Source: a virus
DNA length: 38,251 nt
IMG/VR virus record: IMGVR_UViG_3300033156_001165
Span: 1 to 38,251 of that record
Direction: 5' to 3' (one strand)
Position numbers and translations under genes: made by a program. Below the pieces are notes generated by a model. That model ran no database searches. It was not told the DNA's origin and worked only from the letters and a program-made list of their open reading frames with translations. The stretch's first letter is position 1; each line of letters begins with the position of its first letter. Of the stretch, positions 1 to 38,251 are shown one piece after another.

Positions 1-1343
1 CCCGTGCTGTTCCATGCCGGGAGGGATTCGATGCGCAGGGCGTTCTCCGGGTAGGTGCGATAGTAGCCCCGCAGGTCCACGGTAGCCCCGACCAGCTTGG
101 TGTGATCCGTTCCGCTGGTCAGGGGGGAAGTGCTACCGGAAGCCTGCCCGGTGATGCGTGGATTGTCCACTACTCCCATGCTAGGGGCGAAGTCGATGAT
201 AGGGCTGCCGGAGTGGGGGCGAAACTTCACGCCTTCCAGGATGGGGCCTACACAGGCTTTGTCGGCAAACGGGCTGAACCGCACGCAGGGAGCATTGGCC
301 GTAGATTCGATGAACCCGCCCTGTACAACCCCGCCCCAGTTGGAGAACCCGTGCATGATGAGGGCAGGCATGTTGTCCCGGTCGGTGTGAATCTCGCAAT
401 TGCACCAGCATACGTAGCCGGAACGTGCTCCGCAGCCGTAGGGGTCATCGGACAGATAGTTGCGTCCGTTCTGGGCTACCTTCACCCCGGTGATGAATCC
501 ATGCCAATCGGCCTGAATGCCCACGTTGCAATCTTCGACCCAGGCGCCCCGCTGCTGGTAGCCCCAGCCGTAGGTGACTGCTATCCCTGTGCCCAGAAAG
601 TAGCGGGACTCTACGTCGCGGACGTGGACATCGAAGGCAGCCCCGTTGACCAGCCCGGCATGCTCCCAGGAATGGGCAGGGGTCTGGTTGGCGTAGTTGC
701 CTTGCAGGCTGAGTTCGTGAATGTGTTGCCCACCCACGGCGTAGTCGCCCTCGGTGGTGGTGTGCAGAAGGATGCAATTGGCCCCGGCCTGGTGAATGAG
801 GATGGTGTGTAGTGGCCCGGCCCCCAGCAAGGAAACCCAAGGTCGCAGGCGCAGGGAAGATTGGGGGCGTACCCAGTCCACGTTATCGAAGCTGTAGTAG
901 CTGATACTGAAAAGCTGGATCAGGGTGCCGGTGTCGGGAACGTCCGTAACCGCTACCCAACCATGGCAGCCGTAGTATTCAAGGGTATTGCCGCCACGGT
1001 CTCCACCCCGCAGGTACACTACGTCCCCGGCCTGAAACTTGGCCCGGTTCGCTTCGCTGCCCACGTCCAGCCAGCACTTTCCCCCACTACCTTCGCCCGT
1101 GCCGTAGAGCTTACCAGTGCCCGCTACACGTTCCGTGTCCGGGTGGGCACCCAGCAGAAAGTTTCCCCCGGATAACCGCAGGCAGCCTCGCCCCTCGGTC
1201 CAGATGTGGTCGATAGCTTCCTGGAGAACCAGGTGGTCATCCGTTCCCGTGCAACGCCAGTAAGCCCGCCGCTTCTCAGATGAAAGGGCATCGGCGGCTG
1301 CCACGAACATCCGATCCTGGGGCAATCGCTGAATTACCGGCAT
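1..1343 (-). CDS. Pectate-lyase-like beta-helix tail spike (partial, 3' end outside window)
   Basis: The minus frame is open from an ATG at 1343 to the left edge, about 447 residues with no stop. The N-terminus has the pectate-lyase-superfamily entry pattern: a variable lead, then TDDHLVLQEAID around residues 34-45, then a short strand containing GGNFLLG. After it come repeating short beta strands rich in Gly, Asn and aromatics, as in a right-handed beta-helix. Proteins of this fold at phage tail tips bind and often cut surface polysaccharide, so a receptor-binding spike or depolymerase is the likely role. The ATG overlaps the stop of the 59-residue gene upstream by 10 bases and has AAGGA about 10 bases before it. 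A second ATG lies 11 codons inside. The catalytic site cannot be judged because the C-terminal part is missing. The fold is fairly sure; the enzymatic activity is inference. Confidence 0.75.
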   Translation of the reverse strand, partial: MPVIQRLPQDRMFVAAADALSSEKRRAYWRCTGTDDHLVLQEAIDHIWTEGRGCLRLSGGNFLLGAHPDTERVAGTGKLYGTGEGSGGKCWLDVGSEANRAKFQAGDVVYLRGGDRGGNTLEYYGCHGWVAVTDVPDTGTLIQLFSISYYSFDNVDWVRPQSSLRLRPWVSLLGAGPLHTILIHQAGANCILLHTTTEGDYAVGGQHIHELSLQGNYANQTPAHSWEHAGLVNGAAFDVHVRDVESRYFLGTGIAVTYGWGYQQRGAWVEDCNVGIQADWHGFITGVKVAQNGRNYLSDDPYGCGARSGYVCWCNCEIHTDRDNMPALIMHGFSNWGGVVQGGFIESTANAPCVRFSPFADKACVGPILEGVKFRPHSGSPIIDFAPSMGVVDNPRITGQASGSTSPLTSGTDHTKLVGATVDLRGYYRTYPENALRIESLPAWNST

Positions 1344-1513
1344 TGCTGCTCATCCTTTTCAGGCTGTCCCAGCCGTATGCGGATTACCGTGTCCCTAAGT
1401 GCCAGGCCCAGTATTTTCTCCACCCGAACCTCTATCCCGTGTTTCTGGAAGCGTTCCAGCAGAGTGAAGGCCATCTCTGACAGTTGCCGGATACCTTGCG
1501 GTTGATTGCCCAT
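1334..1513 (-). CDS. Small unknown protein (59 aa) between membrane protein and tail spike
   Basis: This short frame starts at ATG 1513 with GAGG seven bases upstream and ends with TAA at 1334. The product is 59 residues: an N-terminal helix with the pattern LSEMAFTLLERF, then a stretch alternating hydrophobic and basic residues. No transmembrane segment or known domain is visible. It overlaps the end of the membrane-protein gene (1395-1817) by 119 bases in another frame and the start of the tail spike by 10 bases, which is compatible with translational coupling. Its composition looks more protein-like than the overlapping tail of the membrane protein. It could be a separate gene or the true C-terminus of the membrane protein reached by a frameshift. 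Function unknown. Confidence 0.55.
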   Translation of the reverse strand: MGNQPQGIRQLSEMAFTLLERFQKHGIEVRVEKILGLALRDTVIRIRLGQPEKDEQQCR

Positions 1514-1817
1514 GTTTCAACCTCTTTTCCAACTCTTCCAGGGTTAACAAACAAGGCCGGGAAAGCAACTGGTCCCGGATGTTTTCCATCAGCCGCCGGG
1601 TTTCCTCGGAATTGGCGTTGACTGCATCCAGGGCGCGAGTGTTACCTTGAATAATCCCTCCCACTTCCTTGAGTACGCGAAGTAACTGGCGAATCAACCA
1701 GACCACGATACCCAGCAGCAAGAAGGCGAATCCCGCAAATCCGTATTGGACTACGGGACTCCACGGTTGCAGTAAAACATCGCTCATCACATGCACCACA
1801 GTTTCACAGGTGTTCAC
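1395..1817 (-). CDS. Single-pass membrane protein, holin-like or spanin-like
   Basis: Starts at GTG 1817 with GGAG just upstream. Residues about 22-48 form one strong hydrophobic helix rich in Phe, Leu, Ile and Val ending at basic residues. A long polar helix follows to about residue 100, with many Glu, Asn and Arg and heptad-like spacing. One membrane helix plus a coiled-coil-like tail next to a peptidase gene is what small lysis proteins of phages often look like, but nothing proves lysis here; a virion membrane-contact role is equally possible. The last 40 or so residues overlap the 59-residue gene in another frame and are rich in Gly, Thr and Pro, so they may be little more than read-out of that gene. 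It follows the papain-like peptidase gene in the same transcript. Confidence 0.6.
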   Translation of the reverse strand: MNTCETVVHVMSDVLLQPWSPVVQYGFAGFAFLLLGIVVWLIRQLLRVLKEVGGIIQGNTRALDAVNANSEETRRLMENIRDQLLSRPCLLTLEELEKRLKHGQSTARYPATVRDGLHSAGTLPETRDRGSGGENTGPGT

Positions 1818-1843
1818 AAATCTCCATCAGGCGCGCCGGTTGC

Positions 1844-2695
1844 CTACTCAACCGCATCCGTAGCCAGCCGGAAGGCATAGGCACCATACTCCCAGGCAAT
1901 GCGATTGCACGAAAGGCTGCCGAACCCATTGTCGCCCCAATCTGCTCCCCAACTGTTCTCGTAGAGCAGCCTGTCCTTTGCCAGGAGTTTCACCGCCAGA
2001 ATCGCGTGGCCCGGATAACCGAAGTACACCGGCATCCCGTAGAGCAGGGCAGAGGCGAACTCATCCCAATTGGTTACCTCCCAGAACTCCAACAGGCGGT
2101 GAGCCTTGGCTGCTTCGTAGGCTTCGGCGCTGGGCTTGGTTCGCCAGCCCTTGCTTCGCGGCCAGACCTTTTCCGGGCAGCATCCGTATTCCTGGATGAA
2201 TCGCAGGTTGTCTTGGAGACTCGAACCCCGGTCCACTCCACCCGACGTGGTGTGATAGCCGAACCAGGGATTGAACTTGGTGGGTTTTTGCCCTGCCCAG
2301 ATTTCGCAGACCTCGACACCGTTGTTGGCACTTTCGGCGGCGCAGGAGCCAACGGCATCCTGATCCATGCGATAGCCGGAGTAGAGGGCCAAATCTACCG
2401 CGTCGCGGTCGGCGATCAGCTTGTCCCAGCGGTTGCGGGGAATAGTGGGGAATGCCTCGCGGAAGTAGATAGTCCGGGGCGCGGGAAGGTAGCTTTCCCG
2501 AATCAATCCCTTGGCCCGGCGTACCTCCTGCCCGTCTTTCCGCCGATAGACAGGCGGATGATCCAGGATGGCGCATTCCAGCCAGTCCAGGCCCGACGAA
2601 TCGCCCACACGCTGGGCCAGGGGCTTTTCTTTCAGGGCTGAGTACAACCGCTTCCAAGCGGACAGGTTTGCTTCGACTTGTTCTTTGTACTCCAT
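1844..2695 (-). CDS. Papain-like (family C1) cysteine peptidase
   Basis: The 283-residue protein carries all catalytic motifs of papain-fold peptidases in the right order. These are Gln112 in front of GSCAAESAN with the nucleophile Cys118, His230 in GHAILAV, and Asn247 in NSWGADWG. Together they form the Cys-His-Asn triad plus the oxyanion Gln. No clear signal peptide is seen; residues 1-80 could act as a pro-region or docking part. The ATG at 2695 lies inside the end of the Ig-like protein gene (64-base overlap), and the membrane protein follows after 26 bases. Activity as a peptidase is likely. The target is unknown: host surface protein, peptide cross-links of the cell wall, or a virion protein. 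Planctomycete walls and surface layers make a protein target plausible, but that is inference. Confidence 0.85.
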   Translation of the reverse strand: MEYKEQVEANLSAWKRLYSALKEKPLAQRVGDSSGLDWLECAILDHPPVYRRKDGQEVRRAKGLIRESYLPAPRTIYFREAFPTIPRNRWDKLIADRDAVDLALYSGYRMDQDAVGSCAAESANNGVEVCEIWAGQKPTKFNPWFGYHTTSGGVDRGSSLQDNLRFIQEYGCCPEKVWPRSKGWRTKPSAEAYEAAKAHRLLEFWEVTNWDEFASALLYGMPVYFGYPGHAILAVKLLAKDRLLYENSWGADWGDNGFGSLSCNRIAWEYGAYAFRLATDAVE

Positions 2696-3603
2696 GGCTC
2701 GCTTCCCGGCAAAAGAGAGTGGATCAAGTCCAGAACCCTATCCACGTCCAGGGGTAGTGGTCCCTGGTGGTAAATGCGTCCCTGGGAATCGACCATGAAC
2801 AGCCAGGGTAACCTGTCTTCAGGGGCACGTTCCACCCAGGGTTTCAGGTCCGGGGGAATCTCTCCGTGCTGGTCTTGCACGTCCTTGTCGGCAATACGCC
2901 ACCGCCCGTTCAAAGCATCCCGAATCCGCTTGGAGGAAAGGACGATGGCCTTTTCCGGCGATGGTTGGCTGGACTCGTGGATCACAATACCCCACAACTG
3001 GTCGGGCGGGGGCAGGTCATTGTCCACCACCAGCAGCCGGGTCGTAACCCGGTCACCGCCAGCTTCGGCCGTTACCCGTACAGTGGTATCGCCGTCCGTC
3101 TCCTGGTTGTCCGGGGCGGTTAGGGTAAAGGTGGCCTTGTCAAAGGGAACCTGTACCACCGGGGGCACTTGTAGCCTGGAAGGAGAGTCGGAATGCAATT
3201 GAACCTCAACAGGCCCGGTTGCACGGACAACCCCTGTCGCAGACTGGCCCTCGGGGATTTTCTCTGGCAGAGAGAGTTGTAAGGGGGCGGGGGCGCCTAC
3301 TACTAGTTGATGGGTAGCCAGGTCCACCGTGTCGCCAGAAGCCACGGCCAGAACCACCGTCCAAGTACCAGGCTGAACAGGGGTGGCAAAATAGAGTTGC
3401 TTGCCGCTGGTGTCCACGGCAATGTTGTCAGGGGCCTCCGGGATCACGGCCCAGGCAAACCCGGTGCCCGTGCTGCCCGCACCGTTCAGGGTCACCAGGA
3501 CTCCGGGAGGTGTCACAGACGGACCTTCAATTACGGCACGGGCAGCCACGGGCTGGGCCTGGGCAAGGAGGACGCACGCCAGGATTGATCCTGCCAGGGT
3601 CAT
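2632..3603 (-). CDS. Exported Ig-like / thioredoxin-like-fold protein
   Basis: The first 17-22 residues are hydrophobic and end at an Ala-rich site, consistent with a signal peptide, although no positive charges precede the core. Two beta-rich Ig-like or PKD-like stretches follow (about residues 23-110 and 112-195), with alternating hydrophobic residues and Gly/Pro turns. The C-terminal third, from about residue 205, begins with a WGIVIHESS strand and has a helix-strand layout with LPWLFMVDSQGRIYHQGPLP. That resembles the thioredoxin-like tail of many planctomycete secreted proteins, but without a CxxC pair, so redox activity is not expected. The start ATG overlaps the preceding stop as ATGA, and its last 64 bases overlap the peptidase gene. 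A role in host surface contact or in presenting the neighbouring peptidase is possible; no function can be assigned. Confidence 0.65.
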   Translation of the reverse strand: MTLAGSILACVLLAQAQPVAARAVIEGPSVTPPGVLVTLNGAGSTGTGFAWAVIPEAPDNIAVDTSGKQLYFATPVQPGTWTVVLAVASGDTVDLATHQLVVGAPAPLQLSLPEKIPEGQSATGVVRATGPVEVQLHSDSPSRLQVPPVVQVPFDKATFTLTAPDNQETDGDTTVRVTAEAGGDRVTTRLLVVDNDLPPPDQLWGIVIHESSQPSPEKAIVLSSKRIRDALNGRWRIADKDVQDQHGEIPPDLKPWVERAPEDRLPWLFMVDSQGRIYHQGPLPLDVDRVLDLIHSLLPGSEPWSTKNKSKQTCPLGSGCTQP

Positions 3604-3857
3604 GTTTCCACATCCTCTTGCAGAAGGTTGAGCACCAGGTCAATCAACCGCTCCATCTGTTCGCTCCGGGAAAAGTCCTCCAGCCAGGCGATCACCTTGT
3701 CGTCCACCGGGGTAGCGGTCCAGCCAACCACCACTTTACCTACCAGCAGGCAGGCGGTGATGATGGCCCGTATCTGCTCCCGGGTGAAAGACGCTTTCAA
3801 GGGTCGCAGGGCGGAAGCCAGAGTTTCGGCCACGGTAGAAAGACGGGGATCGGTCAT
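3600..3857 (-). CDS. Small helical protein of unknown function (85 aa)
   Basis: The 85-residue product is mostly helical with a central hydrophobic stretch (AIITACLLVGKVVVGW, about residues 31-46). This could be a membrane-inserting or buried helix. It is followed by an acidic amphipathic helix rich in Leu, Glu and Asp. The gene starts at ATG 3857 with a GAGGGAT-type ribosome site and its stop overlaps the next start as ATGA, so it is co-translated with the Ig-like protein. Its position between the 88-residue HTH-like protein and the exported protein suggests a small lysis or virion-accessory protein, but no family is recognised. Confidence 0.6.
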   Translation of the reverse strand: MTDPRLSTVAETLASALRPLKASFTREQIRAIITACLLVGKVVVGWTATPVDDKVIAWLEDFSRSEQMERLIDLVLNLLQEDVET

Positions 3858-3869
3858 GGCTATCCCTCC

Positions 3870-4136
3870 TCAAAACAGAAGGATGATCCGCACCACCAAC
3901 TGGATGATCTGATAGATTAGCTCCAACAGGGTTTCCCAGTCAATGCCCGGATCAACCAGGGCCTTGTCCCACTCTTCGGCGTTTTCCTGGATGATGGTAT
4001 CCAGCACCACCTCCACCGCTTCGTCACGATCTTCCGGCAGCTTGCCCGCCTGCCGGAGTTTCAGGGCCACCTTGCGCACGTTGCGATGGGTCACACCCAA
4101 GGCAGCCGCCAGCCTTCTGAATCGAAAACCGTACAT
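3870..4136 (-). CDS. Small HTH-like protein downstream of the capsid gene (88 aa)
   Basis: Chosen start is ATG 4136 because AAAGGAGCGG lies just upstream; an in-frame longer version has no such site. Residues 5-35 read like a helix-turn-helix (LAAALGVTHRNVRKVALKL), with the usual Ala and Gly-Val turn. The rest is an acidic helix (about 36-60) and a hydrophobic, Ile/Leu-rich C-terminal helix that could insert in a membrane or pack against a partner. It sits 82 bases after the major capsid gene, beyond a stem-loop that could reduce transcription. It may be a small DNA-binding regulator or only a structural helical protein; the HTH call rests on pattern alone. Confidence 0.5.
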   Translation of the reverse strand: MYGFRFRRLAAALGVTHRNVRKVALKLRQAGKLPEDRDEAVEVVLDTIIQENAEEWDKALVDPGIDWETLLELIYQIIQLVVRIILLF

Positions 4137-4157
4137 AATCCGCTCCTTTGTAGAAAG

Positions 4158-4185
4158 GGCCTCCCGGGAAACGCCCCAGGAGGCC
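4158..4185 (-). terminator. Stem-loop after the major capsid gene, weak terminator
   Basis: Read leftward, an 11-bp stem (one G-T pair) closes a 6-nt loop and is followed by CTTTCTAC, a weak T tract. It lies between the capsid stop at 4218 and the next start at 4136. It could end most capsid transcripts or stabilise the capsid messenger, letting a fraction continue into the lysis and spike genes. Confidence 0.5.
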
Positions 4186-4217
4186 ACGAGGGGAAACGAC
4201 GCGACAACCCGGACCGA

Positions 4218-5363
4218 TTACGAGAACACCACTGTTCCAAACACCGGGACCGAGGGAATGTACAGCGCTGGAATAAAGTTGTCCACGGCCAGCAACTCGA
4301 ATCCGGCAGGCTGAGTGATTTGCTCGGTCCAGGCCCCCATCCCGAAAACCTCCCGGGGTTCCGCCATCACGTTTTCCACTACAACCTCGCTGCCCTCGTG
4401 CATCTCCAGCCAGTCCGGGCTGGGATCGGGCAGGAACAACACGGTGGTTCCGTCGAAGAACTTGACGAAGGATTCAGAGCCCTCAACACCAATTTCCAGC
4501 CCGGCATCGTACACGTGCCAGACCAGCCAGGGCAGGGCACGGAATACCACGATGTGGCCAGTGTCGGGGATACCTTCCTCGGAAACCTCCGGCGATTCCC
4601 GCCAGTCAGCAAACACCACGTTGGCCGTACCGGCAGCCTCTTTCAGCCCGGTGTTGTTCATCAGGTACTTGATGATGGTGCTGTCAGTGAAGGCGTGGCG
4701 ATACGGGAAGCCATGCAGTTGTTCGCCAGCACTGCGGATTTTCAGGCAGTGGCCGATCACGTCTGCATTGGCATTGTCCCAGGAAGTGTCAATGATGTCC
4801 CCGTCACCCAGCATGTCCAGTTGGTCACGGTTACCGGCAGGAATCTGGAAGTCGATCTCGTAGGTCCCGTTGCCTGCCTTGACCGGGATCAGGTCGTCAC
4901 CGTTGACCAGCAGATCAAACTTGCCCCCGCAAAGACACTGGGACAGGACAAACTCCCGGGCATTGGCAAACCGCCGTCCCAGGTGGGCTGCCTGTTGGGC
5001 TACGTACCGCTGGCCCATGGGGTCAACCGTACCGAACGGCTCACCCAGGGGTCGGCGGCGAAAGATGCGGGAATAGTGCAGGTGAATCTTTTCGTGCAGG
5101 CGGACCATCTGGGCAGTGACATGCCCGACCTTCTGCGGCATGGAAGTGGCCGGTCCACTTTCAATCGCCCGTCCCTTGGCTACCTTGCGGGTACGGTCGA
5201 AGATGTCCCAGCCGTCAACGTGTCCGCCTACGGCAGTGGTGTTCGGCCCTCCGGGCAGGACACCCAGGAACCGCTGGAACATGCTGATCGGCGAGCGAAC
5301 CCGGCTCACCAGGCGGGAAACTACCGAGTAGCTTAGCAACTGGTCAATGGAAATGTTGGGCAT
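4218..5363 (-). CDS. Major capsid protein, lambda gpE-like (phage capsid E family)
   Basis: The 381-residue length, absence of export signals and place directly after a lambda D-like decoration gene and a protease/scaffold gene fit a major head subunit. The middle contains a beta-rich stretch typical of the P-domain and A-domain of HK97-fold shells. The motifs near residues 270-330 (aspartate-rich turn, HVYDAGLEIGVEGSES, then FDGTTVLFLPDP) match the end of E-family capsid proteins. The early part, QRFLGVLPGG, resembles the loop where this family places its conserved Phe-Phe/Gly segment. Start ATG 5363 has GGAG about nine bases upstream. A stem-loop follows the gene. The function call is strong; assignment to the E family rather than another HK97-fold group is somewhat weaker. 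Confidence 0.8.
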   Translation of the reverse strand: MPNISIDQLLSYSVVSRLVSRVRSPISMFQRFLGVLPGGPNTTAVGGHVDGWDIFDRTRKVAKGRAIESGPATSMPQKVGHVTAQMVRLHEKIHLHYSRIFRRRPLGEPFGTVDPMGQRYVAQQAAHLGRRFANAREFVLSQCLCGGKFDLLVNGDDLIPVKAGNGTYEIDFQIPAGNRDQLDMLGDGDIIDTSWDNANADVIGHCLKIRSAGEQLHGFPYRHAFTDSTIIKYLMNNTGLKEAAGTANVVFADWRESPEVSEEGIPDTGHIVVFRALPWLVWHVYDAGLEIGVEGSESFVKFFDGTTVLFLPDPSPDWLEMHEGSEVVVENVMAEPREVFGMGAWTEQITQPAGFELLAVDNFIPALYIPSVPVFGTVVFS

Positions 5364-5398
5364 CGTTCAATCTCCACGAGGGGGAGTTCCAGGTTTCA

Positions 5399-6226
5399 TC
5401 ACGATCCGTAAGACCACGAACCGGCGATCTCTTCTGCATACCAGGCCAGTTCAGAACCGATCTGGTCTGCCACCAGGTCCACGCCCCCACCACCCTGGGC
5501 AGCGCTCAGGGTCATGGAGGTATCATCGGTCCAGGTACCGATACCGTAGATTTTCTGGCTGCTGACGGTCTGGATTGTCAGGGCGTTCCCGGCAACTTCG
5601 ATGATCCGGTAGTTCAGGCCCGGCTTGGCAGAGGGGAGGGTCAGGGTAATGGCCCCGGTGCCCTCGACGTAAATGGTTCGGCCACTGTGGGACTCGTCCA
5701 GGGAGGCGTTCTGGGTGATCTTCAAACCTGCCTGTCGAACCCCACTGGCTGCGCCACCCGGCAAGTAATCCGGGAAGTTGTCCAGAAGGAAACGGGTAGC
5801 CATCTGGTTGCGGACCAGGTACTCGTAGTCGTTCCCGGCAATGCCCCGAGAGCTTTCGCCAGGGATAATCAACATGTCGCTTTTGACCGGCCCGCCAATG
5901 ATGATGTCTCCGTGAATGCGGCTCTTGGCAGTGCCGGAGGCATCCAGCATGTTCTGGGAGTGACCCAGCACCCCGAAGATTTGGCCCTGTCGGCCAGTGG
6001 AATCGGGGTCCCAGGGCATCAGGTAGTCCTCGGTATTGTGCAGGGCCATCAGCAGGCCAGCCCGCAGCAAAGTGTTGGGGCTGTTCCCAGCATCAGTGGC
6101 CGAGGAGTGAATACCGAAACCTCGCAGGACTTCCAGGTGGCGGCGACCCCAACCCAGCACCGCTTCCTGGGTCTCATAGACAGAGTGAATACCCGGCATA
6201 CGGCCGTATTCCTGGGATACCAGCAT
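5399..6226 (-). CDS. Head decoration protein, lambda gpD-like with extra C-terminal beta domain
   Basis: Residues about 36-150 look like the lambda D-type shell-stabilising protein: a flexible N-terminus, then strands with GLLMALHNTEDYLMPWDPDSTGR and a HGDIIIGGPVKSDMLIIPG segment. These trimers sit on the capsid surface at three-fold sites. Residues about 165-275 form an added beta-rich domain with TLTLPSAKPGLNYRIIEVAG and Gly-rich turns. This kind of domain is often appended to phage surface proteins and would project outward, perhaps binding host polysaccharide. ATG 6226 has AAAGGAG nine bases upstream. The gene lies between the protease/scaffold gene and the major capsid gene, the expected place. 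Confidence 0.75.
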   Translation of the reverse strand: MLVSQEYGRMPGIHSVYETQEAVLGWGRRHLEVLRGFGIHSSATDAGNSPNTLLRAGLLMALHNTEDYLMPWDPDSTGRQGQIFGVLGHSQNMLDASGTAKSRIHGDIIIGGPVKSDMLIIPGESSRGIAGNDYEYLVRNQMATRFLLDNFPDYLPGGAASGVRQAGLKITQNASLDESHSGRTIYVEGTGAITLTLPSAKPGLNYRIIEVAGNALTIQTVSSQKIYGIGTWTDDTSMTLSAAQGGGGVDLVADQIGSELAWYAEEIAGSWSYGS

Positions 6227-6250
6227 GGTGGTCTCCTTTCATGGTCCTAG

Positions 6251-7321
6251 TCAGCACTTGAGTCCGGCGACTTGAAACACGGAGTCTGCAATCTTCTCTG
6301 CTTCTTCGTCCGTCAACTCGCCAGTGGGCTTGTAGGGGAAGGGTTCCTCGGTTCGGGTAATGGGATTGGCAGGCTGGGCTTCCAGGGCCTCCAGGATGGG
6401 GTCCAAGGGATTGGACATGGGAACGCCCTTCTCGTCCAGCGAGAATTGGAGGTTTTCAGCCATCGGCACCAGCTTCTTGTTGGCATAGTCCGGGGAGCAG
6501 CGGCCGGTGGCGACTAGCTGCCGGATGCGGGACAAGTAACGCTCGCCCAGCAACTTGGAAGCGGTGGCTTCCAAAACCTTGATCTTCTGACCTGCCGCTT
6601 CAAGCTCGGCAGCCATGGCCACGGGAGCAGGCTCTTGCTGGGGCTTCTCGGGGGATTTCTGTTCCCCGGTTTCCTTTTCGGGTTCGCCCTCTTCGTCTTG
6701 CTTCTTCTTCAACAACGCCTCACCGGCGATGAGGATTCGCTCCAGCAAGTTTTCCTCGGTGGTATCGTCGGGCAAGGGCAAGCCCAGTCCCCGCAGGATG
6801 GCCAGCGCCCGTTCCAGTTCAGTTCCCTCGTCAGCAAAAAGATAACCGCTCATTTGCAGCGACATGGCAGACTCCTCGGCCTTCTGAAAGTTTTCCTGCC
6901 CGGCAACTACCGGATGAGCTACCAGGCCAATGTGCAAAATGGCGTCCTTCCAGACGTTTCCCTGCCCATCTCTCCACTCCGGGGCCAGGAACGGGGAAAC
7001 CTCTTGTACGGTGGTTCCTACCCTGGAAGCGTCCTCTTCCCGGGGCACCTCTAGTTCCCCGTACAGCCAGCCGGTCTTCTGGTCCAGCCAAAGCTTCTTC
7101 CAGAACCCCACGTTGTTTTTCACCACGTCCGCGCTGCGAACAGGGATGGAGCCATCATGGCCCCAGGGGGCCGGGATGTTCAACCCGGCCTTGAGCATGT
7201 TCTGGAAGGTCTCGCAGATGCGCTTCAGCCGGTCCAGGGTCAAGCGCACCCGCCGCTTACGACCAGAGGGAGTGCTGGCCAGATAGACCCCGGGTTTGAG
7301 GATTTGCTTGACGAAACGCAT
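6251..7321 (-). CDS. Prohead protease fused to scaffold (Mu gpI-like)
   Basis: Residues 1-140 resemble the Mu gpI-type prohead protease: APWGHDG (His55), GWLYGELEVP, EVSPFLAPEW (Ser109) and LHIGLVAHPVV (His136). His55, Ser109 and His136 are the candidate catalytic residues, but I cannot confirm which act. From about 150 to 300 the protein is highly charged with Glu, Lys and Gln runs and coiled-coil character, as in internal scaffolds. The C-terminal 50 residues form a small domain of the sort that contacts capsid protein. In this arrangement the scaffold shapes the shell and the protease then clears it. Start ATG 7321 has GAGGTGA upstream and a strong promoter at 7343-7372. It is the first gene of the head transcript. 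Confidence 0.75.
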   Translation of the reverse strand: MRFVKQILKPGVYLASTPSGRKRRVRLTLDRLKRICETFQNMLKAGLNIPAPWGHDGSIPVRSADVVKNNVGFWKKLWLDQKTGWLYGELEVPREEDASRVGTTVQEVSPFLAPEWRDGQGNVWKDAILHIGLVAHPVVAGQENFQKAEESAMSLQMSGYLFADEGTELERALAILRGLGLPLPDDTTEENLLERILIAGEALLKKKQDEEGEPEKETGEQKSPEKPQQEPAPVAMAAELEAAGQKIKVLEATASKLLGERYLSRIRQLVATGRCSPDYANKKLVPMAENLQFSLDEKGVPMSNPLDPILEALEAQPANPITRTEEPFPYKPTGELTDEEAEKIADSVFQVAGLKC

Positions 7322-7342
7322 GGTTTATCACCTCTGCCGTGT

Positions 7343-7372
7343 ATTATACTCGGGGGGAGGGAAACGGTGCAA
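7343..7372 (-). promoter_or_regulatory. Leftward promoter of the head gene cluster
   Basis: Reading leftward, TTGCAC (7367-7372) is separated by 18 bases from a perfect TATAAT (7343-7348). Transcription should start near 7336 and leave a leader of about 15 bases with GAGGTGA before the protease start. TTCG (7375-7378) lies exactly two bases upstream of the -35, and a run of six G (7394-7399) lies further upstream. Both features recur at the promoters near 26163 and 29472. Confidence 0.7.
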
Positions 7373-7414
7373 GGCGAAGATTCCCATTCTCATCCCCCCG
7401 AAAGGAGGAAGGCC

Positions 7415-8785
7415 ATGGCCCTGTTAGATGACCTGTTCGGTACCCATCTCTCCCGGTTGTACGATCTCTATGATGCCGTGAACGTCTTTGGCCAGAACAG
7501 CTACGAGGTGTTGATGACCGGGCTGCTGGATGACCTGTCTGGCAAGCAGTGGTATGAGTCCCTGGAGAACATGATGGGCACGGTCACGGGTGTTCAGGAC
7601 GTAATCACGTCGCAGGCGGAAACCCTGGTCGGGCTGGTAGATGTACTGTTGACGGACCCGGAAAAGGTGATTGCCCCGTTGAAGTCGGAAGGGTATCGGC
7701 TGGCAGACCGGGCCGGGGCGGAGGACGTGGTACGTGTGCTGTACGGCAAGATGCTGGACGACAACCATCGGTTGAAGCGTACCACCCTGACTATCTCCGA
7801 TGTGACCCGGCAGGCTCCAGCCGATGCCGGGGAGTTGCTGGTGGATCGCCCCCGGGATGGCAGCGCTGGGGGTTCACTGTTGAGCGGGTATGATGCTCCG
7901 GGTTATGGCTGGCCCCAGGTGACGGACTATGCCTATGACTACGAGAACGAGTTGTGGCCCGGGGAAGGGGCAGGGTATGAGGGGACAGCTTGTGAGATGA
8001 CTGCCTCCGGCGAGGTGGCAGTGGAGTGCATTCGGGATAGCGGGATGGACGGCACCGGGGTGGGCAGTGAAGAGTTTGCCGTGCAGGGAAGTAACGGCAG
8101 CCAGCGAGGATTGACACCGGGCGGGTCATTGCTGCTGAACGGGGGTTTCGATTCCTGGGAGAGCAACACGCCGGACGGGTGGCTCATTGCCAGCGGCAGC
8201 GCAGGAACCCATGTCTTCGAGGAAACAAGCGGGTACGACAGCAGTTGCTTGAAGATGGTGGAAGCGGACGGGACCACCATTTCCCTGGAGCAGACGGTAA
8301 CGCTGGATGCCCTGCGGCGATACTTGCTGGCTTTCAGGGTGAAGGCCGAGGCAGGGGTGACGGGCAGTCTTACCGTCCGGGTGACCGGAACGGGATGGAC
8401 ACCCAGCACCAGCAGCAAGCGGTATGAGCGGGTATTGATCCCGCAGGCAGAATTGGCCGGGCTGGCAGACTGGACGCTCTACCACTGCTGGTTGACCGCT
8501 CCCCGTGACGTACCCCCGGATGCAAAGGTCCAGGTAAGCCTGGAACCGGGTGGTTCACCGGCAGGTGCAGCGGTCTGGGTGGACAACCTGGTGCTGAACC
8601 CGGCCTACTGGTATGAAGGGCTGGCAATGGGGCTGGTTGCGGGCAAGGAGAGGTTTCACCGGGGAGACCGCTTCCACTTCACCGTGACTACTGGCGAGAC
8701 GGGCAAGTTGCAGGAGTTGATGGTGCTGTCCCGGAAGATGCAACTCCCCAGCAGTAACGTGCCCACGATCCCTGATCCCAGCTAG
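7415..8785 (+). CDS. Virion-like protein with carbohydrate-binding-type module
   Basis: The real start is ATG 7415, with AAAGGAGGAAGG directly upstream; the frame is open further up but without a site. Product 456 residues. Residues 1-130 are helical and acidic. A Gly/Ser/Asp-rich linker follows (about 130-230). Then comes a beta-sandwich pattern (LLLNGGFDSWESNTPDGW, about 240-390) closely like family 4/9/22 carbohydrate-binding modules, which start with exactly this kind of NGGFE-type strand. The C-terminal 60 residues form a further small beta domain. It is the only plus-strand gene in the left half. It may be a fibre or surface-binding protein. Its orientation, opposite to the head cluster and terminase, suggests separate timing or later acquisition. 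Confidence 0.7.
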   Translation: MALLDDLFGTHLSRLYDLYDAVNVFGQNSYEVLMTGLLDDLSGKQWYESLENMMGTVTGVQDVITSQAETLVGLVDVLLTDPEKVIAPLKSEGYRLADRAGAEDVVRVLYGKMLDDNHRLKRTTLTISDVTRQAPADAGELLVDRPRDGSAGGSLLSGYDAPGYGWPQVTDYAYDYENELWPGEGAGYEGTACEMTASGEVAVECIRDSGMDGTGVGSEEFAVQGSNGSQRGLTPGGSLLLNGGFDSWESNTPDGWLIASGSAGTHVFEETSGYDSSCLKMVEADGTTISLEQTVTLDALRRYLLAFRVKAEAGVTGSLTVRVTGTGWTPSTSSKRYERVLIPQAELAGLADWTLYHCWLTAPRDVPPDAKVQVSLEPGGSPAGAAVWVDNLVLNPAYWYEGLAMGLVAGKERFHRGDRFHFTVTTGETGKLQELMVLSRKMQLPSSNVPTIPDPS

Positions 8786-8873
8786 GGGGTCGCTTTGCCC
8801 AGTCCAGGTGCCGGTAGCTCTTGCGCCACCCCTCGCGGGTCTTTCGCTTGCGGAAGCGTTTCTTGCGGGGCAT
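8688..8873 (-). CDS. Small very basic protein (61 aa), tentative
   Basis: The ATG at 8873 stands four bases after the stop of the 74-residue basic protein, so it could be translated by reinitiation; no clear ribosome site of its own is seen. The first 30 residues are almost entirely Lys and Arg (PRKKRFRKRKTREGWRKS), followed by an aromatic-containing helix. The last third overlaps the 3' end of the plus-strand gene by 98 bases and has a random-looking composition. A nucleic-acid-binding peptide is likely if it is expressed. The overlap makes the C-terminal half doubtful. Confidence 0.45.
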   Translation of the reverse strand: MPRKKRFRKRKTREGWRKSYRHLDWAKRPPSWDQGSWARYCWGVASSGTAPSTPATCPSRQ

Positions 8874-8877
8874 CGTT

Positions 8878-9102
8878 TCAGGAATACTGCATCCCGATTT
8901 CGCGGAGTATCCGGCGATACCCCTTGGGTCCTACCTGCCTCCGGCGGCGGCGGTGCATTCGGGCCAGTCGCCTGCGATTGCGGTGTCGCTGGCGGGCAGC
9001 GTACAGGCCCATGCCCAGTTCGGAGGTCCGCCGGGAGACGGAAGCAGTGGCCACACGCAGGGGTCCGCGTTCAAAGCGTTGAGTTCTTCGGGTGATGGGC
9101 AT
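8878..9102 (-). CDS. Small Arg-rich protein (74 aa)
   Basis: Start taken as ATG 9102, with GAGG eight bases upstream; a TTG two codons earlier is possible. About a third of the residues are Arg, including ARQRHRNRRRLARMHRRRRR in the middle, giving an extremely basic protein. No zinc site or known fold is visible. It may bind phage DNA or RNA, for example as an internal head protein or packaging accessory, since it lies downstream of the terminase genes. Several other tiny basic proteins occur in this genome. Function unproven. Confidence 0.6.
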   Translation of the reverse strand: MPITRRTQRFERGPLRVATASVSRRTSELGMGLYAARQRHRNRRRLARMHRRRRRQVGPKGYRRILREIGMQYS

Positions 9103-9161
9103 TGTCAAACCTCACGGCAGGCAATGTTAAAGCCGAGTAGTACACAGTCCCTTCATCACTC

Positions 9162-9167
9162 AGTATA
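9162..9167 (-). promoter_or_regulatory. Possible -10 box before the small basic genes
   Basis: Reading leftward a TATACT stands about 60 bases before the ATG at 9102. Only a weak -35 (TGGAAA, 18 bases upstream) accompanies it, and it lacks the TTCG element seen at the other promoters. It lies next to the 30-bp repeats at 9195-9258. Confidence 0.3.
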
Positions 9168-9194
9168 GCTCAGGGCAGGAGCAGGTTTCCAGTC

Positions 9195-9258
9195 AATCAA
9201 GCTCCTAAGCGAAGATTGCAGCCCAATCAAGCTCTTAAGCGGAGATTGCAACTCAATC
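9195..9258 (-). repeat. 30-bp repeat, locus A (two copies)
   Basis: Two adjacent 30-bp units (9195-9224 and 9225-9254) plus four bases of a third, directly after the stop of the 83-residue gene; the TGA stop itself is part of the unit. The same unit occurs at 11061-11120 and 14586-14661 in the same orientation. Each unit contains a GATTG/CAATC inverted pair and a GCTC..AAGC pair. Compared with locus C, T and A in the second pair have changed together to C and G. Confidence 0.8.
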
Positions 9259-9504
9259 CCCGGCCAGGAACCACCGCTCCTCGCGGTCCACCTGGGGGCG
9301 CGGGCAACGGGAAGGGACGGAGTAAAGGGAACCGGATGGTCCCCAGGGACGGCTGAAAAACAGTTCAGGGCTTTCGTCGGTGTAGTAGTCGGAGGGGGGA
9401 CGGCCGGATTGGAGTTGCAGTTGTCGCAGGCGGCGGAGCAGAACGGCGTTCTTCTCCCTGGTGGAAAGACCGCTATCGTCCGATAGAGGGTCCTTGCAGG
9501 ACAT
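9253..9504 (-). CDS. Unknown protein (83 aa) downstream of terminase
   Basis: Starts at ATG 9504, with GGGAGG ten bases upstream, two bases after the terminase stop, so it is certainly in the same transcript. The N-terminal half is polar with an Arg/Leu/Gln-rich helix (NAVLLRRLRQLQLQSGRPP); the C-terminal half is rich in Pro, Ser, Trp and Tyr and probably extended. The stop codon is contributed by the first repeat unit of locus A. No family recognised. Position between terminase and head genes would fit a packaging or head-completion accessory protein. Confidence 0.6.
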   Translation of the reverse strand: MSCKDPLSDDSGLSTREKNAVLLRRLRQLQLQSGRPPSDYYTDESPELFFSRPWGPSGSLYSVPSRCPRPQVDREERWFLAGD

Positions 9505-9506
9505 GG

Positions 9507-11123
9507 CTAGAACCTCCCCATGCGAATCACACCACTGCCCGGCAAGTCGCGTGGCAGGTCACTGCGGCGCCGGACAACAGTAGTCGTAGAACCTGCCCAG
9601 CGGGTTACCTCGCGGCCCGCGTAAGCGGAAGCGTCTATCTGATCGGCAGCCTGGGCCGGATCACCTACCCAGGTGTAAAGCTCGTTCTCATAGGCCGGAA
9701 GCCAGGGCGCATCCTGGAGGAAGTAAACCTTGCCCTGTTCCATCCGGTTGATGAAGTCCGTGGCTCGTACCAGCTTGTCTCCGGTGTAGGGAGAAAGGGG
9801 ACGGATGGGCAAGCCCTCGCGGCGGAGGGTTTGAATGATGCCCAGGGAAACGGCGGCTGCCTCGATACCGATAAACTCCGGTTGCAGTCCCTTCTGGCAA
9901 AGCTCCTGGAAGCGTTGCTTGAACAGGCGGATGATGTCGGGGATTTCCTTCTGGAAACGGAGGATGTCGTAAAGCAACAGGTCATGGTCGGGGGTGACCA
10001 GCCAGGTAGCTAGTACCGTCCAGGATGGTTCCCGGCGCCAGAGCAACTTGTCTGCCGGACCTTCGCGGACGGAGGCAGCAGTGTCAGCAGTGCAGAATAC
10101 CCGGCAACGGGCCAGGGGCCAGGTACGGAGAACGGTGTTTCGCTGGTTGTCCTTGAGATAGACGGTCTTGTTGTCGATGGTGTAGTAGCGAGCCCAGGAG
10201 GGCTTGATGCGGCCCTCGTGAGTGATGGACCAGTCGCCAGAAAGGTACTGCTCCCGGGTCACCGGGTCCAGGTTGTGGAGTGAGAGAATGTAGGACTGCT
10301 GGTCGATGTAGGGATTGTCCTGGATATAGGCCGGAATGTAGGGACGGTCGGCATAAGAGCCCAGCCAGCGGGTTTGTCCTGTACGGGGATCGGTCACCTG
10401 CCGGATACCGAACCTCTCCTTGACCCAGCGATGGCCGATACCTCCGGGGTTGGTGGCACTACGCACACGCAAGGGGACACGGGCCAGGGCAGCACACTCG
10501 GCACAGGTGGGACAGCGGGGATGGGGCTTGTCAGCATGGTCTGGACAACGGGGACGGCGACAGCGGGAGAAGAGGAACAGGTAGTCCCACTCGTAGTGCT
10601 GGGTCAACTCGTCAATGGCAATGTACTGAAACTCGGCGGATTGGTAGCGGTACACGTCAAGGGCACTTTGCAAGTAGCCGAATTGCAACGTGGCTGGCCT
10701 GCCCCCGGTAGGAAAGTCCCAGCGGTGAAGCTGGGGTCGCCAAACGGCTGGGGTGCCGTCCAGCCAGTCATGGCTGCGGTCGATCAAGGCTCCGGGCTGG
10801 CTGAGGTCGGTAAAGGTTTTGCGAAGGATGAGGGCAGAGTAGCCAGGGACGTTGACGTATTGCAGGGCTCCCATCAGCAGAGCATCCGATTTCCCCCCAC
10901 CTGCCGCCCCACCGTAAAGGGCCTCGCGGTGGGTAAGGCAAAGGAAAGCCAGTTGGCGGGGAGTGGGCTTGTGAGGGATGTAGGGAGTCCAGGCAGGCAA
11001 CAGCTTGCGTTGCAGGTCAGGCTTGTCTTTCAGGACGCTGGCCAGGCGGTCTTTCCAGCCAGTCGAGTTCTTGAACGAAGACTGCAACCCAACCGAGTTC
11101 TCAAACGAAGACTGTGACTTCAT
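9507..11123 (-). CDS. terL: Terminase large subunit (packaging ATPase and nuclease)
   Basis: The motor that pumps DNA into the prohead and cuts it. ATPase domain: Walker A GGAAGGGKS (71-79, Lys78), Walker B YIAIDE (Asp171, Glu172), coupling motif SATNPGG (222-228). The RNase H-like nuclease domain has Asp347 (TADTA), Glu421 (GIEAAA) and Asp497 (QIDASAY). Between Walker B and the coupling motif is an unusual Cys-rich insert (Cys188, 193, 204, 207, 210, with His196), likely a small zinc site. ATG 11123 overlaps the small-subunit stop as TGATG. Residues 2-22 are encoded by two 30-bp repeat units (locus B), so this extension is probably acquired and unstructured. Length of 538 is normal for the family. 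Confidence 0.93.
   Translation of the reverse strand: MKSQSSFENSVGLQSSFKNSTGWKDRLASVLKDKPDLQRKLLPAWTPYIPHKPTPRQLAFLCLTHREALYGGAAGGGKSDALLMGALQYVNVPGYSALILRKTFTDLSQPGALIDRSHDWLDGTPAVWRPQLHRWDFPTGGRPATLQFGYLQSALDVYRYQSAEFQYIAIDELTQHYEWDYLFLFSRCRRPRCPDHADKPHPRCPTCAECAALARVPLRVRSATNPGGIGHRWVKERFGIRQVTDPRTGQTRWLGSYADRPYIPAYIQDNPYIDQQSYILSLHNLDPVTREQYLSGDWSITHEGRIKPSWARYYTIDNKTVYLKDNQRNTVLRTWPLARCRVFCTADTAASVREGPADKLLWRREPSWTVLATWLVTPDHDLLLYDILRFQKEIPDIIRLFKQRFQELCQKGLQPEFIGIEAAAVSLGIIQTLRREGLPIRPLSPYTGDKLVRATDFINRMEQGKVYFLQDAPWLPAYENELYTWVGDPAQAADQIDASAYAGREVTRWAGSTTTVVRRRSDLPRDLPGSGVIRMGRF
11061..11120 (-). repeat. 30-bp repeat, locus B (inside terminase 5' end)
   Basis: Two 30-bp units (11061-11090 and 11091-11120), diverged copies of those at loci A and C. 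They lie in frame immediately after the terminase ATG and encode two ten-residue repeats with the core QSSFKNS / QSSFENS. Together with locus A they flank the terminase and the 83-residue gene in direct orientation. Confidence 0.75.
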
Positions 11124-11671
11124 CAGCCATTCTCCGCTTTGCCATCACCGAGGACCAGTTTCAGGGCAGGGGCGGTACGGGGCTGACCACCCTCCTTTTC
11201 TGGGGAGAATTGTACCTGTTCCTGTTGGACGGCAATGCCTAGCTCGGCCAGCACGCCGTATGCCTGGGCCAGGTCCGTGGGTTGGGCGGGGCAGGGAGTA
11301 GTTTCCAGGAACCCTTCCAGGCGAACCTCTTGCGGGGCAGGAGTCCAATCGTCTCGGGCTGGACCATGGGTAAGCCAAAACTTGGGGTCGGTTTTGAATA
11401 CCTTCACCTCGGCTACCACCTGGGCCATGGCCCGGGCCTCCATCACGTCCCTGTAGAACCTCCGGTATTCCGGCCCCCTGTTCTTTTCACCCCATCTCAG
11501 CCAGCGGTAGAAGGTGTATTCGGAAATGCCGATGGTCCTGGAGGCTGCATGGGCACTGGCTCCTGCCCGGATAAATCTAAGAAACCTGTCGTAAAGCTCT
11601 TCGTTGGCCAGCAGGTTGACCAACCGGCGGCTGGCGTAGCGTTTTGTTTTGTGGGTGGCCATGGTTGTCAC
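11123..11671 (-). CDS. terS: Terminase small subunit (DNA-recognition)
   Basis: The 182-residue product has an N-terminal basic tail and a helix-turn-helix at about residues 38-62 (AHAASRTIGISEYTFYRWLRWGEK) like those of small terminase subunits, then a helical middle (MEARAMAQVVAEVKVF). The C-terminal third is rich in Pro, Gln and Glu. It recognises the packaging site and loads the large subunit. The start may be GTG 11671 or ATG 11662; neither has a good ribosome site. Its stop overlaps the large-subunit start, so the two are coupled. A hairpin terminator lies upstream at 11731-11768, suggesting that this pair has its own promoter. Confidence 0.8.
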   Translation of the reverse strand: MTTMATHKTKRYASRRLVNLLANEELYDRFLRFIRAGASAHAASRTIGISEYTFYRWLRWGEKNRGPEYRRFYRDVMEARAMAQVVAEVKVFKTDPKFWLTHGPARDDWTPAPQEVRLEGFLETTPCPAQPTDLAQAYGVLAELGIAVQQEQVQFSPEKEGGQPRTAPALKLVLGDGKAENG

Positions 11672-11730
11672 TTGTTGCTTTGCAGGTGTTCGTTCCCTTT
11701 GTCAATCCTATTGTAGTGTGGCAGGGGCGC

Positions 11731-11768
11731 AAAAAGAAGGCCCGGGCAACTGGTAACAGGCCCGGGCC
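11731..11768 (-). terminator. Rho-independent terminator before the terminase genes
   Basis: Reading leftward, a perfect 9-bp GC stem (11760-11768 with 11739-11747) closes a 12-nt loop and is followed by TTCTTTTT (11731-11738). It lies 29 bases after the YkgJ-like gene and would separate the early transcript from the packaging genes. A TACAAT at 11713-11718 could be the -10 of a following promoter, but the -35 is poor. Confidence 0.65.
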
Positions 11769-11796
11769 TGTGATAGAGAACGGCCTTCCACCCTGC

Positions 11797-12141
11797 CTAT
11801 TCGTCCAGGCGTACCAGGTCCAGTCTCCAGCCCCGCGTGTCGGGGGCCAGGGTACAGTGAAACTCCCTGCATGTCCGGGGTCGGTGGTCGTAAATGGTGC
11901 AAAGCAGGGTTTCCCTGTCCAGCAACATGCAGTACCCGTCCGATCCCCGGCGCAACTCCCAGCAACGGCTTTCCGGGTTCCAGACCCGGTAGCGGGGGTC
12001 GATCTGTTGGGCTTCATCGTCCGTCAATTCCAGGCCACTCAGGGCACAGCAAGCAGCCCGGCACTGGCGGATGACCTTTCGGCAATCCTCCGTCTCGAAG
12101 CGGACGAACGGGCCGTCCGGTCCGGGAGCGAAGGTTACCAG
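11797..12141 (-). CDS. YkgJ-like Cys-cluster protein, start unclear
   Basis: Open frame with the cysteine pattern of the YkgJ family (putative zinc or iron-sulfur binding): CRKVIRQCRAACC, then YCMLLD, then LLCTIYDHRPRTCREFHC. The last part is the family hallmark. No ATG, GTG or TTG precedes the first Cys; the coordinates assume a CTG at 12141. A TTG at 12027 would lose the first Cys group. The frame is the same as that of the Lys/Arg-rich peptide at 12148-12243 and is separated from it by a single TGA. So it may be translated by readthrough of that stop, from a non-standard start, or the gene may be damaged. Function of the family is uncertain; metal binding is likely. Confidence 0.6.
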   Translation of the reverse strand: MVTFAPGPDGPFVRFETEDCRKVIRQCRAACCALSGLELTDDEAQQIDPRYRVWNPESRCWELRRGSDGYCMLLDRETLLCTIYDHRPRTCREFHCTLAPDTRGWRLDLVRLDE

Positions 12142-12147
12142 GTCTTT

Positions 12148-12243
12148 TCAATGACGCCCAGCAGCAGCCTTCCGGCGCCCGCCACGTCTGCCTCGTCTGG
12201 GAGCCTTCTTGGCCTTCTTAGCTTTCTTCTTCTTCTTGGCCAT
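12148..12243 (-). CDS. Lys/Arg-rich mini-protein (31 aa)
   Basis: ATG 12243 to TGA 12148, encoding 31 residues of which about 19 are Lys or Arg. The first half resembles a histone H1-type tail (Lys/Ala repeats) and the second half is Arg/Gly. The start lies inside the end of the ParB/radical SAM gene (26-base overlap), with GGAGG nearby on the same strand. Its TGA is followed directly, in frame, by the YkgJ-like frame. It may be an independent nucleic-acid-binding peptide or the N-terminal tail of the longer protein if the stop is read through. Confidence 0.5.
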   Translation of the reverse strand: MAKKKKKAKKAKKAPRRGRRGGRRKAAAGRH

Positions 12244-13837
12244 GATTCACCTCCACGGCTTCGCGGAATCTGTAAAGCCCGTCGCGGGGATCGTTCGCCA
12301 GGCGGAGACGGAAGAGTTGAAGCTCCTTTTCCGTTTCCGGCAGCTTTTCAATCCCCCGCAGAAACTCACAATGCAATCGCTTGACCTTACCCGTTCCACA
12401 CAGGTAACAAAACTGGTTCTGGATTCCTCGTGGCGGGTCCTCGGACACGATACCCAGGCTTTCCATCCGGCTGGTACAACAACCGTAAGGGTATTCTACC
12501 ATATCCCAGGTATGCCGTGTCAACAGGATTCCACAAGGACTGGCCTTTTTGTTGAAGTCAGCCGCGATGGTTTTCAACTCCTTCACCTGTTCCCGGACAA
12601 TTTCCGGGTCGAAGTCGTAGAACATGCCCCACAGTGACGGGTTGCGCCTGCCAAACTTGGCCAGGTAACGGTCAATGGACCAGTCCGGGCTGATCTTGCC
12701 GTCCATCCGGGGAGCGTAGTAATTGTCCTTGCCGATGGTGGAAACGGAGAACAGGTGACAAGTGATCCGTTCACCGTCAAACTTCTTGAGGGATTCGGCG
12801 AATCCCACTCGCCAGTGATCCAGGATCATGGGGGAGACGTGAACGCAACCCTCAATGCCGTGCTTCTTCCAGGCTTCCCGCAGGCACTTCAACCGGGCCG
12901 AAGGAGGTGGGGCTCCGGGTTCCAGCCGCTTGGCAACATCGTCGTCGAAGGTGCCGAAGCTGACCTTTACCAGGCATTGCTCCACGGGAAACTTGGTGTC
13001 CAGAACGGCCTGAACAATGGGCTCCGGGTTCTTGGTGAGGAAAAGGATGAACAACCCGGCACCGTGGGCCAGGCGAAGGGTTTCCCGCAGGGCTACCCCG
13101 TACTCCCGCATGGCCGGGTCCTGGGCGGCTCCCAGTTCCAGCGGGGCCTTGAGCAGCTTGGCCTTGTCCACCAGCTTTTTGAGGGAGGTGGAAGTGGCCG
13201 GACGGAAACGATTGCCCAGGCTGGTGCTGCCCCGTTGACCCAGGGTAGCACAGTAGGCACAGTTATGCCGACAGGGACCAACCCCCACGTCCAGAGCGTA
13301 GAACGGGCAGCAAACATTGGGGGCACGTTCCACTGGCTGGGAAACCGGGCTGCAAACCTCCCGGCGGTGGAAAGCCAGACCCTCGTCCTTTTCGGCCACG
13401 TCGGCCTCCAGCGAAATGCCACTGTCACCGGCAATGGTTTCCAGCAGGTCCAGGCCATCCTCTTCCAGTTCTTCCATCCCGGCCACGGCTGCCCGGGTAA
13501 GGTTTTCGAGAGCGTCGGTATCAGTCTCGGTGTACTCGGCGATGGGGTCAAAGGTGGCCAGGACCAGGCGTTCCTCTTCGGGGGTGAGCTTGACGTAAAG
13601 CACGGGAACGGTTTCCTCCCCTCGCTTCAACGCCTCTTCCACCCGCATGTGACCGTCCAACAGGTGGCCGGTAGTCACATTGACCACCACATCCTGAACC
13701 CAACCCACCTTGGAAAGCAGCCAGCCGATACTTCGCCGTTGCCAAACCGGGTGCTTTCGCCAGTTCTCCGGGTTGGGAACCAGTTTTTCAGGCGAGACTA
13801 GCTCGCGTCCTACGATGCGATTCTTCCACTTGCTCAT
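12218..13837 (-). CDS. ParB-like domain fused to radical SAM enzyme
   Basis: Start ATG 13837 overlaps the previous stop as ATGA and has GGAGG eight bases upstream. The 539-residue protein has two parts. Residues 10-90 are a ParB/Srx-type domain with GHLLDGHMRVEEAL (57-70), the nucleotide-binding signature, as found in phage DNA-modifying fusions. From about 175 there is a radical SAM domain with the cluster-binding motif Cys189-x3-Cys193-x2-Cys196, followed by LGAAQDP and FLTKNPEP segments resembling spore photoproduct lyase-like enzymes. A C-terminal cysteine group (Cys453, 454, 477, 480, 490) could hold an auxiliary cluster. The domain pairing suggests site-directed radical chemistry on DNA or a nucleotide, either base modification or repair. 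The substrate is unknown. Confidence 0.8.
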   Translation of the reverse strand: MSKWKNRIVGRELVSPEKLVPNPENWRKHPVWQRRSIGWLLSKVGWVQDVVVNVTTGHLLDGHMRVEEALKRGEETVPVLYVKLTPEEERLVLATFDPIAEYTETDTDALENLTRAAVAGMEELEEDGLDLLETIAGDSGISLEADVAEKDEGLAFHRREVCSPVSQPVERAPNVCCPFYALDVGVGPCRHNCAYCATLGQRGSTSLGNRFRPATSTSLKKLVDKAKLLKAPLELGAAQDPAMREYGVALRETLRLAHGAGLFILFLTKNPEPIVQAVLDTKFPVEQCLVKVSFGTFDDDVAKRLEPGAPPPSARLKCLREAWKKHGIEGCVHVSPMILDHWRVGFAESLKKFDGERITCHLFSVSTIGKDNYYAPRMDGKISPDWSIDRYLAKFGRRNPSLWGMFYDFDPEIVREQVKELKTIAADFNKKASPCGILLTRHTWDMVEYPYGCCTSRMESLGIVSEDPPRGIQNQFCYLCGTGKVKRLHCEFLRGIEKLPETEKELQLFRLRLANDPRDGLYRFREAVEVNHGQEEEES

Positions 13838-14571
13838 ACCGGGTTCCTCCACAATTCCTGGAAGAGATTATACAGCTTCACGGTGCGCCGTACAATTCTG
13901 GTTGGCGGGCAGACCAGGCGCATTACCCGGGTGAATCCCTGGTAAACATTCCAGGCACTTATGAAGTAGCGCTCGTTCCGAGCGGGTAGCAACCCCATTT
14001 CCTCTAGCTGCTTCATTGGCAGGTAAGCGTGCTGCTTGGGAATGATTCCCTGCATGATAGACTGGTGGACCAGCCAGTACGTATCGGCCACCGTCAGGTG
14101 ACTGGTATGCAACTGGTGGAAGAAGTCGCATTGCCGGGTGTGGAAGTCGGGCAGGGCCTCCGTGACTACTTGGCGCACGCGACTGGGCAGATCGGCCACG
14201 ATGCCGGTGGTGTGCTTGCGGGTAAGCACCCGCTCACCGATGAAGGCCAGGTTTTCGCAAACGAGAACCTTGTGGCCGAAGGCCAGGCCAGCGGCAAACT
14301 GCTTGCGGTGATTATTCCGCAAGCCAATGGTAAAATAGTAGTCCGCCAGGGATTCCTGTCGCAGGTGAAGCAGGCCGAAGTAGGAATGGCCGTCCTTGCC
14401 TACGACGGTATGTTCCTGGGAAACGATTTCCCAGGGTAGAGGGATGGACCGGCGCACCAGGTGCAGTAACCAGGTGTGTGGTATGGGCATCCAGGTACGG
14501 GTGCCCTGCGGGCAGGGCAATTCAGCCAGTTCGTCCTCGCTAACCGAGCGTGCGTTGCGGGTCATTAACAT
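13834..14571 (-). CDS. DUF932-like protein (phage/plasmid-like protein)
   Basis: 245 residues, ATG 14571 with AAAGGAGG nine bases upstream. The middle matches the DUF932 pattern: SYFGLLHLRQ near the start, then TIGLRNNHRKQFAAGLAFGHKVLVCENLAF, and a long helical C-terminal half. These proteins are common on phages and plasmids, often beside recombination or modification genes, and their activity is unknown. Its stop overlaps the ParB/radical SAM start, so the two are made together, which may mean a shared role. The 30-bp repeat array (locus C) sits between this gene and the one upstream and ends just before its ribosome site. Confidence 0.7.
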   Translation of the reverse strand: MLMTRNARSVSEDELAELPCPQGTRTWMPIPHTWLLHLVRRSIPLPWEIVSQEHTVVGKDGHSYFGLLHLRQESLADYYFTIGLRNNHRKQFAAGLAFGHKVLVCENLAFIGERVLTRKHTTGIVADLPSRVRQVVTEALPDFHTRQCDFFHQLHTSHLTVADTYWLVHQSIMQGIIPKQHAYLPMKQLEEMGLLPARNERYFISAWNVYQGFTRVMRLVCPPTRIVRRTVKLYNLFQELWRNPV

Positions 14572-14585
14572 GGCGTCCTCCTTTC

Positions 14586-14661
14586 AATCGAGTTCTTGAA
14601 CGAAGATTGCAACTCAATCGAGTTCTTGAACGAGGATTGCAACTCAATCAGGTTCTTGAAC
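14586..14661 (-). repeat. 30-bp repeat, locus C (2.5 copies)
   Basis: Units at 14586-14615 and 14616-14645 differ at one base; a third, partial unit covers 14646-14661. The consensus contains two small inverted pairs, GTTC..GAAC and GATTG..CAATC. The array starts at the stop of the 87-residue gene and ends at the ribosome site of the DUF932-like gene. Read leftward it is also open in one frame, giving a ten-residue repeat with the core LQSSFKNS. Confidence 0.85.
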
Positions 14662-14907
14662 CCTGATAGATACCAGGCTCAGAACATGGGAAAGGGAATC
14701 CAGAAACTTGCCCAGGAAAGGGTTTTCTTTGGTCATGTCACTGGGCATCTTTTTCCAGGCCCGCCGGTAGAAGTTCAATTGCTCCACCACCGGGTCAATG
14801 TCCTTGGAAGGGGAACCCTGGATCAGCAGACCACCCTCCAGCTTGATGATGGTTATCACATCATGGGACCTCAAGGCCCGGGCCAACACGTCGCTCAAGT
14901 TCTCCAT
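14644..14907 (-). CDS. Small unknown protein (87 aa) after primase-helicase
   Basis: ATG 14907 is four bases after the primase-helicase stop and has AAAGG about ten bases upstream; a longer in-frame version inside the helicase gene is not supported. The 87 residues are helical and amphipathic, with a short beta-type stretch (VITIIKLEGGLLIQGS) and a Lys/Trp helix. The stop lies at the edge of repeat locus C. No known family. It may assist the replication proteins, as short genes placed directly after replicative helicases sometimes do, but nothing in the sequence shows it. Confidence 0.6.
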   Translation of the reverse strand: MENLSDVLARALRSHDVITIIKLEGGLLIQGSPSKDIDPVVEQLNFYRRAWKKMPSDMTKENPFLGKFLDSLSHVLSLVSIRVQEPD

Positions 14908-14911
14908 CAGA

Positions 14912-16933
14912 TCATCCTTTCTCCAACTTGGCCCTTTCCCAGAGCTTGTAAAGTTCAGGGACAAGGGCGTACCCGTAGGAAGGTTTACCCCGGCGGCCCC
15001 CGTTGGACTCAGACCTCCGGGTAACGATACGCAATTCCCGCATGTCCTCCAACCTGCGGCGAACCGATGAATCGGAAGCACTCACGCGCTGGGATATTTC
15101 CTGGACAGTGAGACGGTCCGGGTAAACCGCGGCCAATGCCCGGATGATTTCCTGGTTCCAGCCCGCTACCGTGTCCAGGCCCACCTTGGTGACCAGGCGG
15201 CAGACTTCCTTGGTAATCCGGCCCCGGGTTTCCAGGATAACGGTTAGCAACTGGGACAGCTTGACTAGTTGCTTGGCCAGCCGGGTGCCGATTTCCGGGC
15301 GGGGGCGGCTGATTAGTTCACCACCCCGGCGAATGACTCCGGCTCGCAGGTAGGCTACCACCTGGCTCAAGGCGATGATGCGATCCTCCCACCAGCCGGG
15401 AATCTTGGGTACACGGGACAGATCGCGGTCCAGGAAGTCAGCGGTTATCTGCCGCAAGCGGTCCTCCCAGTCGGCCTGCGACTGAATGGTACGCATGGCA
15501 GCCCGGATGTGTTTCTCACTGGCGTGCTCGGGACCGATGAACGCGCATTTCAGGAATCGTTCACCCAACGTGGCTCGCTCATCCCCGTAAATTACGTCGG
15601 TCACCCCGGCCACAATACCGAAATGGCAGGTGTACTGCCGGGGTCCCAGGTGGCCGAATACCTTGTCAATCCGGCCGTCGTAAGCGTCACGTAACAGGCC
15701 GTAGATTTCCTCTTGTTCGCCCACGGGCATGGACTTGATGGCCGTGTAATCCTTGATGACCAGCACTTTATCATCGGCCAGCAGCTTGATGAGGCTGGGG
15801 TCGGAACCGTCAGGGGTACGCCACCCGGAGATCAAGCTGTGGGGTGTAAGAGTGCTTTCAAAGTGACAGTAGGGGACAGCTTCCAGGCAGCGAAGGACCA
15901 CCGTTTTTCCGGCTCCCGGCGGGCCTACCAGGAACAGCCACAGCGGGTCACCTGGAACCTTGATGGATAACACGCAGGCAAACATCACCTTGATGGCATC
16001 CTCCATTACCGGGTCCAGGTGGAGGTACTTGCGATAGGTATTCAGCACCTTTTTCAGGGAAGGGGGCTTGGACGGGCGGGTGTGTACCGCCTTCTTTCCT
16101 TCCTGGGAAGTGAAGGGGACCAGCATCCGTTCCAGTTCCTTGAGCAGCTTGACCGGGGCACGGCGGCGGGACTTGACATAATCGCTGATGTCGTAACCCT
16201 CGGATAACCCGGCAGGCCAGCGAATGACCCACAACCGGGAGTGTGTCAGTTTCAAGCACATGCTGCTCATGCCCCGGGCACCTGCCGGGTCGTTGTCGTA
16301 AAGCAGCTTCACATCCCGCCGGGCCAGCCACTCGGACCACTCGGGTTTGAACACCTGGGCGCCGGGTACTCCCAGCACCAGGGCGGGTTGGGAACCGCGA
16401 CGTACTGCCCAGGAAAGGGCGTAGGTGTCCCAGAACCCCTCGCAAATATAGACCGGCGAATCGGGCATGGAGGAGGGGATGTTCTGCTCGCCAATCAAGT
16501 GCAGCTTGCAACCCGGGGTGGAAAGAATGGGGCTGCCGGACTGCTCGCGCAGGTGGAGATTGACCAGCCTGCCGTCCAGGTTGTGAACGGGGAACAGCCA
16601 GCGGCCCTGCGGGTCACGGGCCAACTGCCAGTGGGCGAAGGCTTCAACCGGGATACTGCGTTCCTCGGAGAGTTCCTTGTAGGCCGTTTCCGGGGTTTCG
16701 GACAGGCAAAACTCATACCACTGGCGGAGGAAACTGTAAATGTTGCCCTTCCTGCCACATCGCTTGCAATCCCATTTCCCGTTGGCGGGATTGACGTAAA
16801 AGTGGCGGGGCTTTCCACAAAACGGACAATCACCCTGGGCTTGCTCCTCTGTTACCCGCCGGATTTGCAGTCCGTGGAACAACAGGGGGCGAAGCTTGGG
16901 TGGCATCTCATTGGTGTTTGCCATTCCTTGCAT
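14912..16933 (-). CDS. Primase-helicase (DnaG-type primase with AAA+ ATPase and winged helix)
   Basis: The 673-residue replicative protein has four parts. First is a zinc ribbon with Cys36, Cys39, Cys56, Cys59 (CPFC..CKRC). Second is a TOPRIM primase core with Glu165 (ICEGFWD) and Asp213/Asp215 (YDNDPAG). Third is an AAA+-type ATPase with Walker A GPPGAGKT (Lys343) and a Walker B ending at Asp395 (VLVIKD). Fourth is a C-terminal winged-helix segment (about 590-660) with TVQEISQRVSASDSSVRRRL. It would unwind DNA and lay down primers. Its start overlaps the polymerase stop by 26 bases. ATG 16933 is preferred over the ATG three codons later because GATGGAAGA stands upstream. The ATPase is not a DnaB type but resembles AAA+ helicases fused to primases in phages and mobile elements. 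Confidence 0.88.
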   Translation of the reverse strand: MQGMANTNEMPPKLRPLLFHGLQIRRVTEEQAQGDCPFCGKPRHFYVNPANGKWDCKRCGRKGNIYSFLRQWYEFCLSETPETAYKELSEERSIPVEAFAHWQLARDPQGRWLFPVHNLDGRLVNLHLREQSGSPILSTPGCKLHLIGEQNIPSSMPDSPVYICEGFWDTYALSWAVRRGSQPALVLGVPGAQVFKPEWSEWLARRDVKLLYDNDPAGARGMSSMCLKLTHSRLWVIRWPAGLSEGYDISDYVKSRRRAPVKLLKELERMLVPFTSQEGKKAVHTRPSKPPSLKKVLNTYRKYLHLDPVMEDAIKVMFACVLSIKVPGDPLWLFLVGPPGAGKTVVLRCLEAVPYCHFESTLTPHSLISGWRTPDGSDPSLIKLLADDKVLVIKDYTAIKSMPVGEQEEIYGLLRDAYDGRIDKVFGHLGPRQYTCHFGIVAGVTDVIYGDERATLGERFLKCAFIGPEHASEKHIRAAMRTIQSQADWEDRLRQITADFLDRDLSRVPKIPGWWEDRIIALSQVVAYLRAGVIRRGGELISRPRPEIGTRLAKQLVKLSQLLTVILETRGRITKEVCRLVTKVGLDTVAGWNQEIIRALAAVYPDRLTVQEISQRVSASDSSVRRRLEDMRELRIVTRRSESNGGRRGKPSYGYALVPELYKLWERAKLEKG

Positions 16934-18704
16934 TCTTCCATCCCTTCAAAGGCTTGGGGTCCGACCAGCAAACCGGAATCAAAGACAAGTCCACGGGGGT
17001 TTCTATCCCGTAACGGTGACCAGGCCGTTGCATGGCTTCGCCTACCTGGAAGGCCACGTCTTTCTGGTCACGAAAACACTCAATCACCAGCTCGTCGTGA
17101 ATGGTCATTATCAACCGGGGCAGGCCCTTGCGGGTGTCATACCCGGATAGTGCCTGGTCCACTTCCAGCATGGCCTCCTTGAGCAGGTCACCGGCCGATC
17201 CCTGGACGGCATAATTGGCCGCCACGTAAAGCCGGTCCTGGGGTACGTAAAGGCGATAACCGCTGATGGTGGTTATGTATCCCCGGGTGCGGGCTTGTTC
17301 AATGCAGTTCTGCATGAAACGGTGGACTCCGGGATAGGCCCGGTGGAACCGCTCCACCATGTCCGGTACCCCGGTCAGGCGGGCCAGGGTTTTCGGCCCC
17401 CCACCATAAACGATGGCGTAGTTGGCCGTCTTGGCTTGCTGGCGATCAATGCCGCACAAGTCGGCGGTTTCCTGGTGAATGTCCCGGCCCTCGGCAAAGG
17501 CTCGGCAGAGGTTCCAGTCCCGTGACAGGTGGGCCAGGATGCGGAGTTCCAACTGATCGTAGTCGGCACTGATTAACAGGCAGTTACGGCGGGGACCGAA
17601 CACCCTTCGCAGGGGAATCTCCGACTGCTTGCTGATGTTCTGTTCGTTGGGATCGGAGGAAGAGAAACGGGTGGTGCGGGTTCCCACCTGGTTGAGCGAT
17701 GGGTGCAGCCGCAGGCTGCGATCTTCATCGTGGTGAATGGCCAGTTCCTGATAGCTAACCAGGTATTGGTAAGCCTTCATGGCCTTGCGATAGGCAATCA
17801 ATGCCTTCAAGAATCGCTCTGCCCGGCTGCCCGGTTCCACCATTTTCAGCAGTTCCCGGAGGGTTTCGTAGTCCGTACTGCCCTCGCCAGTAGCCGTATG
17901 CCGGATAACGGGCAGGTTTAGTTCCTGGTAAAGGACATGGGCTACCTGGCGGGAAGAGTTGAGATTCAACCCCAGGTGGCAGGTACTGCGGCAAGCCTGT
18001 TGTTCCAGGACTGCCTGGTTGTAATAGCGGTCGATTTCCCGGTTGAGGACAACGGGCCGCAGGGGAATCCCGGCCTCTTCCATCCGATAGACCAGGGGAA
18101 GCAATCGGCGCTCCCGCTGGTACTGCTTTTCCAGGCCCTCGGCTTCGATTACCTGCCGGTAGAGTTTCCAGAGCAGCAGGGTACGCCGGGTGTCGTTCAG
18201 GCAATATTCCACCACCAGCTTGGCGTCTGGCCCATCCATCAGCAGCCAGTAGTCGCCCTCCACGTTTTCGTGGAGCATGTAGGTGGAAGGTGCCCGTCGG
18301 CGGGCGGAACGGACAGCCTCTTTCAGGCTTTCCAGGTCACGGGTGGGAAAGTGCAGGTACTTGTCCGCCAGTTCCTTCAACCCGTGAGGTTCCGCGGAAT
18401 TGCAGACGTGGCTCATCAGTAGCGTATCGTCTATGCGGTCCCAGTATGGGGTAAGGTCCACCCCGATGTTGAACAGAGCACGCACGTCAAACTTGGCATT
18501 GTGGAATACCCAGCGATCATGCTTGAGGAATGTTTCCAGCATTTTGCGGGCAGTGGTACGGGATACCTTCACTTCCCGGGTGCAGGGGTCCACGGGAAAG
18601 TGCCAGTAAACGCTTCTTCCCCGCTCGTCGGTAGCCGCCACCAGAAACGGCTGGCACCCGTGCTGAACACGAACGCCGGTAGTTTCTGTGTCGATTGCCA
18701 GCAT
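16908..18704 (-). CDS. Family A DNA polymerase with 3'-5' exonuclease
   Basis: The replicative polymerase, 598 residues. Exonuclease residues: Asp5 and Glu7 (IDTETTG), Asp73 (NAKFD), Asp171 (YCLND). Polymerase motif A is ADYDQLELRIL (Asp381), motif B RQQAKTANYAIVYGG (421-435), motif C IHDEL (His536, Asp537, Glu538). No 5'-3' exonuclease domain is present, as in most phage family A enzymes. The residue matching E. coli Phe762 is Tyr429, the form found in T7 and many lytic phages. ATG 18704 has GGGAGG nine bases upstream. Seventy bases with a 10-bp hairpin separate it from the DUF669-like gene, so it may be tuned independently. Overlap with the primase gene couples the two. Confidence 0.95.
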   Translation of the reverse strand: MLAIDTETTGVRVQHGCQPFLVAATDERGRSVYWHFPVDPCTREVKVSRTTARKMLETFLKHDRWVFHNAKFDVRALFNIGVDLTPYWDRIDDTLLMSHVCNSAEPHGLKELADKYLHFPTRDLESLKEAVRSARRRAPSTYMLHENVEGDYWLLMDGPDAKLVVEYCLNDTRRTLLLWKLYRQVIEAEGLEKQYQRERRLLPLVYRMEEAGIPLRPVVLNREIDRYYNQAVLEQQACRSTCHLGLNLNSSRQVAHVLYQELNLPVIRHTATGEGSTDYETLRELLKMVEPGSRAERFLKALIAYRKAMKAYQYLVSYQELAIHHDEDRSLRLHPSLNQVGTRTTRFSSSDPNEQNISKQSEIPLRRVFGPRRNCLLISADYDQLELRILAHLSRDWNLCRAFAEGRDIHQETADLCGIDRQQAKTANYAIVYGGGPKTLARLTGVPDMVERFHRAYPGVHRFMQNCIEQARTRGYITTISGYRLYVPQDRLYVAANYAVQGSAGDLLKEAMLEVDQALSGYDTRKGLPRLIMTIHDELVIECFRDQKDVAFQVGEAMQRPGHRYGIETPVDLSLIPVCWSDPKPLKGWKNARNGKHQ

Positions 18705-18739
18705 GGCAGGTCCTCCCTGTTAGTGTTCGGTGAAAGCCC

Positions 18740-18763
18740 CTCCCGGCCATCCGTGGCCGGGAG
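18740..18763 (-). terminator. 10-bp hairpin between DUF669-like gene and polymerase
   Basis: A perfect 10-bp GC stem with a 4-nt loop, followed leftward by GGGGCTTTC, which is a poor T tract. It may be a leaky terminator or a messenger-stabilising or processing hairpin in the early transcript. Confidence 0.4.
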
Positions 18764-18774
18764 AGGCAGCGATA

Positions 18775-19365
18775 CTACTCCATGTCCTCTTCCCGCAACG
18801 GGGTGCCGTTCTCGTCGGTCGGGTAGAGGACGCGGACGTTTTGGCGCTCGCCCCGCCAGCGGATGCCGATAACGCAGAAGGGGCAATCCTTGTTGAGCCG
18901 TTCCACGATCTCCGCAATGCCCTCGGGAGTAGTAGGGTCGAAGTCGCGGGAATCGTACCCCAATGCGTAGAGGGTCTTGGCCAGGCGGTCCAGGTTGCCC
19001 AGGTAGTACTCGCTTTCGGGGGACAGCCAGAACGTCAGCCGGGGGCGCAGGCCCTCAATCGAATGCTCCACGTCCGGGTGATCCTGGGTGATAACAAAGG
19101 TAAACTCCAGGATGGGGTTTTCCCCGGCCACCCGGGCCTGTACCTGGTCCACCACGGCGTAGTAGTCGCCGTCGGGAATGTCCGGTGGAGCAAAGCTGGA
19201 TTGGGCCTGCCGCTCGGCAAACTCCTCCCACACCGAGCGGTCCACCCCCTGGTACATTTCCGCGAACCTGGGGTCCACGGTGGAAGAAGCGCCTTCCCTG
19301 GTCTGGGAAGAAGCTTTCTTCCGGGAAGCGGCCTTCTTGCGTGCAGCCTTCTTCTTGCGAGCCAT
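18775..19365 (-). CDS. DUF669-like recombination accessory, ssDNA-binding type
   Basis: Start ATG 19365 has GGGAGG eight bases upstream; product 196 residues. The first 25 residues are a Lys/Arg/Ala tail like a histone tail. From about residue 60 there is a DUF669-type beta-barrel pattern: GDYYAVVDQVQ, then ENPILEFTFVI, then LTFWLSPESEYYLGNLDRLAKTLYALGY, ending with a strand containing a Cys-Pro-Phe-Cys pair and VIGIRWRG. DUF669 proteins often lie beside Sak4-like ATPases and are thought to bind single-stranded DNA. Here the gene follows just such an ATPase after 18 bases. A single-strand binding or recombination-mediator role is likely. Confidence 0.7.
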   Translation of the reverse strand: MARKKKAARKKAASRKKASSQTREGASSTVDPRFAEMYQGVDRSVWEEFAERQAQSSFAPPDIPDGDYYAVVDQVQARVAGENPILEFTFVITQDHPDVEHSIEGLRPRLTFWLSPESEYYLGNLDRLAKTLYALGYDSRDFDPTTPEGIAEIVERLNKDCPFCVIGIRWRGERQNVRVLYPTDENGTPLREEDME

Positions 19366-19383
19366 AACGATACCTCCCATCAA

Positions 19384-20277
19384 CTAGCGTTTGTGGGACT
19401 GTTTGGCCTCCTCCTGGACGGCCATATACTCCGAAACAGTCCACACTAGGTCACGACTAATCTTGTTGTTCCAGGCTTGTTGCAACCGCTTGTAGGCTTC
19501 GGCGGCGCTTTCCCCGGCCAGGAACATGGCAATGGGTTCACCGTCGGGAGTGCGAAAGTGGTCGTCCAGGTTGCAAGCGGTCCAGACGAACTCGCCTCCC
19601 CGTACCACAATCACTCGGTCCTGCCCATAAAAGCCATAGTACAGGCAAATGTCACAGATGGCCTTGATGATGTTGTCCCAGCAGGAGGGTTGCAAGGTAG
19701 GGATGTACTGCTGGTACTGCTCGCCCAGTGGTGGGTTCACGTCACGTAGGCGAGCATGAGAGATGAAAATGGGTTTGATACGATGGGCCAGCAAACGGGT
19801 AAACTGGTAATCAAACTCCCGCTTGATCTTGTCCCAGGTAGCCCCGTAGTCATTGATGAAACCCGGATGGCAACGGGCACCACAGATGCTGGCGATGCAA
19901 GCATCCCAGGCCCGGTCCACCGTGTCAATCACGGGGGTGATCTGGCCGGGTTTCTTCTCCTTGGTAATCAAGGTGATGTAGGCTTTCTGCCGTTCCCAAT
20001 TCAAGGGAGGCTCATCCTTGGCAGGAACCTGCATCACGGGCAGGTTGGTACGAAATGGCTCCCACTGGAACAGGAGAGCGTTGGGGAATTGACCTGCCAG
20101 GGAGGACTTGCCCACGCCCTTGGCCCCGAACAGGAAGATGCTGTAGTCTTGCAGGTTGTCGCTGGGCTGGTTAGGCTTGGTGGGCAGGCTCACCTGCAAG
20201 TTGGCAGCCGGGGATTTCTTGCCGGGCGTGCTAGCTGCCGTTTTTCGCACGCTGGCACCTCTGAGTTTGCGTACCAT
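19384..20277 (-). CDS. RecA-like ATPase, Sak4/AAA_24 type
   Basis: ATG 20277 has AAAGGAG eight bases upstream; a longer in-frame version lacks support. Product 297 residues. A basic N-terminal tail leads to Walker A FGAKGVGKSS (50-59, Lys57) and Walker B TPVIDTVD (Asp118), then a RecA-like core with FISHARLRDV. These phage proteins promote single-strand annealing or strand exchange together with a DUF669-type partner. The neighbours (DUF669-like, RecB-type nuclease, polymerase) make a recombination-replication unit. The start overlaps the 101-residue gene by 47 bases. An alternative is a generic AAA+ ATPase with unknown partner. Confidence 0.8.
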   Translation of the reverse strand: MVRKLRGASVRKTAASTPGKKSPAANLQVSLPTKPNQPSDNLQDYSIFLFGAKGVGKSSLAGQFPNALLFQWEPFRTNLPVMQVPAKDEPPLNWERQKAYITLITKEKKPGQITPVIDTVDRAWDACIASICGARCHPGFINDYGATWDKIKREFDYQFTRLLAHRIKPIFISHARLRDVNPPLGEQYQQYIPTLQPSCWDNIIKAICDICLYYGFYGQDRVIVVRGGEFVWTACNLDDHFRTPDGEPIAMFLAGESAAEAYKRLQQAWNNKISRDLVWTVSEYMAVQEEAKQSHKR

Positions 20278-20536
20278 GACCTTCTCCTTTCTGGGGTCTG
20301 TGCAGGCATTGTTCCAGTAATGCCTGCCAGTAGCGTTTGTCCGCACCCATAACTGCATGGGCAGGAATTACGTCCGTCCTGAACAGGCGGCGGCGGACAA
20401 ACAGGGCGATATGGGTGGGGTGGGGGTCCGATTCCCAGCGCCCCACGGTTACCGACCTGTAAGCGAAACCCAGTCGTAGCAGCAACCGGGCACGCTTGTC
20501 AAAGCGCCGCAACAACCCGTAGTAGTAGGGGTTCAT
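20231..20536 (-). CDS. Small basic protein (101 aa) in recombination block
   Basis: ATG 20536 with AAGGACC upstream and ten bases after the nuclease gene. The first 60 residues are Arg-rich with aromatic residues (YYYGLLRRFDKRARLLLRLGF) and a helix-strand pattern; the last 30 overlap the ATPase gene and are polar and basic. No family recognised. Because it sits between the nuclease and the recombinase-like ATPase, an accessory DNA-binding role is likely, but nothing further can be said. Confidence 0.6.
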   Translation of the reverse strand: MNPYYYGLLRRFDKRARLLLRLGFAYRSVTVGRWESDPHPTHIALFVRRRLFRTDVIPAHAVMGADKRYWQALLEQCLHRPQKGEGHGTQTQRCQRAKNGS

Positions 20537-20546
20537 GGTTGGTCCT

Positions 20547-21488
20547 TCACTCTTCGAGTTCGGGAAAGGGAGTGCGGCGGACGGTTAAACCGTAAGCACT
20601 TCCCCGGGTGATGTAGTCAAACAACATGCACTTGCCCCCGTAACTGCTCACCAGGGCATCAGGGTTCATGTAATGCAGCGGGGACTGGAATGGGTCGGTC
20701 AAGTTTTCCACTGATTTCCACCAAAGGACAAAGTGTGTGAGGATGGGTTGCAGGACGCGGCGCTTCCACATCTTCAACTCATCTTTGCGGTAACGGTGCC
20801 GCCACTGCATGAAATACCAGGCCGGGCGGGAAGTAATATCCTGGGTTAATCGTCGGCAATAGTCGCCCAGGGATTCGTCCTTGCGCTGGATAAGCTGGGG
20901 AATCCGTATCACGTTGTACTGGAAACCGGAGATTTGCCGGTGCTCGGCCAGGGCGTACATGTTGGACTGGAAGTCAAAGGGCAGGGCATCCCGAAGCAGG
21001 TCCTCCTGGATACGGCCCTTGGTCTTGGTTTCCAGGATGTAAAGGGAACCGCTGCGAAGCTTGAATATCCCGTCGATCCGTCCCCGCAAGCGAACAGACT
21101 GGCCCAGGGAAGTTTCTATGTAACTATCGAAAACCCCCTCCGTGGTCACAAACTCCATCTTGTTCAACTGGCCGCGCCAGAAATTGCGGTACTGCTCGTA
21201 CACCACCAGGGCGGTTTCTACTACCCAGTTGAGTTTCTGTTCCTCTTGCAGGGAAATGCCTCCCTGTTTGGCTTCCCGGTAGTATTGGTGGGCCACGTCT
21301 TCGGGCAGTTCATCATGGCACTCCAACAGCCTGTGGAACAGAGTGCCAAACTCAATGGAGGTGGACGTAAACTTAGGGCTTAGGCCCCGAACATACGTCA
21401 GCCAAAACTGATGGGGGCATCGCAACCACAAGCGGAGGGCGGACTGGGTAAGACCGTCCTCCAGGGTCCACAATTTCTTCTTACTCAT
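20547..21488 (-). CDS. RecB-type PD-(D/E)XK exonuclease
   Basis: 313 residues with the RecB-family nuclease motifs in order: His52 (GTLFHRLLE), Asp139 (GRIDGIF), Glu153-Thr-Lys155 (LYILETKTK) and the QxxxY motif at Gln174-Tyr178. These cut DNA from ends using Mg2+. The N-terminal Cys24 (RCPHQFW) is in the place of the first iron-sulfur Cys in AddB/Cas4 relatives. The three C-terminal cysteines of that cluster are not present, only one (GGKCMLFD), so an intact cluster is unlikely. ATG 21488 overlaps the uracil-DNA glycosylase stop. With the Sak4-like ATPase it would make single-strand tails for recombination. Confidence 0.82.
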   Translation of the reverse strand: MSKKKLWTLEDGLTQSALRLWLRCPHQFWLTYVRGLSPKFTSTSIEFGTLFHRLLECHDELPEDVAHQYYREAKQGGISLQEEQKLNWVVETALVVYEQYRNFWRGQLNKMEFVTTEGVFDSYIETSLGQSVRLRGRIDGIFKLRSGSLYILETKTKGRIQEDLLRDALPFDFQSNMYALAEHRQISGFQYNVIRIPQLIQRKDESLGDYCRRLTQDITSRPAWYFMQWRHRYRKDELKMWKRRVLQPILTHFVLWWKSVENLTDPFQSPLHYMNPDALVSSYGGKCMLFDYITRGSAYGLTVRRTPFPELEE

Positions 21489-22009
21489 CGGATTTCCTCC
21501 CAGGCGGTACGAATCCGGTGTACCGCCTCGTTAAACAAGCCAAACTGGTACCCGGTATCCTGCCGGAGAATATGGGCAGGGTGAACGATGGCACACTGGT
21601 TGTAAACCCCAGCCTCTCTGAGGGCCGGTGGAGCATGTTCACGGGCAATGCGCCCCACCAGCACTACCAGGGCGGGCTTGAGTGCCCGCAGGTGTGCTAC
21701 CAGGTTGGGGCGACAGGTTTCAATCTCTTCCAGTGTTGGGGGGCGAGTGCGCCCCCTCTCGTCTAGCGGCATACAGCCCACCACGTTGCAAAACCCGCAA
21801 GTGAAGGGCTTGCGGTGGTCTTGGGCTGTGACAATGATCTTGTCCAGCAGTTTCCCTGCCGGGCCGATGAACGCTTTGCCCAGGCGGGCCTCGGAGCGAC
21901 CGGGAGCCTCGCCGATGAACACTACCTGGGCACGTGGATCGCCCCGCCATGGGGCACGCCCATTGTGGTGCAATGGGCAACGATAGCAATCATACCATCC
22001 AGGTTCCAT
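21485..22009 (-). CDS. Uracil-DNA glycosylase, family 4 type
   Basis: Removes uracil from DNA. The 174-residue protein has motif 1 GEAPG (33-37), then GKAFIGPAGKLLD, and motif 2 HPAHIL (His143). The four Cys expected for the iron-sulfur cluster are Cys8 and Cys11 (CYRC), Cys79 and Cys99. ATG 22009 has GGGAG thirteen bases upstream. A strong hairpin followed by T residues lies just upstream, so expression may be separated from the small genes before it. Uncommon in phages, this enzyme could protect the genome from deamination, remove host DNA containing uracil, or act with the radical SAM protein. It is coupled by overlap to the nuclease. Confidence 0.85.
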   Translation of the reverse strand: MEPGWYDCYRCPLHHNGRAPWRGDPRAQVVFIGEAPGRSEARLGKAFIGPAGKLLDKIIVTAQDHRKPFTCGFCNVVGCMPLDERGRTRPPTLEEIETCRPNLVAHLRALKPALVVLVGRIAREHAPPALREAGVYNQCAIVHPAHILRQDTGYQFGLFNEAVHRIRTAWEEIR

Positions 22010-22024
22010 CTAAATGTCTCCCGT

Positions 22025-22074
22025 GAAAGGAAAAGAGCGGGGGGTCGGCGCCTGCGCACAACCGAACCCCCCGC
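22025..22074 (-). terminator. Terminator or attenuator before the glycosylase gene
   Basis: Reading leftward, a GC stem of 12 bp with one bulged base (22062-22074 with 22037-22048) and a 13-nt loop is followed by TCTTTTCCTTTC. It lies between the 81-residue gene and the uracil-DNA glycosylase gene. Confidence 0.55.
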
Positions 22075-22094
22075 CCCGACGAGGAGGACCGTCG

Positions 22095-22340
22095 TCACTC
22101 CCCCATATGGACACGCATCCACCAGTTGCACGCCTGGCGGGCATTGGCCACTCCCTCTTTCTTGGCCCTGGAATAATCGGCCGCGATGAGGTCTGCCAGT
22201 TCCGGCCCCTCTTCCTCTGGGAAGAGAGAAGCGGCGAAACAACTGGCGATTTCACCCAGTACGTCATCAACCTGCCGCAGGTGCGGGATGGCCTTGCGCA
22301 GGCCGTAACGGTGAAGCAGGGTTCTGATTTTCGTTTTCAT
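22095..22340 (-). CDS. Small unknown protein (81 aa), early block
   Basis: ATG 22340 has AAAGGGCC upstream and lies 11 bases after the previous stop. The protein is helical with a basic N-terminus (KTKIRTLLHRYGLRKA), an acidic middle with two Cys, and a C-terminal helix with WWMRVH. No known family. It is the last gene before the hairpin at 22025-22074. Genes of this size at the front of an early phage transcript are often host-takeover or anti-defence proteins; that is an inference from position only. Confidence 0.6.
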   Translation of the reverse strand: MKTKIRTLLHRYGLRKAIPHLRQVDDVLGEIASCFAASLFPEEEGPELADLIAADYSRAKKEGVANARQACNWWMRVHMGE

Positions 22341-22351
22341 GGCAGGCCCTT

Positions 22352-22834
22352 TCAATGAGTTTCGTTCCACCACTTCTGGGTATCATCCCAGGTGACCGCG
22401 CCGGAACAGACTGCCCGGCGAAAGTCTCGCACAACAGCCTCCGGGTTAATGCAACCTTGCTGCTTGTGCTTGCAAAGGATGAACCCCAACACTGGCGATT
22501 CCCGGTTGAGTTTTTGAATGGCCTGAAACTCGGTTTCCGATTCCGAAAACCGCTGCCTTATAAACTCAGGGGTGATCTTCTCCCGGGTACGTTTGAGGCT
22601 CTGCATGTGCTGGATTTGAGCAGCCTCTTCGCAGTCCCGGGCGAAGGTGTACCCCTTGTCCAGGAACTCATGGATTTCGTAGTCGGCGTCCTTGCCGACC
22701 AACTGGGCACGACCTTCACGGAGAGCCACCAGGAGGTCATAAGCGGCCTCCAGGAAGCTCTCCACATTGTCCCAGTATTCCTCCGGGCCAAGGATGCACT
22801 CAGCCCGCCACAACTTTAAGTCCAGGTCACGCAT
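22352..22834 (-). CDS. Unknown helical protein (160 aa), early block
   Basis: ATG 22834 is chosen because GAGGAGG stands eight bases upstream. The 160-residue product is acidic and almost entirely helical, with several Glu/Ala-rich amphipathic helices (YWDNVESFLEAAYDLLVALREGRA). A later part has three cysteines (FILCKHKQQGCINP and RRAVCSG). Spacing to the next gene is 11 bases. No family recognised and no catalytic motif visible. Confidence 0.65.
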   Translation of the reverse strand: MRDLDLKLWRAECILGPEEYWDNVESFLEAAYDLLVALREGRAQLVGKDADYEIHEFLDKGYTFARDCEEAAQIQHMQSLKRTREKITPEFIRQRFSESETEFQAIQKLNRESPVLGFILCKHKQQGCINPEAVVRDFRRAVCSGAVTWDDTQKWWNETH

Positions 22835-22845
22835 GACGATCCTCC

Positions 22846-23217
22846 TCAGTCCAGGCGTCCCTCGGCCCACGCCTTGATACCGTGCTTTCGCAAGACCTCT
22901 GCAAAAGCACGGGCATAGGCCATCTTCCTTTCATAGGATTGACCGAAACCATTCACCCAGATCATCAGTCCTTTAGGGTAGCGTTTCGAGGTCAATCCCT
23001 TCTTCTTGCACCAGCGTGCCCATCCTGTGTTGCCCGGGAAAGCGACCCAGGCGAAACCGCACAGGCCCTCCCGGCAGACGTAAATGGGCTTGCTGGGGTC
23101 CAAGTCATTGCCCAGCGGGGTGCTGGGCGTGCCCACAACCATGGGTCGGGGCTGGCACTGCGTGGCGGCCTCGTGTCCCGCTTGGCAAGCCTCCTGGTAA
23201 ATCGTTTCGTACTGCAT
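22846..23217 (-). CDS. Unknown protein (123 aa), early block
   Basis: ATG 23217 is supported by GAGGAGG ten bases upstream; the longer in-frame version reaching 23304 has no site. The 123-residue protein has YVCREGLCGFAWVAFPG and WARWCKKKG, three cysteines that may form part of a metal site, and a C-terminal mixed alpha/beta region ending in helices rich in Arg and Ala (ERKMAYARAFAEVLRKHGIKAW). The C-terminal half (GLMIWVNGFGQSYERKMAYARAFAEVL) resembles a small alpha/beta unit also seen in the next gene upstream, so the two could be distant duplicates. Function unknown. Confidence 0.62.
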   Translation of the reverse strand: MQYETIYQEACQAGHEAATQCQPRPMVVGTPSTPLGNDLDPSKPIYVCREGLCGFAWVAFPGNTGWARWCKKKGLTSKRYPKGLMIWVNGFGQSYERKMAYARAFAEVLRKHGIKAWAEGRLD

Positions 23218-23300
23218 AATGCGTCCTCCTCGTTGCTTTTTTGCCATGCCCCCGCGCTGCATGGCCTTGAAGTTGATTCCGGCGCGGGCGGTGTCACGGT

Positions 23301-23561
23301 TCACTCTTCGCTACTCACGTCGATCACGCGCCCAACGGCAGGTACCCAGACCATGCAGCCGTTGGGCAAATACGCGCCGATCCAACGCCCGTGCCAGCCC
23401 AGTTTGCGGGCCAGCTTTTCCGCTGCTCGCGCGTGGTCAACATCCCGGCGGACAGCGTAATCTCTGCTAACAACGGCTGAGCCTTCCGAGCAACGCGCAA
23501 TGAAGCGCGCCCCCTTGGTCTCGGTTGGCCCGTGATACTTGGTTATGATGGTCTCCACCAT
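23301..23561 (-). CDS. Small unknown alpha/beta protein (86 aa), early block
   Basis: ATG 23561 with GGAGGGG seven bases upstream. The protein shows a beta-helix-beta layout: IITKYHGPTETKGARFIARC, a helix HARAAEKLARKLGW, and a final strand CMVWVP. This arrangement is common among short phage proteins that bind DNA or nucleotides, but no diagnostic residues are present. Eighty-three bases follow before the 123-residue gene. They contain no further gene that I can support. Confidence 0.65.
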   Translation of the reverse strand: MVETIITKYHGPTETKGARFIARCSEGSAVVSRDYAVRRDVDHARAAEKLARKLGWHGRWIGAYLPNGCMVWVPAVGRVIDVSSEE

Positions 23562-23629
23562 TCACCCCTCCATCTCAGGTTGGCCGCGCTTTCGCGCAGC
23601 AATAGCCCTGATTTTCCGGCACAAGCGGG

Positions 23630-24229
23630 TTACCTCTGGTTGGCAGGGATACCATCAAGCCACCAGGGAACCTTGGCTTCACTGTGCAGGGACTGGCGCC
23701 ATTCGCTCAGCAAGGATAGCGGTACCTTGTCGAATACCTTGGCTTCCTGTAACAGGGCATCCCATTGATGCACAGCTTCTTCGAGTTCCAAGAGTCCGCT
23801 CTCTAGTTGTTCCACCTTTTCCCAGGGGACCGGCGGTTTCTTTCTATTGGCCCGGGCATCTTCATAAAGTACCCAGTAGTGCTGGAACGAGAGGACCAGT
23901 ACCTCGAACGCGCAGAAAACGTCCATGCGGTCGCAAGCCATCTTCCATGCAAGGGTATCGTCCAGGTAGCACTCCTCGTAAAGCTTCACGTTGGTTGCCA
24001 CCAATGCCCGGGCATACTGGACGGCGCCCAGGGCATCCTCTGGTAGCAAAGAGGGTGAGAAGGGTGGGTTCAGACATAGCTGGCTGCGAAAAGGTTCCCT
24101 GTTGGGAACCTCAATGCCCCGGGTTTCACAATATCCCAGGGCGACTGCCACGTTGAAGGCTTCCTGCCTGTTCCATAAAGGGCCTCTTTGCAAAGCCCCT
24201 TTCAGTTCGGCCAAGGCATCAGCGCTCAT
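23630..24229 (-). CDS. Unknown helical protein (199 aa), early block
   Basis: ATG 24229 with AAGGGGAG seven bases upstream, overlapping the stop of the 111-residue gene as ATGA. The product is mostly helical, acidic and rich in Leu, Ala and Glu; there are several Cys and Trp residues but no clear metal motif. A Pro-rich break lies near residue 55 (NPPFSPSLLPED) and another near 130 (KKPPVPWEK). No family recognised. Confidence 0.65.
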   Translation of the reverse strand: MSADALAELKGALQRGPLWNRQEAFNVAVALGYCETRGIEVPNREPFRSQLCLNPPFSPSLLPEDALGAVQYARALVATNVKLYEECYLDDTLAWKMACDRMDVFCAFEVLVLSFQHYWVLYEDARANRKKPPVPWEKVEQLESGLLELEEAVHQWDALLQEAKVFDKVPLSLLSEWRQSLHSEAKVPWWLDGIPANQR

Positions 24230-24561
24230 GGTACTCCCCTTAACGAGTGATGATTTTGTCCCAAACCCACTCGCAGTACTTCACACAGGGCCTCATCGCC
24301 CACGCAAGGCAACCCCAGTGCTTCGCAGCCTGGGAATGGGTCGCGTAGCAGAACGTCCGGCTTCCAGGGCCAGTCCTCCGGTAATTCCCGGGCCGCTGGT
24401 CCTATGTCACCAAAGGTTCCCTCAAAGTCCTCTGGCGGAGGGTCATGCAAACCAAGTTTGCACCCGACACCGCAGAGACCGTTGAATACTACGGTCGCCA
24501 GCCTGCCATCGGGCAGGCGCACCTGTGTACCAATGGTTGTGATTCCGAATGGTCTGGGCAT
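24226..24561 (-). CDS. Unknown protein (111 aa) with SH3-like start, early block
   Basis: ATG 24561 preferred because GAGGAAGG is upstream. The N-terminal 40 residues read as a small beta-barrel (FGITTIGTQVRLPDGRLATVVFNG) of the KOW/SH3-like kind, with conserved Gly and Asp at the turn. The rest is Pro-, Gly- and Cys-rich with little regular structure. Cysteines at about 30, 34, 79, 86 and 93 might bind a metal. The stop overlaps the next start as ATGA. Function unknown. Confidence 0.6.
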   Translation of the reverse strand: MPRPFGITTIGTQVRLPDGRLATVVFNGLCGVGCKLGLHDPPPEDFEGTFGDIGPAARELPEDWPWKPDVLLRDPFPGCEALGLPCVGDEALCEVLRVGLGQNHHSLRGVP

Positions 24562-24572
24562 GGCAACCTTCC

Positions 24573-24923
24573 TCAACGAGTGACAATTCTGCCCCGGCGC
24601 GGGGGCAGGATATCCCGCAAGTTCATCAGGGCGGAGAAGAGGGTTTTGCGGACCCTGATTTTTCCTTCAAGGCCCTGAGCCTGGAAACCCTCTTCCCCGG
24701 TGATCGAAGTGGCTTCCCAGTAGTCGTGACCCAGTAGGGCCAGGGAAGCCAGTGGGTCACGCGCCAGTTCGCCGGTGGGCATTTCCAGCCACACCAGAGA
24801 CTGGTGCCACTCGTCGCCCGTGATAGGCGTGTTGCTGCCGGGTTGGTAGCAGGGCTCATGGGCAATGGCCTCCAGCAGGGGGGCCATGTTCTTGTGGTTA
24901 ATCACTTTGGGCAGCTTCATCAT
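24573..24923 (-). CDS. Unknown protein (116 aa), early block
   Basis: Two ATG codons stand at 24923 and 24920 behind GGGGAG. The protein begins with an amphipathic helix and has a central segment with WHQSLVWLEMPTGELARDPLASLALLGHDYWEA and a basic C-terminus (KIRVRKTLFSALMNLRDILPPRRGR). It overlaps the previous gene by 26 bases and is followed after 11 bases by the 111-residue gene. No known family; the basic tail could bind nucleic acid. Confidence 0.62.
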   Translation of the reverse strand: MMKLPKVINHKNMAPLLEAIAHEPCYQPGSNTPITGDEWHQSLVWLEMPTGELARDPLASLALLGHDYWEATSITGEEGFQAQGLEGKIRVRKTLFSALMNLRDILPPRRGRIVTR

Positions 24924-25230
24924 TATCTCCCCGCTTCAAGGACCCCCACCAGCCCAGGTCGAAGGCAATCTTCGCTGGGCAGCGGTAACGGGCCGTCACC
25001 AGGTCGCCGTCAATGAGGTCTAAAACCTCACGACAGCGGTCACTGTCCGGGTCCACATGGCCCCGCTGGCAGATTTCTTCAATGCCAAACGGAGCCGAGG
25101 GGTCCCGGACGTACGCCACTGCCACGTAGTAATCGCCCGTGACAGAGGCGCCTTTGTAAACGGCCGCGAACCCTTCCCGGCCGTCTTTGTACTTTCCAAG
25201 TTTAAGAAGTTGGTAGCCGTCCGGGATCAT
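24898..25230 (-). CDS. Unknown alpha/beta protein (110 aa), early block
   Basis: ATG 25230 with GGAGGG eight bases upstream. The first half is beta-rich (DGYQLLKLGKYKDGREGFAAVYKG, YYVAVAYVRD), the second half has two cysteines and an acidic helix (CREVLDLIDGDLV). The C-terminus (GDNDEAAQSD) is acidic and overlaps the next gene. An acidic small protein of this type could mimic DNA or RNA, but no evidence decides it. A 10-bp hairpin lies in the 79 bases upstream. Confidence 0.62.
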   Translation of the reverse strand: MIPDGYQLLKLGKYKDGREGFAAVYKGASVTGDYYVAVAYVRDPSAPFGIEEICQRGHVDPDSDRCREVLDLIDGDLVTARYRCPAKIAFDLGWWGSLKRGDNDEAAQSD

Positions 25231-25253
25231 TTTTACCCTCCATACGTAAACAG

Positions 25254-25280
25254 GGCCGCTGCTTCGTTCGAGCAGCGGCC
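25254..25280 (-). other. Perfect 10-bp hairpin in early leader region
   Basis: A GC-rich stem (25254-25263 with 25271-25280) and 7-nt loop between the 81- and 110-residue genes. It lacks a proper T tract on the minus strand, so a processing or stabilising role fits better than termination. Confidence 0.45.
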
Positions 25281-25309
25281 AGAGGCGGTGTCACTCAAGC
25301 AACGATTTT

Positions 25310-25555
25310 TCAAGCCACCTTGGGAACACGTTTCAAATGCAGGGCCACCTGCAAAACGAAACGTGCTCGGTCTGCAACCTCCAGGCCGAGGTTGGAATCG
25401 ACCTTGGCCAGTTCGGCCGCTTGCCGCAAGGTTTCACGGGCGATTTCCTGAAGGTCTTCACCCATCGCCCAACAATCGCCACCGCCGTAGTAGGAAACGG
25501 TGGCGATAGCTTCGGCTACCGACTTGGCGGTAGCCGGAGTGAGATCATTTCGCAT
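25310..25555 (-). CDS. Small helical unknown protein (81 aa), early block
   Basis: ATG 25555 with GGGAGG nine bases upstream. The protein is nearly all helix, rich in Ala, Leu, Glu and Arg (KSVAEAIATVSYYGGGDCWAM, then ETLRQAAELAKVD), with a basic C-terminus (FVLQVALHLKRVPKV). It comes directly after a strong hairpin terminator, so it would be made only by transcripts that read through. No family is recognised. Confidence 0.62.
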   Translation of the reverse strand: MRNDLTPATAKSVAEAIATVSYYGGGDCWAMGEDLQEIARETLRQAAELAKVDSNLGLEVADRARFVLQVALHLKRVPKVA

Positions 25556-25570
25556 GACATGTCCTCCCTA

Positions 25571-25610
25571 TAAAGAAAAACCACGGATGGCACCCCGAGT
25601 GCCACCCGTG
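25571..25610 (-). terminator. Strong terminator after the first early gene
   Basis: Leftward, a 12-bp stem with one G-T pair (25599-25610 with 25582-25593) and a 5-nt loop is followed by GGTTTTTCTTTA, the classical form of a Rho-independent terminator. It lies 50 bases past the first gene of the early transcript and 16 bases before the next start. It could act as an attenuator that limits or delays the rest of the early genes, or need an antitermination factor. Confidence 0.75.
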
Positions 25611-25659
25611 TTAGGTTGGGTTGGCCTGGCCCGGCCGGGTTCAGGTTTGGGTTTGGGGG

Positions 25660-26064
25660 TTAAAACTGCGGCGTAATCTTCTTGCCGACGCGGAGCACGT
25701 CGTCCGCATCGACGCTGAGGAGCCGTTCGCCGTGATACGGCATCTCAGCCAAGCAAACCGTGATTTCCCGCCCCCTGATTTCCCCGGCATGTTTGCCGGA
25801 GTGCCACCGCAACAGGGTTTTGGCGGTGGCAATGGCGGGCACACGACCCAGGTCATCCGTCCAAACCTCCACCCAACAGGGGATGGAGATTTTGTCGAAG
25901 ACCTTTTCCCCATGATCTTCAGCCGTCTCAGGGCGTTTGCCCCGATTGGCTGCGGTGCGGAGTTGGTATTCCAACTCCGGGGGAACGTCGCCCTCTTTGA
26001 GGGCGATTTGCTCAACCAACTCTTTGAGTTGGTCGATTTTGGATTGAACGGTTTTCCTTGCCAT
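25660..26064 (-). CDS. First early gene, unknown protein (134 aa)
   Basis: ATG 26064 with GAGGAGG nine bases upstream; the longer in-frame version has no site. The product begins with a basic segment and an amphipathic helix (SKIDQLKELVEQIALKEG), followed by a beta-rich core: ISIPCWVEVWTDDLGR, TLLRWHSGKHAGEIRGREITVCLAEM, GERLLSVDADDVLRV. It is the first gene after the strong promoter at 26163-26191 and stands alone before a terminator. A regulator or antitermination factor would fit this position, but no family supports it. Confidence 0.65.
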   Translation of the reverse strand: MARKTVQSKIDQLKELVEQIALKEGDVPPELEYQLRTAANRGKRPETAEDHGEKVFDKISIPCWVEVWTDDLGRVPAIATAKTLLRWHSGKHAGEIRGREITVCLAEMPYHGERLLSVDADDVLRVGKKITPQF

Positions 26065-26162
26065 GATCGTCCTCCTCATCGTCATGGCCGGGCCAGGACC
26101 GTCAACCCAGGGCCATCGGGGTTGAACCCCCCATCGGGGGTAATCCCCCATTGCCCGATTGC

Positions 26163-26191
26163 AGCATACCATATTGTCAAACCGTTGTCAA
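26163..26191 (-). promoter_or_regulatory. Strong leftward early promoter
   Basis: Perfect TTGACA (26186-26191), 17-bp spacer and TATGCT (26163-26168). TTCG lies exactly two bases upstream of the -35, and a seven-G tract (26199-26205) adjoins it. The leader is about 90 bases and carries two GC-rich hairpins. Likely drives the early genes and, through readthrough, the replication block. Confidence 0.75.
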
Positions 26192-26313
26192 CACGAAACC
26201 CCCCCAAACGTGGCATATTTTGGCGATTATTACGAAAAAAATATCCGTAACACAAACCCCACACGGGTGGGGTGGGGTATCCCCATGTCGTACAATGGCG
26301 CTGGGTGGGGTAT

Positions 26314-26342
26314 TTGACTATGATTGACAAACCGGGTAGGTT
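26314..26342 (+). promoter_or_regulatory. Rightward promoter for the 179-residue protein
   Basis: TTGACT (26314-26319), 17-bp spacer, TAGGTT (26337-26342). Moderate match; the -10 is imperfect. It is preceded by two copies of GGGTGGGGTAT (ending about 26280 and 26313) that may be operators. Confidence 0.5.
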
Positions 26343-26367
26343 ACACAACACGCAGGGGAGCGGAACC

Positions 26368-26907
26368 ATGAGCAGGACACTGAACGTCACCCGTCGGGGT
26401 AGGGGTACCCGGCCTCGCAAGTTCACCATTACGGTGGAGGTCCCGCAGGAAGACGATGTGAGAGTGCCTCACAAAACCCGGGGGTTGAAAACCGGAGTGG
26501 GCATCTTTACCTTCCTGGCCATGCTGTTCGATCTGAATGAGCATCTGCCCCGAGAGAAAAAGATGACGGACCTGACTATTGCCCGGTTGCTGGTACAGGA
26601 GTTTGCCCATCTCCTGGAGAAGAACCGTTCCTCAATTCGCAAGGTAGCAGAGGGTAAGTTGAAGATCAGCTACTACCGGGCGCTCTACAACGCGGGACGA
26701 ATGACCCAGGGACGTATCCCCAATCCCAAGAGCAGGCGGTACGGACCGGACGGTTTGCCATACCTGGGTGGAGCCACGTACCAGGACACCCGTCAAACCC
26801 TGTTGGAAATGGTGGAGGAAACACATGCCCACTCAAAACCGTGTAAGAGAACTGGAAAGCCTGGGCTGGAAAGTGGGGGTAGTGGAGCGCTGGATTCCGC
26901 AAGCTAG
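26368..26907 (+). CDS. Putative DNA-binding regulator (179 aa)
   Basis: ATG 26368 has AGGGGAG nine bases upstream; product 179 residues. The N-terminus is basic (Arg/Lys and Thr-rich). The central segment (MTDLTIARLLVQEFAHLLEKN and KISYYRALYNAGRM) has the helix-turn-helix-like order seen in small phage and planctomycete DNA-binding proteins that end in an xYNxG turn. It is divergent from the early transcript and has its own promoter with operator-like repeats, as a repressor or activator would. The last 28 residues overlap the next gene in another frame and are low-complexity. No family name can be given; a small terminase-like or sigma-like protein is an alternative. Confidence 0.55.
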   Translation: MSRTLNVTRRGRGTRPRKFTITVEVPQEDDVRVPHKTRGLKTGVGIFTFLAMLFDLNEHLPREKKMTDLTIARLLVQEFAHLLEKNRSSIRKVAEGKLKISYYRALYNAGRMTQGRIPNPKSRRYGPDGLPYLGGATYQDTRQTLLEMVEETHAHSKPCKRTGKPGLESGGSGALDSAS

Positions 26908-27211
26908 GCGCAGGCTGGACCTGTTTGGATTTGCGGACGTGGTGGCCCTGGTGCCCGGCAGGCAGGGGACTACCTACCTGCAATTAACTACGGCTCCCCA
27001 CGGCAGGGAAAGGTTGCGGAAGGTGCTCGACTGCTCGAACGTGAAGCAAGTATTGCTGGCGGGAAACCACGTGGAGGTCTGGGAATGGCGGAAGGTACGC
27101 CGCAACGGACGCAGGGTATGGGATGCCCGGCGCTGGGTAGTCTCTCTGGAGAGAGGAAAGTTGCGGGCCGACGAAAGCTTTCCTTACAGCCGGTTGAAAC
27201 CGTCTAGCTAA
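26825..27211 (+). CDS. Resolvase/VRR-like endonuclease (restriction-fold)
   Basis: ATG 26825 with GGAGG eight bases upstream, 128 residues. It begins with a helix and Trp/Gly turn, then a core in which DLFGFADVVALVP and YLQLTT stand where PD-(D/E)XK nucleases place the first Asp and the E-x-K strand, followed by a His-x-Arg helix and NHVEVWEWRK. The Asp/Phe/Gly/Asp strand and VEVWEWRK strand are typical of phage Holliday-junction resolvase-like or VRR-type nucleases. The E-x-K lysine is not clear (Gln-Leu-Thr), so activity is uncertain. Its stop shares a palindrome with the stop of the convergent tail gene. It is transcribed with the putative regulator. Confidence 0.6.
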   Translation: MPTQNRVRELESLGWKVGVVERWIPQARRRLDLFGFADVVALVPGRQGTTYLQLTTAPHGRERLRKVLDCSNVKQVLLAGNHVEVWEWRKVRRNGRRVWDARRWVVSLERGKLRADESFPYSRLKPSS

Positions 27212-29414
27212 TCTCGGTCCAGGGCGGCAGTTGAATGGTCTTGGTAGTAACGGACTGGCTGGCAAAGTCCACGTCAGTGACTACTTCCAATTCCTGGTAC
27301 TCCTTGTTGTTTGGTTCCACGGCCATGATCCAGTATTTGGCATTGCGCACATCCCAGTGGCAGAATACCCGGTCGTCCTGGTGGCCGGAGAACCAGTAGC
27401 CGCCCCCTTGGGCAAGCGGGTTACCGGCATTTATCTGGTTCCCAAAATTAGACCCGAACACGTTGTAGCCATTGAGCACTCCTCCGGGCAAAACTTCAAC
27501 CGTTTGTCCCGCTTGGCTACGGGTCAAGTCAGCAGTCAACCGCCCCCAAAAGTCCCCAGGCACCTGCATGTCCAGGATTACCCAGCGGGCGGTAATGGGG
27601 TTCCAGTAGGCCCAACCGTAAGCCCCAGTGTCACCGCTGGCAGTGGCCATCTTGGAAAACTGCTGGCACTCGTCATAGACAATCACCTCTAACTCGTCTG
27701 GATCACCCACCACCTTGGCCTGGGCATGGGAACCGCAGTTCAGGGAGTCTGTCATCTCGAAGCGGATGATCCGTTGCTGGACAGTGCCCACGAACAACGG
27801 GCGTTTCACAAACTGGCCGGTGCCGGGATCAAGGGCGCTGATGGTGCCATGCAACCGGGCCAGGTGGTATTCGCCCGAGCCCCAGATGATAGGGCTGTCC
27901 ATAGGAATGTCGGCAAAGAAGAACCAGCAGTTGTCCCATAGGGCATACTCTGGGGAGTTGTAGATTTCCCCGTGGGAAGTTTCTCCGTAGGGACGGGCTA
28001 CCTTGCCCGGGAGAACGTAGGGAATGTCGTAGGCACCGGCGTTCTTGACCGGGCATTTCTCTGGTGCGGAAAGATAGACCAGGTGCAAGTTGCGGGGGAA
28101 AGCAAAGGGGACGGGTCGGCTCAACAAGGGTAACGGGCCGGGAGTGGGGAAAAGGGTCTGGGGTTCACGGCGGCTGGTGAAATTGCTTATTCGCAAGGGA
28201 ACCTTTTTGGCGGGTGGCTGAACGTCCGGTGGGGAAAGATTGCGAAGTTCAGTATAGAGGCCATGCCGTCCACCGTAATCAGCCCAGCGGACCTCCTCAA
28301 CCTCGCTTCCGGGCAAGACGGGGAACAGCCCCATCAAACGGAAGAGGAAATTGCGGCTGATGGACAACCGGGACGCCAGCCGGGAGGCCATTTGGGCAGC
28401 AAAAGCTTCGGCCTGGGTGTAGGTGTCGGGGGTGTGGTCCTCGTCCTCAGTTTTCACGTAAGGGTAGGTGCTGGCCACTTTCAGTGAGGTACCGGGGTCC
28501 CCGTACAGGTCCAGGTCCTTCCGAACAACCTGGGTCATGCCGAACAACATCCCAGGGGCAGTCATACCCCCAGTTACGTTCAAGTCGTACTCTAACCCGG
28601 CATGGCCGTAATAGGCAGGGAATTGCACGTCCAGGTAACGGGGCTTGTTCACCTTGCCCAGAGTGCCCTGGTAGCCGTAGAGAATCCTGGACTGGTTTTC
28701 GGTTAACCAGGAGAGCAGGTCCTTGCCATCAATGTACTGGTAGTTGGCCAGGTCAACGATGGTGAAGGTATCGGTAGTGGGGTCATACACCACGTCCCAG
28801 TTGAGAATTTGCAGCAAGCGGTTGAGATTATCTTCGGGGGTGGTTCCTTCACCTTCCCAGATGTTTTCTGGTGGAGTGCTGTAAGGGAAGCTGGGCGTAG
28901 CTGGAACGGGAACCCCGGTTGCCCAAACGCTCCAAACTCTCTGGAACAGGGTGGGCCAGTCCACCTGTAGGCTTCCGTCATGGTAGGGGACGCCCTCGTG
29001 AAATACCCGTTTGCGGATGTTGTAGTGTCCCGTGTCCCCCAGAGCACTGTTGCGGAAATGGAGCCGTCGGTCCACTACCTCCACCAGGCACGGGGAAGCA
29101 TCTCCCAGGCTGGATAGCCCGTTGCCCAGCAGTTCCATGTGACCGCTAAGGTAGAGGTAGGGAATGGTGATGGAATCATCACCGAAGCAGAAACGTACTT
29201 CGATGAAGCCGTCCGGGTCCAGGTGGCTAACGTGCTTTCTCTGGAGGAGAAACCACCCCCGACCCGGCTCTGTCCCTCGGGGGTTCCAGTAGCTATTGGC
29301 TCGGCGCTCCCATAGTGAGGTGTCCAGGCCCAGTCGCCGACATTCCCGCCACAGGGACAGGGGGTTCAAACAGGGATAGCCGTTAATGGTGATAGAAATG
29401 CTGTAGGAAGCCAT
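27204..29414 (-). CDS. Tail hub/baseplate-like protein (736 aa)
   Basis: ATG 29414 is used; longer in-frame starts lie inside the control repeats without a ribosome site. The first 330 residues are beta-rich with many Trp and Tyr and DVQFPAYYGHAGLEYDLNV, like the hub region of siphovirus tail-tip proteins. Residues 330-400 contain a helical FAAQMASRLASRLSISRNFLF segment and RWADYGGRHGLYTELRN, typical of tail late-control proteins. The C-terminal third has repeated Trp/Tyr/Gly-rich strands, perhaps for carbohydrate contact. Directly upstream lie an inverted repeat, direct repeats and a promoter (29472-29500), so this gene is separately controlled from the genes to its right. Likely part of the tail tip. 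Confidence 0.6.
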   Translation of the reverse strand: MASYSISITINGYPCLNPLSLWRECRRLGLDTSLWERRANSYWNPRGTEPGRGWFLLQRKHVSHLDPDGFIEVRFCFGDDSITIPYLYLSGHMELLGNGLSSLGDASPCLVEVVDRRLHFRNSALGDTGHYNIRKRVFHEGVPYHDGSLQVDWPTLFQRVWSVWATGVPVPATPSFPYSTPPENIWEGEGTTPEDNLNRLLQILNWDVVYDPTTDTFTIVDLANYQYIDGKDLLSWLTENQSRILYGYQGTLGKVNKPRYLDVQFPAYYGHAGLEYDLNVTGGMTAPGMLFGMTQVVRKDLDLYGDPGTSLKVASTYPYVKTEDEDHTPDTYTQAEAFAAQMASRLASRLSISRNFLFRLMGLFPVLPGSEVEEVRWADYGGRHGLYTELRNLSPPDVQPPAKKVPLRISNFTSRREPQTLFPTPGPLPLLSRPVPFAFPRNLHLVYLSAPEKCPVKNAGAYDIPYVLPGKVARPYGETSHGEIYNSPEYALWDNCWFFFADIPMDSPIIWGSGEYHLARLHGTISALDPGTGQFVKRPLFVGTVQQRIIRFEMTDSLNCGSHAQAKVVGDPDELEVIVYDECQQFSKMATASGDTGAYGWAYWNPITARWVILDMQVPGDFWGRLTADLTRSQAGQTVEVLPGGVLNGYNVFGSNFGNQINAGNPLAQGGGYWFSGHQDDRVFCHWDVRNAKYWIMAVEPNNKEYQELEVVTDVDFASQSVTTKTIQLPPWTEIS

Positions 29415-29442
29415 GCCGGAATATCCGTCAAAACATTTCCGG

Positions 29443-29548
29443 GTTTGAATATTCGTCATAATTTGGGGGGGATATATGGCGCGTTTACGTTTGATTTCAA
29501 CACGAACACACACATATATCCCCCCCAAACCGTGACGGATATTCAAAC
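29443..29548. repeat. 36-bp inverted repeat around a promoter
   Basis: Arms 29443-29478 and 29513-29548 match at 32 of 36 bases and are separated by 34 bases. Each arm ends in TTTGGGGGGGATATATG (oriented inward) and starts with GTTTGAATAT. The promoter at 29472-29500 lies across the left arm and loop. Read as RNA it would form a long hairpin; read as DNA it gives two symmetrical protein-binding sites. Confidence 0.85.
29472..29500 (-). promoter_or_regulatory. Leftward promoter of the tail hub gene
   Basis: TTGAAA (29495-29500), 17 bp and ATATAT (29472-29477; TATATC one base on is an alternative). The TCAACACGAA box (29497-29506, plus strand) is identical in sequence and offset to that at 26188-26197. 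A seven-G tract lies upstream (29520-29526). About 60 bases separate it from the ATG at 29414. Confidence 0.55.
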
Positions 29549-29597
29549 TCGTCAATTTCGTGACGTATAATCAAACCCGTCAATTTCGTGACGTATA
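29542..29597 (-). repeat. 28-bp direct repeats (iteron-like)
   Basis: Two head-to-tail 28-bp units (29570-29597 and 29542-29569), with 2 differences, each containing CGTCACGAAATTGACG, an interrupted palindrome. A third partial unit runs into the inverted-repeat arm, and further ATATnCGTCA boxes occur at 29419-29430 and 29447-29459. They may be operators, or binding sites of a replication initiator. Confidence 0.75.
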
Positions 29598-29598
29598 T

Positions 29599-29853
29599 TT
29601 AGACCACCAGGCCCTTGCGTTTCAGGTAAGCCAGTTTGGAAACCCGGCCGGTCAAGCGCAGGTTGCTAGAAGGCCGGACACGGTGGCGGGTACCGTAAGC
29701 CCGCACAGAAGCGTGGCCCTTGGGTTGCATGTGCATCCGCCGCCAGGCAGACAGGTGGCGCAACCGCCGGGGCAGGCGTTTCCATGCTTCGGTGCCTACG
29801 TGAATGCGGCGATCCAGTTCGTACAAGTGTCCCCAGCGAACCTTCCTTCTCAT
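29599..29853 (-). CDS. Small basic protein (84 aa) after portal
   Basis: ATG 29853 overlaps the portal stop as ATGA. The 84 residues are rich in Arg, Lys and His (KRLPRRLRHLSAWRRMHMQPKG) with a few hydrophobics and a basic end (LAYLKRKGLVV). No known domain. It is followed after two bases by the 28-bp repeats. Because it is translated with the portal it may belong to the virion or help pack DNA, like the other basic mini-proteins here; the sequence alone does not settle it. Confidence 0.65.
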   Translation of the reverse strand: MRRKVRWGHLYELDRRIHVGTEAWKRLPRRLRHLSAWRRMHMQPKGHASVRAYGTRHRVRPSSNLRLTGRVSKLAYLKRKGLVV

Positions 29854-31031
29854 GGTGGTTTCCCATATCGGATTGTGTAACCTTGTGGTGGCTCTTCGGA
29901 CACAACCTCGTGCGCCGGGACCAGGGAAAAGTTGGCTACCGTTTCCCCTTCCTCCTCATGCGCTTGAAGCATGGGTATGGGTATCAGGTCAAAATGGACT
30001 CCCGGACCAAAGTTACGCTCTACCAGGGGTCGAAGAATCTGGGTATTCAAATCCTCTGCCAGAGAGTTGGCGATCATCTGGAGGATAGTGTAAAAGGCCA
30101 CCAGGGGAACACGCCTGCCAGCATAAGCCCCGGTTCCCTCGGCACGGGCCACCTCGGCAGGGATTCCCATGCCTTCCCAAATTTCATCGTCCAGCCGGGT
30201 TCCCCACTCCGGGTAAAGTGGGGAGATAGGGGGAGGTGCTTGGGGTTCAATTCGCCAGGCTAGCTGCCCGGTCTCCGTGTATTCGGCAGGCAAGGCCACG
30301 GCTGCCCCATTGCGCTTGCGTTCCAGCATCTGCAACATCAAGGACTGGTTGCTGATGGGATTGCCCTGTTCGTCAACGGTGGTTCCCGGCGGGTAGTAGC
30401 CAGTCTCCCCGCCAAAGGCAAACTTGTAGAGAAACAACCGGCGGGAGTCTCGAAACCCGCCTTTGTCCCATTTTTCCAGCCAGGGAAGGTAAGCCCCCTT
30501 CAACCGGGACTCGCCGTACCAGCGGTTTTCGTGCCGGTTATGCACATGCCAGAGCAAGCGGGGAGGGTAAAGAACAGGGCCGCCATCTCTGGAAGGGATG
30601 CCCCGAACGGATGCACCTGCCAGCTTGCCCTCCGAAGTAAACACCCGGCAATCAATGGAGTTCAGGTGTTTCAACTGGTCGTAATGAATCAGGCCATCCG
30701 CCAGCCGATAAATGACCTCAGAGCAGGAGTAGCCCCACTCCACGGCTTTCAGGGCAATCAAAGCCCCGTTTCTCCAGAAGCGGTTAACCGTGGACCGCAG
30801 AAAGCTTTTGACCTCGGCGTTGTCGCAGTCGATGAAGAAGCGAGCATTTGCCAGCAAGGGACCTTTTATCAAGTAGAGGCCGAAGGTTACCCGGGGATCG
30901 GCCAGCATTTCCCGAACGAAGAACACGTTGAATGCTGGGGATAACCGGAAAGGTGAAAACGTAAAGGTAGTATGGGCGGGCTTGTACTCTTTGGTGATGG
31001 CTTCGCCCAGGAACGGTTGCTTAGTGCTCAT
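29850..31031 (-). CDS. Portal protein, Mu gp29/DUF935-like
   Basis: The DNA entry/exit channel of the head. Start ATG 31031, overlapping the stop of the frameshifted tail chaperone. The 393-residue product has the family pattern: VEWGYSCSEVIYRL, then LLWHVHNRHENRWYGESRLKGAYLPWLEKWDKGGFRDSRRLF in the part that forms the wing and clip, a segment GETGYYPPGTT, and a long helix before the C-terminus (VPLVAFYTILQMIANSLAEDLNTQILRPLV) that builds the channel. Length is a little short for the DUF935 family. It is unusual that the portal follows tail genes rather than the terminase. Function is secure; family assignment a little less so. Confidence 0.82.
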   Translation of the reverse strand: MSTKQPFLGEAITKEYKPAHTTFTFSPFRLSPAFNVFFVREMLADPRVTFGLYLIKGPLLANARFFIDCDNAEVKSFLRSTVNRFWRNGALIALKAVEWGYSCSEVIYRLADGLIHYDQLKHLNSIDCRVFTSEGKLAGASVRGIPSRDGGPVLYPPRLLWHVHNRHENRWYGESRLKGAYLPWLEKWDKGGFRDSRRLFLYKFAFGGETGYYPPGTTVDEQGNPISNQSLMLQMLERKRNGAAVALPAEYTETGQLAWRIEPQAPPPISPLYPEWGTRLDDEIWEGMGIPAEVARAEGTGAYAGRRVPLVAFYTILQMIANSLAEDLNTQILRPLVERNFGPGVHFDLIPIPMLQAHEEEGETVANFSLVPAHEVVSEEPPQGYTIRYGKPP

Positions 31032-31538
31032 TGAAAGGGACCCCCGTTCTCTGTTCAATTATCTTTTCCACAGCCCTGGTTTTCACCCGTTCAGCCAACT
31101 CTTCGTTTTCCGTTGCCGAAAGTACCAGGCGATACAGGGAGTCAGGAGAATGGGGTGCATAGGCACTCATCAATTCGAGCTTCCACCTGTCAATACACCG
31201 CTGGCACTCTTCGAGGATGATTTGCCGTTCTCTTTCGGAGAGGTTGAAGGGATTGATTCCAGGAAGCCAAAACGCGAGAGTAACGATCTCTCGAACTCGT
31301 TTTTTTTAGCCATGAAGGCAATCCGAACGGCAATCGCCATCTTGTAGGCTTCCTTGGGACTAACCTTGATCCCCTGGGAGAGTAGGTGGTTGGTCCAGGG
31401 ATGTTGCCAGGCAGGATATTCCTGCCCGTGCTTCTTCTCCAATTCGTCCAGCAAAATGTTGGCATCGTACACGTCCAGGGTATGGGTTTCCCCGGATACT
31501 ACAAAGTCCACCGTCCAATCGTCGATTTCGATTTTCAC
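31021..31538 (-). CDS. Tail assembly chaperone, -1 frameshift product (172 aa)
   Basis: Read leftward from 31538, ribosomes reach GCT AAA AAA AAC. The heptamer A AAA AAC (31299-31305) is a canonical -1 slippery site. After a slip, the new frame runs 92 residues to TAA 31021: REIVTLAFWLPGINPFNLSE, RERQIILEECQRCIDRWKLE, and an acidic and basic helical tail (ENEELAERVKTRAVEKIIEQ). It is far more protein-like than the zero frame. Siphoviruses make their tail chaperones (lambda G and GT) in exactly this way. The stop overlaps the portal start. Alternatively the downstream part could start separately at ATG 31170 (49 residues), but this would leave the first 43 residues of good sequence unused. Confidence 0.65.
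31170..31538 (-). CDS. Tail assembly chaperone, zero-frame product (122 aa)
   Basis: GTG 31538 with AGGAGGG nine bases upstream. Residues 1-78 are mixed alpha/beta, acidic, with DDWTVDFVVSGETHTLDVYD and a helix EAYKMAIAVRIAFMAKK, like lambda gpG-type chaperones. After the slippery site at 31299-31305 the zero frame continues for 42 residues of Ser/Lys/Gly-rich sequence that looks random, ending at TGA 31170. The product is probably the short form of the pair; the long form is the -1 frameshift protein. They would bind and hold the tape-measure protein during tail assembly. The gene lies 11 bases after the 586-residue tail protein. Confidence 0.7.
   Translation of the reverse strand: MKIEIDDWTVDFVVSGETHTLDVYDANILLDELEKKHGQEYPAWQHPWTNHLLSQGIKVSPKEAYKMAIAVRIAFMAKKNEFERSLLSRFGFLESIPSTSPKENGKSSSKSASGVLTGGSSN
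31299..31305 (-). other. -1 ribosomal slippery heptamer A AAA AAC
   Basis: In the zero frame the codons are GCT AAA AAA AAC, eight A in a row in all. The heptamer fits the X XXY YYZ rule in that frame. No internal Shine-Dalgarno-like motif is obvious just upstream, though the site is AT-rich in an otherwise GC-rich gene. Confidence 0.65.
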
Positions 31539-31549
31539 GGCCTTCCCTC

Positions 31550-33310
31550 CTAAAAGTCCAGAACGATCTTGCCCGAGGGATCGGGTACTACGTAGGTCCT
31601 GCTGGAGGTCATTTCAAACACGGGGAACCCCGCAGGTAGCTTGCGGATCATGGTGTTGTTGCTAATCTTTTCACCAACCATCTTGGCGGGTTGTCCAGCG
31701 ATTGTCAACACCTTTGGCATCTCGTCGGTATTGATACGGTGGCCTACACGGCGAGCTACCCCTCGCACCTCCATGTAGATTTCCGAGGCCCCCCGTTCCA
31801 CTACGCCTCCTTGTTCCACGCCTTCCAGGCGCCTTATCAGGAAAGGTATTGATTTCTCTTCCAGGTCAACAGTTACCCGCTGGTGGGATTCACCCACGCC
31901 TACAGGAATTACCCGAATGGTCTGTCCCTTACGATAGATGGTGATTTCCACGTCATACCGCATCCAACTCATGTGGGCCGGAGGCAGTTGTCCCAGGGGT
32001 GGCCCCTGGGGATGCCAGGGTTGCGGGTACCATTCACTGGGCGTGGCCATGGTATTACCGGGTACCTGGGCTCCTCCCAGTTGAATCACGGTTAGGGAAT
32101 CGGGGTTAAGAGAAAGGTGGCGGAAACCCGGGCCAGAACGCGGGGAGTAAAGGTTGTTCATCAAGGTAGCCCAGTCCTGCCATTTTCCCGAAGGTTGTAT
32201 AGGTTGGAACAAGCCAGAAGCATATACGATAGAATCCACCGTGCAGGTGATGGTAAAGTCAAAGGAAAAGCTCATCTCCCTGCCATAGATGGACTCGGAA
32301 AAGCTCATCCCTTTGCACAGGGCAATTGATTGATTTCCTTGGTTGGCAAACCCCTTTTTCATCAGGGCCGCCTTGGATTCCAGCAGCCGGATAATCGTCA
32401 GGTAACCGATGCGTTTAGACACCCCTGGGACCATTCGCAAGGTACCCGATAGGCTCCAAGACCAGGGAATACTTACGCCCGTATAAGGAATCCCACCCCA
32501 ATCATCACGGCTAGCGGCCGCGTTTCGGTTGGCTTTGAGGTCTGCCCCATGCCCTTCCAAAGACAAACGGGCATCAATGTAGGCCACCCCATAGGGATAG
32601 GGCTCATCAGAAGGGATTTCCCGATCAACGATAGTGAAGGTAAGCACCCGCCCGTCAGGCGACACCTGATAGCTTTGGCTACGGTAAAACATCGGTTCGG
32701 GCGGGTAGTACACATACTTCACGTACTCGTAAGCATTGTGGGCCGGGCCATTGGCTTCCCAACGTCCAATGATCTCCAGCCGCCCATTCAACGTCCGAGT
32801 GGTCATACCCATCTCGTCCACGTTGTAGGACGTGTTGAGCACGTACTCTACGATACCCAAACCTTCCCGCCTGTCTGGGTAGCGAATCCAAATGTAAGCC
32901 ACTACCTCCCAGCGGACATAGACCATTTTAGCCCAGCCAATGTATTCCACTTGAACATTCTGGGGCTGGGGTCCGTAGTCGATACAATTCTCATTGGTGA
33001 TGATGTAATATTCCAGGTTATCATCATTCAAAGGGCAGACAGGGCCGGGAATCAGGCGACTATGGATTGTCAGCGGGCCACCCGGTTCAGTAAGACCGGA
33101 ACGCAACTCATGGAGTTGCTTGCCGGTGAAGTCCTCCCCGGCGTTTCCGCCCAGATCGCCCGGGTGCAAATAGACCTCGGCCGTGATTCGCAGTTCGTGA
33201 TACTTGGCCACCCGCCCGCTGCCGTCATACACGGGGGTGTAGCTTAAAGCGAAATGGGTTCGATCAGAGGGAAAGGGAACCCCTCTGTAAACGAACAAGT
33301 TTTCTGCCAT
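31550..33310 (-). CDS. Large tail protein (586 aa)
   Basis: ATG 33310 has GGGAGTGA upstream, four bases after the previous stop; the in-frame extension to 33370 is unlikely. The product is beta-rich throughout, with many aromatic residues and paired strands (YIGWAKMVYVRWEVVAYIW, YVKYVYYPPEPMFYRSQSYQVS), and a Pro-rich part near residue 440. The C-terminus repeats short strands with Lys and Ile. No export signal. Its size and place between the tape-measure-like gene and the chaperone suggest a distal tail or tail-tip component. No recognised family, so the function rests on context. Confidence 0.6.
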   Translation of the reverse strand: MAENLFVYRGVPFPSDRTHFALSYTPVYDGSGRVAKYHELRITAEVYLHPGDLGGNAGEDFTGKQLHELRSGLTEPGGPLTIHSRLIPGPVCPLNDDNLEYYIITNENCIDYGPQPQNVQVEYIGWAKMVYVRWEVVAYIWIRYPDRREGLGIVEYVLNTSYNVDEMGMTTRTLNGRLEIIGRWEANGPAHNAYEYVKYVYYPPEPMFYRSQSYQVSPDGRVLTFTIVDREIPSDEPYPYGVAYIDARLSLEGHGADLKANRNAAASRDDWGGIPYTGVSIPWSWSLSGTLRMVPGVSKRIGYLTIIRLLESKAALMKKGFANQGNQSIALCKGMSFSESIYGREMSFSFDFTITCTVDSIVYASGLFQPIQPSGKWQDWATLMNNLYSPRSGPGFRHLSLNPDSLTVIQLGGAQVPGNTMATPSEWYPQPWHPQGPPLGQLPPAHMSWMRYDVEITIYRKGQTIRVIPVGVGESHQRVTVDLEEKSIPFLIRRLEGVEQGGVVERGASEIYMEVRGVARRVGHRINTDEMPKVLTIAGQPAKMVGEKISNNTMIRKLPAGFPVFEMTSSRTYVVPDPSGKIVLDF

Positions 33311-33314
33311 TGGT

Positions 33315-34163
33315 TCACTCCCAAGCGGGCTCTTCTCCGGCAGGAACGTCCCATTCTCTCCAGGTACCACCTTGTTTGCGAAGCCATTCGTAGAACACCT
33401 TTTCCGTCAACGCTACTTCCCCTTCCCCACCTTTGGGCATCGCACCCGCAACCTGTTGAGCAATTTCCAGGATGCTTTGTAGGGTTTTGGTAACGGTTAT
33501 CACAGCGGGTAGGATTACCTGTCCTACCTGGGTTTTCAGGTCCTCCCAGGCAATTTGCAGGTCGGTCTGTACTTCCACCAGCTTACCCAACTGGTCGCCC
33601 ATTCGTTCAGCACGTTCGAGACGGGCCTGGAACAAGCGTACCTCCCGCATGGCTTCTGCGGTGACTACTGCCGGTGCCAGACCAGATACGCTCTCGGCCA
33701 GGTCGGACACCACGTCGTTCATTTTCTGGAATACCTCGTAGGCTACCACCCCTATACCCATCCCACCGGCTGCTGCCAATCCCAGGGGTCCAGCACTGGA
33801 CAGGGCACTAATACCGGCCCCGGCAAAGCCTCCCAGGGTAGGTGATCCGGTCCAGCCTCCCACGGCACCGGATGCAGCGGATATGGCAAGCTGGGGTAGC
33901 CGCCAGGCTTCCTGGGAGAGAATGTTCCAGCGCTTCTTTTCTTCCGGTTCCTCGGGAGGATGCTTGGCAAGCTCAGCGATCTGGTCCGCCAGGCTTTGAA
34001 TGACCTCCTGGTTCTCTACCCGTTGCCGGGCACGGGCCTGGCGGGCCTCTTCCAACCGGGAAGAACGCACCAGCCAGCGCTCATAGTATTTCCACGAGGA
34101 CTCAGCCTGCCTTTCGCTGATGTCCTCCAGTTCGATTTTCAGGCGTGCTTCCTCACCGGGCAT
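33315..34163 (-). CDS. Tape-measure-like protein (282 aa, short)
   Basis: ATG 34163 with TAGGAG ten bases upstream. Residues 1-75 are charged coiled-coil (Glu, Arg, Gln repeats). Residues 90-140 form a Gly/Ala/Leu/Ile hydrophobic region (PQLAISAASGAVGGWTG, GLAAAGGMGIGVVAYEV) of the kind many tape measures use to insert in the host membrane. Residues 150-250 are again coiled-coil. It sits after the tail tube protein. At 282 residues it would be very short; with the usual rule of about 0.15 nm per residue it predicts a tail of only some 40 nm. A different internal virion protein is the alternative. Confidence 0.55.
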   Translation of the reverse strand: MPGEEARLKIELEDISERQAESSWKYYERWLVRSSRLEEARQARARQRVENQEVIQSLADQIAELAKHPPEEPEEKKRWNILSQEAWRLPQLAISAASGAVGGWTGSPTLGGFAGAGISALSSAGPLGLAAAGGMGIGVVAYEVFQKMNDVVSDLAESVSGLAPAVVTAEAMREVRLFQARLERAERMGDQLGKLVEVQTDLQIAWEDLKTQVGQVILPAVITVTKTLQSILEIAQQVAGAMPKGGEGEVALTEKVFYEWLRKQGGTWREWDVPAGEEPAWE

Positions 34164-34173
34164 TGCATGTCTC

Positions 34174-34698
34174 CTACGGAGGTGACTGCTGCTCCGTCCA
34201 CAACTGCCAGGTGTTGTTCACCTCTTTAGGCAGCATCAACAGTTGCACGGGCACCACCCGTAGCTGGCTGTTCAATACCATTGCCAGGGGATAACCCGGG
34301 TGAAGAATACCGTGGTGAATGGTGACCTGGTAAGGGGTGACACCCGCCAGCATGGTGGTAAAACGGAAGGAGCGGGCCGGATCAGTGGCCCCATCCCCGG
34401 TGACCACGGCAAAGGTGCCGATGTTGGCCATTTGGCCTTTGGTGGCCCCATTCCAGGGCCAAAGCCTCAACAACTCCTGCAAACCCTCGGCAGTCCACTC
34501 GATCAGCCGGAAGGAAGCAGTGGCTCGGGCACCACGATAGAGGACGTTGGCCGTAGTGTCACCCAACCGATCACCCCGTATCTCTTGGCTAAGGTAGGAA
34601 CACTCCACCACTACCCCATCCTCGGTGGTTCCCAGGCTTTTCCACCCGGCAGCGGTCAGGATTTCAGCCGTGTAGGGTCCAGAAACAAGCAGTGCCAT
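34174..34698 (-). CDS. Major tail tube protein
   Basis: 174 residues starting at ATG 34698 behind GGGGTGAG. It has the tail tube pattern: a strand with SLGTTEDGVVVECSYLSQEI, an Arg-Gly-Asp loop (RGDRLGDTTANVLYRG), a strand TASFRLIEW, a helix EGLQELLRLWPW, and a final beta pair with LRVVPVQLLMLP. Tube subunits of long-tailed phages stack as hexameric rings with this fold. The order connector, completion, tube, tape measure is normal. Assignment is by pattern and position. Confidence 0.65.
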   Translation of the reverse strand: MALLVSGPYTAEILTAAGWKSLGTTEDGVVVECSYLSQEIRGDRLGDTTANVLYRGARATASFRLIEWTAEGLQELLRLWPWNGATKGQMANIGTFAVVTGDGATDPARSFRFTTMLAGVTPYQVTIHHGILHPGYPLAMVLNSQLRVVPVQLLMLPKEVNNTWQLWTEQQSPP

Positions 34699-34701
34699 GA
34701 C

Positions 34702-35235
34702 TCACCCCATCTTGCTGAACGGTTGCACTCGACGGGCATTGTCGAAACGAACGGTGAACACCAGCCCCGTAGGCCCCTCCGGTTCACTGGAGAAAAACCA
34801 TTCCGGCCCTACAACACGTGGCGTAGGGTCACATCCGCTCCAGCGGAACGGTTCCACGAAGCCATACTCGTGAGGAATCAGCTTATTGGCATTCTCCATC
34901 ACGGTGTATCGGTTTTTCAACAGGGCAGCAATCAGTTTCCGGGCCGTAGCCTCTATCCCTTGCGAAGCCCTGAGAAAGAACTCGTCACTGAGACGGTCAC
35001 GGGCTGCATGACCTATGCGGCGGGTAATGGTACACTCCACGCCAAAGTACTCGTCAACAGCGGATTCCTGGGGTGAGGGTCCGGGACCCCAGGCCGCCCC
35101 GTGAACGGCGATAAACTGCTCTCCACACAAGGGCAGGGGTTGACCATCCGGCATCACCAGGCAATCGGATTCCCGCAGAGAAAGGGAATGGCGTATCTGG
35201 TCACGGGTGGCAATCAACAGGGCAGACAAGCTCAT
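34702..35235 (-). CDS. Tail terminator/completion-like protein (177 aa)
   Basis: ATG 35235 overlaps the previous stop as ATGA; the longer in-frame version starting at 35343 is not used. 177 residues: N-terminal helix (SALLIATRDQIRHSLSL), then a beta-rich core (EQFIAVHGAAW, EYFGVECTITRRIGHAARDRL), a long helix, and a C-terminal strand TGLVFTVRFDNARR. Its helix-strand-strand-helix order and place between the morphogenesis protein and the tube protein fit a tail terminator, which stops tube growth and joins the head. No direct family match. Confidence 0.5.
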   Translation of the reverse strand: MSLSALLIATRDQIRHSLSLRESDCLVMPDGQPLPLCGEQFIAVHGAAWGPGPSPQESAVDEYFGVECTITRRIGHAARDRLSDEFFLRASQGIEATARKLIAALLKNRYTVMENANKLIPHEYGFVEPFRWSGCDPTPRVVGPEWFFSSEPEGPTGLVFTVRFDNARRVQPFSKMG

Positions 35236-35978
35236 GTGGCCAACTCCTTGCTCAGGGTACGGGACATTTCCCGGGTCAACTCTTGCAGGGCTTTTTCCGT
35301 AGCTTCGGCCAGCCAGGGTCCAATGCGCCGGGAAGAGGGCCACAAGGGACGCTGGCGATGGACATAGGGGGCGTAGGGGACACGGCTACCGATAACGATG
35401 TGCTGCCGGTGGGCTTCATACACCTGTTCCCGGGGAGGATGGTATCGACCACCGGATACCCGACCCGGTTGCAGGCTGCGGGCCAGCCGCCCGGTTACGT
35501 ACAGAATAGGGGCCTTGCGGTTGCCATACGCTGCCAGCTTGGTACGGGCACCCCGGGCCTTGAGGATTCCCCAGGCAATTCGGGCCGCCTGGGCCTTGGC
35601 TTCGGCCTCTCCCATTACGGCTGACAAGCGGGCATAGTTGCTGGCAAAGATTCCCCGCCAGAGACGGTCTTGCTCGGCCGTCAACAGTCCGCGCCCATGG
35701 GTCAAAGGACGGGGAACGTCCGCCCGGTAGGCCAGGGTTTCCCGCTTCAAGGGCTTCCAGCGATAACCGGCATCATCCGTCCCTCCCCGGGATTTTAACA
35801 GGAAAGCCTGGTATATTTTCTCCATCAGGGCACGGGCCAGGTGAGCTTTGAAAACGGCTCCGTAACGATGCACGTCCGGCAACCTGCCCGAAAGGTAACG
35901 GGGCAAGTCCCGCAACTCAGACACCAGCCGAGCACGGGGTACCCGGCGCAGTCGTACCTGTTCTCGCAGAACGGCCAT
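35232..35978 (-). CDS. Virion morphogenesis protein (Mu gpG/HK97 gp10-like)
   Basis: ATG 35978 with GGGAG seven bases upstream. 248 residues, strongly basic. The C-terminal part has the conserved ending of this family: TGRLARSLQPG, HIVIGSRVPYAPYVHRQRPLWPSSRRIGPWL. The YAPYVH-type segment just before a Pro-rich stretch is its best mark. Residues 50-130 carry an extra helical insert compared with usual 130-150 residue members. It probably acts in joining head and tail. The stop overlaps the next gene's start. Confidence 0.7.
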   Translation of the reverse strand: MAVLREQVRLRRVPRARLVSELRDLPRYLSGRLPDVHRYGAVFKAHLARALMEKIYQAFLLKSRGGTDDAGYRWKPLKRETLAYRADVPRPLTHGRGLLTAEQDRLWRGIFASNYARLSAVMGEAEAKAQAARIAWGILKARGARTKLAAYGNRKAPILYVTGRLARSLQPGRVSGGRYHPPREQVYEAHRQHIVIGSRVPYAPYVHRQRPLWPSSRRIGPWLAEATEKALQELTREMSRTLSKELAT

Positions 35979-35979
35979 C

Positions 35980-36465
35980 TTACTCCCAAGTCCAATCCCA
36001 TGCCACGTCCTGGTCGGGGTTCTGCCCCCGGACCGAGGTTACCGGGTCCACTCGAATCTTGCGGCGGCGGTACAGGTCATTGATTTCCAGGTTGGACATG
36101 GCAGGTCCCATTTCCTTGCGTACCGGCAGGCCCGGCAGGTTCATCCGGTTGGCAAATATTCGTTCCAGCCAGCCGGTGATCCGTTCTACGATGCCCGTGA
36201 AATGGGCCGGGTTACCTCGTCGCAGGCTAACCAGGTAACAGGCAAAGTAGGTAGCCCACCGGCGTACCAGGGTATGGTTGGCCAGGTCCTCGGGCCGGTA
36301 ACGCTGGGCCAGGTAGAGGTTGATTTCTTCGGTAGCTTCCCCTACCACTTCCTGGAGGAGAGCAGGGTCCACTATCCCGTCCCGGTCGTCGTCGGCCTGG
36401 GACAGCCATCCCTCGCGGGAAAGCACCCGCATGATCTCGGCTTCGGTAGTGTAGGTGTAGCTCAC
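35980..36465 (-). CDS. Head-tail connector (Mu gp36/DUF1320-like)
   Basis: GTG 36465 overlaps the stop of the 52-residue gene (GTGA). The 161-residue protein has the helical connector pattern: YTYTTEAEIMRVL at the start, DGIVDPALLQEVVGEATEEINLYLAQRY (around 29-56) and a following helix WATYFACYLVSLRR. Members of this group sit between portal and tail. The C-terminal 50 residues are basic and then Asp/Trp-rich. Family identity is likely but rests on pattern. Confidence 0.7.
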   Translation of the reverse strand: MSYTYTTEAEIMRVLSREGWLSQADDDRDGIVDPALLQEVVGEATEEINLYLAQRYRPEDLANHTLVRRWATYFACYLVSLRRGNPAHFTGIVERITGWLERIFANRMNLPGLPVRKEMGPAMSNLEINDLYRRRKIRVDPVTSVRGQNPDQDVAWDWTWE

Positions 36466-36620
36466 CGCCGTTTCCTTCGCTTGCGCTTGGCCCGCTGGCC
36501 TTCACCCGAATACCAGAAGGCCCACCTTCGCTGCCGCTTGGTCATCCGGTGACCGCGAATACGGCCCTTCCGGGCAGCCTTGCCAACCTTTTCCCTACTG
36601 CTTAAACCTCTGCAACCCAT
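36462..36620 (-). CDS. Small very basic protein (52 aa)
   Basis: ATG 36620 has a perfect AGGAGG nine bases upstream, and the TAG stop of the 417-residue gene overlaps that site. The stop TGA overlaps the connector GTG. It encodes 52 residues with more than 40 per cent Lys/Arg, ending in QRAKRKRRKRR. The compact, coupled location makes it a real gene although short. It is likely a nucleic-acid-binding or virion-internal peptide. Confidence 0.7.
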   Translation of the reverse strand: MGCRGLSSREKVGKAARKGRIRGHRMTKRQRRWAFWYSGEGQRAKRKRRKRR

Positions 36621-36631
36621 TATACCGCCTC

Positions 36632-37885
36632 CTATGGCTGTGACGCATCTGCATAAGGAAGAACTTCCAGCATTCCGCGAGACAAGGGCAGGGGAGGATT
36701 GGTGGACATCTGCCGCAGAATCCAGCGATACAGGCCCACGTTTTGCAGGTTGGACCCATCTATGGTTACGGTTACCTCGTTGTTGTCCGCTCCTCCCACA
36801 ATCAATTCGTCTGGGTGGTCGGGAGTGCCGTAGTTTTTCTCTTCCCAGACCTTTACCGAGGGGGATTCATCCTGGGAAAACACTACGGCCAGGTCCTGAC
36901 CGGACAAGTCAATGGGATTGCCATCCTGGTCGGTTACGGTGATAGTGAACTGCAACCCAGCATACTGGTAGGCTACCAGCATTTGCTCGGCCAGCAGATT
37001 CAACTGGACCTCGGATACCACGGGCTGAAGAATGTAGGGGTACTCGTCCAGCTTGGCCATTCGCTCGGAGGTCACCCCAACGTCCACCAGGGCTTGTGTC
37101 ACTTGTGCCGGGGTGGCCCGTGTGCTGATGGCAGCGTCCAGGTTACCCACTTGGTCCCTCAAGGTGTTTGCCGCAGCGGCACTACCGCCAACCTGCCCGG
37201 TGTTGACCATTACGGGGTTTCCGGCAACGTCCGCCAGGGTTCCCGTACCGCCCAACCGAAAATCATCCGAGGAACCTACACAAAGGAAACCGTCCATCCC
37301 TTCGCAGTAGAAACCGGCATCTCCATCAGAGTAGGCCAGGACTGCCGGTCCCATGATCCCGTAGCTGTAGATTCCACAATCATTTCCCTCGCAGTAGATG
37401 CCGAACCCGGCCGTGGACAAGATGGTAACCGCATCTCCCGTGTCGCAAATCACCGACAGGCTGCGCATGGAAAGGTCCACGCCATCTGAATCCCCGGTAC
37501 CCGTGAACACGCTCTTGAGGTTAGCGGCCGCCTGGGAAGAATGGGATACACAGGCCACGTTCACCGATCCGTCCACCAGGTCCGTTCCCGTCCAGGCCAG
37601 GGAAGTTGCCTGAAAGCCTTCCAGGTCACTTTCCTGCAAAGAGGCACCCGTGATCGGTCCCACCAGCAGAATGTAGGCACCGGCAGCAACCTGGGCAGGA
37701 AAGGTTCCCAGGTAAACCCCGGTATTGCCCGTTTCGACAAGGGCAATCTCGTAGTCTGCCAGATTGTTGGAGTTGTAGGTCTCGAAGCTCTGGGTAGAGC
37801 CATTCCACCACTCGCCCTGGTCGTTCAACAGGCAAGCCCGCATGGTTTGACCGGACAGGTCTTTGACGATGATCTTGTTGCTCAT
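36632..37885 (-). CDS. Structural protein with BppU-like and Gly/Cys-rich domains (417 aa)
   Basis: ATG 37885 overlaps the previous stop as ATGA. Residues 1-95 form a beta-sandwich-like domain (IIVKDLSGQTMRACLLNDQ, GVYLGTFPAQVAAGAYILLV) seen in phage structural and surface proteins. Residues about 160-215 have Gly/Tyr/Cys repeats (GIYCEGNDCGIYSYG, GFYCEGMDGFLC) that suggest a beta-helix or crosslinked fibre with three spaced Cys pairs. Residues 310-417 resemble the N-terminal domain of baseplate protein BppU: FTITVTDQDGNPIDLSGQDLAVVF ending in LYRWILRQMS. Probably a virion surface fibre or adaptor; no export signal. Confidence 0.6.
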   Translation of the reverse strand: MSNKIIVKDLSGQTMRACLLNDQGEWWNGSTQSFETYNSNNLADYEIALVETGNTGVYLGTFPAQVAAGAYILLVGPITGASLQESDLEGFQATSLAWTGTDLVDGSVNVACVSHSSQAAANLKSVFTGTGDSDGVDLSMRSLSVICDTGDAVTILSTAGFGIYCEGNDCGIYSYGIMGPAVLAYSDGDAGFYCEGMDGFLCVGSSDDFRLGGTGTLADVAGNPVMVNTGQVGGSAAAANTLRDQVGNLDAAISTRATPAQVTQALVDVGVTSERMAKLDEYPYILQPVVSEVQLNLLAEQMLVAYQYAGLQFTITVTDQDGNPIDLSGQDLAVVFSQDESPSVKVWEEKNYGTPDHPDELIVGGADNNEVTVTIDGSNLQNVGLYRWILRQMSTNPPLPLSRGMLEVLPYADASQP

Positions 37886-38251
37886 GGTACAGGTCTGGGC
37901 GGAATCAGGAAAACTTCAATTTTGGAGTAACCACTGGACAGGCTGGCGTTGGCCTTGGCCACGGCGGTATCTCCACTGCCCGCCTTGCAGAGAGCGCCCC
38001 AGCGGGAAGAGTTGCCGGATTCGTCGGCCACGCAGAGTAGGTCACCCCGGGTGACCGCCCCTAAATCGGCATCTACGTAGCAGAGGGCTGGACCCATGGT
38101 GCGGACATATCCCCCGTAGCCGTTAGCTAGATACGCCTGATTGACTCCTAGGTAGCCGGGATCGTTTTTCTGGTTGGGAAGCCGAACCTCGTTGACACGT
38201 GTGCCCCCAGTGTTTGCGCAGAGGGCATTGCCGCTGCCCAGGGTAGCCCCC
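37882..38251 (-). CDS. Unknown virion-like protein (partial, 5' end outside window)
   Basis: The minus frame is open from the right edge down to TGA 37882, about 122 residues of the C-terminus. A Met inside at 38097 could be mistaken for the start, but the frame continues to the edge. The sequence is beta-type, rich in Gly, Asn, Ala and Asp, with TRVNEVRLPNQKNDPGYLGV, YVDADLGAVTRGDLLCVADE and a Pro-rich tail IPPRPVP. It resembles small phage head-associated or decoration proteins (DUF2190-type) in composition. Stop overlaps the next start, so the two are co-translated. Function not clear. Confidence 0.5.
   Translation of the reverse strand, partial: GATLGSGNALCANTGGTRVNEVRLPNQKNDPGYLGVNQAYLANGYGGYVRTMGPALCYVDADLGAVTRGDLLCVADESGNSSRWGALCKAGSGDTAVAKANASLSSGYSKIEVFLIPPRPVP

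Follow-up and report, generated by a model that had tools for sequence, protein, structure and literature searches.

We found that a viral contig of 38,251 nucleotides (IMG/VR record IMGVR_UViG_3300033156_001165, analyzed over its whole length and hereafter called the window) encodes a single protein in which a domain of the ParB-CTPase fold is joined to a radical SAM core resembling spore photoproduct lyase (SPL). This fusion of ParB and radical SAM is probably a phage enzyme that modifies DNA bases. Its gene lies beside the terminase genes, and the features discussed here are collected in Table 1.

Table 1. Features of the fusion gene and its surroundings in the window.
Feature	Position	Strand	Details
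ParB-radical SAM fusion gene	12218..13837	-	ATG start 13837; frame extends 5' to GTG 13852
ParB-CTPase-fold domain	13424..13819	-	~residues 12-143; phrog_498, AF2 model, fold match
DGHMR	13643..13657	-	residues 66-70; D, G, H, R invariant
Radical SAM core, SPL/COG1533-like	12737..13306	-	~residues 183-372
CRHNCAYC, CxxxCxxC for 4Fe-4S/SAM	13250..13273	-	C194, C198, C201
C-terminal cysteines C440, C458-C459, C482-x2-C485-x9-C495	12368..12535	-	
DUF932-like gene	13834..14571	-	upstream of fusion, ATGA-coupled
31-aa Lys/Arg-rich ORF (MAKKKKKAKKAKKAPRRGRRGGRRKAAAGRH)	12148..12243	-	overlaps 3' end of fusion gene
Terminase small subunit	11123..11671	-	phrog_4102, E 5e-9; packaging context
Terminase large subunit	9507..11123	-	phrog_979, E 8e-61

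The reading frame is uninterrupted from the GTG to the stop at 12218 (544 aa), and residues are numbered from that GTG. Translation likely starts at the ATG, which forms an ATGA overlap with the TGA of the upstream gene and has GGAGG shortly 5' of it; the gene limits drawn in an earlier sequence-only reading agree with this start. That reading had also placed a ParB segment and a CxxxCxxC motif on one polypeptide, which profiles, AlphaFold models, and the single intact frame bore out. A near-twin contig (L001) carries the same open reading frame with 10 codon changes, of which 8 are synonymous and 2 conservative (P = 4e-4 against neutrality), a pattern that suggests purifying selection. An intact frame in the twin with mostly silent substitutions argues against a pseudogene or an assembly join. 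Scans for both domains in a single protein, across viral contigs and species-representative genomes, returned no second example, as might be expected of a chance or decaying fusion with no coherent function. However, the gene is intact in two contigs, and every core residue of both domains is retained, so that we consider this the most improbable of the alternatives.

The N-terminal part matched phage ParB and ParB-methyltransferase families, namely, phrog_498 (E = 5e-16, residues 17 to 142) and phrog_620 (E = 9e-11). An AlphaFold2 (AF2) model of the domain, built from its own alignment, reached a pLDDT of 88.8. Its best solved matches were ParB and Noc, with a Z score of 12.9 to ParB-CDP (6sdk) over 133 aligned residues. 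Despite this clear fold match, a profile of the ParB alignment found no PDB sequence at an E value of 0.1. The 38 ParB relatives were 42 to 53% identical to the window domain, and the latter retains each of the 25 residues that do not vary across the resulting 39-row alignment, among them D66, G67, H68, and R70. By analogy with a survey of ParB-CTPase folds (PMC12704722), DGHMR is probably the NTP-binding P-motif, with Arg70 as its conserved arginine on a ParB/Srx fold. We found no Pfam match to a helix-turn-helix or dimerization domain in the fusion protein, and the ParB model fits canonical ParB beyond the N-domain. The [DNST]PP[YFW] methyltransferase motif is absent from the tail that follows ParB. 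Each domain was modeled with its own alignment, since a mixed ParB and radical SAM alignment (A11) misaligned both and was discarded. In the full-length AF2 model, the ParB part had a pLDDT below 50, and domain orientation was therefore not taken from it.

Profile searches matched both of the domains that had been proposed, with SPL nearest to the core by sequence. The core matched phrog_13321 (E = 6e-12) and, weakly in the radical SAM region, NCBIfam PA0069/Rv2578c; its match to PF04055 (E = 3e-5) fell short of Pfam's cut-off. A five-protein radical SAM alignment (A1) diverged too far to be used for scanning a collection. An HMM built from 48 radical SAM relatives, with the window left out, scored the window at E = 8e-23. 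Across all 49 aligned sequences, C194, C198, C201, T273, E311, and P341 are invariant. The AF2 model of the core (pLDDT 70 to 96), which includes the CxxxCxxC motif, shows a partial TIM barrel; motif and barrel together are the marks of the radical SAM superfamily. The five C-terminal cysteines noted in the sequence-only reading are present (C458, C459, C482, C485, and C495) and possibly form a second cluster or a zinc site. Seven other phage relatives also have the CC motif (C458-C459).

Among solved structures, SPL came well ahead of all others by sequence profile (E = 6e-8), whereas by fold, viperin and SPL tied for the top match (Z 14 to 15; viperin, 14.8; SPL, 14). These matches would suit an SPL-type repair enzyme, recruited to DNA by ParB, whose task is to undo photoproducts or other base damage. 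However, Cys140 and Tyr98 of SPL (Geobacillus thermodenitrificans numbering) align with Ala242 and Ala202 of the fusion; the Cys140 position is marked by mutants in the aligned PDB entries. Cys140 is the hydrogen donor, and the roles of both residues are established for SPL. Their replacement makes it unlikely that the fusion repairs photoproducts in the way SPL does. The companions of ParB are also modification enzymes rather than repair genes. We rejected SPL-type repair as a candidate and regard it as very improbable. Of the two activities originally suggested, radical DNA modification and photoproduct repair, the second is undercut by the two replaced residues, whereas the first is favored by reciprocal neighborhood tests and by homology to phage M6, both given below. 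The fold match also admits a viperin-like enzyme of the nucleotide-pool or antiviral type, in which the ParB fold would bind an NTP and the radical SAM domain would modify that NTP; indeed, ParB-CTPase folds bind CTP, ATP, or GTP (PMC12704722). Yet the sequence profiles choose SPL/COG1533, with viperin missing from their PDB matches, and the relatives are located beside DNA-modifying enzymes and terminase. We judge a viperin-like role to be decidedly improbable.

To characterize the company that ParB keeps, we collected 123 distinct viral relatives of the window domain in two scans. Fusion of phage ParB domains to DNA methyltransferases, mentioned in the sequence-only reading, is common in this set: 59 of the 123 are fused to a region with the [DNST]PP[YFW] motif. 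The gene 3' of a standalone ParB (n = 58) encoded TAGT (11), Mom (10), a C5-methylase (3), Radical_SAM (3), or Tet/JBP (1). DNA-modifying genes thus occupied 28 of 58 downstream positions versus 2 of 46 upstream positions, which served as the control (P = 3e-7); this and other P values serve as guides, since related loci share ancestry. The same enzyme classes persisted once the ParB set was clustered at 75% identity, a step applied to that set only. At four loci (L029, L079, L083, and L138), the ParB relative is overlapped by a separate downstream radical SAM gene of another subfamily, the call for L083 being based on a weak Pfam match and the motif. Of the overlapping gene pairs at L138 (4540-5907), L029, and L083, at least those at L138 and L029 have a B12-type/Radical_SAM_N2-like N terminus. 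The metagenome that yielded the near-twin contig is also the source of L138.

An independent search used the radical SAM core alone as the query. Within the fetched flanks, a ParB gene was present at 47 of 71 loci of phage relatives versus 0 of 68 loci of cellular relatives. Where both flanks were long enough (n = 54), ParB lay downstream of the radical SAM gene in 25 cases and upstream in 4. These counts are likely low because the HMM used to detect ParB, derived from the subfamily to which the window domain belongs, overlooked at least one gene, the Pfam-weak ParB of L175. Some phage relatives have ParB as the next gene and, after it, TAGT, a DpdA-like gene, or ADDT (amino acid:DNA transferase) together with a P-loop-type ORF; terminase comes next in some of these. 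One locus (L177) holds radical SAM, ParB, the P-loop-type ORF, and ADDT together, and DpdA-like genes occur at L183 and other radical SAM loci. The ParB gene of L177 (4756-5343) is broken by an in-frame TAG beyond which homology resumes, and TAG may be reassigned in this phage. Searches that began from two different domains converge in supporting a DNA modification context, a reading that, as drawn from neighborhoods, is guilt by association.

A further link leads to hypermodification phages. The fusion core is a remote homolog of gp53 of Pseudomonas phage M6 (hhalign E = 5e-21), with about 24 to 25% identity to gp53 or to the Pam3 protein, and the terminal cysteines of gp53 (C426-x2-C429-x9-C439) have the same C-x2-C-x9-C spacing as C482, C485, and C495. 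The fusion therefore has both the homologous core and the C-terminal cysteine set of gp53-type proteins. In the M6 phage group, a hypermodified base takes the place of ~30% of thymidines (PMC11946847). The M6 gene is flanked by one annotated as threonine dehydratase and by that of the terminase small subunit, with a thymidylate synthase nearby, and the Pam3 radical SAM protein, which is 72% identical to gp53, adjoins two aGPT-Pplase genes. A tree placed the window near M6, Pam3, and a phage clade with moderate support and long branches, so this kinship is a lead, not proof. In the 38-kb contig, which is possibly incomplete, we detected no thymidylate synthase/hydroxymethylase (PF00303), ADDT (PF18724), TAGT, or Mom, and no pre-modified base is therefore evident.

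Many radical SAM enzymes have protein or RNA substrates, and the fusion could likewise act on such a target, for example, a DNA-binding protein of phage or host, with ParB a mere scaffold or regulator. The C-terminal cysteines look like the auxiliary-cluster regions of such enzymes, and a basic 31-aa ORF overlaps the end of the gene. However, the many unrelated chemistries next to ParB have DNA bases as their common substrate, and no conserved peptide partner was seen among the relatives. A protein or RNA substrate is thus unlikely. Given that ParB is the usual companion of DNA-modifying enzymes and that the core is related to those of hypermodification phages, radical alteration of bases in the phage's own DNA is the probable function. 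We propose that the ParB domain, with its NTP-binding arginine kept, would bind NTP and retain the enzyme on replicated phage DNA. A [4Fe-4S] cluster on C194, C198, and C201 would split S-adenosylmethionine to give a 5'-deoxyadenosyl radical, and this radical would take a hydrogen from a DNA base. The simplest target would be the C5 methyl or side chain of a pyrimidine, as modeled on phages with hypermodified thymidine. The C-terminal cysteines may carry a second cluster or a structural metal, and the modified bases would protect phage DNA against host nucleases ahead of packaging. A more specific version, which we hold only tentatively and consider doubtful, is that the fusion recruits itself via its NTP-binding ParB domain and radically modifies an ordinary rather than a pre-hydroxymethylated base, yielding an undescribed DNA modification.

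Other features of the window were noted alongside the fusion. The upstream DUF932-like gene had been suggested as an overlap-coupled partner. The ATGA coupling is real, but DUF932 relatives occurred at 0 of 123 ParB loci and at 1 of 76 radical SAM loci from phages, where the relative had itself served as a profile seed. This near-absence sets DUF932 outside any conserved system, and we rejected it as a system partner. Its product has no direct Pfam match (the PF06067 cut-off is not reached) and aligns pairwise (E = 2e-12) to a Microcoleus phage protein that itself matches PF06067 at E = 3.5e-5; judged from these alignments, it is a real but diverged DUF932 protein. The very basic product of the 31-aa ORF MAKKKKKAKKAKKAPRRGRRGGRRKAAAGRH is a possible DNA-binding peptide. 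A putative metal-binding protein with a CxxCxxCC motif (YkgJ-type; PF03692, E = 1e-7) is encoded at 11797-12027, in the interval that separates the fusion gene from the terminase small subunit. A repeat of ~30 bp resembling AATCGAGTTCTTGAACGAAGATTGCAACTCAATC forms three tandem pairs (9195-9258, 11061-11124, and 14586-14649) that border the terminase-large block and the block from terminase small subunit to DUF932, the middle pair being translated as the start of the large subunit. When viral contigs were scanned for the exact pattern, the repeat turned up only in the near twin; it could have a regulatory or cassette-boundary role. Farther along, a 60-nt inverted repeat (29419-29572; 80% complementary), whose right end bears a 28-nt direct repeat, surrounds the start of a 783-aa ORF (27204-29555).

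The phage partners named in the 2025 survey of ParB-CTPase fusions are methyltransferases, DUF3850, and DUF4417, and its main text does not mention radical SAM (PMC12704722). We found no fusion of ParB and radical SAM in one protein in the collections and literature searched, the latter mainly as titles and abstract openings, so an earlier mention is possible. The fusion unites ParB, a companion of varied phage DNA-modifying chemistries, with an SPL-like radical SAM core of hypermodification phages. What ParB does in DNA modification has been described as unknown (PMC12783734), and with both domains on one polypeptide, its role becomes directly testable. Our results also mark phage genes labeled "DNA repair photolyase" as likely to encode enzymes that modify bases.

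Each known system resembles the fusion in part. With SPL (PDB 4fhc and 4rh0), it has the fold and the radical SAM core in common, but it lacks Cys140 and Tyr98 and gains ParB and the C-terminal cysteine region. ParB-DNA methyltransferase fusions (phrog_498; N6_N4 Mtase, PMC12704722) are likewise from phages and carry the same ParB subfamily at the N terminus, whereas the C-terminal catalytic domain in the window is radical SAM, with CxxxCxxC and without a DPPY-type motif. ParB-domain proteins are frequent neighbors in the clusters of CmoX, a DNA cytosine carboxymethyltransferase (PMC12783734), although its catalytic chemistry is not radical SAM. The phage radical SAM proteins of phrog_13321 (such as L003 and L175-L183) share the homologous core and a CC-x-x-R/K motif and often have a separate ParB gene next downstream; in contrast to the fusion, they are unfused, are ~280 aa long, and miss the last cysteines. 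M6 gp53, from a Yuavirus with thymidine hypermodification, shares the SPL-superfamily core, C-x2-C-x9-C, and a position near the terminase small subunit (the next gene in M6). It differs in having no ParB domain and only ~24% identity, and its phage carries thymidylate-synthase-type and other hypermodification genes besides gp53.
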